A DNA stretch of 64,000 nt from Faecalibacter rhinopitheci (GTDB lineage Bacteria > Bacteroidota > Bacteroidia > Flavobacteriales > Weeksellaceae), in assembly GCF_015234135.1 (NCBI RefSeq), contig NZ_JADGIK010000002.1, positions 186,001-250,000 of the forward strand, read 5' to 3'. This document shows positions 1 to 64,000 of the stretch, one piece after another. The notes beneath the pieces are model-generated. The model was not told where the DNA came from and did no database searches. It saw nothing but the letters and a program-made list of their open reading frames with translations. Numbering within the stretch: position 1 is the first letter of the stretch; every line of letters starts with the position of its first letter. A program made the position numbers and the translations under genes.

Positions 1-28
1 CAAACAATTAATAAACGTGAAATATTTT

Positions 29-61
29 TTTGAAAGGTTAAATGTATAATCTCTAAATTTG
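29..61 (+). promoter_or_regulatory. Bacteroidota-type promoter
   Basis: TTTG at 29-32, a 21-base spacer and TAAATTTG at 54-61 match the TTTG-N19/21-TAnnTTTG consensus of Bacteroidota primary-sigma promoters. It would start transcription about 20 bases before the coding region at 88. Confidence 0.55.
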
Positions 62-87
62 CTGCTTAATTTTGAAGTGATCATACA

Positions 88-981
88 TTGAATCAAAAAA
101 CAAAAAAACACCTTGTAACTGGGATAAAACTTGCGATTAGCTTGGTTTTAATTTATTACGTTTTCTTTGTCAAATTACATATTTTCGACATTCTTGATAA
201 TTATAAAAATGCCAATTGGTTTTATATTTTTTTAGCAGTCCTATTATTTATCGCTTCACAGGCTTTATCTGTATTTCGCTTAGATTATTATTTTAGAGAT
301 ATAAATCTTGATTTATCATATAGATCAAATATTCGTTTATATTTCTTAGGTATGTTTTATAACACCTTTGTTCCAGGAGGTATTGGAGGTGATGCCTACA
401 AAGTATATATTTTAAATAAAAATTATAAAAATGGTTTAAAACAAATTTCCCAATCTGTTTTTTTAGATAAGATTATAGGATTATTTGCAATGATTTTAAT
501 TATCATTTTTTTAGTTTATTTATCTAATTTAACTGACTATCCTATTATTCAGTATAGCGCATTAATAAGCTCTTTAATCGGGTTTATTGCTGTTCCCTAT
601 CTTTTAGGATTATTTTTCCCTATACATAAAAAAACATTTTTTAACTCAATGATTTATTCAATTGTTTTACAATTGATTCAAGTAGGAATGCTTTACTTTG
701 TATTAGAAGGCTTAAATATTCATCCTGACAATTTCAGTATTTACCTACTAATTTTTCTTGTTTCGGGTATATTATCTATTATATCTTTCAGTGGGTTTGG
801 AATACGTGAAATTGTGTTTATGTATGCCGCGCATCGATTTAATTTTGATGAAACTTTAGCAACAAGTGCTGCATTTATCTTCTCAATAATTACAATTACA
901 GTATCATTTATTGGAATCATCTACTTATTTAAAGGTGTAAAAGTTGAAGAGAAGAAAAAAAATACAAAAATTTCATTTTAG
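88..981 (+). CDS. Flippase-like integral membrane protein (LPG synthase TM / UPF0104 family)
   Basis: Polytopic inner-membrane protein of 297 residues with about seven to eight hydrophobic segments. It looks like the lysylphosphatidylglycerol-synthase transmembrane region family (AglD/YbhN, UPF0104): the segment 'NTFVPGGIGGDAYKVY' near residues 92-107 and 'SFSGFGIREIVF' near 233-244 are typical of it. Such proteins are thought to handle lipids or lipid-linked sugars; no substrate can be read here. The soluble aminoacyl-transfer domain of MprF is absent. The only plausible start is TTG at 88, because an in-frame stop lies at 73-75 and the next ATG is deep inside a membrane segment. The tail is lysine-rich. 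Confidence 0.75.
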   Translation: MNQKTKKHLVTGIKLAISLVLIYYVFFVKLHIFDILDNYKNANWFYIFLAVLLFIASQALSVFRLDYYFRDINLDLSYRSNIRLYFLGMFYNTFVPGGIGGDAYKVYILNKNYKNGLKQISQSVFLDKIIGLFAMILIIIFLVYLSNLTDYPIIQYSALISSLIGFIAVPYLLGLFFPIHKKTFFNSMIYSIVLQLIQVGMLYFVLEGLNIHPDNFSIYLLIFLVSGILSIISFSGFGIREIVFMYAAHRFNFDETLATSAAFIFSIITITVSFIGIIYLFKGVKVEEKKKNTKISF

Positions 982-1059
982 GTTTTTAAAATATTTAACT
1001 GAATAGAAAAGAGTTATGTAAAACATCAAATTTTATTTAATATTTTTTCGATTCAAGTA

Positions 1060-1090
1060 TTTGGATTATTCAAAAACAGCCCTATATTTG
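1060..1090 (+). promoter_or_regulatory. Promoter of the tRNA-Val array
   Basis: TTTG at 1060-1063, 19-base spacer, TATATTTG at 1083-1090: a near-perfect Bacteroidota promoter whose expected start point falls about 9 bases before the first tRNA at 1106. Confidence 0.75.
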
Positions 1091-1105
1091 CAATCCAATT
1101 ACGAA

Positions 1106-1180
1106 GGTCCCTTAGCTCAGTTGGTTCAGAGCACCTGCCTTACAAGCAGGGGGTCACTGGTTCGAATCCAGTAGGGACCA
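1106..1180 (+). tRNA. tRNA-Val(TAC), copy 1 of 7
   Basis: A 75-base cloverleaf with 7-bp acceptor stem GGTCCCT/AGGGACC, anticodon loop CTTACAA (anticodon TAC, reads GUA/GUG valine codons), T-arm loop TTCGAAT and discriminator A. The 3' CCA is not encoded. Acceptor pair 5 is C-G here. Confidence 0.97.
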
Positions 1181-1221
1181 CATAAAGACAATAGTAAGTC
1201 TTTTCAATCAAATTCTAATAA

Positions 1222-1296
1222 GGTCCCTTAGCTCAGTTGGTTCAGAGCACCTGCCTTACAAGCAGGGGGTCACTGGTTCGAATCCAGTAGGGACCA
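1222..1296 (+). tRNA. tRNA-Val(TAC), copy 2 of 7
   Basis: Identical in sequence to copy 1, including the fully Watson-Crick acceptor stem GGTCCCT/AGGGACC. It is separated from copy 1 by a 41-base spacer with a small hairpin. Confidence 0.97.
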
Positions 1297-1338
1297 CAAA
1301 AAAGACAATAGTAAGTCTTTTCAATAAAATTCTAATAA

Positions 1339-1413
1339 GGTCTCTTAGCTCAGTTGGTTCAGAGCACCTGCCTTACAAGCAGGGGGTCACTGGTTCGAAT
1401 CCAGTAGGGACCA
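1339..1413 (+). tRNA. tRNA-Val(TAC), copy 3 of 7
   Basis: Same as copy 1 except that acceptor position 5 is T instead of C (GGTCTCT/AGGGACC), which gives a tolerated U-G wobble in the acceptor stem. Anticodon TAC; no encoded CCA. Confidence 0.97.
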
Positions 1414-1456
1414 CATAAAGACAATAGAAAGTCTTTTTAGTAAAATTCTAAAACAA

Positions 1457-1531
1457 GGTCTCTTAGCTCAGTTGGTTCAGAGCACCTGCCTTACAAGCAG
1501 GGGGTCACTGGTTCGAATCCAGTAGGGACCA
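1457..1531 (+). tRNA. tRNA-Val(TAC), copy 4 of 7
   Basis: Same sequence as copy 3, with the U-G wobble at acceptor pair 5. It is preceded by the 43-base spacer type ending in AAAACAA. Confidence 0.97.
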
Positions 1532-1573
1532 CATAAAAGACAATAGTAAGTCTTTTCAATAAAATTCTAATAA

Positions 1574-1648
1574 GGTCTCTTAGCTCAGTTGGTTCAGAGC
1601 ACCTGCCTTACAAGCAGGGGGTCACTGGTTCGAATCCAGTAGGGACCA
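1574..1648 (+). tRNA. tRNA-Val(TAC), copy 5 of 7
   Basis: Same sequence as copy 3. The spacer after it (1649-1690) is identical to the one after copy 2. Confidence 0.97.
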
Positions 1649-1690
1649 CAAAAAAGACAATAGTAAGTCTTTTCAATAAAATTCTAATAA

Positions 1691-1765
1691 GGTCTCTTAG
1701 CTCAGTTGGTTCAGAGCACCTGCCTTACAAGCAGGGGGTCACTGGTTCGAATCCAGTAGGGACCA
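1691..1765 (+). tRNA. tRNA-Val(TAC), copy 6 of 7
   Basis: Same sequence as copy 3. The spacer after it (1766-1808) matches the one after copy 3 except for one base. Confidence 0.97.
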
Positions 1766-1808
1766 CATAAAGACAATAGTAAGTCTTTTTAGTAAAATTC
1801 TAAAACAA

Positions 1809-1883
1809 GGTCTCTTAGCTCAGTTGGTTCAGAGCACCTGCCTTACAAGCAGGGGGTCACTGGTTCGAATCCAGTAGGGACCA
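1809..1883 (+). tRNA. tRNA-Val(TAC), copy 7 of 7
   Basis: Last copy, same sequence as copy 3. It is followed within a few bases by a strong intrinsic terminator, so the array is a closed transcription unit. Confidence 0.97.
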
Positions 1884-1886
1884 CAT

Positions 1887-1920
1887 AAAATTCCTTTCAA
1901 GATTACTTGAAAGGAATTTT
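1887..1920 (+). terminator. Intrinsic terminator of the tRNA array
   Basis: Perfect 15-bp stem (1887-1901 with 1906-1920) and ATTA loop, whose 3' arm ends in a T-run. Confidence 0.9.
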
Positions 1921-1924
1921 TATT

Positions 1925-2322
1925 TTAATGTATTTTGGTTTTCATTAAGCGTTTATAAGGAAAAAGTGAAAGCACAAAAATTACGATTGAAGCTACTACT
2001 CCTTTTAAACTATGTTTAACAGATTGATGATCTAGAAAATCATCATTTTTATCTGAATAATATAATTCATATTTATCTCCAATATTCAAATCTAAACATG
2101 GTCCCCCTAAAATTTTAGTATTATATCTTTTATTATGATATAAAAATGATATTGAATACGCTCCATTACCAACACCGCAGTTCTTTCCAGCTATCGTAAT
2201 TTCCTTCTTATTTTTATGATCTATACTTTCTACATTATTTATATATTCATTAATCAAATAAGCTGAAAAGATAGCCAATACAAAAGCTATTACAAGTTGA
2301 TTTTTTTAAAAAAATTATTCAT
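1925..2322 (-). pseudogene. Small membrane protein, unknown function, with probable 5' frameshift
   Basis: The continuous frame (1925-2278) can only start at TTG 2276-2278, which cuts through a membrane segment. Extending it upstream reads ...NQLVIAFVLAIFSAYLI until a stop at 2306-2308. An ATG at 2320-2322 in the neighbouring frame reads MNNFFKK and enters a T7A7 run; one extra base in that run joins the two frames into an ideal positively charged signal-anchor. The body is a roughly 60-residue polar domain with two cysteines in GKNCG and GGPCLD contexts, and a second membrane segment lies near the C-terminus. So either an assembly or biological indel, or slippage in the homopolymer. No family was recognised. 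Confidence 0.5.
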
Positions 2323-2360
2323 CTATTTAATTATAAATAGCATCAAATATAAACATAAAA

Positions 2361-2391
2361 AAAACCCTTACAAGTGACTTGTAAGGGTTTT
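2361..2391 (-). terminator. Terminator downstream of lspA
   Basis: Fourteen-bp stem (AAAACCCTTACAAG paired with its complement, TGA loop), followed on the minus strand by a T-run. It lies 6 bases after the lspA stop codon. Confidence 0.85.
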
Positions 2392-2396
2392 GTATT

Positions 2397-3041
2397 TTAA
2401 AACTTAATTCGCTCTCCTGAGTCGGTAATAAAAGCTTTATTTCTAAAAATAAATAATGCAAAACCTCCTATAGAAATGGCTGTATCTGCAATGTTGAATA
2501 CTGGTTGAAAAAACTTGTAGTGCTGTCCTCCAATGATTGGAATCCAAGATGGCCAATCTAATTCGAATAGTGGGAAATATAGCATATCTACCACACATCC
2601 TGTAAGCCAACCCGAATATCCAGTAAAATCTGCTTTTGCAATTCCGGGATATCCAGCCCAACCTTGAAACATATCGTTCCACGTTGTTCCTTTGTCGAAT
2701 ATCGCACCATACGCAATACAATCAATCACATTTCCAATGGCACCAGCTAGAATTAATCCAACTGGAATTATAAAATAGCTATTGGAAATTTTCTTAGCAT
2801 ACATATTTATATAGTAAATAATACCTGCTATTAAGAAAATTCGTAAAACGGTTAAAATAATTTTACCTGTAACACCTCCAAACTCCATTCCATATGCCAT
2901 TCCAGGATTTTCTACAAAGGCGATTTTGAACCAGCTAAACACTTCGACATCCTCGCCTAAATAAAAGTTAGTTTTGACATAAAATTTTGAGATTTGATCA
3001 ATTAAAATGACCAGAAAAGTAATCAAAAAAACTTTTTTCAA
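2397..3041 (-). CDS. lspA: Lipoprotein signal peptidase (signal peptidase II)
   Basis: Inner-membrane aspartyl protease that removes signal peptides from prolipoproteins after diacylglyceryl modification of the lipobox Cys. The first membrane segment contains the family motif LIDQISK (13-19); the catalytic aspartates are in GNVID (Asp107) and FNIADTAIS (Asp186). At 214 residues it is longer than the roughly 165 of proteobacterial enzymes. The extra length is an aromatic-rich periplasmic insert between the two catalytic motifs (about 112-180), as I recall for Bacteroidota LspA. It follows the DksA-like gene by 9 bases and ileS beyond it, so the three are probably co-transcribed. Several lipoproteins in this window are its likely clients. 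Confidence 0.95.
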   Translation of the reverse strand: MKKVFLITFLVILIDQISKFYVKTNFYLGEDVEVFSWFKIAFVENPGMAYGMEFGGVTGKIILTVLRIFLIAGIIYYINMYAKKISNSYFIIPVGLILAGAIGNVIDCIAYGAIFDKGTTWNDMFQGWAGYPGIAKADFTGYSGWLTGCVVDMLYFPLFELDWPSWIPIIGGQHYKFFQPVFNIADTAISIGGFALFIFRNKAFITDSGERIKF

Positions 3042-3050
3042 AATAATATT

Positions 3051-3434
3051 TTAACGTTGTAAATTTTTCGCTTCGATACTTAAAGTTGCATGTGGAACTA
3101 ATTTAAGACGTTCTGGATTTATTAATTTTCCGGTAACTCTACAAATTCCATAAGTTTTATTCTCTATACGAATCAATGCATTTTTAAGATCTCTAATGAA
3201 CTTTTCTTGACGAGAAGCTAATTGAGCATTTTGCTCCTTACTCATTGTCTCAGATCCTTCTTCGAAAGCCTTGAAAGTAGGTGATGTATCATCTGTTCCA
3301 TTTGAACTATCGTTCATATAAGCTTCTTTTAAAAGATCGTAGTCTCTAATCGCTTGGTCCAATTTTTCTTGAATCAACGTTTTAAATTCTTCTAATTCTT
3401 TATCAGAATATCTTACTCTTTCTTCTGTAGCCAT
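3051..3434 (-). CDS. DksA/TraR-family protein with a degenerate zinc finger
   Basis: A 127-residue protein with an acidic helical N-terminal coiled-coil region (about 10-90) and a C-terminal segment resembling the DksA zinc-finger region (YGICRVTGKLINPERL, about 93-110). DksA binds RNA polymerase in its secondary channel and modifies the stringent response. Only one cysteine remains (in GIC), so the four-Cys zinc site is absent, as I recall for many Flavobacteriia homologues. It lies 6 bases downstream of ileS and 9 upstream of lspA. Role in transcription control is inferred. Confidence 0.85.
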   Translation of the reverse strand: MATEERVRYSDKELEEFKTLIQEKLDQAIRDYDLLKEAYMNDSSNGTDDTSPTFKAFEEGSETMSKEQNAQLASRQEKFIRDLKNALIRIENKTYGICRVTGKLINPERLKLVPHATLSIEAKNLQR

Positions 3435-3440
3435 AAGCGC

Positions 3441-6400
3441 TTACTTTTTTAAAACCGTTATCATAGTTGAAATTCCATTAATTTCTACCTCAATTCCATC
3501 TTTTACAGTATCCAAAATTTCTAATTCTACTGTAAGAGTTTCAGAACAGATATACTCTTTATTTGATTCAACCGCTTTAACGATTGGTTCATCATTTTTT
3601 ATTTGTAGCTTAATTTTATCTGTTACTTCTAATCCAGTTTCTTTACGTAAATTTTGTACACGATTTACTAATTCACGAGCAATTCCTTCATTTACTAATT
3701 CGTCAGATAATTGTAAATCTAAGGCAACTGTTAATGTTGAATTAGATGAAACGGTCCATCCTGGAATATCTTTAGTTGTAATTTCAAAATCTTCGACTTC
3801 TAAAGTATATGTTTTATTGTCGATTACCAAATCAATTTTTCCTTCTGCCTCTAATTTAACAATTTCATCATTAGATAATTGTGCTGTAGCAGCAGAAATA
3901 GCTTTCATTTCTTTTCCGAACTTAGGTCCTAAAGTTTTGAAATTAGGCTTAATTGATTTTACTAAAAGGTTTGATGCTTCCTCATTCGTTAATAATTGAA
4001 TTTCTTTTACATTTACCTCTTGTTTTAATAATTCTGTAATTGATTCTAATTTTTGCTTCATTGAATCATTTAATACAGGAATAATTACTTTTTGTAATGG
4101 TTGACGTACTTTCATATCGCTTAATTTACGTAACGATAAAATCATACTTGTTGCCATCTGTGCTAAATGCGTTTGCTCTTCTAAATCTGCTTTAATTAAC
4201 GTTTCATCCACAGTTGGGAATAATGCTAAGTGTACAGATTTTGCAGCATTTTTACCTGTTGCAGCATTTAAATCTTTGTATAATCGATCCATAAAGAATG
4301 GTGCGATTGGAGATCCTAAAATTGCAACAGTTTCTAATACTGTGTATAATGTTTGGTAAGCAGAGATTTTATCTTTTGAATACTCCCCTTTCCAGAAACG
4401 TCTTCTTGATAAACGAATGTGCCAGTTCGATAAATTATCGATTACGAATTCTTGAATTGCACGAGCCGCTTTTGTTGGTTCGTATTCTGCTAAATACGTA
4501 TCTACTTTCTTCGTTAATGTATTTAACTCCGATAAAATCCATTGATCTAACTCTGCACGCTCTTCTACTGGAATTTCTTCTTCAGCATAAGTAAATCCAT
4601 CTACGTTTGCATATAATGCAAAGAATGAATATGTGTTGTATAATGTTCCGAATAATTTACGACGAACCTCATCAACACCTGCTAAATCGAATTTTAAGTT
4701 TTCCCAGGGTTGAGCATTTGCAATCATGTACCAACGCGTTGCATCAGGACCATACGTCGCTAATGTTTCAAATGGATCTACTGCATTCCCTAAACGTTTA
4801 GACATCTTTTGTCCGTTTTTATCTAACACTAAACCGTTAGATACAACGTTTTTATAAGCTTTTGAATCAAAAACTAATGTTCCAATTGCGTGTAATGTAT
4901 AGAACCATCCACGAGTTTGATCTACCCCTTCAGCAATAAAATCTGCTGGATACATTGTTCCGTTATCGATTAATTCTTTGTTCTCGAATGGATAGTGAAC
5001 TTGTGCATAAGGCATTGCTCCTGAATCAAACCAAACATCTATTAAGTCAGACTCACGTTTCATTGGTTTTCCTGAAGCAGAAACTAAAATCACCTCATCT
5101 ACTACATTTTTATGTAAGTCGATTAAATCGTAATTAGTTTCAGACATATTTCCAACTTCGAAACCTTCAAATGGATTTGAAGTCATAACTCCAGCAGTAA
5201 TTGCTTTTTCTATTTCAGCAACTAATTCTTCTACAGAACCAACAACAGTTACTTCATCACCATCTTCTGTTCTCCAGATTGGTAATGGAATACCCCAGTA
5301 ACGAGAACGAGATAAGTTCCAATCGTTCGCATTTTCTAACCAATTTCCGAAACGACCTTCTCCAGTTGCTTTTGGTTTCCAATTAATTTCTTTGTTCAAT
5401 TCAACCATACGATCTTTAACCGCTGTTACTTTAATGAACCAAGAGTCTAATGGGTAATATAAAATTGGTTTGTCTGTTCTCCAACAATGTGGGTAACTGT
5501 GTTTATATTTCTCTACTTTGAAAGCTTGATTACGCTCTTTTAATAAAATCGCGATTTCAACATCCACTGATTTCTCAGGTGCTTGACCTTCATCGTAGTA
5601 TTCATTTTTCACATATTTCCCTCCGAAACCTTCAGGAATTTGAGCTACGTAACGACCTTGTAAATCTACTAATGGAACAGGATTACCATTTTCATCCAAA
5701 ACTAACATTGGAGGAACACCAGCATCTTTTGCTACTTTCGCATCATCTGCACCAAAAGTAGGCGCTGTATGTACGATACCTGTACCATCTTCTGTTGTAA
5801 CGAAATCACCAGGGATTACTTGGAATGCTTTATCTGCATCCTCGAATGGTAAAGCCCATTCTAATAATTGCTCATATTTTGTTCCTACTAAATCAGCTCC
5901 TTTGTATTCCGCTAAAATGCGATAAGGAATTGTTTTATTTCCTGCAGCATAAACTTTGAAATCTTCTTCTGTTTCTGCTAAGAAATATGGTTTACCAAAT
6001 TGTTTTCCTACTAATGGTTTACCTAAGATTACTTTAATTGGCTCGAATGTATATTGATTGAATGTTTCAACTAATACATAATCGATTTTTGGTCCAACTG
6101 TTAAAGCTGTGTTTGAAGATAAAGTCCAAGGTGTAGTTGTCCAAGCTAAGAAATAAACATCACCATCTACATCTTTCAATAAATCAGAAGTATCTTTTTT
6201 AGCTTTAAACTGTGCTACAATTGTAGTATCTGTAACATCTTGATAAGTTCCTGGCTGATTTAATTCATGAGAAGATAAACCTGTACCCGCTTTTGGAGAA
6301 TATGGTTGGATTGTGTATCCTTTGTATAATAAATCTTTATTATAGATTTGTTTTAACAACCACCAAACCGACTCCATATATTTTGGCTTGTATGTGATAT

Positions 6401-6848
6401 ATGGATCGTTCATATCTACCCAATACCCCATTTTTTCAGTTAAGTCATTCCACAAGTCTGTGTAACGCATTACTGTATTTTTACAAGCTTCGTTATATTC
6501 AGTAATCGAAATTTTAGTTCCGATATCTTCTTTTGTAATTCCTAATTCTTTTTCAGTTCCAAGTTCTACTGGTAAACCATGTGTATCCCAACCTGCTTTA
6601 CGAAAAACTTGTTTTCCTTTTAACGTTTGGTAACGACAAAAAATATCTTTTATAGATCGTGCCAATACGTGGTGAATTCCTGGCTTTCCGTTTGCAGAAG
6701 GTGGTCCTTCGTAAAAAACGTATGAATCATTTCCTTCACGAGACGTAATACTTTCTTCAAAGACATTATTATCTTTCCAATCTTTTAAAGTATCCTGTGC
6801 GACTTGTACTAAGTCTAAGTGCTTATATTCTTTGAATTTATTTGCCAT
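3441..6848 (-). CDS. ileS: Isoleucyl-tRNA synthetase (eukaryote-like type)
   Basis: Class I aminoacyl-tRNA synthetase of 1135 residues that charges tRNA-Ile, with a CP1 editing domain against valine. The HIGH signature appears as GIHHVLAR (about 58-65) after PPSANGKPG, and the KMSKS loop as GQKMSKRLGN. The length and the variant HIGH motif fit the long, eukaryote-like IleRS typical of Bacteroidota; that type is often naturally insensitive to mupirocin, but I infer this only from type. First gene of a probable ileS-dksA-like-lspA operon. A weak TATATTCG element on the minus strand at 6885-6892 may be its -7 box. Confidence 0.97.
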   Translation of the reverse strand: MANKFKEYKHLDLVQVAQDTLKDWKDNNVFEESITSREGNDSYVFYEGPPSANGKPGIHHVLARSIKDIFCRYQTLKGKQVFRKAGWDTHGLPVELGTEKELGITKEDIGTKISITEYNEACKNTVMRYTDLWNDLTEKMGYWVDMNDPYITYKPKYMESVWWLLKQIYNKDLLYKGYTIQPYSPKAGTGLSSHELNQPGTYQDVTDTTIVAQFKAKKDTSDLLKDVDGDVYFLAWTTTPWTLSSNTALTVGPKIDYVLVETFNQYTFEPIKVILGKPLVGKQFGKPYFLAETEEDFKVYAAGNKTIPYRILAEYKGADLVGTKYEQLLEWALPFEDADKAFQVIPGDFVTTEDGTGIVHTAPTFGADDAKVAKDAGVPPMLVLDENGNPVPLVDLQGRYVAQIPEGFGGKYVKNEYYDEGQAPEKSVDVEIAILLKERNQAFKVEKYKHSYPHCWRTDKPILYYPLDSWFIKVTAVKDRMVELNKEINWKPKATGEGRFGNWLENANDWNLSRSRYWGIPLPIWRTEDGDEVTVVGSVEELVAEIEKAITAGVMTSNPFEGFEVGNMSETNYDLIDLHKNVVDEVILVSASGKPMKRESDLIDVWFDSGAMPYAQVHYPFENKELIDNGTMYPADFIAEGVDQTRGWFYTLHAIGTLVFDSKAYKNVVSNGLVLDKNGQKMSKRLGNAVDPFETLATYGPDATRWYMIANAQPWENLKFDLAGVDEVRRKLFGTLYNTYSFFALYANVDGFTYAEEEIPVEERAELDQWILSELNTLTKKVDTYLAEYEPTKAARAIQEFVIDNLSNWHIRLSRRRFWKGEYSKDKISAYQTLYTVLETVAILGSPIAPFFMDRLYKDLNAATGKNAAKSVHLALFPTVDETLIKADLEEQTHLAQMATSMILSLRKLSDMKVRQPLQKVIIPVLNDSMKQKLESITELLKQEVNVKEIQLLTNEEASNLLVKSIKPNFKTLGPKFGKEMKAISAATAQLSNDEIVKLEAEGKIDLVIDNKTYTLEVEDFEITTKDIPGWTVSSNSTLTVALDLQLSDELVNEGIARELVNRVQNLRKETGLEVTDKIKLQIKNDEPIVKAVESNKEYICSETLTVELEILDTVKDGIEVEINGISTMITVLKK

Positions 6849-7021
6849 GAATTCTGAGTTTATTTCTTTCTAAATCAAGGTTTGCGAATATAAGGAAAAT
6901 TGCTAAATTATAGTAACATTTCCCTCCGCAACTGTGTATTTTATATGCAAAACAGTATTATAAAAAATATTTAAATCAATTCAGTTGAAATCTTAGAGTT
7001 TTAGCGAAATATTTTACCATT

Positions 7022-7054
7022 TTTGTAAATACACTTATTCATCCAATATATACG
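7022..7054 (+). promoter_or_regulatory. Possible promoter of the lipoprotein-ABC operon
   Basis: TTTG at 7022-7025, 21-base spacer, TATATACG at 7047-7054 (degenerate at the TTTG end). It is placed 9 bases before the ATG at 7063. Confidence 0.35.
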
Positions 7055-7062
7055 AATCAATT

Positions 7063-8691
7063 ATGAGAAAAATATTTAATTTCATTGGACTGGCACTGTT
7101 TATTATACAACTTTTTAGTTGTTCAAAAAATAAGGATTATGTAGAAATTATTCCAGAAGATGTAGATTTTGTGGTCCAAATTAATCCCAAAACCATAGCC
7201 GAAAAAGGAAATTTCAAAAATATCGAAACGTATAATTGGGCTAATATTGTGGTAAACGAAATAAAAAATTCAGATCCTACTTTAAATGATTTATTTGAAA
7301 AATTTAAATCTTCACCCACTTCATCAGGATTAGATTTAATATCGCCTATTTACATTTTCGGAAAGAAGCATCAACAAAAAAATGTCGCTTCATTAGTGAT
7401 GAACATGAACAAAAAAAGTGACTTTGAATCACAATTAAAAATCATTTATAAAGCTATATATAAAAAAGAAATTAATTTTATAGATGAAGGAAAATATACT
7501 TTTATAGCAGGTCAAAAAAAACCATTTGTAGCGTGGAATAATAAACATTTTATTTTTATAGCAAGTGAATTTGGAACTTCAACTAAAGTTATAGATGAAT
7601 ATTTTAAAAGGCTGATAAGTTCTGAAAAGGCTTTAAAAAACACCAACAATAGTTTTGCTGATTTCCTAAAAAAATCGGAAGATATTAATATATGGTATAC
7701 AGGAAAATTCCTTAATTATTTTAACCAAACAAATACTGTTGAGAAAAATGAAATTGATCTAACAAATAGTGCTTGGGCAACTTTTCTTTCTTTTAATAAC
7801 GATAATATAAGCATTACTCAAAAATTCCATCCTGATCATGCTACAAAAATTAAAATGGAAAAAAGGCCAATATGGAAGAGTAAAATAAATTCAGAAATTT
7901 TTAAATTTTTCCCTAAACAAAGTTATTTAAATATTGGATTTGCGGTGCATCCATCTAATGCTAAATATATTCTTAGCCAACAGAATTACATCTCAGAATT
8001 TATAAACAACTATGATATTAATCCCGCTATTTTAGCTAAAAGTGCAGAAGGAGAAATACTATTAAGCGTTTTCGATTTTGAGAGTAGACAAACTTTTAAT
8101 GTAAAAGAATACTTTGGGAAAAAAGAAAAATTTGCAAACAAAGTAATTGTTCCTCAATTTATTTTAGCCGGAAAAATGAAAGATCAAGCATTTTATAATC
8201 ATTTAATTTCTACACTTCAGGAAGGTTTAATTAAAGAGTTAAATTATTACACATTTCCAATCAATTCTCAAACATCCCTATATATTACACAAAAAAATAA
8301 TGTTTTATATATTACAAATAATCACATTCAGATTTCAAACTTTATAAATGATCGAGTAGAAAAAATTAATTTCATTCAGAGTGATTATTCAAATGGAGCT
8401 AAGTATCCATTATTTGCAAATGTTAATTTAAATTTAGAGGAATATCCAACAGAAGTTAAAGACTTTTTCTTTAATCAACTTCCATTTGGGGAAACAACAG
8501 AAGTTAGAAATTTCGCCCAAAATATTGAATATTTAAAACTTAATTTTTCAGATGAATATACTAAAAATGGTCAAATAAAATTTAAAAATATCGAGGGTAA
8601 TTCACTAGAATTGATCCTTAAATTTATAGACAATGCTTATTCTTTATACTTAAATCCACAAATCAATTTAAATGAACGAGATAAAAATTAA
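7063..8691 (+). CDS. Large lipoprotein, DUF4836-like, linked to an ABC transporter
   Basis: A 542-residue predicted lipoprotein: signal peptide with lipobox LFSC, lipidated Cys20, then SKNKDY. The start of the mature part (EIIPEDVDFVVQINPKTIAEKG) resembles Bacteroidota DUF4836 lipoproteins as I remember them; this is recall, not a search. The rest is a polar periplasmic or surface domain rich in Asn, Lys and Phe with no motif I recognise. The downstream ATPase gene starts 20 bases inside its 3' end, indicating translational coupling, so it probably works with that transporter as a periplasmic partner or substrate receptor. Confidence 0.65.
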   Translation: MRKIFNFIGLALFIIQLFSCSKNKDYVEIIPEDVDFVVQINPKTIAEKGNFKNIETYNWANIVVNEIKNSDPTLNDLFEKFKSSPTSSGLDLISPIYIFGKKHQQKNVASLVMNMNKKSDFESQLKIIYKAIYKKEINFIDEGKYTFIAGQKKPFVAWNNKHFIFIASEFGTSTKVIDEYFKRLISSEKALKNTNNSFADFLKKSEDINIWYTGKFLNYFNQTNTVEKNEIDLTNSAWATFLSFNNDNISITQKFHPDHATKIKMEKRPIWKSKINSEIFKFFPKQSYLNIGFAVHPSNAKYILSQQNYISEFINNYDINPAILAKSAEGEILLSVFDFESRQTFNVKEYFGKKEKFANKVIVPQFILAGKMKDQAFYNHLISTLQEGLIKELNYYTFPINSQTSLYITQKNNVLYITNNHIQISNFINDRVEKINFIQSDYSNGAKYPLFANVNLNLEEYPTEVKDFFFNQLPFGETTEVRNFAQNIEYLKLNFSDEYTKNGQIKFKNIEGNSLELILKFIDNAYSLYLNPQINLNERDKN

Positions 8692-9316
8692 TCAAGTTAT
8701 ACCACATCCTTTAAAAGATTTTGGGTTTGATAAATCTGAAGTTTGGAATAACACAATTACTTTTGAAAAAGGTAAATATTATCAAATAATAGCCAATTCA
8801 GGCGTAGGTAAGTCAACCCTAATAAATATTATTTACGGGGATAGAAAAGATTATGATGGAGAAGTTTTTTTTGATGACATAAATATTTCAACTTTTAATG
8901 TAAAAAAATGGAATGAACTTAGAAGATCAAAACTATCCTATGTTTTTCAAGGATTACATTTATTTGAAGAACTTACCTTATTAGAAAATATTCAATTAAA
9001 AAATGGTTTAACTAACCATGTTTCTGAAAAGCAAATTATAGAATGGGTTGAAACTATAGGTTTAGAAAAACACTTAAATCAAAAAGCCTTACATCTTTCC
9101 TTTGGTCAACGTCAGCGAATTGCAGTAATACGAGCATTTTGCCAGCCATTTGATTTTATTTTACTAGATGAACCTTTTAGTCATTTAGACGATCAAAATA
9201 AAAATCTATTGATGAATATGATTGAAAAAGAAGCCATAAAAAACAATGCAGGTATTATTTTAACCACATTAGAATTTAATAATGATAAACGCTTAAGCCA
9301 TGTTATCCAACTCTAA
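8672..9316 (+). CDS. ABC transporter ATP-binding protein (LolD/MacB-like)
   Basis: A 214-residue stand-alone nucleotide-binding subunit. Walker A is NSGVGKST (42-49), the Q-loop is YVFQGLHLFEEL, the signature is LSFGQRQRIAV instead of LSGGQ, and Walker B is FILLDEPFSHLDD. Size and Q-loop context match the LolD/MacB/FtsE group, which drives mechanotransmission-type permeases. It overlaps the lipoprotein gene by 20 bases and the permease gene by 17, forming a tightly coupled three-gene unit. Confidence 0.9.
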   Translation: MNEIKINQVIPHPLKDFGFDKSEVWNNTITFEKGKYYQIIANSGVGKSTLINIIYGDRKDYDGEVFFDDINISTFNVKKWNELRRSKLSYVFQGLHLFEELTLLENIQLKNGLTNHVSEKQIIEWVETIGLEKHLNQKALHLSFGQRQRIAVIRAFCQPFDFILLDEPFSHLDDQNKNLLMNMIEKEAIKNNAGIILTTLEFNNDKRLSHVIQL

Positions 9317-10508
9317 TCAATTGCTTCAAAAAATTGTTCGTCAAGAAATTAGTATCACACGAATAATTACATTTTTTATTTTCACAATAATTGGATTTTA
9401 TATTCTGATTTTAGGAAACGTATTATATTTTGATTTTGCGAAAAATTTCACCAAAGATTCAACAGTCTGGAAATCTAATTACATTGTTTTAAATAAAAAA
9501 ATATCTTCTTTACAATCCCTAACTGGCACTAAACCTACTTTTAATCAAGATGAAATTGAGATTTTAAAGAACCAGTCTTTTATAGAACAAATTGGCACTT
9601 TTAAAACAAGCTTATTCCCCGTTAAATTACAAGTTGGTGGGGTCGCAGGAATTAGAGGATTTTCTACCGATTTATTTTTTGAATCTGTTCCTGAAAATTT
9701 TATTGATATAGAAAATGACAAATGGGCTTGGGAAGAAGGAAACGATTTTGTTCCTATTATAATTCCTAAAAGTTATTTAAACTTATATAACTTCGGATTT
9801 GCATCTAGCCAAGGTTTGCCGCAAGTATCGGAAGGACTTTTTACACAAATTCCATTTCAATTAATTATTGGAAAACAAGGGAACCAAAAAATATATCAAG
9901 CAAAAATTGTAGACTTTACAACTAAAATTAATACAATTTTAGTTCCTGAAAATTTCTTAGATTGGGCTAATGAGCATTTTGCATCTCAAAAAAATAATGA
10001 ATCCTCTCGAATCATTGTACAAATAAAAAATGATGGTGAGGAAAACTATATCTCTTTTTTTGAAAGTGAGAATTATGATATAAATAAAGATGAATTAAAA
10101 AATAATGAATTAACATCTTATTTAAAAATAGCGTTTAGTTTAGTATTATTTATTGGCGGAATAATCGTACTAGCCTCAATTTGGTTAATGTTAATTAATT
10201 TTCAATTATTAATTGAGAAAAATAAACATAAAATTAAAGATTTGTCATTGATTGGATTTACCGCTAATCAGCTGAGTTGGACTTATCAGAAAATAATGGC
10301 TTTATTTCTGATTTTAGGCTTAGTTGTAAGTATTCCTTTAGTTTATTATACAGTGAGCTATATTAAAGGTAAAATAGGAAATTTTATTACAATTGAATAT
10401 TCATCATTTACACAAATAATTATAGGAAGTATGATTGCATTAATTGTAATTGTTATTATAAACTCAATTATCTTAAAATCAACCATACATCATATTATTA
10501 AAAAATAA
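9300..10508 (+). CDS. FtsX/MacB-like ABC permease
   Basis: A 402-residue inner-membrane protein with one N-terminal membrane segment (about 20-42), a periplasmic domain of roughly 230 residues, and three C-terminal segments (about 277-300, 328-350, 370-396). This 1+3 layout is that of the type VII ABC permeases (MacB, LolCDE, FtsX). Such systems do not pump across the inner membrane but transmit force to periplasmic partners, consistent with the lipoprotein two genes upstream. The start ATG at 9300 overlaps the end of the ATPase. Substrate unknown. Confidence 0.8.
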   Translation: MLSNSNQLLQKIVRQEISITRIITFFIFTIIGFYILILGNVLYFDFAKNFTKDSTVWKSNYIVLNKKISSLQSLTGTKPTFNQDEIEILKNQSFIEQIGTFKTSLFPVKLQVGGVAGIRGFSTDLFFESVPENFIDIENDKWAWEEGNDFVPIIIPKSYLNLYNFGFASSQGLPQVSEGLFTQIPFQLIIGKQGNQKIYQAKIVDFTTKINTILVPENFLDWANEHFASQKNNESSRIIVQIKNDGEENYISFFESENYDINKDELKNNELTSYLKIAFSLVLFIGGIIVLASIWLMLINFQLLIEKNKHKIKDLSLIGFTANQLSWTYQKIMALFLILGLVVSIPLVYYTVSYIKGKIGNFITIEYSSFTQIIIGSMIALIVIVIINSIILKSTIHHIIKK

Positions 10509-10537
10509 AAAAAGGAACCGATTGGCTCCCTTTTTTT
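10506..10537. terminator. Bidirectional terminator between convergent genes
   Basis: A-run, imperfect GGAACC/GGCTCC stem with GATT loop, T-run. It serves the ABC operon and the minus-strand barrel gene. Confidence 0.65.
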
Positions 10538-10554
10538 ATTTTTTTTTAAGTGAT

Positions 10555-11202
10555 TTAGAAAGAATATCCTACACCTAAGTTAAATCCGTGATTTTTTGCA
10601 TCAAAGTTAGAATCACCTTTAAAAGTATCTTTTAACCCTAAGTAATATCTAACTCCTACGTTAATATTATCTGTAATATTATAACCAACTCCTGCAACAG
10701 CACCAAAATCTACTTTTTCTACACTATCAGAGATATCAGTTTTAGTTTCACTTGTTATACTTTGTCCATTAATGTTTGTATCAAATTTAGCTTTATTTGA
10801 TGCATATACATTAAATCCTACTTGTGGACCAATTTCAAAATTGAAACGTGTTCCTCCAGGATAAATTTTTAAAAGAACTGGAACTTGAATATAATCTAAT
10901 GTTGTTGTATTTGAATATGTTGTTGTAATATTATTTGAATTAACTAAATCATTTTTATATTTGGCACCTACTCTAGCAAAATTAACCTCTGGTTGAATTG
11001 CAACAGTTTGGTTTAAAGGAATGTGGTAATAAACACCTGCAGACCATCCTAATTTGTAATTATCATCTTTTACATCATCGCCTAAAAAAGAAGTAACATT
11101 TAAATTAGTTTTAATACCTAATTGTGGAGTATTAGTCTTTTCTTGTGCGTTAACACCAACTAATCCTACCAACCCCATTGCCACAAAAAATAACTTTTTC
11201 AT
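10555..11202 (-). CDS. PorT-like outer-membrane beta-barrel protein
   Basis: A 215-residue exported protein with a Sec signal peptide ending ...VNAQ at residue 20. The mature part has alternating strands with repeated AGVGYNI, GVRYYLGL and GVNAY-type turns and ends in an aromatic residue (...LGVGYSF), the usual barrel-terminal strand. The pattern is that of the PorT-family outer membrane proteins (OMP_b-brl_2) of Bacteroidota. Function unknown; small barrels of this class are structural or immunogenic surface proteins. A sigma-54-like element lies at 11238-11257. Confidence 0.85.
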   Translation of the reverse strand: MKKLFFVAMGLVGLVGVNAQEKTNTPQLGIKTNLNVTSFLGDDVKDDNYKLGWSAGVYYHIPLNQTVAIQPEVNFARVGAKYKNDLVNSNNITTTYSNTTTLDYIQVPVLLKIYPGGTRFNFEIGPQVGFNVYASNKAKFDTNINGQSITSETKTDISDSVEKVDFGAVAGVGYNITDNINVGVRYYLGLKDTFKGDSNFDAKNHGFNLGVGYSF

Positions 11203-11237
11203 TTTATAAATATTTTAAATTAAGTTGATAAGTAATT

Positions 11238-11257
11238 TTCAACTAACATGCCAAAAA
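11238..11257 (-). promoter_or_regulatory. Sigma-54-like -24/-12 element
   Basis: On the minus strand it reads TTTTTGGCATG-TTAG-TTGAA: a TTGGCAnG -24 block, 4-base gap and TTGA -12 block, 36 bases before the ATG of the barrel gene. It closely matches the element at 12717-12736. The -12 block has A where the consensus has C. Confidence 0.45.
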
Positions 11258-11356
11258 TTATCTAAAATTGATTAAAACCCACAAAACATTGTTTATCAAT
11301 ATTTTAAAAACATAAAAATATTCTAAAATTAAGTGAGAGGGTAGCTATTTATTCTT

Positions 11357-11854
11357 TTAAAATTTAAAAGCGACTCCAGCTCCAACTGATGCTACTTGAT
11401 ATCCGTTAAATCTAACACCCTTGTAATGAAGATAAAAATCCATTAATTCATTGTAATGATATCCTAACTTAGGCGTAAAATAATGAGTTCCAGAAGTCTT
11501 TTTTCCTTGTCCAAACGCATAACCTAAATCAGCTCCGAAATAAAGATTTTTATAAACATCTATTTCTGCAGAACCACCAATCATTAAATAATTAAAAGTA
11601 GATTTGTTATTTAATCGTGAATCATTTCTTACATTAGAATAATCGTATCCAATATGACCTCCGACTTTAATTATATCATTAATTGGTCCTAAGTATCCAA
11701 TAGAAATTCCTAGATTTATATCAGAGTGATTTGAAGCATAACCAACTGGTAGACCAGCATACGTATTAACTCGTATTCCTGTTTTATTTGATTCTTGTGC
11801 ATTGATTTTTATAGCTGCACACACAACAGCTAAACATATTACTATTTTTTTCAT
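11357..11854 (-). CDS. Small outer-membrane beta-barrel protein
   Basis: A 165-residue secreted protein: signal peptide MKKIVICLAVVCAAIKINAQ, then an eight-strand-sized barrel ending ...GAGVAFKF. It shares GADLGYAF, a PKLGYH/PKVGYS strand and a YKG motif with the protein encoded at 12125-12655, so the two are diverged tandem paralogues. No function can be assigned. A TAnnTTTG-type box (TACTTTTG) lies on the minus strand at 11879-11886, unlike the sigma-54-like elements of its neighbours. Confidence 0.8.
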   Translation of the reverse strand: MKKIVICLAVVCAAIKINAQESNKTGIRVNTYAGLPVGYASNHSDINLGISIGYLGPINDIIKVGGHIGYDYSNVRNDSRLNNKSTFNYLMIGGSAEIDVYKNLYFGADLGYAFGQGKKTSGTHYFTPKLGYHYNELMDFYLHYKGVRFNGYQVASVGAGVAFKF

Positions 11855-11878
11855 AAAACCTAACTAAACTAACCAATA

Positions 11879-11886
11879 CAAAAGTA
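11879..11886 (-). promoter_or_regulatory. Probable -7 box
   Basis: TACTTTTG on the minus strand, 25 bases before the ATG at 11854. No clear -33 TTTG at the right spacing was found. Confidence 0.4.
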
Positions 11887-12077
11887 TTGTTATTCAGATA
11901 GTTAAATAATTTTAAGCTATAATAAAATTAAAACTTAAAATTCTTAAAATAATATAACTCGCTAGTAGTCTGCATTTAATAATAATCTCAAAATTAATTA
12001 TAAGAGTATTTTAACAGAACAACAATGTTTAATATAAAAGCATTCTGTATTTTATGGAAATGCATTTATGAGAAATA

Positions 12078-12107
12078 AAAAAAGCTATCCTAAAGGATAG
12101 CTTTTTT
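12078..12107 (-). terminator. Terminator of the barrel gene at 12125-12655
   Basis: AAAAAAGCTATCC and its complement around a TAAA loop, 18 bases past the stop codon. The rest of 11855-12124 is AT-rich and shows no gene. Confidence 0.85.
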
Positions 12108-12124
12108 TATTATTTTAAACATTA

Positions 12125-12655
12125 TTAGAATTTATATGCAAATCCTACAGATACTGCATTAAATTTATAATCAATATAGTCATTATCTTCTGGTCCTGCA
12201 CTAATTCCTTTGTATCCAACATATAAATCCCATGTTGATGCTGAATATCCTACTTTAGGTTGGTAGAATAAACCTCCTTCCATTCCGTCAGTAGTTGCAA
12301 ATGCATAACCTAAGTCAGCTCCTACAAAGATATTGCTTCCTCCAAATTCATATTTTGCAGTTGCAGCTAATGGAATAAATCCATAATCTTCACCTTCGAC
12401 TGTAAGAACTTGATTTCCTACTCTGTAATCATAATCTTTACCAATAAAATGATCATAACCAACTTTTGCTCCTAAGCTAAAGTTTGTGGCTACTGGCCAT
12501 AAATATGCTAAATCTACACCAACGTTGAAAGAAGAAACATCTGCTGTATCTCCTACAGGAATACCAACATGTACAGTACCCTCAAATCCTGTTTGTGCAT
12601 TAACACCTACTAATCCGATTGCTGCGAATGCAGCTGCAAATAATAATTTTTTCAT
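12125..12655 (-). CDS. Small outer-membrane beta-barrel protein
   Basis: A 176-residue exported protein with signal peptide ...VGVNAQ (21 residues) and a mature barrel of glycine/aromatic alternating strands ending ...SVGFAYKF. It is paralogous to the 11357-11854 product (GADLGYAF, YKG). It is monocistronic, with a terminator at 12078-12107 and a sigma-54-like promoter candidate at 12717-12736. Role unknown. Confidence 0.85.
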   Translation of the reverse strand: MKKLLFAAAFAAIGLVGVNAQTGFEGTVHVGIPVGDTADVSSFNVGVDLAYLWPVATNFSLGAKVGYDHFIGKDYDYRVGNQVLTVEGEDYGFIPLAATAKYEFGGSNIFVGADLGYAFATTDGMEGGLFYQPKVGYSASTWDLYVGYKGISAGPEDNDYIDYKFNAVSVGFAYKF

Positions 12656-12716
12656 CGTATTTATTTTTTTTTATTTATTTATAATAGCTAATCATAAGAA
12701 TGATTACTCCACCTTT

Positions 12717-12736
12717 TTCAAGTAACGTGCCAAAAA
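12717..12736 (-). promoter_or_regulatory. Sigma-54-like -24/-12 element
   Basis: The minus strand reads TTTTTGGCACG-TTAC-TTGAA, matching TGGCACG-N4-TTGCW except for the last block (TTGA). It lies about 62 bases before the barrel gene ATG. The same block precedes the gene at 10555-11202 with identical internal spacing. Confidence 0.5.
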
Positions 12737-12797
12737 TTATAAATTTGTTAAAAAATATTAACAATTGCGCATATAGCGTGTATAAATTATTATAAAT

Positions 12798-12831
12798 AAA
12801 AAAAGTACAGCCATTTGGCTGTACTTTTTTT
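12798..12831 (-). terminator. Terminator of the DUF2723 gene
   Basis: GTACAGCC/GGCTGTAC stem flanked by A7 and T7, with an ATTT loop, 21 bases past the stop codon. Confidence 0.85.
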
Positions 12832-12851
12832 ATGATTTATTTAAAATAGAT

Positions 12852-15800
12852 TTATTGTCCAACTATTTGATATAATAGATCTTGTTGCTTCTTAGCGTAT
12901 ATTGTATCAACTTCTGCAGCTACACCAATTAAATCATTTAAGAAGTTTAATTGATTCATTAATCGAGACTCCTCATGAGGTTCCACTTTTCCGTCTGCAA
13001 TTACTTCTTTATATAAAGCTACAAAACTTGCTTTAAAAGGAGCATAATCTTTTTCAAATCGAGCTAAAGCTTTTTCTTTTTCACCTTTTTCAGAAATTGC
13101 TGATACTTCATTAAATAAAGCCATCATTACATCACTTTTTGCACCTGATATATCACTAGAAACTGTATTTCTAAAGCTCGTTGGTAAAGTATCAAAGAAT
13201 TTTATTTTATCATTTGCATTTTTGCGAACATATTGAAATAATTCTTTTGCTTTCTTTTCCTCTCCTGCTTTAAGATATAATCCAGCAATACGGCTTACTC
13301 CATAACCTATATCATAACGAGGCCAAGCAGGAATTTCTTCCATTATTTTGTCCAATACTTTTATTGCTTCTTGTTTTTTACCAGCTGCTAATAAATCATC
13401 TGCTAATCTTACGGCAACATTTCTAAATGATGAGGAATAATTACGTTCTGTTAAACTATAAGAAACATTTTCTTTGTTGAATCCTGGAGATTTATATGAA
13501 AAGAAAATACGAGATAATTCATTAATATTAGAACCTCCTATTACACCTCCTTTACCAAATTCATTATAGATAGGAACTAATTTATAAGTTAAACCAGTAT
13601 TCATCAAATAATCATTTAAATAAAATGTGTTGGATGGATCTGATACACCTCCTCCACTAAAATAGATTGGACGATCCCAATTGTAATTAGCAAGCATAGA
13701 TAACATCATTAAATCTCCTTTGTATAAAGTTGATTTTTTAATATTAATCGTAATTTCGTCAACCATTTTGTGCGCATCTTCTTTTGCTACAATTCCGTAC
13801 TTCACAGCATTCGCTTTATTTACAGGAATTTTAATTGTACTAACTGGTAAGAAATTTACTGGTCCTATTTTGTATCCAAAGTAGTCTGCAAGCGCCTTTT
13901 TTGTCTCAGACTTATTATCTAAAATAAAATCTATAGCCTGTTTCGCTGTCATTGTATCATTTGTAACAAATGATTCTAATGGTGCTAATCCTTTGTAAAC
14001 AGATAATATTTGATTTACATCTAACTCCGGATCAGTTAAAAACTGACTCGCTTGTTCTGGAGACATTTGATTTAATTGGCTTAAAGAAATTTTCTCTCCA
14101 TTAGCTCCTTCTTTAGTAAAAGAATTTAATTGATCAAAAATGTTTTTAATTGAACCTGAAACCATAAAAATGTTATCATTAGTTCCACTTTGAAAATCAG
14201 AAGTTTTTAAGTTTGTCGGAATTCCCGGCGCATTATATGTACGACGTAATAATTGCTCTAAATTCCAGGGTGATGAAGCTAAAGTTAAATTCGCAATTTT
14301 AACGTCTGTTCTAAAATCTTCCGTTTCTTGTAATCCCCATAAAGGATAAGTGTCATTATCTCCGTAAACAAATAATATGGCGTTTTTGTCTAAAGGATTG
14401 ATGTAATTGTAAGCTAATGAATATGCAAGTGTACGCTGAGATCTGTCATGATCATCCCAGTTCTGAAATCCCATTAATAATGGAATTCCTGCTAAAATAG
14501 CTATTATCCCACCTGTCAATCCTTGGCTTAATTCTTTTTTAGTTACTTTTTTCAGTAGAAAATAAATTCCCTGAACTCCTAAACCACACCAAATAGAAAA
14601 TGCGAAGAATGAACTAACTAATGCATAATCACGCTCACGAGGTTCAAATGGTTTTACGGAAGTATAAATAATGATTCCAATACTCGTTAAAAAGAATAAT
14701 GATAAAATACTCCACCAGTTTACAAAATTTCTATTTAATTGGAAGAACATACCGATTAATCCTAAGATTAAAGGCAACATAAAATATACATTAGTTCCTG
14801 CATTATGATATTCTGATGGTAAAAGAGATTGATCTCCTAATCTAGGATTATCAATAAATGGGATACCTGAAATCCAATTACCTTTTGTCACCTCAAAATT
14901 ACCTTCTAAATCATTTTGACGACCAGAGAAATTCCACATAAAATAACGTAAGAACATATACCCTACTTGATAATCTAAGAAGTAATTAACTTGTTGTACG
15001 AATGTAGGAGATTCTATATCTAATATTTCATTGTATTTCTTTAAATCCGCAATCTTTATCTTTTTTGCTTCTTTAAGTTTCATTAATTCGGAAAATGCTT
15101 GTTGAGCACCTTCATCATTATAATAAGCGGCATTTAATGAAAATTCTGGAAATCCATACACTGCTGCGTAATTTTCCATTACGTTTGGATCTGGATTAAA
15201 CATTTTAGGGAAAATTTTCATGTACTTATCATTATAGACATATTCTATACGATCAGATACTTTTACATATTTCCCTATTTTGTTGTCTTTTATGTAATCT
15301 GCTCCTGTAATATTTCTTTCATAATTTCCATTCGCATCCTTTTGAATTCCATCTTCTGCAATATGTGCAGTATATACAGCACCATACATTACAGGCCAAG
15401 ATCCATACTGCTCTCTATTAAAATAATCTAATGCTCCTAATGCAGTATCAGGATCATTTAAATTCATATGTGGATTGGCATTTGCTCTGATAGGAATAAC
15501 TAACCAACAAGAAAATCCAACTAACATAAATGTGATACACCAAGCAATTGTATTAATTAATGCAGAACCATATTTCTTTGAAAGGTTGAATATTCCATAC
15601 AATAATGCTAATAATAATACTGATGCAATGATAGAACCTGAATGAAATGGCATTCCAAAGTTGTTAACAACATAAACCTCCGTTTTACCGAAGAATGTCA
15701 TTGTTAATGGGAATATTATTTTGAATGTAAAAGCTAATATCGCGACAGTTATAATGTTAGCAGTAATAAAACTTTTAATAGAAAATTTATATTTCCTAGC

Positions 15801-16448
15801 ATAATATACATAACATACCAAAGGAACAGCTAAAATAGCCATTAAGTGCACCCCGATTGATAAACCAATAAATAGAGAAATAATGACTAACCATTTATTA
15901 CCTCTTGCTGTATCGGCTACGGGATCCCATTTAGTTATTAACCATACAATTACTGCAGTAAAAAAAGATGCCATTGCATATACTTCACCTTCTGATGCTG
16001 AGTACCAAAATGTATCACTAAACATAAAGATTGAAGATCCAATTAGTCCACTACCTAAAACAACTAATTTCTGAGTAGCATTTAATTTTACATCATCTAC
16101 AGAAAGATTGATATCTTTCTGATTAATAAACATTTTACGTGCAAAATAGGTAATTGTCCAAAACAATAACATAATTGTTCCTGCACTAAATAATGCTGAA
16201 GTTGAATTAATTAATATAGCATATTTTCCACCATCTCCAAAAGATAAGCCTGCCCATACTGCTCCAAATAATTGAAACAATGCAGCTCCAGGAGCATGAG
16301 TTATACCTAATTTTGCTGAGGATACGATGTATTCTCCACAATCCCATAAACTTAAGTGGCGTTCCATCGTTAATAAATACACTAACGCGGAAACTGCAAA
16401 CATGGCCAAACCTAAGCAATTATTCCATTTTTTGAATTTTGAATCCAT
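12852..16448 (-). CDS. DUF2723 / TMEM260-like membrane glycosyltransferase
   Basis: A protein of 1198 residues with a GT-C-like N-terminal membrane half. The first luminal loop carries the family signature ERHLSLWDCGEYIVSSAKLG with acidic residues, followed by THAPGAALFQL. There are about a dozen hydrophobic segments up to about residue 640, then a large soluble C-terminal domain with TPR-like helices (about 1000-1190). DUF2723 proteins are common in Bacteroidota, and the human relative TMEM260 is reported to be a protein O-mannosyltransferase, so a role in O-glycosylating exported proteins is plausible but inferred. I take ATG at 16448 as the start; an in-frame TTG at 16457 would add three residues. 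It is monocistronic and divergent from guaB. Confidence 0.8.
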   Translation of the reverse strand: MDSKFKKWNNCLGLAMFAVSALVYLLTMERHLSLWDCGEYIVSSAKLGITHAPGAALFQLFGAVWAGLSFGDGGKYAILINSTSALFSAGTIMLLFWTITYFARKMFINQKDINLSVDDVKLNATQKLVVLGSGLIGSSIFMFSDTFWYSASEGEVYAMASFFTAVIVWLITKWDPVADTARGNKWLVIISLFIGLSIGVHLMAILAVPLVCYVYYARKYKFSIKSFITANIITVAILAFTFKIIFPLTMTFFGKTEVYVVNNFGMPFHSGSIIASVLLLALLYGIFNLSKKYGSALINTIAWCITFMLVGFSCWLVIPIRANANPHMNLNDPDTALGALDYFNREQYGSWPVMYGAVYTAHIAEDGIQKDANGNYERNITGADYIKDNKIGKYVKVSDRIEYVYNDKYMKIFPKMFNPDPNVMENYAAVYGFPEFSLNAAYYNDEGAQQAFSELMKLKEAKKIKIADLKKYNEILDIESPTFVQQVNYFLDYQVGYMFLRYFMWNFSGRQNDLEGNFEVTKGNWISGIPFIDNPRLGDQSLLPSEYHNAGTNVYFMLPLILGLIGMFFQLNRNFVNWWSILSLFFLTSIGIIIYTSVKPFEPRERDYALVSSFFAFSIWCGLGVQGIYFLLKKVTKKELSQGLTGGIIAILAGIPLLMGFQNWDDHDRSQRTLAYSLAYNYINPLDKNAILFVYGDNDTYPLWGLQETEDFRTDVKIANLTLASSPWNLEQLLRRTYNAPGIPTNLKTSDFQSGTNDNIFMVSGSIKNIFDQLNSFTKEGANGEKISLSQLNQMSPEQASQFLTDPELDVNQILSVYKGLAPLESFVTNDTMTAKQAIDFILDNKSETKKALADYFGYKIGPVNFLPVSTIKIPVNKANAVKYGIVAKEDAHKMVDEITINIKKSTLYKGDLMMLSMLANYNWDRPIYFSGGGVSDPSNTFYLNDYLMNTGLTYKLVPIYNEFGKGGVIGGSNINELSRIFFSYKSPGFNKENVSYSLTERNYSSSFRNVAVRLADDLLAAGKKQEAIKVLDKIMEEIPAWPRYDIGYGVSRIAGLYLKAGEEKKAKELFQYVRKNANDKIKFFDTLPTSFRNTVSSDISGAKSDVMMALFNEVSAISEKGEKEKALARFEKDYAPFKASFVALYKEVIADGKVEPHEESRLMNQLNFLNDLIGVAAEVDTIYAKKQQDLLYQIVGQ

Positions 16449-16524
16449 TATTATCAATAAAGTATCTTGCGAAATTAAGGTAAAAATATTGAATAATTTT
16501 TTAGTTTAATTGTTTTTAGGATAA

Positions 16525-16556
16525 TTTGATAAATTAATCTTTATGCTTTATATTTG
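16525..16556 (+). promoter_or_regulatory. guaB promoter
   Basis: TTTG (16525-16528), 20-base spacer, TATATTTG (16549-16556): a full consensus match. Transcription should begin within about 10 bases of the guaB ATG at 16571, so the leader is very short. Confidence 0.75.
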
Positions 16557-16570
16557 CACTGCAAAAAGCA

Positions 16571-18031
16571 ATGCCTTTAACAGACAAAATACTTCAAACC
16601 GGCTATACTTTTGACGATGTGTTATTAGTACCTGCCTATTCAGAGATTCTTCCGAACCAAGTATCTTTACAAACACGTTTTACTGACAATATTATTTTAA
16701 ACATTCCGATTGTATCTGCAGCAATGGACACCGTTTCAGAAGCTCGTTTAGCAATTGCCTTAGCACGTGAAGGTGGATTATCATTTATCCATAAAAACAT
16801 GTCTATTGAAGATCAAGCCAACGAAATTGATATGGTTAAACGTTCTGAGAATGGAATGATTTCAGATCCAATCACTTTATCACGAAAACATACGTTGCGC
16901 GATGCTGTAATCTTAATGGAAAAATATAAAATTTCTGGATTACCGGTTATCGAAGAAGATAGAACTTTAGTTGGTATTATAACTAACAGAGATATTCGTT
17001 ACCAAGAAAACTTTGATCAATTAGTAGAAGAAGTAATGACTAAAGAAAATATCATTACATCTGGAATTGATACAGATTTACACAAAGCAAAATCAATCTT
17101 ATCTCAATATAGAATTGAAAAATTACCAATAATTGATGAAAATAATAAACTAATTGGTTTAATTACAATCAAAGACATTGATAATTTAACTGAATTTCCT
17201 AATGCATCTAAAGATTCTAAAGGACGTTTACGTGTTGGTGCTGGTGTTGGTGTTGGAGCGGATACGCTTGATAGAGTACAAGCTTTAGTATCTAAGGGAG
17301 TAGATATTGTAGCTTTAGATTCTGCTCATGGACATTCTGCGGGAGTAATTCGTAAAGTTGCTGAGGTTCGTAATGCATTTCCACATCTAGATATCGTTGG
17401 TGGTAATATAGTAACTGCTGATGCAGCTAAAGCTTTGATAGATGCAGGAGCAAACGCATTAAAAGTTGGAGTTGGACCTGGATCTATATGCACAACACGC
17501 GTGGTTGCTGGAGTTGGAGTTCCTCAATTATCTGCAATACATGATGTATATAATTATGCAAAAACAAGAAATGTATCTGTTATTGGAGATGGTGGAATTA
17601 AACTATCAGGAGATATTGTAAAAGCTGTTGCAGCTGGAGCAAACTTGGTAATGTTAGGAAGTTTATTTGCTGGGACGGATGAAGCTCCAGGAGAAGAGAT
17701 TATTTTCCAAGGACGTAAATTCAAAGCGTATCAAGGGATGGGTTCATTAGCTGCTATGAAAAGGGGGTCTAAAGATCGTTATTTTCAATCAGATGCTAAT
17801 AAATTAGTTCCAGAAGGTATTGAAGGTCGTGTTCCTCATAAAGGATCAATATCAGATGTAGTATACCAATTATGCGGAGGATTAAGAGCTGGTATGGGAT
17901 ACTGTGGTACACCAACTATTCAAGACCTAATCGAGAATGGTAAATTTGTTAAAATAACTGGTGCAGGATTACATGAATCTCATCCGCATGATGTTGTTAT
18001 TACAAAAGAAGCACCTAATTATTCGAATTAA
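16571..18031 (+). CDS. guaB: Inosine-5'-monophosphate dehydrogenase
   Basis: It oxidises IMP to XMP with NAD+, the committed step of GMP synthesis, in the cytosol. The 486-residue length is standard. It has a TIM barrel split by two CBS domains (about 96-205), which usually sense adenine and guanine nucleotides; the catalytic loop [18 protein letters not shown] has nucleophile Cys307. The mobile flap with an RY pair is seen in SKDRYFQ. It is a single gene with its own promoter and terminator. Confidence 0.98.
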
Positions 18032-18053
18032 GAATTAAAAGTTTTCTAAATAT

Positions 18054-18076
18054 AAGCCGTCGTTAATCGACGGCTT
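18054..18076 (+). terminator. guaB terminator
   Basis: AAGCCGTCG paired with CGACGGCTT around a TTAAT loop, followed by a T-run. Confidence 0.9.
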
Positions 18077-18102
18077 TTTTTATAGATTAAAATTTTACCC
18101 AT

Positions 18103-18129
18103 AAAAAAAACCTCTCCAATTGGAGAGGT
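18103..18129 (-). terminator. Terminator of the susCD pair
   Basis: CCTCTCC/GGAGAGG perfect stem with AATT loop; T8 follows on the minus strand. Confidence 0.85.
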
Positions 18130-18165
18130 AAAAATTATATTTGAGGATTATAATATTTTATAAAA

Positions 18166-19782
18166 TTAACGTGCAAAGTATAACTTAGAGTTAATTTCAT
18201 CACCGTTTGATAAACGAGAAGAAGCTTCTGTCCAGTTAACTCTGTTTAGTGTTTGTTGACCTATTGGATATCTTACACGTCCTGGTATATCTGTTGCAAT
18301 AACATTTCCTGACATTAATGGTGTAAATACATACGTTGTACCATTTGGTCTTGTATTAGTCTCACCTGGCATTAATAAGATTGAAGTATTAGGATATCCT
18401 GTTCTTCTATACTCATTCCATGCTTCGTCTGCGTTTCCTAATAATGCAATGTATTTTTGGTTCATTACATGTTCTTGGTTAGCTGCAGGTAAATTTGCAA
18501 TATAAGCTTCTATCATTTCAGGTTTTACTTCCCAATATTCCATATTAGCACGTACACCAGCAATGTAATTCGCTTGTGACCATCCGTTAAGTTCTGCTAA
18601 AATAAATTCAACTTCAGCGTAATCCATTAGAACTTCAGCTTTATTTATCTTTTTATAATTATGAGAAAAGAAATTTACATTAGAAGAAAGTCCATAATAT
18701 GTATCAACTGTCGGTTGACCATAAGGCATTCCCGTATAGTTATTTAAATCACCTTCAACTAGACCATATCCGCCATCATCTACAGATTTATACCATTTAT
18801 CTGTTGTTTTATATTGTGTAAATGTTAAACCTTTCGGAGCTACTAATTCAAATAATCGAGGATCTAATCCATAAGAACCTTTTTCACCTTTTAATAATTC
18901 TACAAATGTTTGGTTCACATAAAAATCTGTACGATTATCTACATAGAATAATTTCCAGAATGGATTACCTTCAGCATCTGCTGTTCCAAATTTATGAGTA
19001 GCTGACTCATCATTATTAGAAAATACACCACCTGCTATCGCTTCTGAAATGTGAGTCTGAGCAGCTGGCATTTTATCTTTTAAACGATTAGCTATTCTTA
19101 AACGTAAAGAGTTTGCAAATTTCTTCCACTTTGATGCATCTCCATTATAGATATTATCTCCTGAAATACTTCCACCCTCAACGATTTGATCAGCTGCGGC
19201 CTTCAATTCATTTAATAAATCTGCATAAATTTCTTCTTGCGTAGCATATGCTGGAACAGTATATGCATCAATTTGCAAGGCTTGGAATCTTGGATTATTT
19301 TTCTGACCGTAAGACCAATAAGGAATATCACCAAAATGAGTTACTAAATTGTCAAACGTATAAGCTAACATGATTCTACTTGTAGCAATCTGATTTTGAA
19401 TATTACCATACGCAGACATTTGTACCGTTGTAGCAGGATCTTCACAACGTTGAATTATATCTTTGTAATTATTAGCCGCACGATATAAATAGGTCCATCC
19501 ATTAGACGTTTGAGCATCTCTATATTGATATTTATCTTCTTCTAAGTAATTATTTTGAGAAGAATACTGCATCCATGGAAGTGACATACGAGCTGACCAC
19601 CACCCATCACGAGTATAATTCATTAAATATCTATTAGCTCCGTTAAATATTGTTGATGTTGGAACAATTTCTGGATTGTTCTCATTTGTATTTATAGCTA
19701 GTAAATCATTATCACAAGAAGTCAACGTTCCAACTGATGCTCCAAGTAATGTGAATAAAACTAATTTATTTATAAGTTTCAT
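18166..19782 (-). CDS. SusD/RagB-like surface lipoprotein
   Basis: A 538-residue outer-membrane lipoprotein that forms the lid of a SusCD nutrient-uptake complex. Signal peptide with lipobox LTSC (Cys23) followed by DNDLL, an acidic start that favours surface export in Bacteroidota. The helical, TPR-containing SusD fold is suggested by MDYAEVEFILAELNGW (about 388-403) and NADEAWNEYRRTGYPN near 450-466, typical of SusD-like group 2. The substrate cannot be told from sequence. It lies 10 bases downstream of its susC partner; no glycosidase or regulator is adjacent. Confidence 0.93.
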   Translation of the reverse strand: MKLINKLVLFTLLGASVGTLTSCDNDLLAINTNENNPEIVPTSTIFNGANRYLMNYTRDGWWSARMSLPWMQYSSQNNYLEEDKYQYRDAQTSNGWTYLYRAANNYKDIIQRCEDPATTVQMSAYGNIQNQIATSRIMLAYTFDNLVTHFGDIPYWSYGQKNNPRFQALQIDAYTVPAYATQEEIYADLLNELKAAADQIVEGGSISGDNIYNGDASKWKKFANSLRLRIANRLKDKMPAAQTHISEAIAGGVFSNNDESATHKFGTADAEGNPFWKLFYVDNRTDFYVNQTFVELLKGEKGSYGLDPRLFELVAPKGLTFTQYKTTDKWYKSVDDGGYGLVEGDLNNYTGMPYGQPTVDTYYGLSSNVNFFSHNYKKINKAEVLMDYAEVEFILAELNGWSQANYIAGVRANMEYWEVKPEMIEAYIANLPAANQEHVMNQKYIALLGNADEAWNEYRRTGYPNTSILLMPGETNTRPNGTTYVFTPLMSGNVIATDIPGRVRYPIGQQTLNRVNWTEASSRLSNGDEINSKLYFAR

Positions 19783-19792
19783 AGAATTCTAA

Positions 19793-22700
19793 TTAAAATT
19801 GTAATTTAAGATTCATACCATAAGTTCTAGTTGATGGTAAAGATCCACCTTCCATACCTTGTACGTTTCCACTTCCTCCAGAAGCTTGTTCTGGATCAAT
19901 ATGTTTGTTATCTAATCCCCAAGTTCCTAAGTTTCTACCAAATGCAGAAATAACTACATTAGAGAAAGGTCCTCTAAATTTTTCTGGGAATGCATAAGAA
20001 ACTGTAACCTCTCTTAATTTAATGTAATCTGCATCAAAAACATTTTGAGAAGTAGGTCCCGCATAGTAATGACCGTAGTAGCTAGCAGCAGATACGTTTC
20101 GTGTATTTTCTGCAGTGTTAGTTACTGTATAACTACCATCTAAATTCTTAACAACGTTTCCAGTTACCCCTTGAGATACAGTTCCCGTTTCACGAACATT
20201 ATTTGCAGCTGTTTCCTCTAACATACCTGAGTACATTCCGAATAAATTCGTTACTGAGAAGTATTTACCACCTTGTTGAATATCTAATAAAGCAGATAAA
20301 GTAAAGTTTTTATAAGTAAATGAGTTTCTAATACCCATATTCCAATCTGCGATGATAGAACCTAAGTTCTTAACATCCGATGATAAATATAATCCGTTAG
20401 CACCAACTACTTTGTTTCCATCAGAATCATAGATAAAATCAGTTCCTCTAATTTGACCGTATTTTTCACCTACAGCAGCTACTAAAGTTGCTTTGAATGG
20501 CGCTGATCCTAAAGTTAAACTTTCAAAATCACCATATAATTCTGTAATTTCATTATCGTTTTTAGAGAAGTTAACGTTAATCCCCCATTCAAAATCATTT
20601 GTACGAATAGGAACGATATTAACCATTGCCTCAATTCCTTTATTTACAGATTTACCTGCATTCAGCATTTTTGAAGTTACACCAGTTTCTGCACCAGTTT
20701 GAACCCCCATGATTAAATCAGTTGTTTCTTCTCTATAGTACGTAACATCAAAACCAAAACGGTTTTTAAACATTTGCATTTCTAAACCTACCTCGAAAGC
20801 TTCTTTTCCTTCTGGTTTTAAGAATTGATTCTTTTTAGATAAAGAAGTTAAAAAATAAGGACCTCCCATAAATGTAGATCCACTAAATGCGGTATTTTCA
20901 TATACATCAAAAATTTGGTGTACACCTGCATCGTTACCTGTTTTAGACCAACCTGCTCTAACTTTACCAAATTTTAACCATGAAGCATCTACAAGTTGAG
21001 AGAATACAAAAGATCCTGTTACAGAAGGGTAAAAGAATGAATTATTATGTTCTGGTAATGTTGAAGACCAATCATTACGAGCTGTTCCTTCTAAAAAGAA
21101 AGTATCTGCAAAACCTAATGATGCACTTGCATACACAGAGTTAACACGTCTTTTATACTTATTTGTAGAAACAGATGCTTGTTGTGCAGAGTTATTGATT
21201 GTATATAAACCTGGAACAATTAATCCACCATTTGTACTTGCTGACATAGAACCATAAGTTTCGTGTCTTCTATTCACTCCCGCAAAAGCATTTAAACTGA
21301 AATCACCCCACTTTTTGTCTACATGTAAACGACCTTCGTAGTTCATTTCTGTTTTCTCTCTATAACTGTCTGAGAATCCATCCTGTGCTTGGGAACCGAC
21401 TGCTACTCTTGAAGTTATGTTTAATGAAGTATTATCACCATATATATTACCTACAGCATAAAATCCAGGAGCTATATCATATTTCAACTCAAAGTTTCCA
21501 TAAAAACGGTCACGTTGATCATTTGAAGTATTTTCATTTAAAATCCAATATGGGTTATCTGAGTATTTTGGTGTAGCATCATCCCATGATGTACGGTTCC
21601 AAGATCTTTGTTCACCAGTTGAAGTTTTATAATTTTTTAAACGATTATAATCTAACTGAACTTGTCCCCATTGGTAAAGTTTTTGTGGAATTGAGTTATC
21701 ACCATATCCAAATTCTGGTCTATTATAACCATTTGTACGAACATAAGTAATACCTCCTTTCGCAGTTAATTTATCATTAAATCGTGTAGATAAATTTAAA
21801 TTAGCTGTTGTTCTTTTTAAACTTGTATTTGGTAAAATCCCTGATTGATCTACATGAGATAAAGACATACGTGCTGATGTATTCTCATAAGATTTAGAGA
21901 ACGACACAGAGTTTGTATAAGCAATACCTGTTTGGTATAAAGTTTTATAGTTTGCTTGCGCTGGCGACCATGCTCTCGTTTTTAAATAAGTAGAAGGGTC
22001 ATTAGAATCAAATGCATCCCAATGTAATACTTGTTGCCCATCTAAACGTGGTCCCCATGATTCATCAGCTGCATAATCAACTACACTATAATTTGTACCA
22101 TTGATATTAACTTGTTGAAAATCTGCATCAAAACCACCTCCATATAACTGTTGTAATTTCGGTTGAATATTTAATGATTCAAAAGCTAAACCAGTATTGA
22201 TTATAATTTCATCTTTACCTTTTTTAGCAGATTTTGTTGTAATCATAATTACCCCGTTATTCGCACGAGATCCGTATAAAGCTGAAGCTGGTCCACCTTT
22301 TAAAACGTTGATTGTCTCAACATCATCCGGATTGATATCAAAAGAACCATCACCATAATCACGTCCTCCTGAACCTGACTGTGTTGAACTTGAATTATAG
22401 TTAGAGTTATCCATTGGAACTCCATCTACAACTATCAATGGTCTATTTTCTCCAGTAATAGATCCAACACCACGTAAGATAATACGAGCTGATGTACCTA
22501 ACCCTGATGGTGCTGTAATTTGAGCACCTGCTACATTTCCAGATAAAGATTGTAACGCATTTGATCCACGTCCTTGTGATATAACATCACCCTTTACTTC
22601 TTGAGAAGCATATCCTAGTGATTTTTTATCTCTTGTAATACCTAAAGCTGTTACAACTGCCTCACCTAATTCGATATCTTCAGAAGCTTTTAAGGATACT

Positions 22701-22972
22701 GTATAAGAATTTGATTCTCCAACTACAAAAGTTTGTGATGGTGAACCCATTGATTCTACATATACATACTCTCCTATATTAGCTTGAACTGAAAAGTTAC
22801 CGCTTTCGTCAGTGTAAACTTCATTACCTCCGGAAGTTCTTACAACCGCATCCATTACAGGTAGACCTTCATGATCTTTTACAACTCCTGTAACAGTTTT
22901 TTCTTGTGCGTATAAAGAAGCACCAAATAGTAAACTTCCTAATACAAACAAGTTTTTTAAATTTCTCCTCAT
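19793..22972 (-). CDS. SusC/RagA-family TonB-linked outer-membrane transporter
   Basis: A 1059-residue TonB-dependent barrel that imports a ligand captured with SusD. Signal peptide ends ...SLYAQ (about residue 22). A carboxypeptidase-regulatory-like beta-sandwich follows (about 25-95), then the SusC linker ELGEAVVTALGITRDKKSLGYA and the plug domain with GVGSITGENRPLIVVDGVPMDN and NVLKGGPASALYGSRANNGVIMITTK. The 22-strand barrel ends ...YGMNLKLQF. It is the first gene of a two-gene operon. A TAAGTTTG box on the minus strand at 23026-23033 is a promoter candidate. Confidence 0.96.
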   Translation of the reverse strand: MRRNLKNLFVLGSLLFGASLYAQEKTVTGVVKDHEGLPVMDAVVRTSGGNEVYTDESGNFSVQANIGEYVYVESMGSPSQTFVVGESNSYTVSLKASEDIELGEAVVTALGITRDKKSLGYASQEVKGDVISQGRGSNALQSLSGNVAGAQITAPSGLGTSARIILRGVGSITGENRPLIVVDGVPMDNSNYNSSSTQSGSGGRDYGDGSFDINPDDVETINVLKGGPASALYGSRANNGVIMITTKSAKKGKDEIIINTGLAFESLNIQPKLQQLYGGGFDADFQQVNINGTNYSVVDYAADESWGPRLDGQQVLHWDAFDSNDPSTYLKTRAWSPAQANYKTLYQTGIAYTNSVSFSKSYENTSARMSLSHVDQSGILPNTSLKRTTANLNLSTRFNDKLTAKGGITYVRTNGYNRPEFGYGDNSIPQKLYQWGQVQLDYNRLKNYKTSTGEQRSWNRTSWDDATPKYSDNPYWILNENTSNDQRDRFYGNFELKYDIAPGFYAVGNIYGDNTSLNITSRVAVGSQAQDGFSDSYREKTEMNYEGRLHVDKKWGDFSLNAFAGVNRRHETYGSMSASTNGGLIVPGLYTINNSAQQASVSTNKYKRRVNSVYASASLGFADTFFLEGTARNDWSSTLPEHNNSFFYPSVTGSFVFSQLVDASWLKFGKVRAGWSKTGNDAGVHQIFDVYENTAFSGSTFMGGPYFLTSLSKKNQFLKPEGKEAFEVGLEMQMFKNRFGFDVTYYREETTDLIMGVQTGAETGVTSKMLNAGKSVNKGIEAMVNIVPIRTNDFEWGINVNFSKNDNEITELYGDFESLTLGSAPFKATLVAAVGEKYGQIRGTDFIYDSDGNKVVGANGLYLSSDVKNLGSIIADWNMGIRNSFTYKNFTLSALLDIQQGGKYFSVTNLFGMYSGMLEETAANNVRETGTVSQGVTGNVVKNLDGSYTVTNTAENTRNVSAASYYGHYYAGPTSQNVFDADYIKLREVTVSYAFPEKFRGPFSNVVISAFGRNLGTWGLDNKHIDPEQASGGSGNVQGMEGGSLPSTRTYGMNLKLQF

Positions 22973-23050
22973 CTGTTAAAACATTTTTAAAACTTATATA
23001 AACATAAACTAAAGTTCATTAATTTCAAACTTAATTATAAAAAATATTGT

Positions 23051-23058
23051 TAAATTTG
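23051..23058 (+). promoter_or_regulatory. Probable rnhB -7 box
   Basis: TAAATTTG, 17 bases before the rnhB ATG; no good -33 block was seen. Confidence 0.4.
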
Positions 23059-23075
23059 TTAAAATAATCAAAGAA

Positions 23076-23672
23076 ATGGACAAAAAATTAACAAATCTCC
23101 AATTTGAAGTAGGGTGTGATGAAGCTGGTAGAGGATGTTTGGCGGGTCCAGTAGTTGCTGCGGCAGTTATTTTGAGTGAGGAATTTAATAATGAGATAAT
23201 TAATGATTCTAAGAAGTTAAATGAGAAAACGCGCAATTCTTTACGTCTTTTTATAGAAGAAAATGCATTAGCATGGGCTGTTGGAATCGTAACTCCTCAA
23301 GAAATTGATCAAATTAATATTCTTAATGCAAGTTTTTTAGCCATGCATCGAGCACTTGATCAATTAAATACACCTATAGATATAATTGTGGTAGATGGAA
23401 ATAGATTTAATAAATACAAAGATATTCCCCACGAATGTATTATAAAAGGTGATGGAAAATACATGAATATTGCTGCGGCATCTATTTTAGCAAAAACATA
23501 TCGTGATGAAATAATGGATAAGTTAGATTTGAAATATCCAGCATATAACTGGAAACAGAATAAAGCTTACCCTACCAAAGCTCATCGAGAGGCAATTGCA
23601 AAATTTGGAACAACACCTCATCATCGATTATCATTTAAATTATTACCAGATCAATTATCATTAGAATTATAA
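23076..23672 (+). CDS. rnhB: Ribonuclease HII
   Basis: Cleaves RNA in RNA-DNA hybrids and starts removal of misincorporated ribonucleotides. It has 198 residues with the type 2 RNase H signature [21 protein letters not shown] at the N-terminus (Asp15, Glu16) and a third acidic ligand in IIVVDGNRF. The [14 protein letters not shown] segment is also typical. It is divergent from the susCD operon and followed by its own terminator. Confidence 0.96.
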
Positions 23673-23705
23673 AAAAAGCCTGAAAATTAATTTCAGGCTT
23701 TTTTA
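23672..23705. terminator. Bidirectional terminator between rnhB and coaD
   Basis: GCCTGAAA/TTTCAGGC stem, ATTAA loop, A7 before and T-run after, between convergent genes. Confidence 0.85.
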
Positions 23706-23721
23706 CATATAATAATAAGTA

Positions 23722-24183
23722 TTAAATTCTAACAATATCAGGTACAAGAATTGTATAGTTTCCTCCATTTCTCATTACATCTCTTACTATACTAGAAGAA
23801 ATATATGCTTTTCCTGATGAGGTTAATAGGAAGATCGTTTCAATGTCATGATTTGTAATTGCACGATTGGTATGAGCTATCGCTTTCTCAAATTCAAAAT
23901 CGGCAGGATTTCGTAAACCTCTCAAAATAAATTGAGCATCTACTTCTCTACAATAATCTACCGTTAAACCTTCGTACACATCGACCTCAACATTTTTAAA
24001 TTTCGCAACAGATTGTGCTATAAAATCTCTACGTTGTTCTAATGAAAACATATAGTTTTTAGATGAATTAGTACCGATCGCAACAATTATTTTATCAAAA
24101 AGAGGTACTGCTCTTTCTATAATATCCAAATGACCTATTGTAATGGGATCAAAAGAACCTGGAAAAACCGCTACTCTTGCCAT
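23722..24183 (-). CDS. coaD: Phosphopantetheine adenylyltransferase
   Basis: Makes dephospho-CoA from 4'-phosphopantetheine and ATP. It has 153 residues with the nucleotidyltransferase motif GSFDPITIGHLD (9-20) and the C-terminal signature SSSIVRDVMRNGG. Its start overlaps the end of ddl by 13 bases, so the two are translationally coupled. Confidence 0.97.
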   Translation of the reverse strand: MARVAVFPGSFDPITIGHLDIIERAVPLFDKIIVAIGTNSSKNYMFSLEQRRDFIAQSVAKFKNVEVDVYEGLTVDYCREVDAQFILRGLRNPADFEFEKAIAHTNRAITNHDIETIFLLTSSGKAYISSSIVRDVMRNGGNYTILVPDIVRI

Positions 24184-25160
24184 GGTGATTTTCTATTTAA
24201 TGCTAAATTAATTTCACTATCCATTAAATCAGATAATTCAATTTTAGAATATGCTGCTTGTTGTGGAAAAATACTAGCAGGTGAGAAACCTGGTAAAGTA
24301 TTCATTTCAATAAAATGAGGTTCACCATTAACTATAATATATTCAGATCTAGAAAAACCTGTCATATTTAATGATGTATAAGCCTTTTTAGATATTTCTT
24401 CTACTCGCTTAGTAACTTCGTCTGGAATTCTAGCAGGAGTTATTTCTTGTGATTTTCCTTCATATTTAGCTTCATAATCAAAAAATTCATTGTCCGAAAC
24501 AATTTCTGTGATTCCTACAACTTTAATTTCACCTCGATAATTTAAAACACCTACAGAAACTTCAATACCATCTAAGAAAGATTCAATTAAAACCTCTTTA
24601 TCTTCATGAAAAGCTTTTATTAGAGCATCTTCAAATTGTTCTTTTTTATTCACCTTAGAAATTCCCAATGAAGAACCTGAACGATTAGGTTTTACAAAAC
24701 AAGGTAAACCTACATGAGATATAATATCTTCTACAACATAGTCAGAATCCTTCTGAATGTAGATTGACTTTGCATGTGGAATACCGTATTTGCTTAATGC
24801 TGCAATACAATCTTTTTTATTAAAAGTTAAAGCAGATTGATAAAATGGACAACCTGTATAAGGCATTCCAATTAATTCAAAATAAGCTTGTAAGTAGCCA
24901 TCTTCCCCTGGTGTACCATGAATAGTATTAAAAACTACATCAAATGTATATTTTTCACCCTCTTTTATGAAACTAAAATCTTCTTTTAGAATTGGGTATT
25001 TTTTACCATCAATTTCTGCAAACCAACCTTCCTTTAAGATACGAACGCGAGTTCGATCATATTTTTCAGCATTTAAACTTGCATAGATTAATTCTCCACT
25101 TTTTAATGAAATAACGCTTTCATCTGAGTATCCTCCTGCAACTACTGCAACTCTTAACAT
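24171..25160 (-). CDS. ddl: D-alanine--D-alanine ligase
   Basis: ATP-grasp enzyme that makes D-Ala-D-Ala for peptidoglycan precursors. It has 329 residues: N-terminal Rossmann-like part with AGGYSDE (8-14), the HGTPGEDGYLQAYFELIGMPYTGC stretch, FVKPNRSGSSLGISKV for ATP binding, and the metal-binding FIEMNTLPGF near the C-terminus. It lies upstream of coaD and is divergent from the PASTA protein gene; a TATATTTG box on the minus strand (25181-25188) is the likely promoter. Confidence 0.97.
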   Translation of the reverse strand: MLRVAVVAGGYSDESVISLKSGELIYASLNAEKYDRTRVRILKEGWFAEIDGKKYPILKEDFSFIKEGEKYTFDVVFNTIHGTPGEDGYLQAYFELIGMPYTGCPFYQSALTFNKKDCIAALSKYGIPHAKSIYIQKDSDYVVEDIISHVGLPCFVKPNRSGSSLGISKVNKKEQFEDALIKAFHEDKEVLIESFLDGIEVSVGVLNYRGEIKVVGITEIVSDNEFFDYEAKYEGKSQEITPARIPDEVTKRVEEISKKAYTSLNMTGFSRSEYIIVNGEPHFIEMNTLPGFSPASIFPQQAAYSKIELSDLMDSEINLALNRKSPWQE

Positions 25161-25180
25161 GATTAAATATTAAATTTATT

Positions 25181-25188
25181 CAAATATA
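25181..25188 (-). promoter_or_regulatory. Probable ddl -7 box
   Basis: TATATTTG on the minus strand, 21 bases before the ddl ATG. It is divergent from the box at 25225-25232. Confidence 0.5.
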
Positions 25189-25224
25189 GAACTTTGATAA
25201 TAATCATTAATATTATTTTTAAAC

Positions 25225-25232
25225 TATATTTG
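25225..25232 (+). promoter_or_regulatory. Probable promoter of PASTA-rluD operon
   Basis: TATATTTG, 20 bases before the ATG at 25252. The nearest TTTG (25193) is too far upstream for a standard -33. Confidence 0.5.
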
Positions 25233-25251
25233 TACGTTATTAATAAGATAG

Positions 25252-26202
25252 ATGAATTCAGCAAAATCAATTCTAAAAGTTGTGCTTAATACTATAGCTA
25301 TTATCGCACTTTCTTATGGAGCCTATTATTTTGTATTTAATATTTGGTTAGATAGTTATACCAACCACAATGAGTCGGTTGAAGTACCTGATTTAGCCAG
25401 TATGAGTGTACAACAAGCCACACAAGTCTTAGACGATTTAGGTTTGACATATGAAGTTGACTCCGTTAATTTTGATCCTAAAATGAAACCTTATTCGATT
25501 ATCGATTACTTTCCGAATTCTAATTCTAAAGTAAAAGAAGGTCGTAGAATTTTTATAAAAGCTAACCCAAAAACTTACCGCCCAGTAGAATTACCTGATT
25601 TAATTGGTAAATCAAAGCGTTTAGCGTTTACTCAATTAGATATTTCTGGTTTAAAAATAGGAAATATTATCTATGAACCAGATTTAGCAAAAGATGCAGT
25701 ACTTAAAATCATTTATAATGGTAAAGTTTTAAAAGCTGGAGATGTATTACCCCGATTTGCTGTTGTAGATTTAGTTTTAGGACGCGGAATGTTAACAGGT
25801 GTACGCACACCAAACTTAGTAGGATTAGATTTAACTTCTGCTAAGGCAGCTATTAAAGATAATTTCTTTGAATTAGGTCAATTAAAATATATTGGTAGTT
25901 CACAAGATACAGTTGGTGCTAGAGTTGTGTATCAATTCCCTTTCAATGGAGATGCATACGACCAAGGACAGCCAATAGATTTATGGTTATCTAACAAATC
26001 AATGTCTGAAATTAAAGATCAATTGAAAATGTTAGACCGAGAATACAAAAAATTTGACGAAGATACTATTCAAGGTTCTAGATACCTTGATATACTAAAT
26101 AAAAATAATCCTCAACCCAAAGTAGAAGAACAAAGGGTGGAAACTGCTCCACAAACACAACAAGCTCCAAAAGTTGTACAAGAGGAAATTATTATTGAAT
26201 AA
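25252..26202 (+). CDS. Membrane-anchored PASTA-domain protein
   Basis: A 316-residue protein with a single N-terminal membrane segment (about 7-30) and three PASTA repeats (about 41-108, 111-178, 182-250), each starting VPDLASMS-, LPDLIGKS- or TPNLVGLD-like. A charged, Gln/Pro-rich tail follows. PASTA domains bind peptidoglycan fragments or beta-lactams in kinases and PBPs; here no kinase or transferase domain is attached. The position beside ddl and coaD supports a cell-wall link. The tail ends 11 bases before the rluD-like gene. Confidence 0.88.
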   Translation: MNSAKSILKVVLNTIAIIALSYGAYYFVFNIWLDSYTNHNESVEVPDLASMSVQQATQVLDDLGLTYEVDSVNFDPKMKPYSIIDYFPNSNSKVKEGRRIFIKANPKTYRPVELPDLIGKSKRLAFTQLDISGLKIGNIIYEPDLAKDAVLKIIYNGKVLKAGDVLPRFAVVDLVLGRGMLTGVRTPNLVGLDLTSAKAAIKDNFFELGQLKYIGSSQDTVGARVVYQFPFNGDAYDQGQPIDLWLSNKSMSEIKDQLKMLDREYKKFDEDTIQGSRYLDILNKNNPQPKVEEQRVETAPQTQQAPKVVQEEIIIE

Positions 26203-26212
26203 AAAAGAATAA

Positions 26213-27313
26213 ATGACGGAAGACATAGAAGAACTTTTCCTTGAGGAAAACGAAGACGAAAACAAATTATATGAGCACTTTTCAATAACGGTAGACAAAG
26301 GTCAATCGTTATTGCGTATAGATAAATTCTTAATGGTTCGTATTGAGAATGCTACACGAAATAAAATTAAACAAGCAGCAGATAACGGAAATATTCTTGT
26401 GAATAAAGAAGCGGTTAAATCTAATTATAAGGTGAAACCAGGAGATTTTATTCAAATTATGCTAGAAACACCTCCTCGTGAGAATGAAGTTTTAGCAGAA
26501 GATATCCCATTAAATATTGTATATGAAGATGATCAAGTTGTGGTTATCGACAAAGAACCAGGAATGGTTGTACACCCAGGACATGGTAATTACCGTGGAA
26601 CTTTAGTTAATGCATTAAAATTCCATTTTGATAACTTACCTTCTATCTCTGATCAGATGGAACGTCCAGGTTTAGTGCATAGAATTGATAAAGATACAAG
26701 TGGATTATTAGTAATTGCTAAGACTGAAATAGCGATGACCTCTTTAGCTGAGCAATTTGCAAATCACACGACAGATCGCCTTTATAATGCTTTAGTATGG
26801 GGAGTTTTAGCTGAAAATGAAGGAACTATCATTGGTAACATTGGTAGACACGAAAGAAACCGTATGCAGATGGCGGTTTATGAAGATGGAACACAAGGAA
26901 AACATGCCGTTACACATTATAAAGTATTAGAGCATTTTTCGTATGTTACATTAGTAGAATGTAAATTAGAAACTGGTCGTACACACCAAATTCGTGCACA
27001 CTTTAAACATATTGGTCACACATTATTTAATGATGAGCGTTATGGTGGAGATCGTATTTTAAAAGGAACAACTTTTAATAAATATAAACAATTCGTAGAT
27101 AATTGTTTTAAAGTTTGTCCACGTCAAGCATTACATGCTCGTACACTAAGTTTTGATCACCCTACAACTGGAGAAAGAATGTCTTTCGAATCTCCATTAC
27201 CAGCAGATATAGTTGAAATCGTAGAAAGATGGAGAAATTACTCTATCAATTCTGTTCATGCTACATTACCTGAAGATCCTATAGATCGTAATCAGAAAGA
27301 ATTAAAAAGTTAA
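26213..27313 (+). CDS. rluD: RluA-family pseudouridine synthase (RluD-like)
   Basis: Converts uridines to pseudouridine in RNA, most likely 23S rRNA. It has 366 residues: acidic N-terminal lead, S4 RNA-binding domain (about 30-90), and the catalytic domain with GLVHRIDKDTSGLLVIAK (catalytic Asp159). The presence of an S4 domain and its length favour RluD over RluA; the exact target site is inferred. Second gene after the PASTA protein, with a terminator downstream. Confidence 0.9.
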   Translation: MTEDIEELFLEENEDENKLYEHFSITVDKGQSLLRIDKFLMVRIENATRNKIKQAADNGNILVNKEAVKSNYKVKPGDFIQIMLETPPRENEVLAEDIPLNIVYEDDQVVVIDKEPGMVVHPGHGNYRGTLVNALKFHFDNLPSISDQMERPGLVHRIDKDTSGLLVIAKTEIAMTSLAEQFANHTTDRLYNALVWGVLAENEGTIIGNIGRHERNRMQMAVYEDGTQGKHAVTHYKVLEHFSYVTLVECKLETGRTHQIRAHFKHIGHTLFNDERYGGDRILKGTTFNKYKQFVDNCFKVCPRQALHARTLSFDHPTTGERMSFESPLPADIVEIVERWRNYSINSVHATLPEDPIDRNQKELKS

Positions 27314-27334
27314 AAAAACTTTATATAATTGATT

Positions 27335-27360
27335 AAAAGCACTTCTTAAGAAGTGCTTTT
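27335..27360 (+). terminator. Terminator after rluD
   Basis: Perfect palindrome AAAAGCACTT-CTTAAG-AAGTGCTTTT. The remaining bases to 27559 are AT-rich with no gene seen. Confidence 0.8.
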
Positions 27361-27559
27361 ATTTCTCAAACTATTTTAATCAATAGCAATTTAGTAACCA
27401 GTACATTCTCTTCCTTTCTAAAATACATCAGTTATTTTAATAGAATTAAATTATTACCTCTAATCAACTATTGATTTATTTATCATCTTATCATTTGTTG
27501 TAAAATTTAATAAACTAGAAGTTTTAAAATTTGAACAAATAAATTAAATCCAAGAAACA

Positions 27560-28789
27560 ATGTTATTTTCAGAATTAAATATAATTGATCCAATTTTAAA
27601 AGCAATTGAAGAAGCTGGATATACAGAACCAACCGAAATTCAAGAACAATCAATTCCTCTTTTATTAGAAGGAAACGATATTATTGGTTGTGCACAAACT
27701 GGAACAGGAAAAACGGCATCGTTCGCTATTCCTATTCTTCAAAATTTAATGAGCAAACCTAGTAGCGGAAACAAAGTAAGAACATTAATTCTTACTCCTA
27801 CGCGCGAGTTGGCTATTCAAATCAATGAAAGCTTTAAATTTTATGGAAAGCATCTACCCTTAAAACATTTTGCAATATTTGGAGGCGTTAATCAAAATCC
27901 ACAAATTAATGCATTACATGATGGTGTTGATATCTTAATTGCTACACCAGGACGATTATTAGATTTGATCAATCAAGGATATTTAAAGATTAATCAAATT
28001 GAGATTTTTGTTTTAGACGAAGCAGATCGTATGTTAGACATGGGATTTGTACATGAAATTAAAAAGATTTTAGAAATTATCCCTAAAGAAAGACAATCGT
28101 TATTTTTCTCGGCTACAATGCCAAAGAATATCAGAAAGTTTTCTCATTCTGTTTTACGCCGTCCAAAAGAAGTAACAGTAACTCCAGTTTCTTCTACTGC
28201 AGAAACGGTAGAACAATTCGTTTATCATGTAGATAAAGATATGAAAGTTGCTTTATTAGTAAGTATTTTAAATGATCATCCAAATGATCGTACACTAATC
28301 TTTACGCGTACAAAACATGGTGCTAATCGCTTAGTAAGACATCTGGAAAAAGCAGGAATTCCTTCTGCAGCCATTCATGGAGATAAATCTCAGAATGCGC
28401 GCCAGCGTGCTTTGAATGATTTCAAAGAAGAGAAGCTACAAGTATTAATTGCAACAGATATTGCGGCTAGAGGAATTGATATTGACCAATTACCTTATGT
28501 AATAAATTATGAATTGCCTAACGTTCCTGAAACATATGTTCACCGTATAGGTCGTACAGGTCGTGCGGGTCGCGAAGGTAAAGCGATATCGTTATGTGGA
28601 GCAGACGAAAGAGGTGATTTAATGAATATAGAAAAATTAATTGGTGCTTATGTAACAATTATTAAAACACCTAAAGAATTCTATAAAAAACCTGAAGAAG
28701 AAGTAAAACAAAAAAATTCTAAAACTAAATTCAGACCGAAAAAAGAATACTTTAAAACAAAAGATGACCGCCGTAATCGTAGAAAATAA
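27560..28789 (+). CDS. DEAD-box RNA helicase (RhlE-like)
   Basis: ATP-dependent RNA-remodelling enzyme of 409 residues. It has the Q motif (EPTEIQEQSIP, about 20-30), Walker A AQTGTGKT (about 45-52), PTRELA, DEAD, SAT, and HRIGRTGRAGREG. The C-terminal tail is short and basic (FRPKKEYFKTKDDRRNRRK), as in RhlE proteins that bind RNA non-specifically. Probable roles are ribosome assembly, mRNA turnover or cold adaptation. It is monocistronic. Confidence 0.95.
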   Translation: MLFSELNIIDPILKAIEEAGYTEPTEIQEQSIPLLLEGNDIIGCAQTGTGKTASFAIPILQNLMSKPSSGNKVRTLILTPTRELAIQINESFKFYGKHLPLKHFAIFGGVNQNPQINALHDGVDILIATPGRLLDLINQGYLKINQIEIFVLDEADRMLDMGFVHEIKKILEIIPKERQSLFFSATMPKNIRKFSHSVLRRPKEVTVTPVSSTAETVEQFVYHVDKDMKVALLVSILNDHPNDRTLIFTRTKHGANRLVRHLEKAGIPSAAIHGDKSQNARQRALNDFKEEKLQVLIATDIAARGIDIDQLPYVINYELPNVPETYVHRIGRTGRAGREGKAISLCGADERGDLMNIEKLIGAYVTIIKTPKEFYKKPEEEVKQKNSKTKFRPKKEYFKTKDDRRNRRK

Positions 28790-28794
28790 TAAAT

Positions 28795-28825
28795 AAAAAA
28801 AGCACTTCAATTGAAGTGCTTTTTT
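28795..28825. terminator. Bidirectional terminator
   Basis: A7-GCACTTCAATTGAAGTGC-T6 palindrome between the convergent helicase and PorT-like genes. Confidence 0.88.
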
Positions 28826-28830
28826 AGTTA

Positions 28831-29451
28831 TTATAATTTATAACTTACGCCTGCTGATATATTAAAATTTTTGATGTAAGTATATTCACTAAATTTTGTT
28901 AATCCTAAATCTGCTCTAAGACTTACATCTAATTTTTCATTAAGCTGATAACCTCCACCAAAAGCTATTGAAAACTGTAAGTTATTAATAGCTTCTAACT
29001 TACCTTCTTTTGTAGGAAGTTTATTAAATTTATCTTCTATCTTACCTTTTATTGAAATTAAATAAGCTATTTGAGGTCCTAATTCTACGTAAAATTTTGT
29101 TGGTTGATATTTTAGTAAAAAAGGTAACTTGATTAGATTCATTTTATAATATTCATCAAATCTTGGTTGTGTATTTTCTGAATTTTCTATTCCTCCAAAA
29201 TATTCTATTGTAGAAATATTTACATTATTAAATTGTTCATAAGAATAAATTAATTCAGGCTGAAAACTGAATCCATTCTTCATTTGAAGATTATAAAAAC
29301 CTCCTATATAAAAACCAAACCTATTTTGATTATCGCCAATTTGAGCATTGGCAATTCCTGTAGTTTGTGCTCCAGCTTTTACACTAAAAGAACTTTGTGC
29401 TATACTAATTATTGGATTTATAAGTAATGCCATTAAAAAAACTTTCTTCAT
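28831..29451 (-). CDS. PorT-like outer-membrane beta-barrel protein
   Basis: A 206-residue exported protein: signal peptide ending ...IISIAQ (about 19), then barrel strands such as FGFYIGGFYNLQM, SFQPELIYSYEQF, IKLPFLLKYQP and FYVELGPQIAYLI. That order is characteristic of PorT-family barrels. Final strand ...NISAGVSYKL. Function unknown. The hexanucleotide repeat at 29481-29521 sits just upstream of its start, between it and the symporter gene. Confidence 0.85.
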   Translation of the reverse strand: MKKVFLMALLINPIISIAQSSFSVKAGAQTTGIANAQIGDNQNRFGFYIGGFYNLQMKNGFSFQPELIYSYEQFNNVNISTIEYFGGIENSENTQPRFDEYYKMNLIKLPFLLKYQPTKFYVELGPQIAYLISIKGKIEDKFNKLPTKEGKLEAINNLQFSIAFGGGYQLNEKLDVSLRADLGLTKFSEYTYIKNFNISAGVSYKL

Positions 29452-29480
29452 ATCAATGATTTAACTAAAGAAAGAAACGT

Positions 29481-29521
29481 GTTATTGTTATTGTTATTGT
29501 TATTGTTATTGTTATTGTTAT
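29481..29521. repeat. Hexanucleotide repeat (GTTATT), six full units plus partial
   Basis: Six perfect GTTATT units followed by GTTAT. On the minus strand this is a TAACAA tract that begins at the stop codon of the symporter gene (29518-29520) and ends about 30 bases before the ATG of the PorT-like gene. The six-base unit keeps the TAA stops in register. Confidence 0.95.
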
Positions 29522-30681
29522 ACTTTTTCTTCCGAATATTTATCCACAATCATACTTAGTGCACCATCTGTTGTAATGTTACAAGCTGTTCCAAAGCTAT
29601 CTTGTAGTGCAAAAATAGTAAGGATTAAAGCAACACCTGCTTCATCAAAACCTAAAACATTCGAGATTAAACCTAATGATGCAACCACAGTTCCACCAGG
29701 AACACCAGGAGCGCCCACAGCAAAAACTCCCAATAAAACAACAAACATTACCATAGTTCCTAAATCAGGAATAGTACCGTATAATACTTGTGAAACAGTC
29801 ATTAAGAAGAAAACTTCTGTTAAAACTGATCCACACAAATGTGTATTTGAGAAGAAAGGAATTGTAAAATTAGAAATTGATGGTTTAATCACTTTACTAT
29901 CATTTACAGCTTTTACCGCTATTCCTAAAGTTGCAGCTGAAGACATCGTACCTACGGCTGTAAGATAAACTGGTGGATAATGTTTCAATAATTTAAAAGG
30001 ATTTGTTTTATGATAAAATCCAGCAATAGAATACAATAAAGTCATCCAAATAAAATGTCCTATAATTACTATAAAAATCACCTTTAAAAAAACAGGCAAT
30101 TGTTTTTCAATAGAACCTTCATAACTTAAAATTGCGAAATTTGCAGCAATGAAAAAAGGCAATATTGGAATTAAAACTTTATTCACTAATAAAATGACAA
30201 TATCCTTGAACTGATCAAAAATCTTTTCCAATTCTTTCGCTTTCGTAATTAATATACCTAATCCTAACATTAATGAAATGACCAATGCTGTCATTACCGA
30301 AAAAACAGGTGGTATATCCATTTGAAATAATAATTGAGGTATTTCTTTTAATGAATCGACCGAAGTAGGGATAGATAAAAATGGTATAATTTGGTATCCT
30401 GCTGCAACCGCAAAAAAGCCTGCTCCAATAGAAGATAAATAGGCTATTAATAAAGAAAATCCTACGATTTTGGTAGACCCTTCGTTTAATTTTGTAATAG
30501 AGGAAACTATAAACCCAATAACAATTAGCGGCACTAAGAAGAAAATTAATTGCCCCGTAAAGTATTTAATAGATAATACAACTTGTATCGTTGATTCTGT
30601 TAAGTAATTCCCTAAAATTAATCCAGCAACTACACCTAATAATAACCGAAATAAGGTATTATTTAAAATCTTTTTTAACAT
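29518..30681 (-). CDS. Dicarboxylate/amino-acid:cation symporter (DAACS family)
   Basis: A 387-residue inner-membrane secondary transporter with the fold of glutamate/dicarboxylate symporters (GltP, DctA, SstT). It has about eight membrane helices plus hairpins. The hallmark serine-rich hairpin appears as GTMSSAATLGIAVKAVN, followed by FTIPFFSNTHLCGSVL and the GVPGGTVVASLGLI segment. The likely substrate is an acidic amino acid or C4-dicarboxylate, taken up with Na+ or H+; which one cannot be told. The stop codon is the first unit of the hexanucleotide repeat. Confidence 0.88.
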   Translation of the reverse strand: MLKKILNNTLFRLLLGVVAGLILGNYLTESTIQVVLSIKYFTGQLIFFLVPLIVIGFIVSSITKLNEGSTKIVGFSLLIAYLSSIGAGFFAVAAGYQIIPFLSIPTSVDSLKEIPQLLFQMDIPPVFSVMTALVISLMLGLGILITKAKELEKIFDQFKDIVILLVNKVLIPILPFFIAANFAILSYEGSIEKQLPVFLKVIFIVIIGHFIWMTLLYSIAGFYHKTNPFKLLKHYPPVYLTAVGTMSSAATLGIAVKAVNDSKVIKPSISNFTIPFFSNTHLCGSVLTEVFFLMTVSQVLYGTIPDLGTMVMFVVLLGVFAVGAPGVPGGTVVASLGLISNVLGFDEAGVALILTIFALQDSFGTACNITTDGALSMIVDKYSEEKV

Positions 30682-30823
30682 TCTATGTAAATTTGCATCA
30701 AATATAAAGTCTATTAATTAAATAGACTTTATATATTAATGAAAAATTTAACATTATATTTAATCTTCGATTAACTAAATATGTTGCTCTGAATATTACA
30801 GAAAAAAGAATTACTTCAAAGAA

Positions 30824-32083
30824 TTAATAACAATCTCTTATAAATTGGATCGCTAAATTTAATCCGTTGTTAGAAACTGTTTTAATAAAATCTTCTCTGT
30901 CCATATAAGGATAAAAGTATTTTTTATTGATGGTTTTAATTCCATTCGATACTGAAATCCAAACTGTACCTACTTCTTTTCCGTCTTCACCTTTAGATGG
31001 ACCTGCTACGCCTGTTGTTGCAATTGCAATATCCGTGTTCAGTACTTTACAAGCACCTTTTGCCATTTGCTCAGCGACTTGTTCTGAAACAACAGTAAAT
31101 TCTTGAATAATTTCTGGACGAACGCCTAATACAGAGGTTTTAACTGCAGTAGCATAAGATACCACCGAACCATAAAAATACATTGAACTTCCTTCTACAT
31201 TCGTTAATAAAGTAGCTATATTTCCACCTGTACAACTTTCGGCTGTAGAGATTGTTAAACCTCTATATTTCAGATTTTCTCCTATTATTTTTTGAGGTTT
31301 TCCTGAATTTTCAGAAACCAAATATTCTCCAGCAATTAATTTAAATTTATCAATCAATTCTTGAACTGATAATTTTAATTCATCTTCATTGTTCCCAATA
31401 GCTGTAAATCGTAAATCAATCGAAGTCCGATTAGGTAAATAGGCCAAACTAATATAATCAGGAATTTCATTTTCCCAATCTTCCACCAAAATTGCCAAAT
31501 CACTTTCTGGAATTCCACTGACTAAAATATCGCGATGAAAAATAATATCAGAATTATATTTATCCTTTAATTTAGGTATAATTTCATCACGCATCAATCC
31601 TTTCATTTCGAAAGGAACACCCGGAAGGTTAATTATAATTTTATCATCAATTGTAGTCCATAAACATGGTGCAGTTCCGTAACGATTTTGAATGAAAGTC
31701 GATTTCTCAGGAATTAATGCTTGGTCTTGATTGAGATTATTTAATTCTTTCGTATAGCCCCTCGAAGCAAATAGTTGAATAATATTTTCTAACACTTTTT
31801 GCTCTCTAATCAATCCACAATTTAAAAATTGACATAAAGCATTTTTAGTTTTATCATCTTTCGTTGGACCTAAACCACCTGTTACAATTATAATATCAGA
31901 TTTATCAATTCCACGCTGAAAAGCTTCAATAATATGGTATAATTCATCCTTAACCGAAAGAATTTCTTCTACTTCAATTCCGATTTGATTTAGTTGTTGT
32001 GCGATAAAAGCCGAATTTGTATCGACAATTTGCCCGATTAAGATTTCATCTCCAATCGTTAATAAAGTTGTTTTGATTTTCAT
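30824..32083 (-). CDS. cinA: CinA-family protein (nicotinamide-nucleotide amidase / MoCF-like)
   Basis: Two-domain protein of 419 residues: N-terminal molybdopterin-binding-like (COG1058) domain starting TTLLTIGDEILIGQIVDTNSAFIA with the GGLGPTKDD loop, and C-terminal PncC-type amidase domain with STAESCTGGNIATLL and YGSVVSYA. CinA proteins deamidate NMN in pyridine-nucleotide salvage and can act as ADP-ribose pyrophosphatases. I place the start at ATG 32083; an upstream TTG in frame would add 11 residues but runs through a hairpin. The start lies only a few bases after that hairpin's T-run. Confidence 0.92.
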   Translation of the reverse strand: MKIKTTLLTIGDEILIGQIVDTNSAFIAQQLNQIGIEVEEILSVKDELYHIIEAFQRGIDKSDIIIVTGGLGPTKDDKTKNALCQFLNCGLIREQKVLENIIQLFASRGYTKELNNLNQDQALIPEKSTFIQNRYGTAPCLWTTIDDKIIINLPGVPFEMKGLMRDEIIPKLKDKYNSDIIFHRDILVSGIPESDLAILVEDWENEIPDYISLAYLPNRTSIDLRFTAIGNNEDELKLSVQELIDKFKLIAGEYLVSENSGKPQKIIGENLKYRGLTISTAESCTGGNIATLLTNVEGSSMYFYGSVVSYATAVKTSVLGVRPEIIQEFTVVSEQVAEQMAKGACKVLNTDIAIATTGVAGPSKGEDGKEVGTVWISVSNGIKTINKKYFYPYMDREDFIKTVSNNGLNLAIQFIRDCY

Positions 32084-32090
32084 GCATAAA

Positions 32091-32121
32091 AAAACTTGCT
32101 CCCTTAAAGGTAACAAGTTTT
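32091..32121 (-). terminator. Hairpin between the GLPGLI gene and cinA
   Basis: AAAACTTG/CAAGTTTT outer stem with an inner CCTT/AAGG stem, followed on the minus strand by T7. It lies 20 bases after the GLPGLI-family stop and only about 10 before the cinA ATG. Confidence 0.65.
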
Positions 32122-32141
32122 TGTTTTATATTTTATTGAAA

Positions 32142-32942
32142 TTATTTTGTATCTATTGCACTTGACTGATTAAACATTTCATTTCGTTTGCGATTGGCTT
32201 CGTCGTAGATATCACTTATTTCCTCTTGCGATATAATTTGTAGTTTAGATTTTTTATCCGATTTTAAAGGATTTTTGAATTTATAGTTTTTGACATTTGG
32301 TTTAATGTTTTGCACACGAATAAAATTATCCATTCTTCCTACTTCTGGAATTTCGATGAATAAATTCATCTCTAAAACAAATCCATCCAAAGGTTGTACT
32401 GCAATTGGCATAAAATTAAAATCGATATCTTTTGTAAACCAAGCTTCAACATCAAATACCGTATTAGCAACTGTATATTTTGATTTCGCTTTATGTACTT
32501 TATATCCTAAAATTTCTTTGGATTCATTCGTAACTTCCCAATTTAATTTTTCAATAGAATTTTTTACAATATACTTTTTACCATAAACATCCACTTCGCG
32601 ATAATTCTCTTTGGCAGTAAAATCCGAATATGTTAATCCAAAAGGTAAACCTGCAACAGATTTTTTCACTCCTCCTTTTGTATCTTGAGCATTATCAATT
32701 CTCTCTTGTTCGATTGAATTATATTCTTTTTCAGATGAATAAATTAAATAGTCTAAGGGTTTGGGATTTTCGTTCTGTTCGATGTTCCATTTTCTTGCAT
32801 CAGCGTCTTTAATATCTCCAAAAAAATTTTCAATATATTCAGGTGTATATTTTGTATGATGTTGGAATTCGACTTTTACTTCATAAATCTGAGCATTTGC
32901 AAAAGAAGTAAGCACGAGTACTAAATAAAAAAGTTTTTTCAT
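32142..32942 (-). CDS. GLPGLI-family exported protein
   Basis: A 266-residue secreted protein with signal peptide ending ...SFANAQ (about 18). The segment VTNESKEILGYKVHKAKSKYT followed by AWFTKDIDFNFMP and VQPLDGFVLEMNL is the pattern of the Bacteroidota GLPGLI family (TIGR01200); the namesake motif is diverged to PLDGFVL. Function unknown; probably periplasmic. A terminator-like hairpin separates it from lipA upstream. Confidence 0.8.
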   Translation of the reverse strand: MKKLFYLVLVLTSFANAQIYEVKVEFQHHTKYTPEYIENFFGDIKDADARKWNIEQNENPKPLDYLIYSSEKEYNSIEQERIDNAQDTKGGVKKSVAGLPFGLTYSDFTAKENYREVDVYGKKYIVKNSIEKLNWEVTNESKEILGYKVHKAKSKYTVANTVFDVEAWFTKDIDFNFMPIAVQPLDGFVLEMNLFIEIPEVGRMDNFIRVQNIKPNVKNYKFKNPLKSDKKSKLQIISQEEISDIYDEANRKRNEMFNQSSAIDTK

Positions 32943-32970
32943 TTTAATATTAATTTCATTAAAAATAAAA

Positions 32971-32998
32971 AAAGAGTTACAATTTCTTATAACTCTTT
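32971..32998 (-). terminator. lipA terminator
   Basis: AAAGAGTTA/TAACTCTTT stem with a 10-base loop; T-run follows on the minus strand. Confidence 0.7.
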
Positions 32999-33042
32999 GA
33001 TATATTGATAAAATAATTTTAAATCCATCGAATTGACGAAAA

Positions 33043-33912
33043 TTATAAAATATGTTTTTCTGCGTGGTAAGAAGAACGAACCAATGGTCCAGATTCTACG
33101 TGACGGAATCCTAAACCACGAGCAAAATCTTCATATTTCTTGAATTGCTCTGGTGTGATGAATTCTTGTAAAGGTAAATGTTGTTTCGTTGGTTGTAAGT
33201 ATTGACCAATTGTAATGACATCTACATTTGCATTAGCAATATCTTGAATTGTTTCAAAAACTTCTTCTTCAAATTCTCCTAATCCAAGCATAATTCCTGT
33301 TTTTGTACGACGTTGACCTGCTTCTTTAGCATAACGTAACACTTCTAAGGAACGATCATATTTTGCTTGTATACGAACTTCACGAGTTAAACGACGAACA
33401 GTTTCCATGTTGTGAGATAAAACTTCTGGTCCTGCATCAATAATACGATCAATATGTTTCTCGATTCCTTGGAAATCCGGAATCAACGTTTCCATTGTTG
33501 TACCTGGGCTAATACGACGCACTGCTCGAATTGTTTCTGCCCAAATGATTGATCCCATATCCTTGATATCATCACGGTCTACAGAGGTTAAAACAGCATG
33601 TTTAATTTTCATTAATTTGATTGAACGAGCTACTTTCTCTGGTTCTGCCCAATCTACTTGCTCTGGACGTCCGGTTTTTACACCACAAAATCCACAAGAG
33701 CGTGTACACACATTTCCTAAAATCATAAATGTCGCTGTACCTTCTCCCCAACATTCACCCATGTTTGGACAGCTTCCACTTTGACAAATAGTGTTTAGTT
33801 TATATTTATCTACTAAACCTCTTAATTCTTTATGTTTTTTACCTGTTGGCAACTTTACGCGCAACCACTCAGGCTTTTTAACTCTTCCGTCCGGTCTTAA
33901 CTCAACACTCAT
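33043..33912 (-). CDS. lipA: Lipoyl synthase
   Basis: Radical-SAM enzyme that inserts two sulfurs into octanoyl groups on lipoyl domains of 2-oxoacid dehydrogenases and the glycine cleavage H protein. It has 289 residues. The auxiliary cluster ligands are Cys43, Cys48 and Cys54 ([12 protein letters not shown]), the radical-SAM cluster is CTRSCGFC (Cys69, 73, 76), and the C-terminal RSSYHAEK serine ligand is present. It is functionally linked to gcvT at 47893-48969, though not adjacent. Confidence 0.98.
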
Positions 33913-34059
33913 ATTTCACGATTTCGAAAGGCTAATTTACAATTAATTTTGAGAAGTCATTGTTATTAAACTTATTGTATTGTTTCTTAAAATTTAACAT
34001 AGAAATACATAAAACGGAACAGCAATTGTAATTCTTTCAAAACAAACAATTTAAAATAT

Positions 34060-34548
34060 ATGAAAAAATCAATTTTATTATTTTCTACACTTAGTTTAAT
34101 ATTATTTAGTTGTGAGAAAAAAACTGAAACACTAGTGACAACTGATGGAAATAAAGATACAGTAGTTGTAAACACAAATGATACTTTATCGCCCAATGAT
34201 GATACAGGATTACGTGTAGATGAGCATAATTCAAAAAATTCAATTGATTGGGCAGGAACTTACCATGCTACTTTACCTTGCGCAGATTGTGATGGCATTC
34301 ATACAATTATAGAAATTAATAATGATGAAACTTATAAGCTAACCCAAGAATACCTAAATAAGAATAACAAATCTGAAAATACAGGTAAATTTACATGGTC
34401 TGCTGATGGAAGTAAAATTAATTTGAAAACTAAAGATAATAGTAATTTTAACTTTAAAGTTGGAGAAGGAAAATTAATTTTTCTAGATCAAGAAGAGAAT
34501 GAAATTACAGGACCTTTAGCAGATAAATATATACTTATTAAAAAATAA
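34060..34548 (+). CDS. NlpE-like lipoprotein
   Basis: A 162-residue lipoprotein: lipobox LFSC (Cys18), a Thr/Asp-rich linker (about 22-58), then an NlpE N-terminal-type beta-barrel starting at WAGTYHATLPCADCDGIHTII with the CxxC motif (PCADC) typical of NlpE. In enterobacteria NlpE signals envelope or copper stress to Cpx; no Cpx partner is seen here, so only the fold is asserted. Its 3' end is convergent with, and overlaps by 61 bases, the Nudix gene. Confidence 0.85.
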   Translation: MKKSILLFSTLSLILFSCEKKTETLVTTDGNKDTVVVNTNDTLSPNDDTGLRVDEHNSKNSIDWAGTYHATLPCADCDGIHTIIEINNDETYKLTQEYLNKNNKSENTGKFTWSADGSKINLKTKDNSNFNFKVGEGKLIFLDQEENEITGPLADKYILIKK

Positions 34549-34979
34549 TATAAAAAATCCGAACAAATTTGTTCGGATTTTTTATATAATTCTAAAAGTT
34601 TAAATGCTGTTATAACGCCTTCAACTTGTATTTCTTCTTCTAAATATTCTTCTCTCGAAAAATAATGATATGCTTCTATCTCACTCGATGGTGTGATTTT
34701 TTGATTTAAAATTGTACAAAAGCAATCTTGTTCCATCAACAAATTATTTTCCCCATAAGCCATTGCAGTAATATGAAAACAATAATTTAGATTATTAGGA
34801 TCTAAAACGATATTAAGTTCCTCTTTAATCTCACAGATTAATGCTTCTTTAGATGTTTCACCTTCATCAATTTTACCTCCTGGTAAGTACCAAGCTTTTT
34901 TATTTTTACTAAAAGTTAGTAAAAGCTTATTATTTTCAACTACAATTAATCCTGCAGTTGGTAATTGTTTAATTTTCAT
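34488..34979 (-). CDS. Nudix hydrolase with altered Nudix box and long tail
   Basis: A 163-residue MutT-like protein that would hydrolyse a nucleoside diphosphate linked to some group X. The Nudix box at 34-57 (GGKIDEGETSKEALICEIKEEL) keeps the catalytic EExxEE-type glutamates, but Cys49 replaces the usual Arg and Asn56 the usual Gly. The C-terminus is odd: residues 133-143 are encoded by the bidirectional terminator hairpin and the last 20 residues by the antisense of the NlpE-like gene, suggesting a lost or displaced stop codon. It overlaps galE by 11 bases and is probably in its operon. Confidence 0.75.
   Translation of the reverse strand: MKIKQLPTAGLIVVENNKLLLTFSKNKKAWYLPGGKIDEGETSKEALICEIKEELNIVLDPNNLNYCFHITAMAYGENNLLMEQDCFCTILNQKITPSSEIEAYHYFSREEYLEEEIQVEGVITAFKLLELYKKSEQICSDFLYYFLISIYLSAKGPVISFSS
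34552..34583. terminator. Bidirectional terminator inside the Nudix reading frame
   Basis: Perfect palindrome of A6-TCCGAAC-AAATTT-GTTCGGA-T6 type, 4 bases past the NlpE-like stop. On the minus strand it lies before the Nudix stop codon. Confidence 0.88.
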
Positions 34980-35994
34980 TTTCAGCTCTTAGACATTGTT
35001 CCCATTTCCAAGAATTACGTAAAGACTCTTGTAAAGAAATTTGTGGTTCCCAACCTAGTTCTGTTTTTGCTAATGTATTATTTGCATATGCTTCCACTAT
35101 ATCTCCATCTCGACGCCCCTGAATTTGGTAATTAACTTTTACCTCATTTGCATTTTGAAATGCGTTTACAACTTCTAAAACTGTAGAACCTGTTCCGGTA
35201 CCTAAGTTGAAATATTCTAACGTAGATTTATTTTCACCATTAATTAATCGTGTCATTGCTTTTACATGCGCATCAGCTAAATCATTTACATCAATATAAT
35301 CACGAATTGCTGTTCCGTCTCGTGTTGGATAATCATCACCCCAAATTGATAAACATTCTCTAATTCCGGCAGCTGTTTGCGTTACATATGGTACTAAATT
35401 ATTAGGAATTCCTTTAGGAAGTTCTCCTATTTTAGCTGATTGATGTGCTCCAACAGGATTAAAGTAACGAAGGCAAATCACATTTTTTTGATAAGTTGCT
35501 GAAAAATCTTCTAGGATTTCTTCTCCCATTTGTTTTGTTTTACCGTAAGGAGATTCTGGTTTCTTTAGTGGTGTTTGCTCATCAATAGGCATCACATCTG
35601 CTTGACCATATACGGTACACGAAGAGCTGAAAATAATGTTATTTACATCAAAATCCTGCATTGATTCTAACACATTAATTAATCCAACTAAGTTATTTCT
35701 GTAATACATCAAAGGTTTTTGGACAGATTCACCAACAGCTTTATAAGCAGCAAAATGAATTATTCCTTCCACATGATTTGCTTCAAAGAAACTTCTTACC
35801 TCCTTTTCGTCCTTTAAATCAATTTTAAAATAGGATGGTTTAATGTTGGTAATAGAAGTAATTCGAGCAAGGAAATTTTCTTCTGCGTTCGAGCAATCAT
35901 CAATAATAATCACCTCATAACCTGCATTTTGCAAAGCAACAACTGTATGCGAACCAATATATCCTAAACCTCCTGTTACGAGAATTTTTTTCAT
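34969..35994 (-). CDS. galE: UDP-glucose 4-epimerase
   Basis: Interconverts UDP-glucose and UDP-galactose for surface polysaccharides and galactose metabolism. A 341-residue SDR enzyme: NAD-binding GGLGYIGSHT (8-17), catalytic SSSCTVYG serine and YGKTK Tyr/Lys pair (about 150-154), and sugar-binding NPVGAH. It lies between a DegT-type aminotransferase upstream and a Nudix gene downstream; a terminator at 36038-36067 separates it from the aminotransferase. Confidence 0.96.
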   Translation of the reverse strand: MKKILVTGGLGYIGSHTVVALQNAGYEVIIIDDCSNAEENFLARITSITNIKPSYFKIDLKDEKEVRSFFEANHVEGIIHFAAYKAVGESVQKPLMYYRNNLVGLINVLESMQDFDVNNIIFSSSCTVYGQADVMPIDEQTPLKKPESPYGKTKQMGEEILEDFSATYQKNVICLRYFNPVGAHQSAKIGELPKGIPNNLVPYVTQTAAGIRECLSIWGDDYPTRDGTAIRDYIDVNDLADAHVKAMTRLINGENKSTLEYFNLGTGTGSTVLEVVNAFQNANEVKVNYQIQGRRDGDIVEAYANNTLAKTELGWEPQISLQESLRNSWKWEQCLRAENEN

Positions 35995-36037
35995 GTTTTA
36001 ATTTAGTAGATGTTAATACCCAAATGTAATAAAATTA

Positions 36038-36067
36038 AAAAGCTTCTACTAGAAAGTAGAAGCTTTT
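36038..36067 (-). terminator. Terminator after the aminotransferase gene
   Basis: AAAAGCTTCTACT with its complement and an AGAA loop, 23 bases past the stop codon, T-run on the minus strand. Confidence 0.85.
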
Positions 36068-36089
36068 ATGAAATATTGTTTTCAGTATT

Positions 36090-37211
36090 TTACTTTGCGA
36101 AAAATTCTTTCACTGCACTTGTAATATAAACTAATTGTTCTTCAGTTAATTCTGTATGCATTGGTAAAGACATTACTTCTTGAACTAATTGATCTGTATT
36201 TGGAAAATCTGCATCAATATAATGTCCATTATTGTAAGCTTTTTGTTTACGTAATGGAACCGGATAATAGATCATTGCAGGTATTTCTTTTTCTGTTAAG
36301 AAAGCTTGTAATTCATCTCTTTTACCATCAAGAACACGTAATGTGTATTGATGATAAACATGTGTAGAATAATCGGCTTCTGCTGGCGTAATTAATCCAG
36401 CAATATCTTTGAATGCATTTGTATAATAAGAAGCTGCAGCATAACGTGCTTTATTGTAATCGTTCAAAAACGGTAATTTATGACGTAAAACAGCTGCTTG
36501 AATTGAATCTAAACGAGAATTCACTCCTACTTCATCATGATAATAACGTTTGTACATACCATGATTTACAATTCCACGTAAACGGTGAGCTATGTCATCA
36601 TCATTCGTAAAAATTGCACCTCCATCACCATAACATCCTAAATTTTTAGATGGGAAGAATGAAGTACAACCTACATGACCAATTGTACCAGCTTTTTTAC
36701 CTTTAAATTCTGCTCCAATTGCTTGCGCAGTATCTTCAATTACGTATAAATTATATTCTTTTGCAATAGCCATAATTTCATCCATATTAGCACATTGACC
36801 AAATAAATGAACAGGAATAATTGCTTTTGTTTTAGGGGTAATTGCGGCTTTTAATTTTTCAGCATCAATAGTAAATGTATCTAAATTAACATCTACTAAA
36901 ATAGACTTTAATTTTAATAAATCGATTACCTCAACAGTAGCTGCAAATGTAAAATCAGCAGTAATAACTTCATCTCCTGGCTCTAATCCTAGCGCCATTA
37001 AAGCAATTTGTAAAGCATCAGTTCCATTTCCGCAAGGAATTACATGCTTTACATCTAAAAATTTCTCTAAATCTGATTGAAATTGTTTTACCTCTGGACC
37101 ATTGATAAATGCTGCAGACTCAATTACATTTAAGATAGAAGCGTCAACTTCTGATTTTATTTTTTGATATTGACTTTGTAAGTCAACCATTTGAATTTTT
37201 TTCATAGTCAT
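36090..37211 (-). CDS. DegT/DnrJ/EryC1/StrS-family sugar aminotransferase
   Basis: PLP-dependent enzyme of 373 residues that makes amino sugars on nucleotide carriers, as in WbpE/WecE/PseC relatives. The PLP lysine is Lys189 in FFPSKNLGCYGDGG; GNGTDALQIALMALGL (61-76), PVHLFGQCANM and the ED of YVIEDTAQAIG are also typical. Overall similarity to WbpE-type UDP-sugar 3-aminotransferases is my impression; product unproven. Two start codons (MTM) lie two residues apart; I use the first. With galE and waaA nearby it suggests LPS or surface glycan synthesis. Confidence 0.9.
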   Translation of the reverse strand: MTMKKIQMVDLQSQYQKIKSEVDASILNVIESAAFINGPEVKQFQSDLEKFLDVKHVIPCGNGTDALQIALMALGLEPGDEVITADFTFAATVEVIDLLKLKSILVDVNLDTFTIDAEKLKAAITPKTKAIIPVHLFGQCANMDEIMAIAKEYNLYVIEDTAQAIGAEFKGKKAGTIGHVGCTSFFPSKNLGCYGDGGAIFTNDDDIAHRLRGIVNHGMYKRYYHDEVGVNSRLDSIQAAVLRHKLPFLNDYNKARYAAASYYTNAFKDIAGLITPAEADYSTHVYHQYTLRVLDGKRDELQAFLTEKEIPAMIYYPVPLRKQKAYNNGHYIDADFPNTDQLVQEVMSLPMHTELTEEQLVYITSAVKEFFAK

Positions 37212-37289
37212 GAATTCTATAAATCAGCAATAAGATAATTTGCCGTAAATCATTAGCAAATGTACAAAAAAACCTAAATCAATATTCTT

Positions 37290-37297
37290 TAACTTTG
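37290..37297 (+). promoter_or_regulatory. waaA -7 box giving a near-leaderless mRNA
   Basis: TAACTTTG ends 7 bases before the GTG start at 37305, so transcription probably begins at or next to the start codon. Confidence 0.5.
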
Positions 37298-37304
37298 CAT
37301 CATT

Positions 37305-38558
37305 GTGCAAGTAATATATAACATTTCAATTAAGGCGTACGGATTAGCGTTAAAATTGGCTTCAGGATTTAATGATAAGGCAAAACTTTGGGTTAAAGGT
37401 CGCAAAGATTGGGAGCAAAAAATTGCTTCAAAAATTTCAAAAACTGATAAAGTTCTATGGGTACATTGTTCTTCTTTAGGCGAGTTTGAACAAGGTCGTC
37501 CTGTGATTGAATCTTTAAAAGAAAAATACCCACATCACAAGATTGCGGTATCATTTTTCTCACCTTCTGGCTATGAAATTCGTAAGAATTATCCGGGCGC
37601 TGACGTCATTTTTTACCTTCCATTGGATACAAAAGAGAATGCAGAAAAGTTGATTAAAGTTCTTCATCCAGATCTTCTTGTTTTAGTAAAATATGAATAC
37701 TGGTTTAATTTAATTACTGCATTAAATCAAAAAAATATCCCCACAATTGTGGTATCTGCTATTTTTAGAGATAGTCAGAATTTCTTTAAAAAAGATGGAC
37801 GAAACTGGTTTGCACAAAAGTTAAATTTAATTAACCACTTTTTTATACAAAATCAGAAAAGTAAAGTTTTATTAGACTCCATTGGAATATCTCAGTCAAC
37901 ACTTGCAGGAGACACACGTTTTGATCGCGTTAAACAACTTGTTCATCAGAATAATCAATTGGATTTTATGGATCATTTTAAAGGAGATTTAAAATTAATT
38001 GTCGTAGGAAGTTCGTGGCCAAAAGATGAAGAATTATTTCTTTCATTAATCAACCAAAAATTAAAAGATGATTGGAAAATTGTTTTTGCTCCTCATAATT
38101 TACACGATAAAGAAATTGAAAGTTTTATAGCTAAATTAAATGTTAATGTAGCCAAATTCTCTGATTTAGATTCTACTTCTTCTGAAGATTTAAAACAAGC
38201 AAAAGTCTTTATTTTAAACACAATTGGAATTCTTTCAAAAGTGTATGCTTACGCTGATATTACCTATATCGGAGGAGGATTTGGAGCCGGAATTCATAAT
38301 ACATTAGAAGCTGTGACTTATGGAAATCCTGTAGTTTTCGGTCCGAAATATAAGAAATTCCAAGAAGCCGTTGATTTAATGGAAGTTGGAGGTGGTTTTA
38401 CTATCACTAATCAACAAGAATTTGATTTAATTATGGATCAATTGATTTCTGATGATAATTTCAGAAAAAAAGCAGGGCAAGTAGCGGGCGATTTTGTACA
38501 AAAATCACCAAATGCAACTGCGATGATTATGGAATATATTTCTACTTTAATTAAATAA
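37305..38558 (+). CDS. waaA: 3-deoxy-D-manno-octulosonic acid (Kdo) transferase
   Basis: Inner-membrane-associated GT30 enzyme that adds Kdo from CMP-Kdo to lipid IVA in LPS core synthesis. It has 417 residues: N-terminal hydrophobic anchor, WVHCSSLGEFEQGRPVIESL (about 49-68), and the C-terminal GT-B part with VGSSWPKDEE, YIGGGFGAGIHNTLEAVTYGNPVVFGP. The GTG at 37305 is the first possible start in frame with a promoter box directly before it. Single gene with terminator at 38565-38592. Confidence 0.95.
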   Translation: MQVIYNISIKAYGLALKLASGFNDKAKLWVKGRKDWEQKIASKISKTDKVLWVHCSSLGEFEQGRPVIESLKEKYPHHKIAVSFFSPSGYEIRKNYPGADVIFYLPLDTKENAEKLIKVLHPDLLVLVKYEYWFNLITALNQKNIPTIVVSAIFRDSQNFFKKDGRNWFAQKLNLINHFFIQNQKSKVLLDSIGISQSTLAGDTRFDRVKQLVHQNNQLDFMDHFKGDLKLIVVGSSWPKDEELFLSLINQKLKDDWKIVFAPHNLHDKEIESFIAKLNVNVAKFSDLDSTSSEDLKQAKVFILNTIGILSKVYAYADITYIGGGFGAGIHNTLEAVTYGNPVVFGPKYKKFQEAVDLMEVGGGFTITNQQEFDLIMDQLISDDNFRKKAGQVAGDFVQKSPNATAMIMEYISTLIK

Positions 38559-38564
38559 GTCTAT

Positions 38565-38592
38565 ACGTCAAGATATATCTTGGCGTTTTTTT
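38565..38592 (+). terminator. waaA terminator
   Basis: ACGTCAAGA/TCTTGGCGT stem with one G-U pair and a TATA loop, then a T-run. Confidence 0.85.
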
Positions 38593-38633
38593 ATGTCCAT
38601 TACAACAGTCATTTATAAAATTTTCTTAAAAAG

Positions 38634-38663
38634 TTGGAGATGTAAATTTTTATTCTACATTTG
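38634..38663 (+). promoter_or_regulatory. Promoter of the blaI/blaR1-like operon
   Basis: TTG at 38634-38636, 19-base spacer and TACATTTG at 38656-38663. The -7 box lies inside the first operator dyad. Confidence 0.65.
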
Positions 38664-38682
38664 TAGTATTCTACAATTATAG
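38655..38682. promoter_or_regulatory. Tandem BlaI-type operators
   Basis: Two 12-base dyads, CTACA-TT-TGTAG (38655-38666, perfect half-sites) and CTACAATTATAG (38671-38682, imperfect), 4 bases apart. TACA/TGTA half-sites are the recognition core of BlaI/MecI repressors. The first covers the -7 box, so autorepression is expected. Confidence 0.65.
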
Positions 38683-38686
38683 AAAT

Positions 38687-39058
38687 ATGAATTTATCTAA
38701 AAAAGAAGAAGAAGTAATGGAAGTCATTTGGTCAAAAGGGAAAGCTTTTGCCAAAGATATTATTGATGCTGCACCAGAACCAAAACCTGCAGCCACGACT
38801 ATTGCTACGTTATTAAAGCGTATGTACGATAAAGGATTTATCGATTACAATCAACAAGGAAATTCACGTCAATATTTCCCGCTGGTAAAAAAAGATGATT
38901 ATTTCTCAAAAGAAGTTAAAGGAATAATTTCTAATTTCTTTAATAATTCGGTTGCACAATTTGCTTCATTTTTTGCAAAATCAAATACGATGAGTATTGA
39001 AGAGTTAGAAAAATTACGAGATGTTATCGACAACGAAATCGACCGCAAAAAGAGATAG
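38687..39058 (+). CDS. BlaI/MecI/CopY-family repressor
   Basis: A 123-residue winged-helix repressor. The N-terminal DNA-binding domain (about 1-75) has LSKKEEEVMEVIWSKGKAFAKDII and PAATTIATLLKRMYDKGFIDY as in BlaI/MecI; the C-terminal part (about 80-123) is the dimerisation helix set. These repressors are inactivated by cleavage after BlaR1-type sensor activation. The gene starts 4 bases after the second operator dyad and ends 3 bases before the M56 sensor gene. Confidence 0.93.
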   Translation: MNLSKKEEEVMEVIWSKGKAFAKDIIDAAPEPKPAATTIATLLKRMYDKGFIDYNQQGNSRQYFPLVKKDDYFSKEVKGIISNFFNNSVAQFASFFAKSNTMSIEELEKLRDVIDNEIDRKKR

Positions 39059-39061
39059 CCT

Positions 39062-41017
39062 ATGATAGCTTATATCATCAAATTTGTATTGTGTTCAGGA
39101 TTTTTATATTCATTTTATAAAGCATTTCTTGAGCGTGAAAGTATGTATAAAATTAATCGATTTTATCTACTATTTTCATTGGTGTTTGCACTTTTTGCAC
39201 CTTTATACAAAATACATCTTCCAATTACAGAGCAGGAAACTCCTATTTCATCTGAACTTATATCCTACTTGATGGCAAATCCTGATATTTTACAAGAGGA
39301 ATCTGCTATTACCTGGACAAATGCATTGAATTGGTTGTATACTGTAATTGGAATAGGTTTAGCACTACGATTCATTTTTAATATCGGTTTATTAATCTAC
39401 TGTATTAAACAAGAGGATAAATATGATATGGATGAACTAACTATTGTTTTGGACAAAAATTCTAAACAGCCTTTTAGTTTTCTACATTATATATTTTTAC
39501 CTAAAGATGATTATCAAACTATTCATCCAAATCTTATCCAGCACGAAAAGGCACATTGTATTCAAAAACACAGTTGGGATATTTTATTTATAGAAATTTA
39601 TCAAATCATTTTTTGGTTTAATCCTTTTGTGTATTTGTACAAAAAATCAGTGCAGCTAAATCACGAGTTTTTAGCTGATGAATATGTTTTACAAAATAAT
39701 GTTGATTTAAAATTTTATCAACTTCAAATTTTAGACAGTATTGCTGCTCAGTCACAGAATCAAATGGTAAGTCATTTCAATTTTATATTAACTAAAAAAC
39801 GTCTTCTTATGATGACAAAAAACACATCCAAAAGAAAGATGCGCATTTTATCTTTCGCAAGTTTACCGTTTATATTATCTGCTTTTGTATTATTTAGCCA
39901 AAAATCATTTGCGCAAGGAGTTAATGAAAGTGCAAAGAAAGTTGAGAATGCTTTAGATCAAAAAGTAGAAAATCCTATAAAAGATGTAATGACTTCAACT
40001 ATTGATTCTTTAGTAGGTGATACTATTAAAACTAAAAAATTTAAAATATCTAATAAACATTTTACATTAACTGATCAAGATTTAGGTGATATCAATACAA
40101 AAGATATTAAAAACATCGACATCAAAGACCATAACAATGCAATTATAACTTTAAAATCTGGTGAGACAAAAGAAATAAAACTTAATGAATTACCTCAAAA
40201 AAGTAAATTCAAAATTAATGATAAAGGTGAAATGATTGGTGAGGGCAAATTTTCAATCTCAAATACTGATCAATTAAACAGTATCGATCCAAAAGAAATC
40301 AAATCTATTGTTGTTGGAAAAGATAGAAACTCTTTACAAGTTATTAAAAAGAATAATGATACGATTAGATTTAGTGTTGATTCTAAATTTAAAGCAAGTA
40401 ATTCTACTATTTTAAAGCTTGATGATTTATCAACTAATGAAATTTTAACTCCTGCTATCAAAGCTAAATTGAAAGATATTGATATTAAAAATTTTGCTGG
40501 AATTGAAATGTTAAAACGAAACGGGACGAAAGTTATCCAAGTTGAAGATAAAATTTTAGTATTCGATGCTAAGGATAAATTAATTAGTGAATCTAAAATT
40601 CCTTCTAAATTAGAAACAAATGTTTTTGGTAATAATATCGTTTACAGCTCAAAGACAAATTCAGTTCACACTTTCAGTAAAGAACTTACAAAAGAACAGC
40701 AAAAAGCAATTGTTGAAGCTCAAGAGAAAATGTCAAATGCTAAAAATCAAAAAAATAATAAATCTGATTGGAGTATTGATGTACAACCTCAATCTAATCA
40801 AAACGCTTGGTCTATAACTACCAAAGTTGTATCAATAGATGACGTTATAAAAAGTTTAGATGATAAAAACACTGATGTTTGGAGCATCAATTACAATGGT
40901 GAAAAACCTGAAACTAAAAAACAAATAGAAGAGCGATTAAAACTTGAGAAACTAAATAAAAAACTTGCTGAAAAACGCATCAAAGAATTAGAAAAACAAC
41001 AAAAGCAACTGAAATAA
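39062..41017 (+). CDS. BlaR1/MecR1-like M56 metallopeptidase sensor
   Basis: A 651-residue membrane protease. Membrane segments near 2-20, 33-50, 92-115 and 262-285 frame the M56 zinc site HEKAH (161-165) with the third-ligand motif HEFLADE (201-207). After the last segment a long periplasmic region (290-651) replaces the penicillin-binding domain of classical BlaR1. It contains at least three degenerate repeats of a KDIKNIDIKD...ITLKSG or PKEIKSIVVGKDRN...VIKKN type and a basic coiled-coil end. Thus it probably senses something other than beta-lactams. It is predicted to cleave the repressor encoded directly upstream. Confidence 0.88.
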   Translation: MIAYIIKFVLCSGFLYSFYKAFLERESMYKINRFYLLFSLVFALFAPLYKIHLPITEQETPISSELISYLMANPDILQEESAITWTNALNWLYTVIGIGLALRFIFNIGLLIYCIKQEDKYDMDELTIVLDKNSKQPFSFLHYIFLPKDDYQTIHPNLIQHEKAHCIQKHSWDILFIEIYQIIFWFNPFVYLYKKSVQLNHEFLADEYVLQNNVDLKFYQLQILDSIAAQSQNQMVSHFNFILTKKRLLMMTKNTSKRKMRILSFASLPFILSAFVLFSQKSFAQGVNESAKKVENALDQKVENPIKDVMTSTIDSLVGDTIKTKKFKISNKHFTLTDQDLGDINTKDIKNIDIKDHNNAIITLKSGETKEIKLNELPQKSKFKINDKGEMIGEGKFSISNTDQLNSIDPKEIKSIVVGKDRNSLQVIKKNNDTIRFSVDSKFKASNSTILKLDDLSTNEILTPAIKAKLKDIDIKNFAGIEMLKRNGTKVIQVEDKILVFDAKDKLISESKIPSKLETNVFGNNIVYSSKTNSVHTFSKELTKEQQKAIVEAQEKMSNAKNQKNNKSDWSIDVQPQSNQNAWSITTKVVSIDDVIKSLDDKNTDVWSINYNGEKPETKKQIEERLKLEKLNKKLAEKRIKELEKQQKQLK

Positions 41018-41034
41018 TTTTTTATAACATTTTT

Positions 41035-41061
41035 AAAAGGAAGTCAATTTAGCTTCCTTTT
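41035..41061 (+). terminator. Terminator of the blaI/blaR1-like operon
   Basis: AAAAGGAAG/CTTCCTTTT stem with a 9-base loop and T-run. Confidence 0.75.
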
Positions 41062-41494
41062 TTATTAGAATATACTTTCGTTTAAGTTTAAGAAATGAAG
41101 CACGCCGGCTAATCATTTATGTTAATTATTTTCTTTTTTTCCCATCTCAACATTTAAATTTAATTGATTTTTAAATGTTCTTTTTAAGATTTAAACAATT
41201 CATACTATTGATCAGTTTTAAGCGAAAATAAACGCTAATCTTTTATTATTTATCTGAGATTCTACAAAAAGATAAGTGATATTTCAACATAACAACATAT
41301 ATACGCAAGTTGAATATGTGTCCTATAAACATGACATAGTTTAGGAAATTTTAAATTTAACATTTCACAACTTAATATCATTCAGCAAAATGAATGTTTT
41401 AGTTAAAGATATTAACCATATGACTGGATTTAACTGATTTTAATCATTTGTTACCACTGCTCCCCCTCGCAACTTTACACAAAGTTTAAAAGTT
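41062..41494. other. Intergenic region without a gene
   Basis: AT-rich stretch between the M56 sensor and a barrel gene. It holds a second terminator-like hairpin (AACATTTAAA at 41149-41158 with TTTAAATGTT at 41170-41179, then T5) and, at its end, a promoter candidate: TTTG 41447-41450, 19-base spacer, CAACTTTA 41470-41477. No open frame of useful size was found on either strand. Confidence 0.6.
41447..41477 (+). promoter_or_regulatory. Promoter candidate of the barrel gene at 41495
   Basis: TTTG, 19-base gap, CAACTTTA (two differences from TAnnTTTG), 17 bases before the ATG. Confidence 0.4.
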
Positions 41495-42103
41495 ATGAAA
41501 AAATTAATTTTAGCAGCAACTTTATTAGCTTTCGGAGCTAATGCATTTGCACAAGAGAATGAAGGTGAGAAAAACGGAGTTAATTTAGATGGGCAATGGA
41601 TGATCATGGGTCAAGCTGGATATACTTCTACAAACGAAGGTGATACTCAAACTTACACAGCATTACCATCAATCGGAAAATTCATTACTTCTGATATTGC
41701 GGTAGGAGCAGCATTTGGATATACTGGTTCTCGTAATGAAATAAATGCAGATTACATTAAAAAAACAAACACTTATTTAGTTCAACCTTTTGTACGTAAA
41801 TACTGGGATGTAGCAGGAAACTTAAAAGTTTTCGGACAAGCTTCTGTACCTGTAGGGATTGGAAATACAAAAGATAAAGTAAACGGTGTAGATTATAGAA
41901 ATAGCTATACAACTTATGGTGTAGAAATCGCTCCAGGTTTAGATTATTTCTTTTCTTCTAACTGGTCTGTAGAGGCTACATTTGGATTATTTGCATGGAA
42001 TGCAATGAACCCAAAACAAGGAGATACAAATAACACATTCAATTTCGGATTAAACTCTGGAATGATGGACGGTGTTAAAGTAGGTATCAAATATTTATTT
42101 TAA
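41495..42103 (+). CDS. Outer-membrane beta-barrel protein
   Basis: A 202-residue exported protein with signal peptide ending ...ANAFAQ (about 19). The mature part has alternating barrel strands (QWMIMGQAGYTST, VGAAFGYTGSRN, YLVQPFVRKYWDVAGNLKVFGQASVPVGIG, GVEIAPGLDYFFSSNWSVEATFGLFAW) and ends GVKVGIKYLF. It resembles the OmpA/OmpW-size barrels of Flavobacteriia. Codon choice looks like that of a highly expressed gene. Function unknown. Confidence 0.85.
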   Translation: MKKLILAATLLAFGANAFAQENEGEKNGVNLDGQWMIMGQAGYTSTNEGDTQTYTALPSIGKFITSDIAVGAAFGYTGSRNEINADYIKKTNTYLVQPFVRKYWDVAGNLKVFGQASVPVGIGNTKDKVNGVDYRNSYTTYGVEIAPGLDYFFSSNWSVEATFGLFAWNAMNPKQGDTNNTFNFGLNSGMMDGVKVGIKYLF

Positions 42104-42129
42104 ATATATTCTCTTTTATGTAAGAGATG

Positions 42130-42159
42130 AAGGAAGCCTGAGGAGGCTTCCTTTTTTTA
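42130..42159 (+). terminator. Terminator of the barrel gene
   Basis: AAGGAAGCCT/AGGCTTCCTT stem with GAGG loop and a T-run to 42158. Confidence 0.9.
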
Positions 42160-42230
42160 TGCGACATACTTTGGCTCTTTAATGTTATACTATTGCGATA
42201 AATTATTAACTTTCTAAAAATTTATTGTAA

Positions 42231-45200
42231 GTGCTACAACCCGGAGATTTTAAAATTTACAATGCTTCTGCTGGAGCAGGTAAAACATATACGTTAGTTA
42301 AAGAATATATTTCATTATTACTTAAAGATGAAAGTGTTTATCGATTCGAAAATATCTTAGCCATTACATTTACCAATAAAGCGGCAAATGAAATGAAAGA
42401 GCGTATTATTGAAACTTTAGAAGAATTAGCTGATCCAGCAAAATTACACGATCAATATATTTCTACACTTGCTTCGGAACTTGCAATAGACAAAAATATT
42501 ATACAAGAAAGATCTCGTAAAATATTAATTGCAATTCTTCATAATTACTCTAAATTTTCTATCTCAACAATTGATAAGTTTAATCTTCGATTAATGAAAT
42601 CTTTTGCACAAGATTTGGGATTATCAATGAATTTTGATGTCGAAATGAATACCCAAGAAATTATAGAAGAATCGGTAGATTTATTATATTCCAAAATTGG
42701 TGAAGATGAGAAATTAACAGAAACTATGATTGCTATTGCGCTAGATAATATGGATGATAACAAATCTTGGGACATTAGAAAGGCACTTTCATCAGATACT
42801 GTTAATATATCAAATGACAGAAATTTAGAGCACTTAGAACAATTAAGAAACGTTTCTTTAGAAGAATTTGTAACCTATCGTAAAAATATTTTTAATGATG
42901 TAAAAGATTTAAAAAAAGGGGTACAAATAATAGGTCAAACTTTCTTTGAATTAATTAAAACTAATGGGATTTCAATAGATGATCTTCCTGGAAAATCTCG
43001 TGGAATTGCAGCATTATTTACAAAACTTAATAATTATGATGGTTCTTCAATTATACTACCCACAGATGGCAATAAAAAAGATATTATAGATGGTGTTTAT
43101 TTAGATAAAGTTAAAAACGCAACTGCCGGACAACTTTTTCCAGAAATAAAAGCCTTATATCTTCAACTCCAATTTATCAATGATAAATTAATTTTACTAT
43201 CAAATATTCAAAAAAACATATCCTCTATTTCGTTAATTAATGAAGTAGAAAAATCATTGGATTCTATCAAAAAAGAATCTAATGTATTATTGATTAACGA
43301 ATTTAATACACGTATCAGTAAACATTTACGCGATCAGCCAGCAAACTTTATATATGAAAGAATAGGAAGTAGATATAAACATTATTTTATCGATGAATTT
43401 CAAGATACTTCTACCCTACAATGGCAAAATTTTGATCCTTTGATTGAAAATGCTCGTGCGCAGTCGGATACAATTATGTTAGTAGGAGATGCAAAACAAT
43501 CTATTTACCGCTGGCGAGGAGGAAATCCTGCTCAGATGATAGGCCTAATAGAAAATAGAGAGGAGCTTAACATTAAAGTTCAGGAATTAGAAACAAACTG
43601 GAGAAGTCATAAAAATATTATTCAGTTTAATAATGAATTATATTCTCATATTTCGCCTCAATTAAATTTAGAAGGTTTTAAAAAACTTTATAAAGACGGT
43701 AACAATCAAAATTCTAACCATCGCAAAGAAGGATATGTACATATACAATTTATTGAAAATTTAGAACGATCTAAAGATCCTTTTAAAGAACAAAATTTAA
43801 GTTATGTATTAGACTATATTCATCAATGCCAAGAAAATGGTTTTTCTTTGAGTGATATTGCTATATTGGTTCGTAGCAATGCACAAGGAATAGCATTGGC
43901 TAAGCATTTAACTGAAAACAATATCGTTGTTATTTCTAATGAAGCATTATTATTAAAAAATTCTTATGAGATACAGTTAATCGAATATTTATTTAAAATA
44001 GCTGCTAATTCCTTGGATGAACAGAGTAAAATTCGTTTTTTAATGGTGGCATACGAATTAGAATTGTTTACAACAGATGACTTAACTATAACCATTGAAA
44101 AAGGTATAAAAAAGAAATTAGATGGCTTCTTAAAGCTTACAAAAGAGATTGGTATAGATTTAAGCTTTGTACAAGATGAGAATTTATCTTTATACGATTT
44201 TACAGAAAAAGCAATTCGATCTTTACGCTTACAAGATAAATCGCCAGCATATATTTTAACATTTTTAGATGTTATATTAGAATATGCTTCAAAAAATGAG
44301 TCGGATTTAAATTCATTTTTAGATTATTGGTCTACTGCAAAAGATAAATCCTCTGTAAAAACTCCGAAAGGTGTAGATGCAGTACAAATCATGACAATTC
44401 ATAAATCTAAAGGCTTAGAATTTCCTGTAGTTATTGTACCATTTTTGGATTGGCAACCTAAAAACAACAAAATTTGGATACCTTTAGAAAAATCCGAAAT
44501 CAATCCTTTTAGCAATTTTTATTTAGGAATTAATAATGATCTTAAAACAATTCGGGATTTAGATATTAGAAATGCAATAGACGAGGAAGAGAATCTGGTT
44601 CAGATGGATGAAATTAACACTTTGTACGTTGCCACTACGCGCGCAAAAGAACAGTTGTATCTTATCGCTATAAAACCAAAAGAAAGTTCTAAAACTACTT
44701 CTATTGCTAATTACTTGCATAGTTATACAGTATCTAAAGGTTTGTTAGAAGATAAAATTGAAGTTTTTGGAACACCTAAACGTTTAAGCGAAAATATAGA
44801 GAATAAAAACGATTCGTCAGAAATCAAACTCCATTCATTAGATTGGAATAATAAGCTTACTGTAAATACAAATTCGGAAAAAACACAGCAAAAACTTGAA
44901 TTAACTGAATTTGCAAATGCCATGCATAATGTTCTTGCGCAAATAATAACTGGAGACGAAGCAGAAAAAATTATAAACTTAGAACATCAACGAGGAAATA
45001 TTTCTAATGAAAATTTAGATCGTGTAAAAAAAGGAATAGAGATTTTATTATCTAATTCATTATTAGTTCCGTATTTTGCAAAAGGTTTAAAGATATTAAA
45101 TGAACGTGATTTTATTGATGCTAATGGAGAAATTTTTAGAGCGGATCGAGTTGTAATAGACCAAGATAATAATTGTACAATTATTGATTATAAAACTGGA

Positions 45201-45338
45201 CAGCCGGAAACTACGCATCATTTCCAAATCAGTCAATACGCGGATTTCTTTCAACAATTAGGCTATACAATCAAAGAAAAATTGTTAGTTTATATTGATG
45301 AAGAACATGAAAAAATAAATATAGTTGCAGTCGATTAA
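42231..45338 (+). CDS. UvrD-type helicase with C-terminal RecB nuclease domain (AddA/RecB-like)
   Basis: A 1035-residue SF1A helicase-nuclease expected to process double-strand breaks for recombination. Walker A is NASAGAGKTYTLV (11-23), motif II YFIDEFQDTSTLQW, motif III GDAKQSIYRWRGGNP, motif V MTIHKSKGLEFPVVIVP, and motif VI LYVATTRAKEQLYL. The C-terminal PD-(D/E)XK nuclease is shown by RADRVVIDQDN...IIDYKTG and QISQYADFF (about 985-1025). Start is GTG 42231. An AddB-like partner, expected for AddAB, is not adjacent. The stop overlaps the uvrC start. Confidence 0.9.
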   Translation: MLQPGDFKIYNASAGAGKTYTLVKEYISLLLKDESVYRFENILAITFTNKAANEMKERIIETLEELADPAKLHDQYISTLASELAIDKNIIQERSRKILIAILHNYSKFSISTIDKFNLRLMKSFAQDLGLSMNFDVEMNTQEIIEESVDLLYSKIGEDEKLTETMIAIALDNMDDNKSWDIRKALSSDTVNISNDRNLEHLEQLRNVSLEEFVTYRKNIFNDVKDLKKGVQIIGQTFFELIKTNGISIDDLPGKSRGIAALFTKLNNYDGSSIILPTDGNKKDIIDGVYLDKVKNATAGQLFPEIKALYLQLQFINDKLILLSNIQKNISSISLINEVEKSLDSIKKESNVLLINEFNTRISKHLRDQPANFIYERIGSRYKHYFIDEFQDTSTLQWQNFDPLIENARAQSDTIMLVGDAKQSIYRWRGGNPAQMIGLIENREELNIKVQELETNWRSHKNIIQFNNELYSHISPQLNLEGFKKLYKDGNNQNSNHRKEGYVHIQFIENLERSKDPFKEQNLSYVLDYIHQCQENGFSLSDIAILVRSNAQGIALAKHLTENNIVVISNEALLLKNSYEIQLIEYLFKIAANSLDEQSKIRFLMVAYELELFTTDDLTITIEKGIKKKLDGFLKLTKEIGIDLSFVQDENLSLYDFTEKAIRSLRLQDKSPAYILTFLDVILEYASKNESDLNSFLDYWSTAKDKSSVKTPKGVDAVQIMTIHKSKGLEFPVVIVPFLDWQPKNNKIWIPLEKSEINPFSNFYLGINNDLKTIRDLDIRNAIDEEENLVQMDEINTLYVATTRAKEQLYLIAIKPKESSKTTSIANYLHSYTVSKGLLEDKIEVFGTPKRLSENIENKNDSSEIKLHSLDWNNKLTVNTNSEKTQQKLELTEFANAMHNVLAQIITGDEAEKIINLEHQRGNISNENLDRVKKGIEILLSNSLLVPYFAKGLKILNERDFIDANGEIFRADRVVIDQDNNCTIIDYKTGQPETTHHFQISQYADFFQQLGYTIKEKLLVYIDEEHEKINIVAVD

Positions 45339-47149
45339 TGAACGAGAACGTAAAATTAAAATTAGCCTCATTACCCGAAACTCCTGGTGTATACCAATAT
45401 TATAATAAAAACGGGGACCTGTTATACGTTGGAAAAGCCAAAAACTTAAAACGACGTGTAAATTCCTATTTTAATAAAACTCACGATTCTAAAAGGTTGC
45501 GCGTTTTAGTTTCTAATATTGCAAATATTGAAACTATTAATGTTAATACAGAATATGATGCTTTATTATTAGAAAATAATTTAATAAAAGAACATCAGCC
45601 CAGGTATAATATTTTATTAAAAGATGATAAAACATATCCGTGGATTTGTATTAAAAACGAACGCTTTCCGCGTATATTTTCTACTAGAAATATCATCAAA
45701 GATGGATCTGAATATTATGGCCCATACTCTAGTATAAAAATCATGAAGGTTTTGTTAGGTTTAATTAAAGAACTATATCAAGTTCGTACCTGCACCTATG
45801 ATTTGAGCGAAAAAAATATTGAAAATAACAAGTACAAAGTTTGCCTAGAATATCACATAGGAAATTGCCAGGGTCCATGCGAAGGATTGCAATCTGAAGA
45901 AGAGTATATGACTCAAATTAATGCAATTCGTAGTATTATAAAAGGAGAATTTACCGAAGCAAAAAATTATTTAGTTGATAAAATGTCCAATTTTGCAGCT
46001 AATTTAGAATTTGAAAAAGCACAAATCACAAAAGATAAGTTAGAAACTTTACAAAAATATCAGGCAAGAACTACTATTGTTTCTCCAACAATTAGTAATG
46101 TTGATGTATTTTCTATTTCATCGGATGAAGAATATGCGTACATCAATTTCATGAAGATTTACCATGGTGCCATAATCCAATCTCATACAGAAGAATGGAA
46201 AAAGAAATTGGATGAAACCGATGAAGATTTACTAGAAAAAGCTATTATTGATTTTTCTGAGCGATTCCAATTAGATTCCAAAGAAATTTATATTCCTTTT
46301 GATATAAGTTTAGAAATTCCGAATCGAAAAATCACTGTACCAAAAATTGGAGAAAAGAAACATATTATTGACTTATCGCTAAAAAATACACGAATTTTCC
46401 GTTTAGAACAACTTAAACAGACTAAAATTGTAGATCCTGATCGTCATACTAAACGTATAATGAATCAGATGAAAGCTGATCTTACTTTACCTGTAGAACC
46501 AAGACATATAGAAGGTTTTGACAATTCTAACATCCAAGGAACTAATCCTGTTTCTGCATGTGTTGTTTTTAAGGATGGAAAACCGAGCAAAAAAGATTAT
46601 CGTATTTTTAATGTTAAAACCGTAGAAGGTCCTAATGACTTTGCTACAATGGAAGAAGTTATTTACCGACGTTATTCTCGCGTATTAGCTGAAGGTGAAC
46701 CATTACCTCAACTTATTTTAATTGATGGCGGTAAAGGGCAACTTAGCTCTGCTGTAAAATCATTGGATAAATTAGGTCTTAGAGGTAAAATATCTATTAT
46801 TGGAATAGCAAAACGCTTAGAAGAAATCTATTATCCTAATGATCCTTATCCTTTGTATTTAGATAAAACTTCAGAAACTTTGAAAGTTTTACAACATGTG
46901 CGAGACGAATCGCACCGTTTCGGAATCACACAACATAGAAATCGAAGAAGTAATAATACATTTAAGTCAGAATTAGATGATATTCCGGGTATAGGCCCAC
47001 AAACAATTAAAGAATTATTAACAATTTTTAAGTCAGTACAAAAAATAAAATCTGCATCTTTGGAAGAACTAACTAATGTTGTAGGAAAATCTAGAGCAGA
47101 AAAAATAAAAGTGTATTTTTCCAATGAAAACAATGCCAATATTGGATAG
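45338..47149 (+). CDS. uvrC: Excinuclease ABC subunit C
   Basis: Makes both incisions in nucleotide excision repair with UvrA and UvrB. It has 603 residues: GIY-YIG domain (PETPGVYQYYNKNGDLLYVGKAKNL, about 9-33), central UVR domain (about 200-235), RNase H-like nuclease domain with EGFDNSNIQGTNPVSACVVFKDG and LILIDGGKGQLSSA, and a C-terminal helix-hairpin-helix pair (DDIPGIGPQTIKELL). The start codon overlaps the helicase-nuclease stop by one base (TAATG arrangement), so two DNA-repair genes are coupled. Confidence 0.98.
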   Translation: MNENVKLKLASLPETPGVYQYYNKNGDLLYVGKAKNLKRRVNSYFNKTHDSKRLRVLVSNIANIETINVNTEYDALLLENNLIKEHQPRYNILLKDDKTYPWICIKNERFPRIFSTRNIIKDGSEYYGPYSSIKIMKVLLGLIKELYQVRTCTYDLSEKNIENNKYKVCLEYHIGNCQGPCEGLQSEEEYMTQINAIRSIIKGEFTEAKNYLVDKMSNFAANLEFEKAQITKDKLETLQKYQARTTIVSPTISNVDVFSISSDEEYAYINFMKIYHGAIIQSHTEEWKKKLDETDEDLLEKAIIDFSERFQLDSKEIYIPFDISLEIPNRKITVPKIGEKKHIIDLSLKNTRIFRLEQLKQTKIVDPDRHTKRIMNQMKADLTLPVEPRHIEGFDNSNIQGTNPVSACVVFKDGKPSKKDYRIFNVKTVEGPNDFATMEEVIYRRYSRVLAEGEPLPQLILIDGGKGQLSSAVKSLDKLGLRGKISIIGIAKRLEEIYYPNDPYPLYLDKTSETLKVLQHVRDESHRFGITQHRNRRSNNTFKSELDDIPGIGPQTIKELLTIFKSVQKIKSASLEELTNVVGKSRAEKIKVYFSNENNANIG

Positions 47150-47567
47150 AGATTTAACATCACTATTAAATAATCCTAAACTTCAAACTATATTAGCTAT
47201 TGTACCTTTAGCTATATTTTTATTAGCTATACTAAGCTATTTTGTAATATTCTTTTCCTTATTTGGTACTTTAGATTCTCAGTTAGGGCATGAAGGAGCT
47301 TCCAAATCCATGCTAACATCTTTATTAGGAAATTTAATCATATTTATATTTTTAGTTTTTTTAGGATTTTTCACAGGAGTTATATCTTTTGTTTATTACG
47401 TAGTACATGCCGTAAAAAACCCTAATCTTATAGAAAGCGAAGATCGATTATTATGGATCCTTGCAATTATATTAGGCAATGGTATTGGAGTGTTTATATA
47501 TTGGATATATCAAATTAAAAAGAAAGATCCTAGACCATTGATTGATTTATATGATCAGGAATTATAA
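47124..47567 (+). CDS. Small membrane protein, unknown function
   Basis: A 147-residue protein with three predicted membrane segments (about 18-45, 65-92, 108-128), the last followed by a short basic and acidic tail. It starts within the last 26 bases of uvrC (ATG 47124, alternative ATG three codons on), so it is co-translated with uvrC. The C-terminal third (DRLLWILAIILGNGIGVFIYWIYQIKK) resembles phospholipase-D-type N-terminal membrane hairpins (PLDc_N). No function can be assigned. Confidence 0.75.
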   Translation: MKTMPILDRDLTSLLNNPKLQTILAIVPLAIFLLAILSYFVIFFSLFGTLDSQLGHEGASKSMLTSLLGNLIIFIFLVFLGFFTGVISFVYYVVHAVKNPNLIESEDRLLWILAIILGNGIGVFIYWIYQIKKKDPRPLIDLYDQEL

Positions 47568-47572
47568 TATTT

Positions 47573-47602
47573 AACTGTTCACTTTTAGTGAGCAGTTTTT
47601 TT
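47573..47602 (+). terminator. Terminator of the uvrC operon
   Basis: AACTGTTCAC/GTGAGCAGTT stem with one T-G pair, TTTTA loop, T-run. Confidence 0.8.
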
Positions 47603-47605
47603 ATA

Positions 47606-47697
47606 CAAAAAAAAAGATCTCTGTAGTAGAGATCTTTAAAATTCATAATTAGTGTTAATTCCTCTTAGAAAAATGAGCAATGTATTTAACAAATATA
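47606..47697 (-). ncRNA. Candidate small RNA with own promoter and terminator
   Basis: On the minus strand TATATTTG (47690-47697) is followed about 50 bases later by a strong intrinsic terminator (AAAGATCTCT/AGAGATCTTT, 47613-47637, then T-run). No protein gene on that strand ends here: gcvT has its own terminator at 47848-47871. A transcript of about 75 bases would result. No -33 block is evident and no known RNA family was recognised. Confidence 0.3.
47613..47637 (-). terminator. Orphan minus-strand terminator
   Basis: Ten-bp stem, GTAGT loop, A9 on the plus strand before the stem gives a T-run on the minus strand. The rest of 47640-47847 is AT-rich without a gene. Confidence 0.65.
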
Positions 47698-47847
47698 ACA
47701 GAGTTATTGATATAATTAAAATAAATGAATATAAAAATCCTTATTATTTTATCAATTTAGTATTTATATAAAATATTGAGTGAAAATTTATTAATTTAAC
47801 AATATGTTAAGTAAATATTAACAATCATTCATTTTTGATATAAAAAA

Positions 47848-47871
47848 ATCCTACTTCTGAAGAAGTAGGAT
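47848..47871 (-). terminator. gcvT terminator
   Basis: ATCCTACTTC/GAAGTAGGAT stem, TGAA loop, T-run on the minus strand; 21 bases past the stop codon. Confidence 0.85.
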
Positions 47872-47892
47872 GAAGTATTATATTAAATATAA

Positions 47893-48969
47893 TTATACGA
47901 AAGGCGTTTTTACGACTTCTGCTAAAATATTTTTGTCTCGAATCTGAATTCTAATATTAGTCCCTACTTTCGCAAAATCAATATGCACGTAAGCTAATCC
48001 TATTCCTTGCTTTAACATTGGAGATTGTGTTCCTGATGTTACAATCCCTATTGTGTTCTCATTGTCATCAACAACTTTATAATCGTGTCTTGGAATTCCA
48101 CGTTCAATCATTTTAAAACCAACTAATTTCTTCTCTATACCTGCCTCTTTTTGAGCTTTTAGAATATCTGAAGAAATAAATCCTGTGTCTAATTTAGTTA
48201 CCCATCCTAACCCCGCTTCTAGTGGTGTAGTTTCATCATTAATATCATTTCCATATAAACAGTAACCTTTCTCTAATCGTAATGTATCGCGAGCTGCTAA
48301 TCCACATGGTTCTATTCCGAAATCTTTACCAGCTTCCATTACTTTATCCCACATTTCATTGGCTTGCTCATTAGCGAAATAAATTTCAAAACCTCCAGAA
48401 CCAGTATATCCTGTTGCAGAAATTATAACATTTGCCATACCAGCAAATGTACCTACCACAAAATGATAAAAAGGAATTTCCGCTAAATTGATATCTGTTA
48501 ATGATTGCATTGCTTCAATGGCTTTAGGACCTTGAATTGCTAATAAAGACATATCGTCTGATTTGTTAGTCAATTCTACTCCAAAAGAATTTTGTTTATT
48601 CATCCATTCCCAATCCTTCTCAATATTAGATGCATTAACAACAGCTAACCACTCGTTTTCAGCTAACTTATAAATAATTAAATCATCCACAATACCACCT
48701 TTTTCATTAGGCATTGCATTATATTGTGCTTGTCCGACAGTTACTTTAGTTACATCATTACTCAAAATATATTGTAAGAAATCTGTAGCTTTTTCTCCTT
48801 TCACAAAAAATTGCCCCATATGAGACACATCGAATACTCCAACCTTTTCACGAACTACAAAATGCTCTTGGTTTACACCTGTGTATTGTACTGGCATTTC
48901 ATATCCAGCAAAAGGAACCATCTTAGCACCTAAATCTTTATGCTTTTGGTTTAATGTTGTAATTTTCAT
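47893..48969 (-). CDS. gcvT: Aminomethyltransferase (glycine cleavage system T protein)
   Basis: Transfers the methylene unit of the H-protein-bound aminomethyl group to tetrahydrofolate, releasing ammonia. It has 358 residues: [18 protein letters not shown] (14-31), FDVSHMGQF with the catalytic-region Asp, [12 protein letters not shown] and the C-terminal barrel with GIGLAYV. gcvH and gcvP are not in the window. It is a single gene; TATTTTTG on the minus strand at 48998-49005 is the probable -7 box. Confidence 0.97.
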
Positions 48970-48997
48970 GATTGTTTGCTTTGTTTATTATTTGTTT

Positions 48998-49005
48998 CAA
49001 AAATA
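48998..49005 (-). promoter_or_regulatory. Probable gcvT -7 box
   Basis: TATTTTTG on the minus strand, 29 bases before the gcvT ATG. Confidence 0.4.
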
Positions 49006-49044
49006 GGAAATTTTATTTTCAAAAAGCACAACGCACATGTTGTA

Positions 49045-49407
49045 TTATCTGATTTTGTGTACGATCTTTAAATTTCCTGATGTTGCTTTATATGGATTAA
49101 AACTCATTCTTGATACACCATGCGTAAACTTGTATTTGAATTTTTGACTAATGTTTCCAGAAAGTTTTACTGTATTACATGAATCACAGGGTTTAATAAT
49201 TATAGTATCGTTTACGTTACCCTTCAAGCGTAATATTTGATAAGAATATTGTTTATTTTTTTTTGCTGAAATAGAGTTATTAACAATTGCATCAAAATCT
49301 GTGATAAAAAACACATCACGCCCCTGGTTGCTTCCTATAATAATTGCAGCACCTAGTCCAATTAATAGCAGTATTATTGTAACTGTTAATCCCTTTTTAA
49401 AATCCAT
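49045..49407 (-). CDS. Small membrane-anchored protein, unknown function
   Basis: A 120-residue protein with one N-terminal membrane anchor (about 7-25, VTIILLLIGLGAAIIIG) and a polar exported domain with a CDSC motif (IIIKPCDSCNTVKLSG, about 70-85), possibly a metal or disulfide site. No family recognised. It is divergent from the C92-type lipoprotein gene. Confidence 0.65.
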   Translation of the reverse strand: MDFKKGLTVTIILLLIGLGAAIIIGSNQGRDVFFITDFDAIVNNSISAKKNKQYSYQILRLKGNVNDTIIIKPCDSCNTVKLSGNISQKFKYKFTHGVSRMSFNPYKATSGNLKIVHKIR

Positions 49408-49452
49408 AAACTATACCTTTATAATAGAGTTTAAAAATACAAATAATAACGA

Positions 49453-50139
49453 ATGAAAAAAATTATAAATAATGTTCTTCTACTAATAGGTTTATTTACA
49501 CTCTTTTGCTTCACAAGTTGCGTGTCAAAAAACGTAACAATTAAGCAGAATGATAAAGTTATATCTATCACAGATTTAAAAAATGGAGATCTGATCTTTA
49601 TACGTTCTAGAGAAGAAAATTTATCTGGCGCTATAAATAGAGTTACCCAAATTTCTAAGCAAAGAAATTATGATCATGTCGGATTAGTTGAAAAAAATTA
49701 CGATTCCATCTTTATACTTCACTCCGCCCCAGAAGGCGGATCTCAACGAGAATCCATAAGGACATTATATTTATCAGCCACACAAAATAAACGTTATATA
49801 GATGTTTATCGTCTTAAAAATGAATTTTCATATAGTATTCCAGATGCTATTATAAATGCAAAATTGATGGTAGGAAAACCATATAACTGGACATATATTT
49901 TAAATAATGAATCCTTTTATTGTTCAGATTTTATAGAAAGAGCCTTTCGAGGAAATTCAATTTTCCAACATATACCAATGAATTTTACAAATATTAACAC
50001 GGGTCAATTTGATTCGTTTTGGATTGAATTCTATCAGAAATTGAATTTAGAAATACCACAGAATCAACCAGGCACAAACCCTAATCAATTAGCAGAATCA
50101 GAAAAAATAGTCCAAATTGGAACATTATATATAAACTAA
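49453..50139 (+). CDS. YiiX-like (peptidase C92 / permuted NlpC-P60) lipoprotein
   Basis: A 228-residue predicted lipoprotein (lipobox CFTSC, Cys23). The permuted papain-like core is visible: LKNGDLIFIRS (42-52), the His in NYDHVGLVE (His75, followed by Glu80), and the Cys in ESFYCSDFIERAF (Cys157). This is the order of YiiX/G6R-type hydrolases, thought to cleave amide or ester bonds in the cell wall or in lipids. The substrate is unknown. It lies next to a short two-TM protein gene. Confidence 0.8.
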   Translation: MKKIINNVLLLIGLFTLFCFTSCVSKNVTIKQNDKVISITDLKNGDLIFIRSREENLSGAINRVTQISKQRNYDHVGLVEKNYDSIFILHSAPEGGSQRESIRTLYLSATQNKRYIDVYRLKNEFSYSIPDAIINAKLMVGKPYNWTYILNNESFYCSDFIERAFRGNSIFQHIPMNFTNINTGQFDSFWIEFYQKLNLEIPQNQPGTNPNQLAESEKIVQIGTLYIN

Positions 50140-50163
50140 ATGTAGAAAGCTTATCTTTGTCTC

Positions 50164-50349
50164 ATGAAACAAAACTTATTATTAACAGGTCTTTTCTTTA
50201 TCGTTTTGTTTGGTATGAAATATATTTTTGACAAAAGTGATGTAAAAACTATGTTAGTTTATTCTATTACTGGAGCAATTATCTTTTTTGCATATCGCAC
50301 ATTCGTACGACCAAGATTTACAAGAAATAAAAACGATCAAGAAAATTAA
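50164..50349 (+). CDS. Short two-helix membrane protein
   Basis: A 61-residue protein with two membrane segments (about 5-20 and 29-46) and a basic tail ending RNKNDQEN. A TATCTTTG box at 50152-50159 lies only 4 bases before the ATG, so a leaderless mRNA is possible. The last seven or so codons are one arm of a palindromic terminator, so the tail may be dictated by the hairpin. No function known. Confidence 0.6.
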   Translation: MKQNLLLTGLFFIVLFGMKYIFDKSDVKTMLVYSITGAIIFFAYRTFVRPRFTRNKNDQEN

Positions 50350-50366
50350 TTTTCTTGATCGTTTTT
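50329..50366. terminator. Bidirectional terminator that codes for two C-termini
   Basis: Perfect 38-bp palindrome. Each arm encodes KNDQEN on its own strand; the plus-strand stop is TAA 50347-50349 and the minus-strand stop is the complement of 50346-50348, both in the loop centre. Poly-A and poly-T ends complete terminators in both directions. Confidence 0.92.
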
Positions 50367-50813
50367 TATAGCATTCAATGCCTTGTCAATATGTATTTGT
50401 GCTGCATTAGAACGTATATGTTCTATTAACTTTCCTTTTTTATTAAACACAAACGTTTCTCGTGGTGTTAATAAACCAAACGTTTTTTTGATTCCTAATT
50501 TCTTAGTTAATTCTGCTTTACGATCTGATAATATAGGATAATTCAAATTATTTTTAACAGCAAATTTTTCATGAGAATTAATAGATTGCCCATTGATACC
50601 CAAGACAATTGCATCTAATGCTTGAAACTCTTGGTTTATATCTCTAAATTGACAAGCTTCTTTAGTACATGTTGGCGTAAAATCCATTGGATAAAAGAAT
50701 AGTACAAAATATTTTTTATATAAAAATTCATCTGAATTAAACCAGTTCCCTTTATGATCTTCCAAAGAAAATGTAGGAATATGATCACCGATTGTAAATT
50801 TATTCTCCTTCAT
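50346..50813 (-). CDS. bcp: Thioredoxin-dependent peroxiredoxin (Bcp/PrxQ type)
   Basis: Reduces hydrogen peroxide and organic hydroperoxides. It has 155 residues with the peroxidatic motif DFTPTCTKEAC: Cys49 attacks peroxide and Cys54, five residues on, can resolve, as in E. coli Bcp. Lies downstream of the PTPS-family gene, overlapping it by 14 bases. The C-terminal KNDQEN is encoded by the terminator palindrome. Confidence 0.92.
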   Translation of the reverse strand: MKENKFTIGDHIPTFSLEDHKGNWFNSDEFLYKKYFVLFFYPMDFTPTCTKEACQFRDINQEFQALDAIVLGINGQSINSHEKFAVKNNLNYPILSDRKAELTKKLGIKKTFGLLTPRETFVFNKKGKLIEHIRSNAAQIHIDKALNAIKNDQEN

Positions 50814-51210
50814 ATATTACATAGTTTCTAGGCGTTTCGTACAAGGTTATTTTTAATTCTAAATTTTGAGCTAATTTCAATCTAATTCTATTCCAAATGA
50901 CAATCACAATGTTTTCTGCAGTTGGATTTAAATTTTTAAAATCATCAACTTCAATATTTAGATTTTTGTGGTCTAGATATTCTTCAACTTCCTCTTCAAT
51001 AATTTTTCGTAGAACATCTAAATTCATTACAAATCCCGTCTCTGGATCAATCTCCCCTTTTACACTTACAATTAATTCGTAATTATGTCCATGGTAATGA
51101 GGATTGGAGCATTTTCCAAAAATTTCCTTATTTTTCTCCTCAGTCCAATTCGGATTATATAAACGGTGTGCAGCATTAAAATGTGCCTTTCGATTGATGG
51201 TAACTTTCAT
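50800..51210 (-). CDS. 6-pyruvoyltetrahydropterin synthase / QueD family protein
   Basis: A 136-residue T-fold enzyme acting on 7,8-dihydroneopterin triphosphate. Zinc ligands are His15 (FNAAHRL), His40 and His42 (HGHNY); the catalytic Cys is Cys34. The Cys-to-HGH spacing is C-x5-HGH, as in eukaryotic-type PTPS, not the C-x3-HGH of E. coli QueD as I recall it. So either tetrahydropterin or queuosine-type chemistry is possible. It lies 14 bases downstream of idi and overlaps bcp. Confidence 0.88.
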   Translation of the reverse strand: MKVTINRKAHFNAAHRLYNPNWTEEKNKEIFGKCSNPHYHGHNYELIVSVKGEIDPETGFVMNLDVLRKIIEEEVEEYLDHKNLNIEVDDFKNLNPTAENIVIVIWNRIRLKLAQNLELKITLYETPRNYVIYEGE

Positions 51211-51224
51211 TGTTTCTTATCAGT

Positions 51225-51740
51225 TTATGCTTCTATATGAGAAATATATTGGTCGAATATAATCTTGAACCAAGCTGTATAATTGTGTGGATTTTTTTCG
51301 ATATCTTTTTTTAAATCATCCATTTCCACCCAACGATACGCCATTACTTCATGTTTATTAAGAATAGGTTCCTCATCGTAAATACCTATAAAAACATGGT
51401 CTAATTCATGTTCTGTAAGACCATTATCTAGATTAGCTTTATAGATGAAATGAAATTTATGGAATAATTCGCAATTAAAACCCATCTCTTCTTGTAAACG
51501 TCGATGAGCAGCGTCCAAATAAGTTTCATTTTCTCTCGGATGACTACAACATGTATTGGTCCATAAAGTTGGTGAATGATATTTTGTAGCGGCTCTTTGT
51601 TGCAACATTAACTCACCTTTTGAATTAAATACGAAAACTGAAAAAGCGCGATGCAGTAACCCCGCAACATGTGCTTGTTGTTTTTCCATTAAACCCAACT
51701 CCTGATCCTGATGATCTACTAACACTACAAATTCTTCCAT
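51225..51740 (-). CDS. idi: Isopentenyl-diphosphate delta-isomerase, type I
   Basis: Interconverts IPP and DMAPP for isoprenoid synthesis (menaquinone, undecaprenyl phosphate, carotenoids). It has 171 residues with the Nudix-like fold: TNTCCSHPREN with catalytic Cys64/65 region and metal-binding His, AAHRRLQEEMGF Nudix-type helix, and WVEMDDL. Flavobacteriia generally make IPP by the mevalonate route, where this enzyme is essential. It probably forms an operon with the downstream PTPS-family and bcp genes. Confidence 0.96.
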   Translation of the reverse strand: MEEFVVLVDHQDQELGLMEKQQAHVAGLLHRAFSVFVFNSKGELMLQQRAATKYHSPTLWTNTCCSHPRENETYLDAAHRRLQEEMGFNCELFHKFHFIYKANLDNGLTEHELDHVFIGIYDEEPILNKHEVMAYRWVEMDDLKKDIEKNPHNYTAWFKIIFDQYISHIEA

Positions 51741-51768
51741 AAAACAAAAATACTTTCTTTATTGATTA

Positions 51769-52482
51769 TTAAAAAATAAGTTCAATTTGTTTGTGCATAA
51801 ATTCATATTCTTTACCCTTAAAATCCACTACAAGATTTCCATTAGAAGCTACATATAAAATTTTCCCTTCACAAATTTTTTCTTCTATTCTAAAATTTAC
51901 TAACTGATTTTTTTTATATAAATACTTATTGTAAAAATCACTAATTAAAGTGAATGATTTATTTTCAATTAAATTAAATTCATTTTTGAAACCATCTATC
52001 AAATCTGCCAAAATCGCCAAAATGTCATACTGAATGTCAGTTTCTTTTTGTAATGATGAAGCCTTTGGCAAATGATTAAAATCAGTTTGATTAATATTTA
52101 TACCAATTCCAATTATTGTATGCATAGTTTTATTAGACTTATAATTTTCTATTAATACACCACATACTTTTTTGTCATTTAGGATAATGTCATTTGGCCA
52201 TTTTATGAACCATTTTCCATGTATAGAGGATAATACTTTATATATACATCCTGCTACCCACTGATTCAGAACAATTAAATCTTTATAATCTAAATCACTT
52301 TTTATCAATAAACTAAAGGTTAAATTTTCATTTGGATTTGTTTGCCATACATTCCCAGCATATCCTTTTCCTTTTGTCTGATTATATGCATGTATGACAG
52401 TCCAAGAATTGGCACCTTTTTTGGATAAATCTAGCAAATAATCATTCGTACTTGGAAGTGTATCAAATGTAATAATATTCAT
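51769..52482 (-). CDS. birA: Biotin--[acetyl-CoA-carboxylase] ligase
   Basis: Attaches biotin to carboxyl-carrier proteins. It has 237 residues without the N-terminal helix-turn-helix repressor domain of E. coli BirA, so it is a group I ligase. The signature appears as TKGKGYAGNVWQTNPNENLTFSLL, followed by KWPNDIILNDKKVCGVLIEN and GIGININQ. It is divergent from rsfS, an order often seen in Flavobacteriia. Confidence 0.95.
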   Translation of the reverse strand: MNIITFDTLPSTNDYLLDLSKKGANSWTVIHAYNQTKGKGYAGNVWQTNPNENLTFSLLIKSDLDYKDLIVLNQWVAGCIYKVLSSIHGKWFIKWPNDIILNDKKVCGVLIENYKSNKTMHTIIGIGININQTDFNHLPKASSLQKETDIQYDILAILADLIDGFKNEFNLIENKSFTLISDFYNKYLYKKNQLVNFRIEEKICEGKILYVASNGNLVVDFKGKEYEFMHKQIELIF

Positions 52483-52552
52483 TTTTAATTCGAATTGAAC
52501 AGATAAGTGGTTAAAGTTATTTTAAAATCTTTAGTATTTTACTAATTATAAC

Positions 52553-52560
52553 TAAATTTG
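52553..52560 (+). promoter_or_regulatory. Probable rsfS-ftsH -7 box
   Basis: TAAATTTG, 21 bases before the rsfS ATG; no clear -33 block. Confidence 0.45.
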
Positions 52561-52581
52561 CCGTTTATATAAATAAATTAG

Positions 52582-52950
52582 ATGATAGATTCACAATATA
52601 CAAAAGACTTATTAGATAGCATTGTTGATGGAATAACAAATGTTAAAGGAGAAGATATTACAATTTTAGATTTACGCGAAGTTGAAAATGCGTTTTGTCA
52701 ATATTTTGTAATCTGCAACGGTAAGTCAAATACACAAGTAAGCGCAATCGCAGCGTCTGTAGAACGTTTAGTTAAAACAGAAATGCACGAAAGACCTTAT
52801 CATGTAGAGGGAACTCAAAACAAACATTGGATTTTAATGGATTACACTAACGTAATTGTTCATATCTTTCAGAATGAACACAGAGAATTCTATGACATCG
52901 AAGGCCTTTGGGGAGATGCGATAGAAACTCGCATAGAAATGAATTATTAA
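52582..52950 (+). CDS. rsfS: Ribosomal silencing factor RsfS
   Basis: A 122-residue DUF143 protein that binds ribosomal protein L14 and blocks subunit joining when nutrients are scarce. Motifs include ITILDLREVENAFCQYFVICNGKSNTQ, the ERPYHVEG segment and DYTNVIVHIFQNEHREFYDIEGLWGDA. It lies 25 bases upstream of ftsH and is probably co-transcribed with it. Confidence 0.96.
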   Translation: MIDSQYTKDLLDSIVDGITNVKGEDITILDLREVENAFCQYFVICNGKSNTQVSAIAASVERLVKTEMHERPYHVEGTQNKHWILMDYTNVIVHIFQNEHREFYDIEGLWGDAIETRIEMNY

Positions 52951-52975
52951 TAGATCTTAACGAAACCAAAAAAAA

Positions 52976-54946
52976 TTGAAAAAAAATAATTTTAAACCAA
53001 AAGGTTTTAATCCCACATGGATCTACGGAATTATAGGGTTACTACTTATTGGCTTCTTTTTTATTACACCAAATTTAGGAGGCCAAACGAAGAGCTTAGA
53101 CCGTGGTACTTTTAATTCTTATGTACAAAAAGGGTTTGTTGACCAAGTTGACTTAGATTTAGAGAAAAATAAAGTAAGTGTCTATTTATCAGACAAAGCT
53201 TTAAACAGTGAAGAATTTAAACAATTTAAAAACGAAGAACCTAGCTTAACAAATTTTGGATCAAAAGGTCCTAATTTCTCATTTACAATTGCCGATGCAG
53301 GTAATTTTGAAAAGGAATTTAATGAAATTGTTGCTAGTAGTGTAAATAAAAATGTAAAATTAAACACGATAACTCCTGATGGATTTACAAAATTATTTTT
53401 ACAGATTTTTATTTGGATGATATTTTTCGGAATTATCTACTTCTTTATCTTCCGTAAAATGGGAGGTGCTAGTAGTGGCGGACAAGGTGGAATTTTTAAC
53501 GTTGGAAAATCTAAAGCAAAATTATTTGAAGGTGAAGATCACATCAAAACTACATTCAAAGATGTTGCAGGATTAGAAGGTGCAAAAGAAGAAATCGAAG
53601 AGATTGTTGAATTCTTGAAAAACCCTGATAAATTCACTAAGTTAGGTGGTAAAATTCCAAAAGGTGCTCTTTTAGTAGGACCTCCAGGTACCGGTAAAAC
53701 ATTATTGGCTAAAGCTGTAGCAGGTGAAGCTAAAGTTCCATTCTACTCATTATCAGGATCTGATTTTGTGGAGATGTTTGTTGGAGTTGGAGCTTCTCGT
53801 GTACGTGATTTATTCAAAAATGCAAAAGAAAAATCTCCTTCAATTATTTTTATTGATGAGATTGATGCAATTGGTAGAGCTCGTGGAAAATCAAATTTCT
53901 CTGGTTCTAACGATGAACGCGAAAATACATTGAACCAGTTATTAACTGAAATGGATGGTTTTGGTACAGAATCTAACGTTATTGTTATTGCTGCTACAAA
54001 CCGTGCTGATATTTTAGATAAAGCTTTAACAAGACCAGGTCGTTTCGACCGTTTAATTCATGTTGACTTACCAGAAGTTAATGAGCGTAAAGATATTTTT
54101 AAAGTTCACTTACGCCCTTTAAAATTAGGTGAAGATGTTGATGTAGAATTTTTAGCTAAACAAACACCAGGTTTTTCTGGAGCAGATATCTTTAATGTTT
54201 GTAATGAAGCTGCATTAGTAGCTGCACGTAAAAATAAAGATGTTGTTGAAAAGCAAGATTTCTTAGATGCTGTAGACCGTATAATAGGTGGTCTTGAAAA
54301 GAAAAGTAAAGTGATTAAACCATCTGAAAAAAGACGTATTGCATATCACGAAGCAGGACATGCTACTATTGGTTGGTTAACAGAACATGCAGCTCCTTTA
54401 GTTAAAGTAACTATTGTACCACGTGGTAAATCATTAGGTGCAGCATGGTATTTACCTGAGGAAAGACAAATTACTACAACTGAACAGATGTTAGACGAAA
54501 TGTGTATGACAATGGGAGGTAGAGCAGCTGAAGAAGTGGTGATGGGAAATATTTCTACAGGGGCTTTAAGTGATTTAGAAAAAGTGACTAAACAAGCTAA
54601 CGCTATGGTTAGTATTTATGGTCTTAATAAAGAAATAGGTAATATTTCATATTATGATTCATCTGGGCAAAATGAATATGGATTTAGTAAACCATATTCT
54701 GAGTTAACTGCTCAGAAAATTGATAAAGAAATCAATTTAATGATTGAAGGTCAATATGAACGTGCTAAGGAAATATTACGATTAAATAGAGATAAACTTG
54801 ATCTTTTAGCACAAAAATTAATTGATAAAGAAGTAATTTTTAAAGAAGACTTAGAAGAAGTTTTTGGGCCTAGACCTTTTTCTTCAGAAATAATTGATGA
54901 AAAGCCAGTTGTTGAAGAAGTTCAAAATCAACCTGAAATCATCTAA
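52976..54946 (+). CDS. ftsH: ATP-dependent zinc metalloprotease FtsH
   Basis: Membrane-bound AAA+ protease that degrades damaged membrane proteins and short-lived regulators. It has 656 residues: N-terminal membrane segment (about 15-31), periplasmic domain, second segment (about 139-160), AAA domain with Walker A GPPGTGKT (235-242), [11 protein letters not shown] and the arginine finger region RPGRFDR, then the peptidase domain with zinc motif HEAGH (458-462). The first usable start is TTG 52976 in an A-rich context; no ATG fits the expected N-terminus. Confidence 0.98.
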
Positions 54947-54962
54947 TAACTTTACGATAAAT

Positions 54963-54998
54963 AAAAAAAAAACACATCTTAGGATGTGTTTTTTTTTT
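54963..54998 (+). terminator. ftsH terminator
   Basis: AACACATC/GATGTGTT stem, TTAG loop, A8 and T9 flanks. Confidence 0.88.
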
Positions 54999-55072
54999 CA
55001 TTTATTGTTTAATTGGCAATTTTCACTAACTTTAAACTCTTAAATAAAGAAAAGATTAAAACATGAAAATTC

Positions 55073-55684
55073 ATGTGGAAGGCAATTAAAAAAATATTTA
55101 ATTCTGTAAATTCAACTCATACTAAAAACGAAGACAATAATAATGTTGACGTTTTTGGAGTGGATAATTCTTTCCAAAACTCTTCTTTGGATGAGTTGTT
55201 TGCAACGAACTTTAATTCGGGTGGCGGACATTTTTTATATTGTGAAAATAAAAATGAAGCAATTCATAATTTAAATCAAATTATTAAATTTGAAAATTCT
55301 TCTAAATTAATTTGTGTAGATCCTTATTTACAAAATATTCTAGAGAAAATAGAAACAGAATATACCATAAATCCTAATGAAATACCGCAAGGATTTTCAT
55401 TTCTTAAATGTGAATTTCTATGTGCATTTGATGGTAGCATAATGATATCTGCACATCAAACTGCAGGACGTAAAGTAGAAGAATTTCCCTTAAATTTTAT
55501 TATTTGGGCAACTCCCACTCAATTTGCTAACAACTTAAGTGATGGGCTTCAAAAATTAAAATCTTTAAAAAAAGACAATCTACCTTCTAATATTACCTGC
55601 ATACGAGGAAAGGACATGCATAGTTTTAGTTCGATTCCCAATGCTAAAAATATTTATCTGTTATTGGTAGACAATTTATCATGA
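55073..55684 (+). CDS. LUD-domain protein (LutC/YkgG-like)
   Basis: A 203-residue protein of the LUD (DUF162) family. It shows the AFDGSIMISAHQTAGRKVEEFPLNFIIWATPTQ core and a C-terminal GKDMHSFSSIPNAKNIYLLLVD segment. LutC/YkgG relatives take part in lactate oxidation with iron-sulfur partners, but no lutA or lutB is present here. Instead the gene is fused into a phospholipid operon: its stop overlaps the cdsA start by 4 bases. From memory this placement recurs in Flavobacteriia, and its role is unclear. Confidence 0.8.
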   Translation: MWKAIKKIFNSVNSTHTKNEDNNNVDVFGVDNSFQNSSLDELFATNFNSGGGHFLYCENKNEAIHNLNQIIKFENSSKLICVDPYLQNILEKIETEYTINPNEIPQGFSFLKCEFLCAFDGSIMISAHQTAGRKVEEFPLNFIIWATPTQFANNLSDGLQKLKSLKKDNLPSNITCIRGKDMHSFSSIPNAKNIYLLLVDNLS

Positions 55685-56532
55685 AAAATTTTATCCCTAG
55701 AGCAATCTCCGGAATAATCTACGCTCTTATTATTTTCCTAGGAAGTACAATTCATCCTTATGGACTTATTGCACTTATGGCTATTTTTGCCTCATTAAGT
55801 TTATATGAGTTTATAAAAATGACTCATCTAAAAGACAAATTATACTTGGTAGGAAGTATTGTAGCTTCTGCTATTCTATTTATATTATTTGGTAAAGAAT
55901 TTTTAACAATTTTTTTAAATGGTAAAGATCATTTTGAGTTCTTTTTAAATTCTAAAGCATTTATACCTCCAGTTTTATTTATAATATCAATTATAACTAT
56001 TTTCTTTTCTACTAGAGAATTATTAAATGATTTTTCTAAAGCTACTATTGCTGTCGTATATGTTATAATGCCATTTGTGCTAGCATTTACTCTTCCTACC
56101 TTTTCGTATGAGTTAGGTGAATATAAAATGTTCAAAGAATTATTATTTATATTTATTCTATTATGGACAAGTGATTCGTTCGCATATATAGCAGGAAATT
56201 TATTTGGAAAACATAAATTCGCTCCAAAAATTTCTGGAGCTAAAACTTGGGAAGGATTTGCAGGAGGTTTGATTTTTACCATATTAGCAGGTTTTATTAT
56301 TGAGAAATATTTTGATAGTAATGCTATCGTAGATTGGTCAATTATAGGTATAATCGTGGCTCTATTAGGTCCTATCGGAGACTTAACTGAATCTAAATTA
56401 AAGAGATTTTTTCAAATAAAAGACAGTGGAACATTAATTCCAGGTCATGGCGGTTTTTTAGATAGATTAGATAGTTTTATATTTGTCGTTCCATTTATCT
56501 ATTTATATTATTTATTAGTATACACTTTATGA
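55681..56532 (+). CDS. cdsA: Phosphatidate cytidylyltransferase (CDP-diglyceride synthase)
   Basis: Makes CDP-diacylglycerol from phosphatidic acid and CTP. It has 283 residues and about eight membrane segments. The cytidylyltransferase region is clear: SDSFAYIAGNLFGKHKFAPKISGAKTWEG and the signature GPIGDLTESKLKRFFQIKDSG followed by PGHGGFLDRLDS. It overlaps the genes on both sides by 4 bases. Confidence 0.97.
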   Translation: MKNFIPRAISGIIYALIIFLGSTIHPYGLIALMAIFASLSLYEFIKMTHLKDKLYLVGSIVASAILFILFGKEFLTIFLNGKDHFEFFLNSKAFIPPVLFIISIITIFFSTRELLNDFSKATIAVVYVIMPFVLAFTLPTFSYELGEYKMFKELLFIFILLWTSDSFAYIAGNLFGKHKFAPKISGAKTWEGFAGGLIFTILAGFIIEKYFDSNAIVDWSIIGIIVALLGPIGDLTESKLKRFFQIKDSGTLIPGHGGFLDRLDSFIFVVPFIYLYYLLVYTL

Positions 56533-57179
56533 AGCTTCACAGAGAAGGTACATCCATATTAATTGGATGCTTGGTATTATTTACTATTATAACTGTTGCG
56601 TTGGCACATTATATGCCTACCTATGGTATAGTATTAGCTTTACCCTTTTGGATCCTATTTGGATTTATAATTTGGTTTTTTAGAAACCCTATCAGAGAAA
56701 CTGATTCTTCTGATAATTGTATTATTGCTCCAGTTGATGGAAAAGTTGTCGTTTTAGAAGAAGTATATGAATCTGAATTTCTGAAGGAAAAATGTATTCA
56801 GTTATCGATTTTCATGACGCCTTTAAATGTGCACGTCACTCGATATCCGGTAAATGGAAAAGTAATTTTTTCTAAATATCATCCAGGAAAATTTTTGGTT
56901 GCATTTCATCCAAAATCATCAGAGTTAAATGAGCGTACCACTGTAGTAGTTGAAACTCCAGATCAGACAAAAGTATTGTTTCGTCAGATTGCAGGAGCTG
57001 TAGCTCGACGTATTGTAAATTATGCAAAAGATAATGATGATGCTATTGCTGGTAAAGAGTATGGATTTATTAAATTCGGATCAAGAGTTGATATATTCTT
57101 ACCATTAGATACAAAAATTGATGTAAAAATTGGTGATATCACAAAAGGTGGTATTCAAAAAATTGGCGAGTTAAAATAA
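56529..57179 (+). CDS. psd: Phosphatidylserine decarboxylase (short type)
   Basis: Decarboxylates phosphatidylserine to phosphatidylethanolamine. This is the 216-residue short form with two N-terminal membrane segments (about 10-28 and 32-50). The pyruvoyl-forming self-cleavage site is GS in KFGSRVDIF (Gly184-Ser185), and the FMTPLNVHVTRYPVNG motif is present. It overlaps cdsA by 4 bases, so CDP-DAG production and PE formation are co-expressed; a phosphatidylserine synthase gene is not in the window. Confidence 0.96.
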   Translation: MKLHREGTSILIGCLVLFTIITVALAHYMPTYGIVLALPFWILFGFIIWFFRNPIRETDSSDNCIIAPVDGKVVVLEEVYESEFLKEKCIQLSIFMTPLNVHVTRYPVNGKVIFSKYHPGKFLVAFHPKSSELNERTTVVVETPDQTKVLFRQIAGAVARRIVNYAKDNDDAIAGKEYGFIKFGSRVDIFLPLDTKIDVKIGDITKGGIQKIGELK

Positions 57180-57204
57180 AGTTTCTTAAAACAAACATTT
57201 TACT

Positions 57205-57212
57205 TAATTTTG
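57205..57212 (+). promoter_or_regulatory. Probable -7 box of the His-rich lipoprotein gene
   Basis: TAATTTTG, 48 bases before the ATG. Confidence 0.35.
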
Positions 57213-57260
57213 TAGAACATTTGATTTATAATACATCATTTACATATAAAAATTGTAGAC

Positions 57261-57500
57261 ATGAAAAAATTAGGATTATTAGCTGCTGTAGCTTTTTTAG
57301 CAGTTTCTTGTAACACGAAACCAGGTGGAAACCACGGAGTTTTACCTGTTGAACATGAAGCATACACTGCAGATGATTTACACCACGAGGGTGGACACGG
57401 AGAAGATCATGCTAAACATGCTGAAGAAGTGCAAGCTGATACAATCTCTACAACTGAAAAAGTTGAAGAAGTAAACGATACAATTAAAGCTGGAAATTAA
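57261..57500 (+). CDS. Small histidine-rich lipoprotein
   Basis: A 79-residue predicted lipoprotein: signal peptide with lipobox AVSC (Cys17), then a short mature chain rich in His and acidic residues. Eight histidines lie in about 32 residues, in the pattern NHG, EHE, LHHEGGHGEDHAKH. Such clusters often bind nickel, zinc or copper, but no motif of a defined family is seen. The tail is Glu/Asp/Thr rich. The end of the frame forms part of the terminator hairpin. Confidence 0.75.
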   Translation: MKKLGLLAAVAFLAVSCNTKPGGNHGVLPVEHEAYTADDLHHEGGHGEDHAKHAEEVQADTISTTEKVEEVNDTIKAGN

Positions 57501-57516
57501 TCCAGCTTTTTTTTTA
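57486..57516 (+). terminator. Terminator overlapping the His-rich lipoprotein stop codon
   Basis: AAAGCTGGA/TCCAGCTTT stem; the loop AATTAA contains the stop codon. A T-run follows. Confidence 0.85.
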
Positions 57517-57519
57517 TTT

Positions 57520-58143
57520 TTATATTATCTCCAATTTATTTTTATACTGAGCTTTGTATTTATTTAGAGAAGTAACTGTAGGCGATACTAAAATAACTTT
57601 TTTACTATTTAAAGCTAAAGGTAAATCATCTATGGAATCTGTGTAAAACTCTTCTACCAATTCACCGCTTAATAAATATTTTTCTTTTAAAAGATTTAAA
57701 TATTTTTCTTCTTTATAGTTATTAGAAAATTTGCCATTGCTAACAGACGCTCCTATCACTATAATTTCATTATTAAACGTTGGGAATATTTTTTTTATAC
57801 AAGGTTTTAAATACTTTTCAGGTGCTGCAGAAGATATTATAATCATATGGTGATTTTGATATTCTTTAACCAATAAATCATAAACTTTTTGATTCACAAA
57901 ATATTTTATAATCCTCGCAAAAGTTTTATAATAACTATCTGATAGTTTAATTTCCAGTATTTCTCTTTTAAATTCATCATGAGAAATACGTTTGCTAATC
58001 TTTCTTTGAATCAAAAGAATCAAAAGATTATATCTAAACTCAAATTTTAACATAGAAAAAACAAGTACAAATAAAATCCATAACGGAAATGTATTTATAC
58101 GTACTAATGTTTTATCAAAATCAAATACTATTTTCTTAACCAT
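57520..58143 (-). CDS. HAD-superfamily phosphatase
   Basis: A 207-residue HAD-IB-like phosphatase. Motif I is FDFDKTL (nucleophile Asp8, Asp10), motif II is IIISSAAPEKY (Ser104), a lysine in NNYKEEKY may be motif III, and motif IV is YTDSIDDLPLAL (Asp169, Asp172/173). The cap region (about 18-50) is unusually hydrophobic, which could let it lie on the membrane. It overlaps the PRTase gene by 8 bases. In PRPP-dependent ribofuranosylation a HAD phosphatase removes the 5-phosphate after ribose-5-phosphate is transferred; that role is my inference from the neighbours. Confidence 0.85.
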   Translation of the reverse strand: MVKKIVFDFDKTLVRINTFPLWILFVLVFSMLKFEFRYNLLILLIQRKISKRISHDEFKREILEIKLSDSYYKTFARIIKYFVNQKVYDLLVKEYQNHHMIIISSAAPEKYLKPCIKKIFPTFNNEIIVIGASVSNGKFSNNYKEEKYLNLLKEKYLLSGELVEEFYTDSIDDLPLALNSKKVILVSPTVTSLNKYKAQYKNKLEII

Positions 58144-58720
58144 CTAAAGACCAAGGAAAGCGAATTAAAACATTTTTATATAAAAAATAGTCTGGCATCA
58201 TCATGGTATTCTCATTAGTTACTACAACTGCTAATGATTCTACAGCTACTGATTCATGCTTTTTAGTTCCTATATAATCAGATACTTTTTTTAATGTTAA
58301 ACCAGAATCTACTGCGTCATCAATAATCAAAATTTTATCATATTTGTTATAATCAATCTCATTTTCTACTATAATATGACGTGCAGTATCTAAATTGCTA
58401 TTTGTTAAAATTTTAAATTCCATTACACGTAAAATATCTAAAACTGATAAAGGAAGAATCTTAAAGAAATTTTGAATAAGATATTTTAAAAATTTTTTAT
58501 TTTTCTTAGCATATGTAGATGGTCGTTGGCATGTTATAAAATTTAACTCAATTTGATTTTTCGAATTATATTTCAAAAAATCATACACATTTATTGCTAA
58601 AGGGGAACCACCTTCTTTAATTCCTAGTATAAGAAGTTTTATTGAATCATTATTCAATTCTTTTAATGATTCTGCTAAAAAATCATTAAAAGCATTTTGT
58701 TCAAAATTTATTACCTTCAT
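58136..58720 (-). CDS. Phosphoribosyltransferase-fold protein
   Basis: A 194-residue type I PRTase. The PRPP-binding loop is KILIIDDAVDSGLTL (129-143), with the two adjacent acidic residues typical of the family, and GIKEGGSPLA (33-42) resembles the pyrophosphate loop. The C-terminal PDYFLYKNVLIRFPWSLDG is also PRTase-like. It is not one of the usual purine or pyrimidine salvage enzymes by my reading: there is a basic helical insert (about 66-100). Placement between a glycosyltransferase and a HAD phosphatase favours transfer of ribose-5-phosphate to a glycan acceptor. Confidence 0.8.
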   Translation of the reverse strand: MKVINFEQNAFNDFLAESLKELNNDSIKLLILGIKEGGSPLAINVYDFLKYNSKNQIELNFITCQRPSTYAKKNKKFLKYLIQNFFKILPLSVLDILRVMEFKILTNSNLDTARHIIVENEIDYNKYDKILIIDDAVDSGLTLKKVSDYIGTKKHESVAVESLAVVVTNENTMMMPDYFLYKNVLIRFPWSLDG

Positions 58721-58724
58721 ATTA

Positions 58725-59930
58725 CTATACTATTTTATTAAACAACCAATAATCATATTGTTTAACAACTTCCTCTTCCTTTAAAATTAATAAATTAGAA
58801 ACTCGCTCTAAATATAGCGAATAAGACTTATTGTTTGTTAATAATTGGTGTAAATAATTAATATCAATCGAATTATTATTAAATACTATATCTTCATATC
58901 CACTTCCTTTAACACCTTCATTATTTGATATTATAAGATTTCGATAATCTAAAGCTTCAATTAATTTAGTTTTAACTCCACTTCCATTAGATGAAAAGTT
59001 AAGAAAGAATTTGGAAGATACATATAATTCGTGTAATTCCGCTTTACTAACATTGAATTTAAATTGAATGTTATAGTGTAAGGAGAATATTTGTTTAATA
59101 ATTTCTTGCCTTTCTACCGATGTACATTTACCTGCTATTGTAATATTATAATGCATTAAATCATGGTCTAGTATAAATGTATTTATCTTGTGTATAGCAC
59201 GAAGATTATCATCTAAATCTAAATTTCCTACGTAAAAAAAGTCGATTTTTTTATGTACATTTTCCTTTAAGCTTTTAGATTTATAAAAAATAGGCAATAA
59301 AATATTCTTGGAATTTTGATAAGTTAATTTCTCCAGATTGATTTTATCTTCAGTTGAAATATATAAAAATCCTTCGTAAAATTTATTATTCAAAATTTTC
59401 TTTTGATATTTATTATACTTTAAACTTTCTGACCAGAAGAATATTTTTTTAGGTGATGAACTTGATTTATACATATTATAATAATATTCAGCTTCATCAT
59501 TATGTAACCTCAACCAAAATGGTGGTTTATCGCTTCCTTTATTTATAATATTTGCTAATAATTCTAAATTTTTAGTTGATTTTAAATGTTCAATTAAAAC
59601 CAATGAATATTTTTCAGTTTTTAGAAACTCAATATTATTATAATTAATTGCTCTAACATTTACTGAAAAGGGAATTGAACTAATGAATTTATATATCTTT
59701 AAAATTGAAACACTAATTAGTTCTATATAATAATTACAAATTATTGTTTGATTGCTTTTAATAAATTCCTCAAAATACTTTTTCCTATTTTGATCAAAAC
59801 AGGTACAAATTATGTCTACTTTAATATTATTGTTTTTATAATAGGCGAATTTTCTTTCGATATCCACTACACCACCGTAATTGGAAGGATAAGGCGTATC
59901 AAAACAAACTATAAGGATTTTATTAACCAT
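58725..59930 (-). CDS. GT4-like glycosyltransferase
   Basis: A 401-residue GT-B glycosyltransferase. The N-terminal domain begins KILIVCFDTPYPSNYGGVVDI (donor/acceptor cleft loop); the C-terminal domain has FFYVGNLDLDDNLRAI and the signature GSGVKTKLIEALDYRNLIISNNEGVKGSGYE, as in GT4 enzymes. Donor and acceptor are unknown. It follows recR by 33 bases without an intervening terminator and precedes the PRTase gene by 4 bases, so the four genes are probably one transcript. The trio is visibly more AT-rich than recR, which may mean a different origin. Confidence 0.88.
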   Translation of the reverse strand: MVNKILIVCFDTPYPSNYGGVVDIERKFAYYKNNNIKVDIICTCFDQNRKKYFEEFIKSNQTIICNYYIELISVSILKIYKFISSIPFSVNVRAINYNNIEFLKTEKYSLVLIEHLKSTKNLELLANIINKGSDKPPFWLRLHNDEAEYYYNMYKSSSSPKKIFFWSESLKYNKYQKKILNNKFYEGFLYISTEDKINLEKLTYQNSKNILLPIFYKSKSLKENVHKKIDFFYVGNLDLDDNLRAIHKINTFILDHDLMHYNITIAGKCTSVERQEIIKQIFSLHYNIQFKFNVSKAELHELYVSSKFFLNFSSNGSGVKTKLIEALDYRNLIISNNEGVKGSGYEDIVFNNNSIDINYLHQLLTNNKSYSLYLERVSNLLILKEEEVVKQYDYWLFNKIV

Positions 59931-59963
59931 TATAATACTTACTTGTAGATTGCATAATTGTTT

Positions 59964-60578
59964 TTAAAATTTTTGATCTGAATAAGGCACACGATATTGT
60001 ATAGACCGTACCAAAGTAGCTTCATCGGCATATTCTAACTCGTCTCCTACTCCTAGTCCTCTAGCAATAGTAGAAAATTCAATATTATACTCTTTTAACT
60101 GTCTGAATAGATAAAACACGGTAGTATCTCCTTCCATTGTAGAACTTAGGGCAAAAATAATCTCTTTAATCTCGTCATTTTTAGCGCGTTGTACTAAACT
60201 TGAAACATTAAGTTGAGTTGGTCCAACACCTTCCATGGGCGATATCTTCCCTCCTAAAACGTGATATGTTCCTTTAAATTGCCCAGTATTTTCAATTGCC
60301 ATTACATCTCTTACATCTTCTACTACACAAACCAATGTTTGATCGCGTAATGGATTACTACAAATTTCGCAGATGTCTAAATCTGAAATTGTATGACATT
60401 TTTTACAAAATTTTACATCTTCTACTAACTTAGATAATGCTTCTGATAGCGCAGCTGTCTGAGATTTTGGACGATTTAACATATGAAGAACGAGACGCAA
60501 AGCAGTTCTTTTTCCTATCCCAGGTAAATTCGCCATTTCTTCCACTGCACGCTCCAATATTTTACTCGGATAATTCAT
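59964..60578 (-). CDS. recR: Recombination mediator RecR
   Basis: With RecO and RecF it loads RecA on gapped DNA. It has 204 residues: N-terminal helix-hairpin-helix ([17 protein letters not shown], about 18-34), C4 zinc finger CKKC...CEIC (about 58-73) and the Toprim domain ([17 protein letters not shown] onward). First gene of a probable transcript continuing into the glycan trio. Confidence 0.97.
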
Positions 60579-60662
60579 ATTATTATAAAAGTTAATTTAT
60601 TTATTTCCTCGAAAATACAAATTTCATTTTGTGTGATTCTCGTTTTCTATAATCAAAAGTAT

Positions 60663-60670
60663 TAAATTTG
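60663..60670 (+). promoter_or_regulatory. Probable -7 box of the SSS symporter gene
   Basis: TAAATTTG, 22 bases before the ATG. Confidence 0.4.
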
Positions 60671-60692
60671 ACTAAATTATGTTAAAACATTT

Positions 60693-62216
60693 ATGAACTC
60701 AACTGTTTTACTACTTTTTGTAGTAATTTATTTTATTGGATTACTTGTAATATCTTACTTTACAAGTAGAAATTCAGACAATCAATCATTTTTTAATGGA
60801 AATAAGAAGAGTAAATGGTGGCTCGTTGCATTTGGTATGATTGGCACCAGTCTAAGTGGGGTTACTTTTATTTCTGTTCCAGGTACAGTCGGAAAGCTCA
60901 CTGGTACGGAATATATTTATGGTGGATTCGAATATTATATGATGGTAATTGGTTTCTTTATAGGATATTTAGTGGTATCATCTGTATTACTACCATTGTA
61001 TTATCGAATGAATCTAACTTCAATTTACACCTATTTAGGACACCGATTTAATGTTGAAGCACATAAAATGGGTTCAATTTTTTTCATAATTTCTAGAGGT
61101 ATTGGAGCTACAGCTCGATTATATTTAGTAGTAAATGTTTTACAAATTTTTCTCTTAGATCCGTTAGGCATCCCCTTTTGGGTAACCACAATGGTACTGA
61201 TGTTAATGGTTCTTTTATACACTTTTGAAGGTGGCGTTAAGACAATTGTTGTAACAGATACTTTACAAACATCTTTTATGATTATTAGTTTATTTGCATG
61301 TATTTGGTTTATTTTACAAGAACTCCACTTATCTCCTACAGAAGCGTATAAACAACTCACTGCACAGAACTATACTCATTTTATAAATTTTGATCCCAAC
61401 TCAAAAACCTTTTTCTTGAAAACTATTTTAGGCGGAATGTTTATTACAATTGCTATGACAGGGTTAGATCAAGAAATGATGCAAAAAAATATCTCTGTTG
61501 ACAATATTAATAATGCAAAGAAAAATATGTTAACTTTTGCAGGAACTTTATTGTTTGTTAACCTAGCATTCTTATTTTTAGGTGGTATTCTATATTTATA
61601 TGCCATTCAGAATGGAGGATTTTATCTTAATGAAGAATTCTTTTTAAAAGCTGGTGGGACAAATGTAATGGGAGACGATTTATTCCCTGCTTTATCACTA
61701 CAAGGATATTTTCCGATGATTATTTCAGTTATTTTTATAATTGGATTAATATCAGCTTTATTCCCTTCTGCAGATGGCGCTTTAACAGCTGTTACATCTT
61801 CATTTTGTGTAGATCTTATTGGTTTGAATGACAATAATAATCTTACAGAAAAACAAAAACGATCAACTCGTTTAAAAATTCACTTAACTTTCACCATTGT
61901 ATTTTTTGTTTTAATAATGATTTTTAAAATGATTAATAATAAAGGCATTGTATACTTAATTATGGAAGTCGCTGGTTATACATATGGACCATTGTTAGGA
62001 TTATTTGCATTTGGGATTTTTACTAAACGAGTAATTAATATTAAATTTGCCATCGTTGCAGTTTCTATACTTGCCCCTATTTTAACATTTGTAATTAATG
62101 AATCAGTAACCTCATTTACAGCTTATAGAATTGGTGTTGAATTAATTATTTTAAATGGATTATTAACCTTTATAGGACTGTGGATAGTTAGTAAAAAAAT
62201 AATATTAAGAACGTAG
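60693..62216 (+). CDS. Sodium:solute symporter (SSS family)
   Basis: A 507-residue inner-membrane transporter with about 13 membrane segments in the LeuT-like fold of the SSS family. Characteristic pieces are WWLVAFGMIGTSLSGVTFISVPG (about 42-64), FVISRGIGATARLYL-like helix 3 and LISALFPSADGALTAVTSSFCVDL near 350-375, which carries the Na2-site serines and threonines. The substrate (sugar, sialic acid, proline or other) cannot be told. It is followed after 12 bases by a small conserved gene. Confidence 0.9.
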   Translation: MNSTVLLLFVVIYFIGLLVISYFTSRNSDNQSFFNGNKKSKWWLVAFGMIGTSLSGVTFISVPGTVGKLTGTEYIYGGFEYYMMVIGFFIGYLVVSSVLLPLYYRMNLTSIYTYLGHRFNVEAHKMGSIFFIISRGIGATARLYLVVNVLQIFLLDPLGIPFWVTTMVLMLMVLLYTFEGGVKTIVVTDTLQTSFMIISLFACIWFILQELHLSPTEAYKQLTAQNYTHFINFDPNSKTFFLKTILGGMFITIAMTGLDQEMMQKNISVDNINNAKKNMLTFAGTLLFVNLAFLFLGGILYLYAIQNGGFYLNEEFFLKAGGTNVMGDDLFPALSLQGYFPMIISVIFIIGLISALFPSADGALTAVTSSFCVDLIGLNDNNNLTEKQKRSTRLKIHLTFTIVFFVLIMIFKMINNKGIVYLIMEVAGYTYGPLLGLFAFGIFTKRVINIKFAIVAVSILAPILTFVINESVTSFTAYRIGVELIILNGLLTFIGLWIVSKKIILRT

Positions 62217-62228
62217 AAAAGATATAAA

Positions 62229-62468
62229 ATGGAGAAGAAATTAAAACTAATATGGGATTTTCATGGACCTGATGCTTTACCAACTGCTAAACATCACGAA
62301 ATCCATTTGAAACAGTTTATCGAAAGAGATCAACTTGCAAATAATATTACAGGTTACAATTCAACTGAGGATATGCATGCAATAGCTTGGATGGTTGTGA
62401 ACGAATCTGAGATGATTCCTGTACGAGATGCACTAAAACCTCATAGAGGTGAATGGTATAATGATTAA
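62229..62468 (+). CDS. Small soluble protein, unknown function
   Basis: A 79-residue protein without signal or membrane segment, with conserved-looking ends (LIWDFHGPDALPTAKHHEIHL at the start, ALKPHRGEWYND at the end). It looks like a Bacteroidota-specific conserved hypothetical protein. It lies 12 bases after the symporter gene and before a terminator, so it is co-transcribed with the transporter. Confidence 0.7.
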   Translation: MEKKLKLIWDFHGPDALPTAKHHEIHLKQFIERDQLANNITGYNSTEDMHAIAWMVVNESEMIPVRDALKPHRGEWYND

Positions 62469-62512
62469 AAAAATAGCTCAATGGAGAATCTTCCAATTGA
62501 GCTATTTTTTTA
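62469..62512 (+). terminator. Terminator of the symporter operon
   Basis: AAATAGCTCAAT/ATTGAGCTATTT stem extended by GGA/TCC with one bulged A; T-run follows. Confidence 0.85.
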
Positions 62513-62567
62513 TTAAAATTTAAGTATTCATTATCGTTTATCATTTTACAACCCATAAAAAATAACT

Positions 62568-62575
62568 TATTTTTG
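62568..62575 (+). promoter_or_regulatory. Probable transketolase -7 box
   Basis: TATTTTTG, 22 bases before the ATG at 62598. Confidence 0.4.
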
Positions 62576-62597
62576 TATAAATTTTTATAAAACAAAC

Positions 62598-63443
62598 ATG
62601 ACACTTCAAGAACTTCAAACACAAGTACAACAAACAAGAAGAGACATTTTAAGAATGGTTCATACAGTAAATAGTGGTCACCCAGGTGGTTCATTAGGTT
62701 GTGCAGAATTTTTAGCTGCACTTTACGGTAATGTAATGGAACATTCTACAGATTTCTCAATGGACGGGAAAGGTGAAGATTTATTCTTCTTATCGAATGG
62801 ACATATTTCTCCTGTATTTTACAGCACATTAGCTAGAAGTGGATATTTCCCAATAGAAGAATTAAATACATTTCGTAAATTAAATACACGTTTACAAGGT
62901 CATCCTACAACACACGAAGGCTTACCTGGAATTCGTGTAGCTTCTGGTTCTTTAGGTCAAGGATTATCAGTTGCAATTGGTGCCGCATTAGCTAAAAAAT
63001 TAAATAACGACGATAAATTAGTTTACACACTACATGGTGATGGTGAATTACAAGAAGGTCAGATTTGGGAAGCTTTAATGTATGCAGCTGGTAAAAATGT
63101 AGATAATATTATCGCCACAATCGATTATAATGGACGCCAAATTGATGGTGATACTGACCACGTATTACCTTTAGGTAACTTAAAAGCTAAATTTGAAGCT
63201 TTTGGATGGGTCGTTTTAGATGAGCCAAAAGGAAATGATTTAGAAGCTATTTTAGCTGTATTAGCGCAAGCTAAATCTTTAACAGGACAAGGAAAACCAG
63301 TAGCTATATTACTACATACTGAAATGGGTAATGGAGTAGATTATATGATGGGAACTCATGCATGGCATGGTAAAGCTCCATCAGATGAGCAATTAGCCTT
63401 AGCATTAGATCAAAATCAAGTTACTGATTTATTAGATTACTAA
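62598..63443 (+). CDS. Transketolase, N-terminal (TPP-binding) subunit
   Basis: A 281-residue protein equal to the first domain of transketolase. It has the N-terminal HTVNSGHPGGSLGCAEFLAALYG (substrate and TPP phosphate contacts), the SLGQGLSVAIGAALAKK segment and the TPP motif GDGELQEGQIWEA with the Asn of DYNGRQ. The C-terminal pyrimidine-binding domain is missing, as in organisms with split transketolase. There the partner gene normally follows directly, but the next gene here is unrelated, so the C-terminal half must lie beyond the window or elsewhere. Acts in the pentose phosphate pathway. Confidence 0.93.
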   Translation: MTLQELQTQVQQTRRDILRMVHTVNSGHPGGSLGCAEFLAALYGNVMEHSTDFSMDGKGEDLFFLSNGHISPVFYSTLARSGYFPIEELNTFRKLNTRLQGHPTTHEGLPGIRVASGSLGQGLSVAIGAALAKKLNNDDKLVYTLHGDGELQEGQIWEALMYAAGKNVDNIIATIDYNGRQIDGDTDHVLPLGNLKAKFEAFGWVVLDEPKGNDLEAILAVLAQAKSLTGQGKPVAILLHTEMGNGVDYMMGTHAWHGKAPSDEQLALALDQNQVTDLLDY

Positions 63444-63472
63444 ATCCAACTTAAAAACTACATACCTACTAT

Positions 63473-64000
63473 ATGAAAAAATTATTTTATTCACTATTTG
63501 CCTTATGTTCTTTGACTTTATCAGCTCAGGACAAAACATTCTCTTTTGATAAAAAAGTTAATTACGAAATAAAAGTTCCCGAAGAATATCTTACTTTTTT
63601 AAGTCTAGAAAATTTAAATATTAATTTTTATTCCGGCAAAGAGGGATTATTAGGACATTCAGAAGGTGCTTTATCATTTTATGGATTTAACACAACTGGA
63701 TTTTTTACAACAAATAATAAATTCTTTGATGTTAAAGTTAATTCATTAGAAAATATACTTTCAATAGATTTTCCTCAATATTATTACAATGGTTTAGAAC
63801 AAATGAATCAACCCTATAATGATAATTTTTTCGGGAAAATACAGAGTTTCAAAAAACTAAATACTACTGAAAATTATAACGGTTATACATGTAATAATTT
63901 TGAATTTGAAGTTTTAGAGAATGATGAACTTAAAACAAATACGGTTTGTATTGATGAAAAGAATACCATAAATAATGCTAAGTTTTTAATACCAAATCAA
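63473..64000 (+). CDS. Secreted protein, unknown function (runs off the window)
   Basis: An ATG at 63473 opens a frame with no stop to the window end (176 codons seen). The product starts MKKLFYSLFALCSLTLSAQ, a signal peptide cleaved after SAQ, followed by a polar, Asn/Phe/Tyr-rich mature chain (DKTFSFDKKVNYEIKVPEEY). It contains two cysteines, in GYTCNNFEF and NTVCIDE. The layout of a YNGYTCNNFEFEV strand is vaguely like GLPGLI or DUF4412-type periplasmic proteins, but I cannot assign a family. It starts 29 bases after the transketolase stop. Confidence 0.75.
   Translation, partial: MKKLFYSLFALCSLTLSAQDKTFSFDKKVNYEIKVPEEYLTFLSLENLNINFYSGKEGLLGHSEGALSFYGFNTTGFFTTNNKFFDVKVNSLENILSIDFPQYYYNGLEQMNQPYNDNFFGKIQSFKKLNTTENYNGYTCNNFEFEVLENDELKTNTVCIDEKNTINNAKFLIPNQ

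Follow-up and report, generated by a model that had tools for sequence, protein, structure and literature searches.

Why does a bacterial genome that already holds a complete set of salvage enzymes carry one more phosphoribosyltransferase (PRTase), packed behind recR and overlapping a HAD phosphatase gene? The question is raised by a 64,000-nucleotide stretch of the Faecalibacter rhinopitheci genome (the window), for which the original prediction proposed a ribofuranosylation module formed by a glycosyltransferase, a PRTase and a HAD phosphatase. Our analysis favors a smaller unit. The PRTase and the HAD phosphatase together fairly probably constitute a two-enzyme, cytoplasmic, PRPP-dependent ribofuranosyltransferase for a surface glycan, for which we infer the substrate, acceptor, linkage, order of steps and location. 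The gene structure, the motifs, the predicted fold class, the pairing of the two genes, the exchange at the slot behind recR and one polysaccharide-cluster context are shown here.

Gene structure, pairing and exchange behind recR

The ORF listing confirms three frames on the - strand behind recR (59964..60578, - strand), which runs in the same direction and forms the upstream border of the slot. A GT4-like (GT-B) glycosyltransferase of 401 residues (58725..59930, - strand) is separated by a gap of 4 bases (58721-58724) from a type I, HPRT/Gpt-like PRTase of 194 residues (58136..58720, - strand), the proposed glycan phosphoribosyltransferase. The end of the PRTase gene overlaps the start of the next gene by 8 bases (58136..58143, - strand). 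The latter encodes a HAD-IB phosphatase of 207 residues with a helical cap (57520..58143, - strand), the proposed phosphoribose 5-phosphatase. These positions, the overlap and the gap are as originally predicted. On the other side lie a small His/Glu-rich lipoprotein-like ORF (57261..57500, + strand, read from the sequence), which forms the downstream border of the slot, and the conserved flanking gene psd for phosphatidylserine decarboxylase (56529..57179, + strand; PF02666, 138.7 bits). The slot trio has the lowest G+C content among the 48 window ORFs of at least 150 residues (23.1, 23.6 and 24.4%; mean 30.4%). The trio was also said to lie away from any large polysaccharide cluster, which agrees with the part of the window that was annotated; the nearest PF00534 match on the contig is approximately 20 kb off, beyond the window.

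The PRTase and HAD frames are preserved in six other same-genus genomes as well as in Moheibacter, which excludes chance. Six of the seven same-genus loci share the 8-nt overlap and one has 11 nt, an arrangement that likely reflects translational coupling. The pairing itself holds in 13/13 loci with downstream sequence, from Weeksellaceae, Bacteroidales MAGs and an alphaproteobacterial plasmid, a count that includes two close relatives (L051 and L052); in every one the HAD gene adjoins and overlaps the PRTase gene. A fourteenth PRTase (L104) lies at a contig end, where the HAD gene is not assessable. As a control, 12 loci from weaker PRTase-profile matches contain no HAD-profile match within 2.2-3.4 kb. 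Eight of these are ComF-like by family scan, one is ComF-like by its loop only, one is a distant relative (L038), one is of uncertain class (L087) and one is a methylmalonyl-CoA mutase, which is not a PRTase.

The predicted linkage of all three genes survives for PRTase and HAD, and fails for the glycosyltransferase. The GT4 gene is present in three of the seven same-genus PRTase loci and in Moheibacter; it is missing from the other four, in which no glycosyltransferase adjoins the pair. This rules out a conserved GT4-PRTase-HAD trio and indicates that the glycosyltransferase is accessory and the PRTase-HAD pair is the unit. Across the 14 loci, a glycosyltransferase stands directly ahead of the PRTase in six (GT4 in four, GT2 in two). 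The window glycosyltransferase scores below cut-off with the group-1/GT4 Pfam models PF13692 and PF00534 (best 19.7 versus 27 bits), but its Moheibacter relative (53% identity by BLAST, 51% by alignment) passes PF00534 with 42.4 bits (cut-off 26.4). Relatives with 51-55% identity occur in three other loci.

Distances between PRTases follow those between HAD proteins closely (r = 0.91 over 8 genomes), versus 0.49 and 0.37 for the flanks. In every pair of these genomes the PRTase and HAD distances are greater than the flank distances, for the PRTase by 1.5 to 12-fold. Fast divergence and exchange are typical of surface-glycan genes.

The tenants of the slot behind recR are exchanged. Half of the 14 same-genus genomes carry the PRTase-HAD pair, and the other seven have a GT2 glycosyltransferase at the same place; psd adjoins the slot in all 14. 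The GT2 tenant (~356 residues) sits between recR and the small lipoprotein/psd in its seven genomes. It starts no more than 2 bases from the recR stop codon in six of them, and the seventh (L029) has a longest GT2 frame that extends into recR. PF00535 was confirmed for all three tenants scanned. GT2 orthologues (60-100% identity) are found only in the seven PRTase-less genomes, other matches reaching at most 38%. In one PRTase genome (G012), recR is ~70 kb away and the psd side is intact. Small ORFs resembling 57261..57500, judged by eye and unaligned, border the slot in the seven GT2 genomes and in two Moheibacter-group loci. The first of these (L050) reads recR-GT4-PRTase-HAD at the same site and the second, from a congener (L068), has a GT2 gene instead (51% identity). 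A GT2-like gene (24-51% identical to the GT2 of G003) also lies behind recR in 10 of 16 loci from other genera (L068-L083). Given this congener and these other genera, GT2 looks like the older tenant. The setting had been called unusual and minimal; the genes are not isolated by accident, the slot being a site of swapping with a GT2 gene.

The slot changes state four times on a tree built from five flanking proteins of 15 genomes, several inner nodes of which have weak support (39-69). Parsimony over 1000 bootstrap trees gives three switches in 120 trees, four in 875 and five in 5. The patchiness is not significant against shuffled labels, a fraction of 0.216 of 2000 shuffles requiring no more than the observed four changes.

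Sequence and fold of the PRTase and the HAD phosphatase

The window PRTase matches PF00156 with 33.9 bits (cut-off 26.3) and contains the predicted intact PRPP loop, KILIIDDAVDSGLTL. Asp134 and Asp135 are contiguous in 14/14 PRTases. The C-terminal RFPWSLD sequence and the DDAVDSG loop are invariant in the family, partly by construction of the search: L050-L054 and L104 were retrieved with peptide patterns that included RFPWSLD/PRPP-loop-type motifs, and BLAST retrieved the seven same-genus PRTases and that of the alphaproteobacterial plasmid. Folds were predicted for both window proteins. The model of the PRTase shows a type I fold that has helices in the stretch from residue 67 to residue 112; residues 171-194, which hold RFPWSLD, are modeled at pLDDT < 50. 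The best 50 structural matches listed are purine-salvage-type enzymes of the HPRT/PyrR class. The 6-oxopurine PRTases (HPRT, Gpt and the archaeal 1vdm and 4z1o) share the type I fold and the PRPP loop, and in 1vdm and 4z1o an FPW motif occupies the same C-terminal position. They differ from the window PRTase in the helices mentioned above, in the constant HAD partner (13/13) and at the base-binding site. In HPRT and Gpt, a Lys residue contacts the purine O6; the aligned position, 166, is Val or Thr in 14/14 PRTases.

Could the protein simply be an extra purine salvage enzyme that happens to lie beside a HAD nucleotidase? The HGPRTase model TIGR01203 is its best NCBIfam match, at 32.6 bits against a cut-off of 150, but the control, Hpt from the same genome, reaches 167.7 bits. 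Hpt, Apt, Xpt, Upp, PyrEF, PurF and Prs are all encoded already, and the salvage set is complete outside the slot. Moreover, the 14 PRTases group in a clade of their own (UFBoot 98), apart from six ComF-like proteins and the genome's own seven PRTases; the grouping with salvage enzymes that would have counted against the original prediction is not observed. With the base-binding Lys absent as well, we regard salvage as very improbable. A ComF identity is rejected on the same tree and on score: the match to NCBIfam comF covers just the PRPP-loop end, with 14.8 bits, versus 75-100 bits for eight ComF-like controls, which themselves fall below the cut-off of 233.55, so that this cut-off is not discriminating.

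An anti-phage or regulatory PRTase, such as a retron-type effector, a PsyrT-like protein or PRTase-CE, would account for low-scoring PADLOC matches to PsyrT (20.3 bits, window PRTase) and ShosT (19.2 bits, PRTase of L051) and for a PF24390 match of 14.8 bits (cut-off 27). All are weak, with their center in the half of the protein that holds the PRPP loop. In 13/13 loci the PRTase is partnered by a HAD phosphatase, and neither the window HAD nor the glycosyltransferase has a PADLOC match. We give this explanation very little credence.

The HAD protein matches PF12710 with 37.1 bits (cut-off 27), and its motifs (D8xD10xT12, S/T105, K147 and D169...D173), said to be intact in the window, are preserved in 13/13 proteins. 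It has no match to NF006088 at E<=1. Of 15 loci taken from a search with NF006088, seven passed a filter on motifs and strand and entered the HAD comparison. In it, the HAD portion of HAD-UbiA fusions aligned with the HAD profile (hhalign 98.2), a likeness that gives weak support since HAD-IB similarity is widespread. Several of the HADs have a hydrophobic first cap helix, with a maximal 19-residue hydropathy of up to 1.85. Neither the PRTase nor the HAD has a clear membrane segment, which suggests that ribosylation is probably cytoplasmic and precedes export.

Known ribofuranosyltransferases do not surface among the matches listed in these comparisons. Bcs3 (8A0C/8A0M) and T. composti 7SHG are absent among 60 of the 82 PRTase profile matches, and neither is among the six matches of the HAD profile. 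They are likewise absent among the best 50 structural matches listed for the PRTase and HAD models alike, a comparison that is not discriminating.

Distribution and polysaccharide contexts

The PRTase family is rare. BLAST against 40 related genomes finds it in 7/14 of the genus and in 0/26 others. A pattern scan of genome contigs yields nine PRTase loci from 78 pattern stretches: Faecalibacter macacae, Empedobacter tilapiae, Chishuiella changwenlii, E. brevis, Moheibacter sediminis and four Porphyromonadaceae/Bacteroidales MAGs. Because IRFPWSLD and the PRPP loop are part of the patterns, the scan would miss loci without them. A family search of 320 genomes gives 16 with a match, namely seven of the genus, a Moheibacter (G309), the distant G047 and seven weak ones, of which five are ComF-like by scan, one (L040) is ComF-like by its loop only and one (L044) is a methylmalonyl-CoA mutase. 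The G047 match (L038/L103) has a different C-terminus and lies on a 3.5-kb contig; it was rejected as a family member and left out of the counts. With a 7-row PRTase profile, searches of 395 genomes of the order and 395 of the phylum return the source genome alone, and the idea of a wide distribution was dropped. A 12-row profile against 395 genomes of the class adds four matches to the source genome, which holds the only strong ones; three are ComF-like (83-94 bits) and one (L087) is a partial comF match (28 bits). None of the phage records carried the PRTase.

Among the four Bacteroidales MAGs, two closely related loci read GT2-PRTase-HAD, one (L054) has an SDR in front and one (L053) a protein that matches no Pfam model. 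The neighbors of these last two have no clear glycan role.

A tblastn search of 72,556 plasmid records gives one match, on an 802-kb plasmid of Hyphomicrobiales bacterium UR115, whose PRTase is 27.7% identical over 99% of the query. There, a 451-residue protein with ~10 hydrophobic segments is followed at its end by the PRTase, then by the overlapping HAD gene and a polysaccharide pyruvyltransferase. The pair is within an exopolysaccharide cluster, whose nearby genes include those for a flippase-type protein (PF13440), Wzz, a priming transferase (Bac_transf), a UDP-sugar dehydrogenase and a GT4, along with an ORF that combines acyltransferase and GT4 domains. A viral contig entry (L104), the one relative among 12 stretches, reads epimerase, a membrane protein 63% identical to that of UR115, then PRTase at the contig end. 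The two membrane proteins, with 9-10 hydrophobic segments, lie directly ahead of the PRTase and match no Pfam or NCBIfam model; the UR115 protein has no sequence match in the PDB. We read them as Wzy-like, and since they lack such matches a GT-C enzyme is also possible. Clear polysaccharide-cluster context is limited to this one plasmid and one contig end.

The UR115 cluster and the slot exchange with a glycosyltransferase are the strongest evidence on the acceptor, and for these reasons we take it to be a growing surface glycan, which may be an LOS core, an O-chain or a capsule; LOS is a guess. Both observations also bear on ribosylation of a small molecule, giving either the riboside of some metabolite other than a glycan or, from a base, a nucleoside. 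In the biosynthesis of ribostamycin and butirosin, a separate PRTase and phosphatase, BtrL and BtrP, ribosylate an aminocyclitol glycoside in two steps. This chemistry is identical, the best 50 structural matches listed place the fold closest to purine PRTases, and the surroundings of L053 and L054 are not glycan-like. Against this stand the exchange with GT2 genes at one site, the UR115 cluster, the lost purine-binding Lys and the Weeksellaceae loci, where no biosynthetic genes are seen adjoining the pair. We consider a small-molecule product quite unlikely. BtrL and BtrP make an antibiotic rather than the surface glycan proposed here and are likened to the pair by description, not by sequence; no paper on BtrL was found in the literature searched.

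The membrane proteins raise a second route. In the three-component pentofuranose pathway of C. youngae, ORF15 joins a HAD domain to a UbiA PPPRS, and the HAD-UbiA architecture dephosphorylates lipid-linked ribose-5-phosphate (PMC11127046). The proposed pathway resembles it in its PRPP donor and subsequent HAD dephosphorylation, and the HAD parts align; there, however, the transferase is a UbiA membrane protein that acts on polyprenyl phosphate and needs a flippase and a GT-C (PMC11127046). Correspondingly, the PRTase could place ribose-5-phosphate on undecaprenyl phosphate, the HAD would yield undP-ribofuranose, and a GT-C would use this product outside the membrane. The resemblance to HAD-UbiA fusions, the hydrophobic cap helices, the family-less GT-C or Wzy candidate ahead of the PRTase in UR115 and L104, and the PF13440 gene near the UR115 pair are all consistent with such a donor. 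The PRTase, on the other hand, is a soluble, HPRT-like PF00156 protein, not a UbiA-type one. In the Weeksellaceae slot, whose other tenant is a GT2, none of the neighbors scanned is a GT-C or a flippase. A lipid-linked donor is in our view unlikely.

Proposed mechanism and relation to known systems

For direct, cytoplasmic ribosylation of a glycan, the PRTase would bind Mg-PRPP through its PRPP loop and move ribose-5-phosphate onto a sugar hydroxyl. The bond would be O-glycosidic and probably beta, through inversion of alpha-PRPP. Removal of the 5-phosphate by the HAD would then render the step irreversible, and a ribofuranosyl residue would remain. Where a GT4 or GT2 is encoded directly in front of the pair, it may add a sugar before or after the ribose. 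In Weeksellaceae, the region behind recR would serve as a sugar slot in which the pair alternates with a GT2, and species would accordingly differ in the sugar added.

The nearest parallels are the two-domain, PRPP-dependent ribofuranosyltransferases (gPRT+PRP), represented in the portions of the reports available by H. influenzae Bcs3 CriT/CrpP (PMC10299916), C. jejuni Cj1432 (PMC12096443) and K. pneumoniae O4 ORF5 and O7 ORF7 (PMC11231755). As far as those portions extend, the likeness lies in a PRTase-fold transferase with a HAD phosphatase, a proposed PRPP donor and a glycosyltransferase in the same locus or protein. The gPRT+PRP enzymes are single large polypeptides, in contrast to the separate short proteins of 194 and 207 residues described here, which also differ in the HPRT-class sequence and the position behind recR in Bacteroidota. 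In CriT, Asp680 and Glu818 from different loops replace the contiguous Asp pair, according to the available part of the report (PMC10299916). Because this pair is retained within the PRPP loop in all 14 PRTases, we do not assign them to the CriT lineage. The best reading, drawn by analogy, is that the PRTase-HAD pair works like the gPRT+PRP systems with a short HPRT-like PRTase. No published description of the pair, and no mention of ribose in Empedobacter LPS, was found in the literature searched, whose coverage excludes most subscription journals.

The evidence is evenly poised on a broader proposal, that the pair represents a separate lineage of glycan ribofuranosylation, in which an HPRT-like PRTase was recruited independently of CriT/gPRT and joined to a stand-alone HAD. 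The cassette would have spread between Bacteroidota and Alphaproteobacteria and would trade places with GT2 at the recR slot, changing the surface sugar between sister species. If this is true, the base-salvage type of PRTase fold has been turned into an O-glycosyltransferase at least twice, and an RFPWSLD end with an overlapping HAD gene would be a simple marker of ribose-containing glycans in both groups. The alternation of GT2 and PRTase-HAD behind recR is a natural experiment that could show which surface sugar is altered.

The psd-side border of the slot

At its psd end, the slot, the exchange site that holds either the PRTase-HAD pair or a GT2 gene, is bordered by a small ORF at window positions 57261-57500. 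Read by eye, its product is rich in His and Glu and resembles a lipoprotein, beginning with MKK and containing a Cys. By the same reading, similar ORFs lie between psd and the slot in the same-genus GT2-slot loci (L028-L034), in Moheibacter (L050), which carries GT4, PRTase and HAD genes, and in its congener with GT2 (L068); these loci cover both slot types. In the window, an inverted repeat with perfect 8-base arms (AAAGCTGG/CCAGCTTT) and a run of T residues after it (57486-57509) separate this ORF from the HAD gene and are likely a terminator at the slot border.

Related PRTases and a tRNA array

In a Bacteroidales MAG locus (L054), a short-chain dehydrogenase gene (5011-5871) lies directly in front of the PRTase-HAD genes. 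The enzyme is a candidate epimerase that could convert ribose into another pentose. G047 encodes a more remote PRTase (L038 1447-2049; also L103) that belongs to the same superfamily and ends in PWS; it may use a different acceptor. It is found on a 3.5-kb contig, and we read its neighbor as a PHP-like protein.

Elsewhere in the window, ARAGORN and Rfam agree on seven tRNA-Val genes (anticodon tac) in a head-to-tail array (1106-1884) with a period of ~117 bases. Seven copies is an unusual count for a single isoacceptor.

The recR side

In Chishuiella (G012; L011 and L035), recR and the PRTase-HAD pair share a contig but are ~70 kb apart, though psd still adjoins the pair. This displacement of recR is a rearrangement with one end inside the slot. 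The SSF transporter gene beside recR, which in the window is a single 507-aa ORF, reads as two ORFs in G004 (L013 5325-6863). In two loci of another family, we read the gene behind recR as resembling a Wza-type polysaccharide export lipoprotein (L070 2187-2978 and L076 619-1410). Because of these genes, the recR neighborhood may attract glycan genes more widely.
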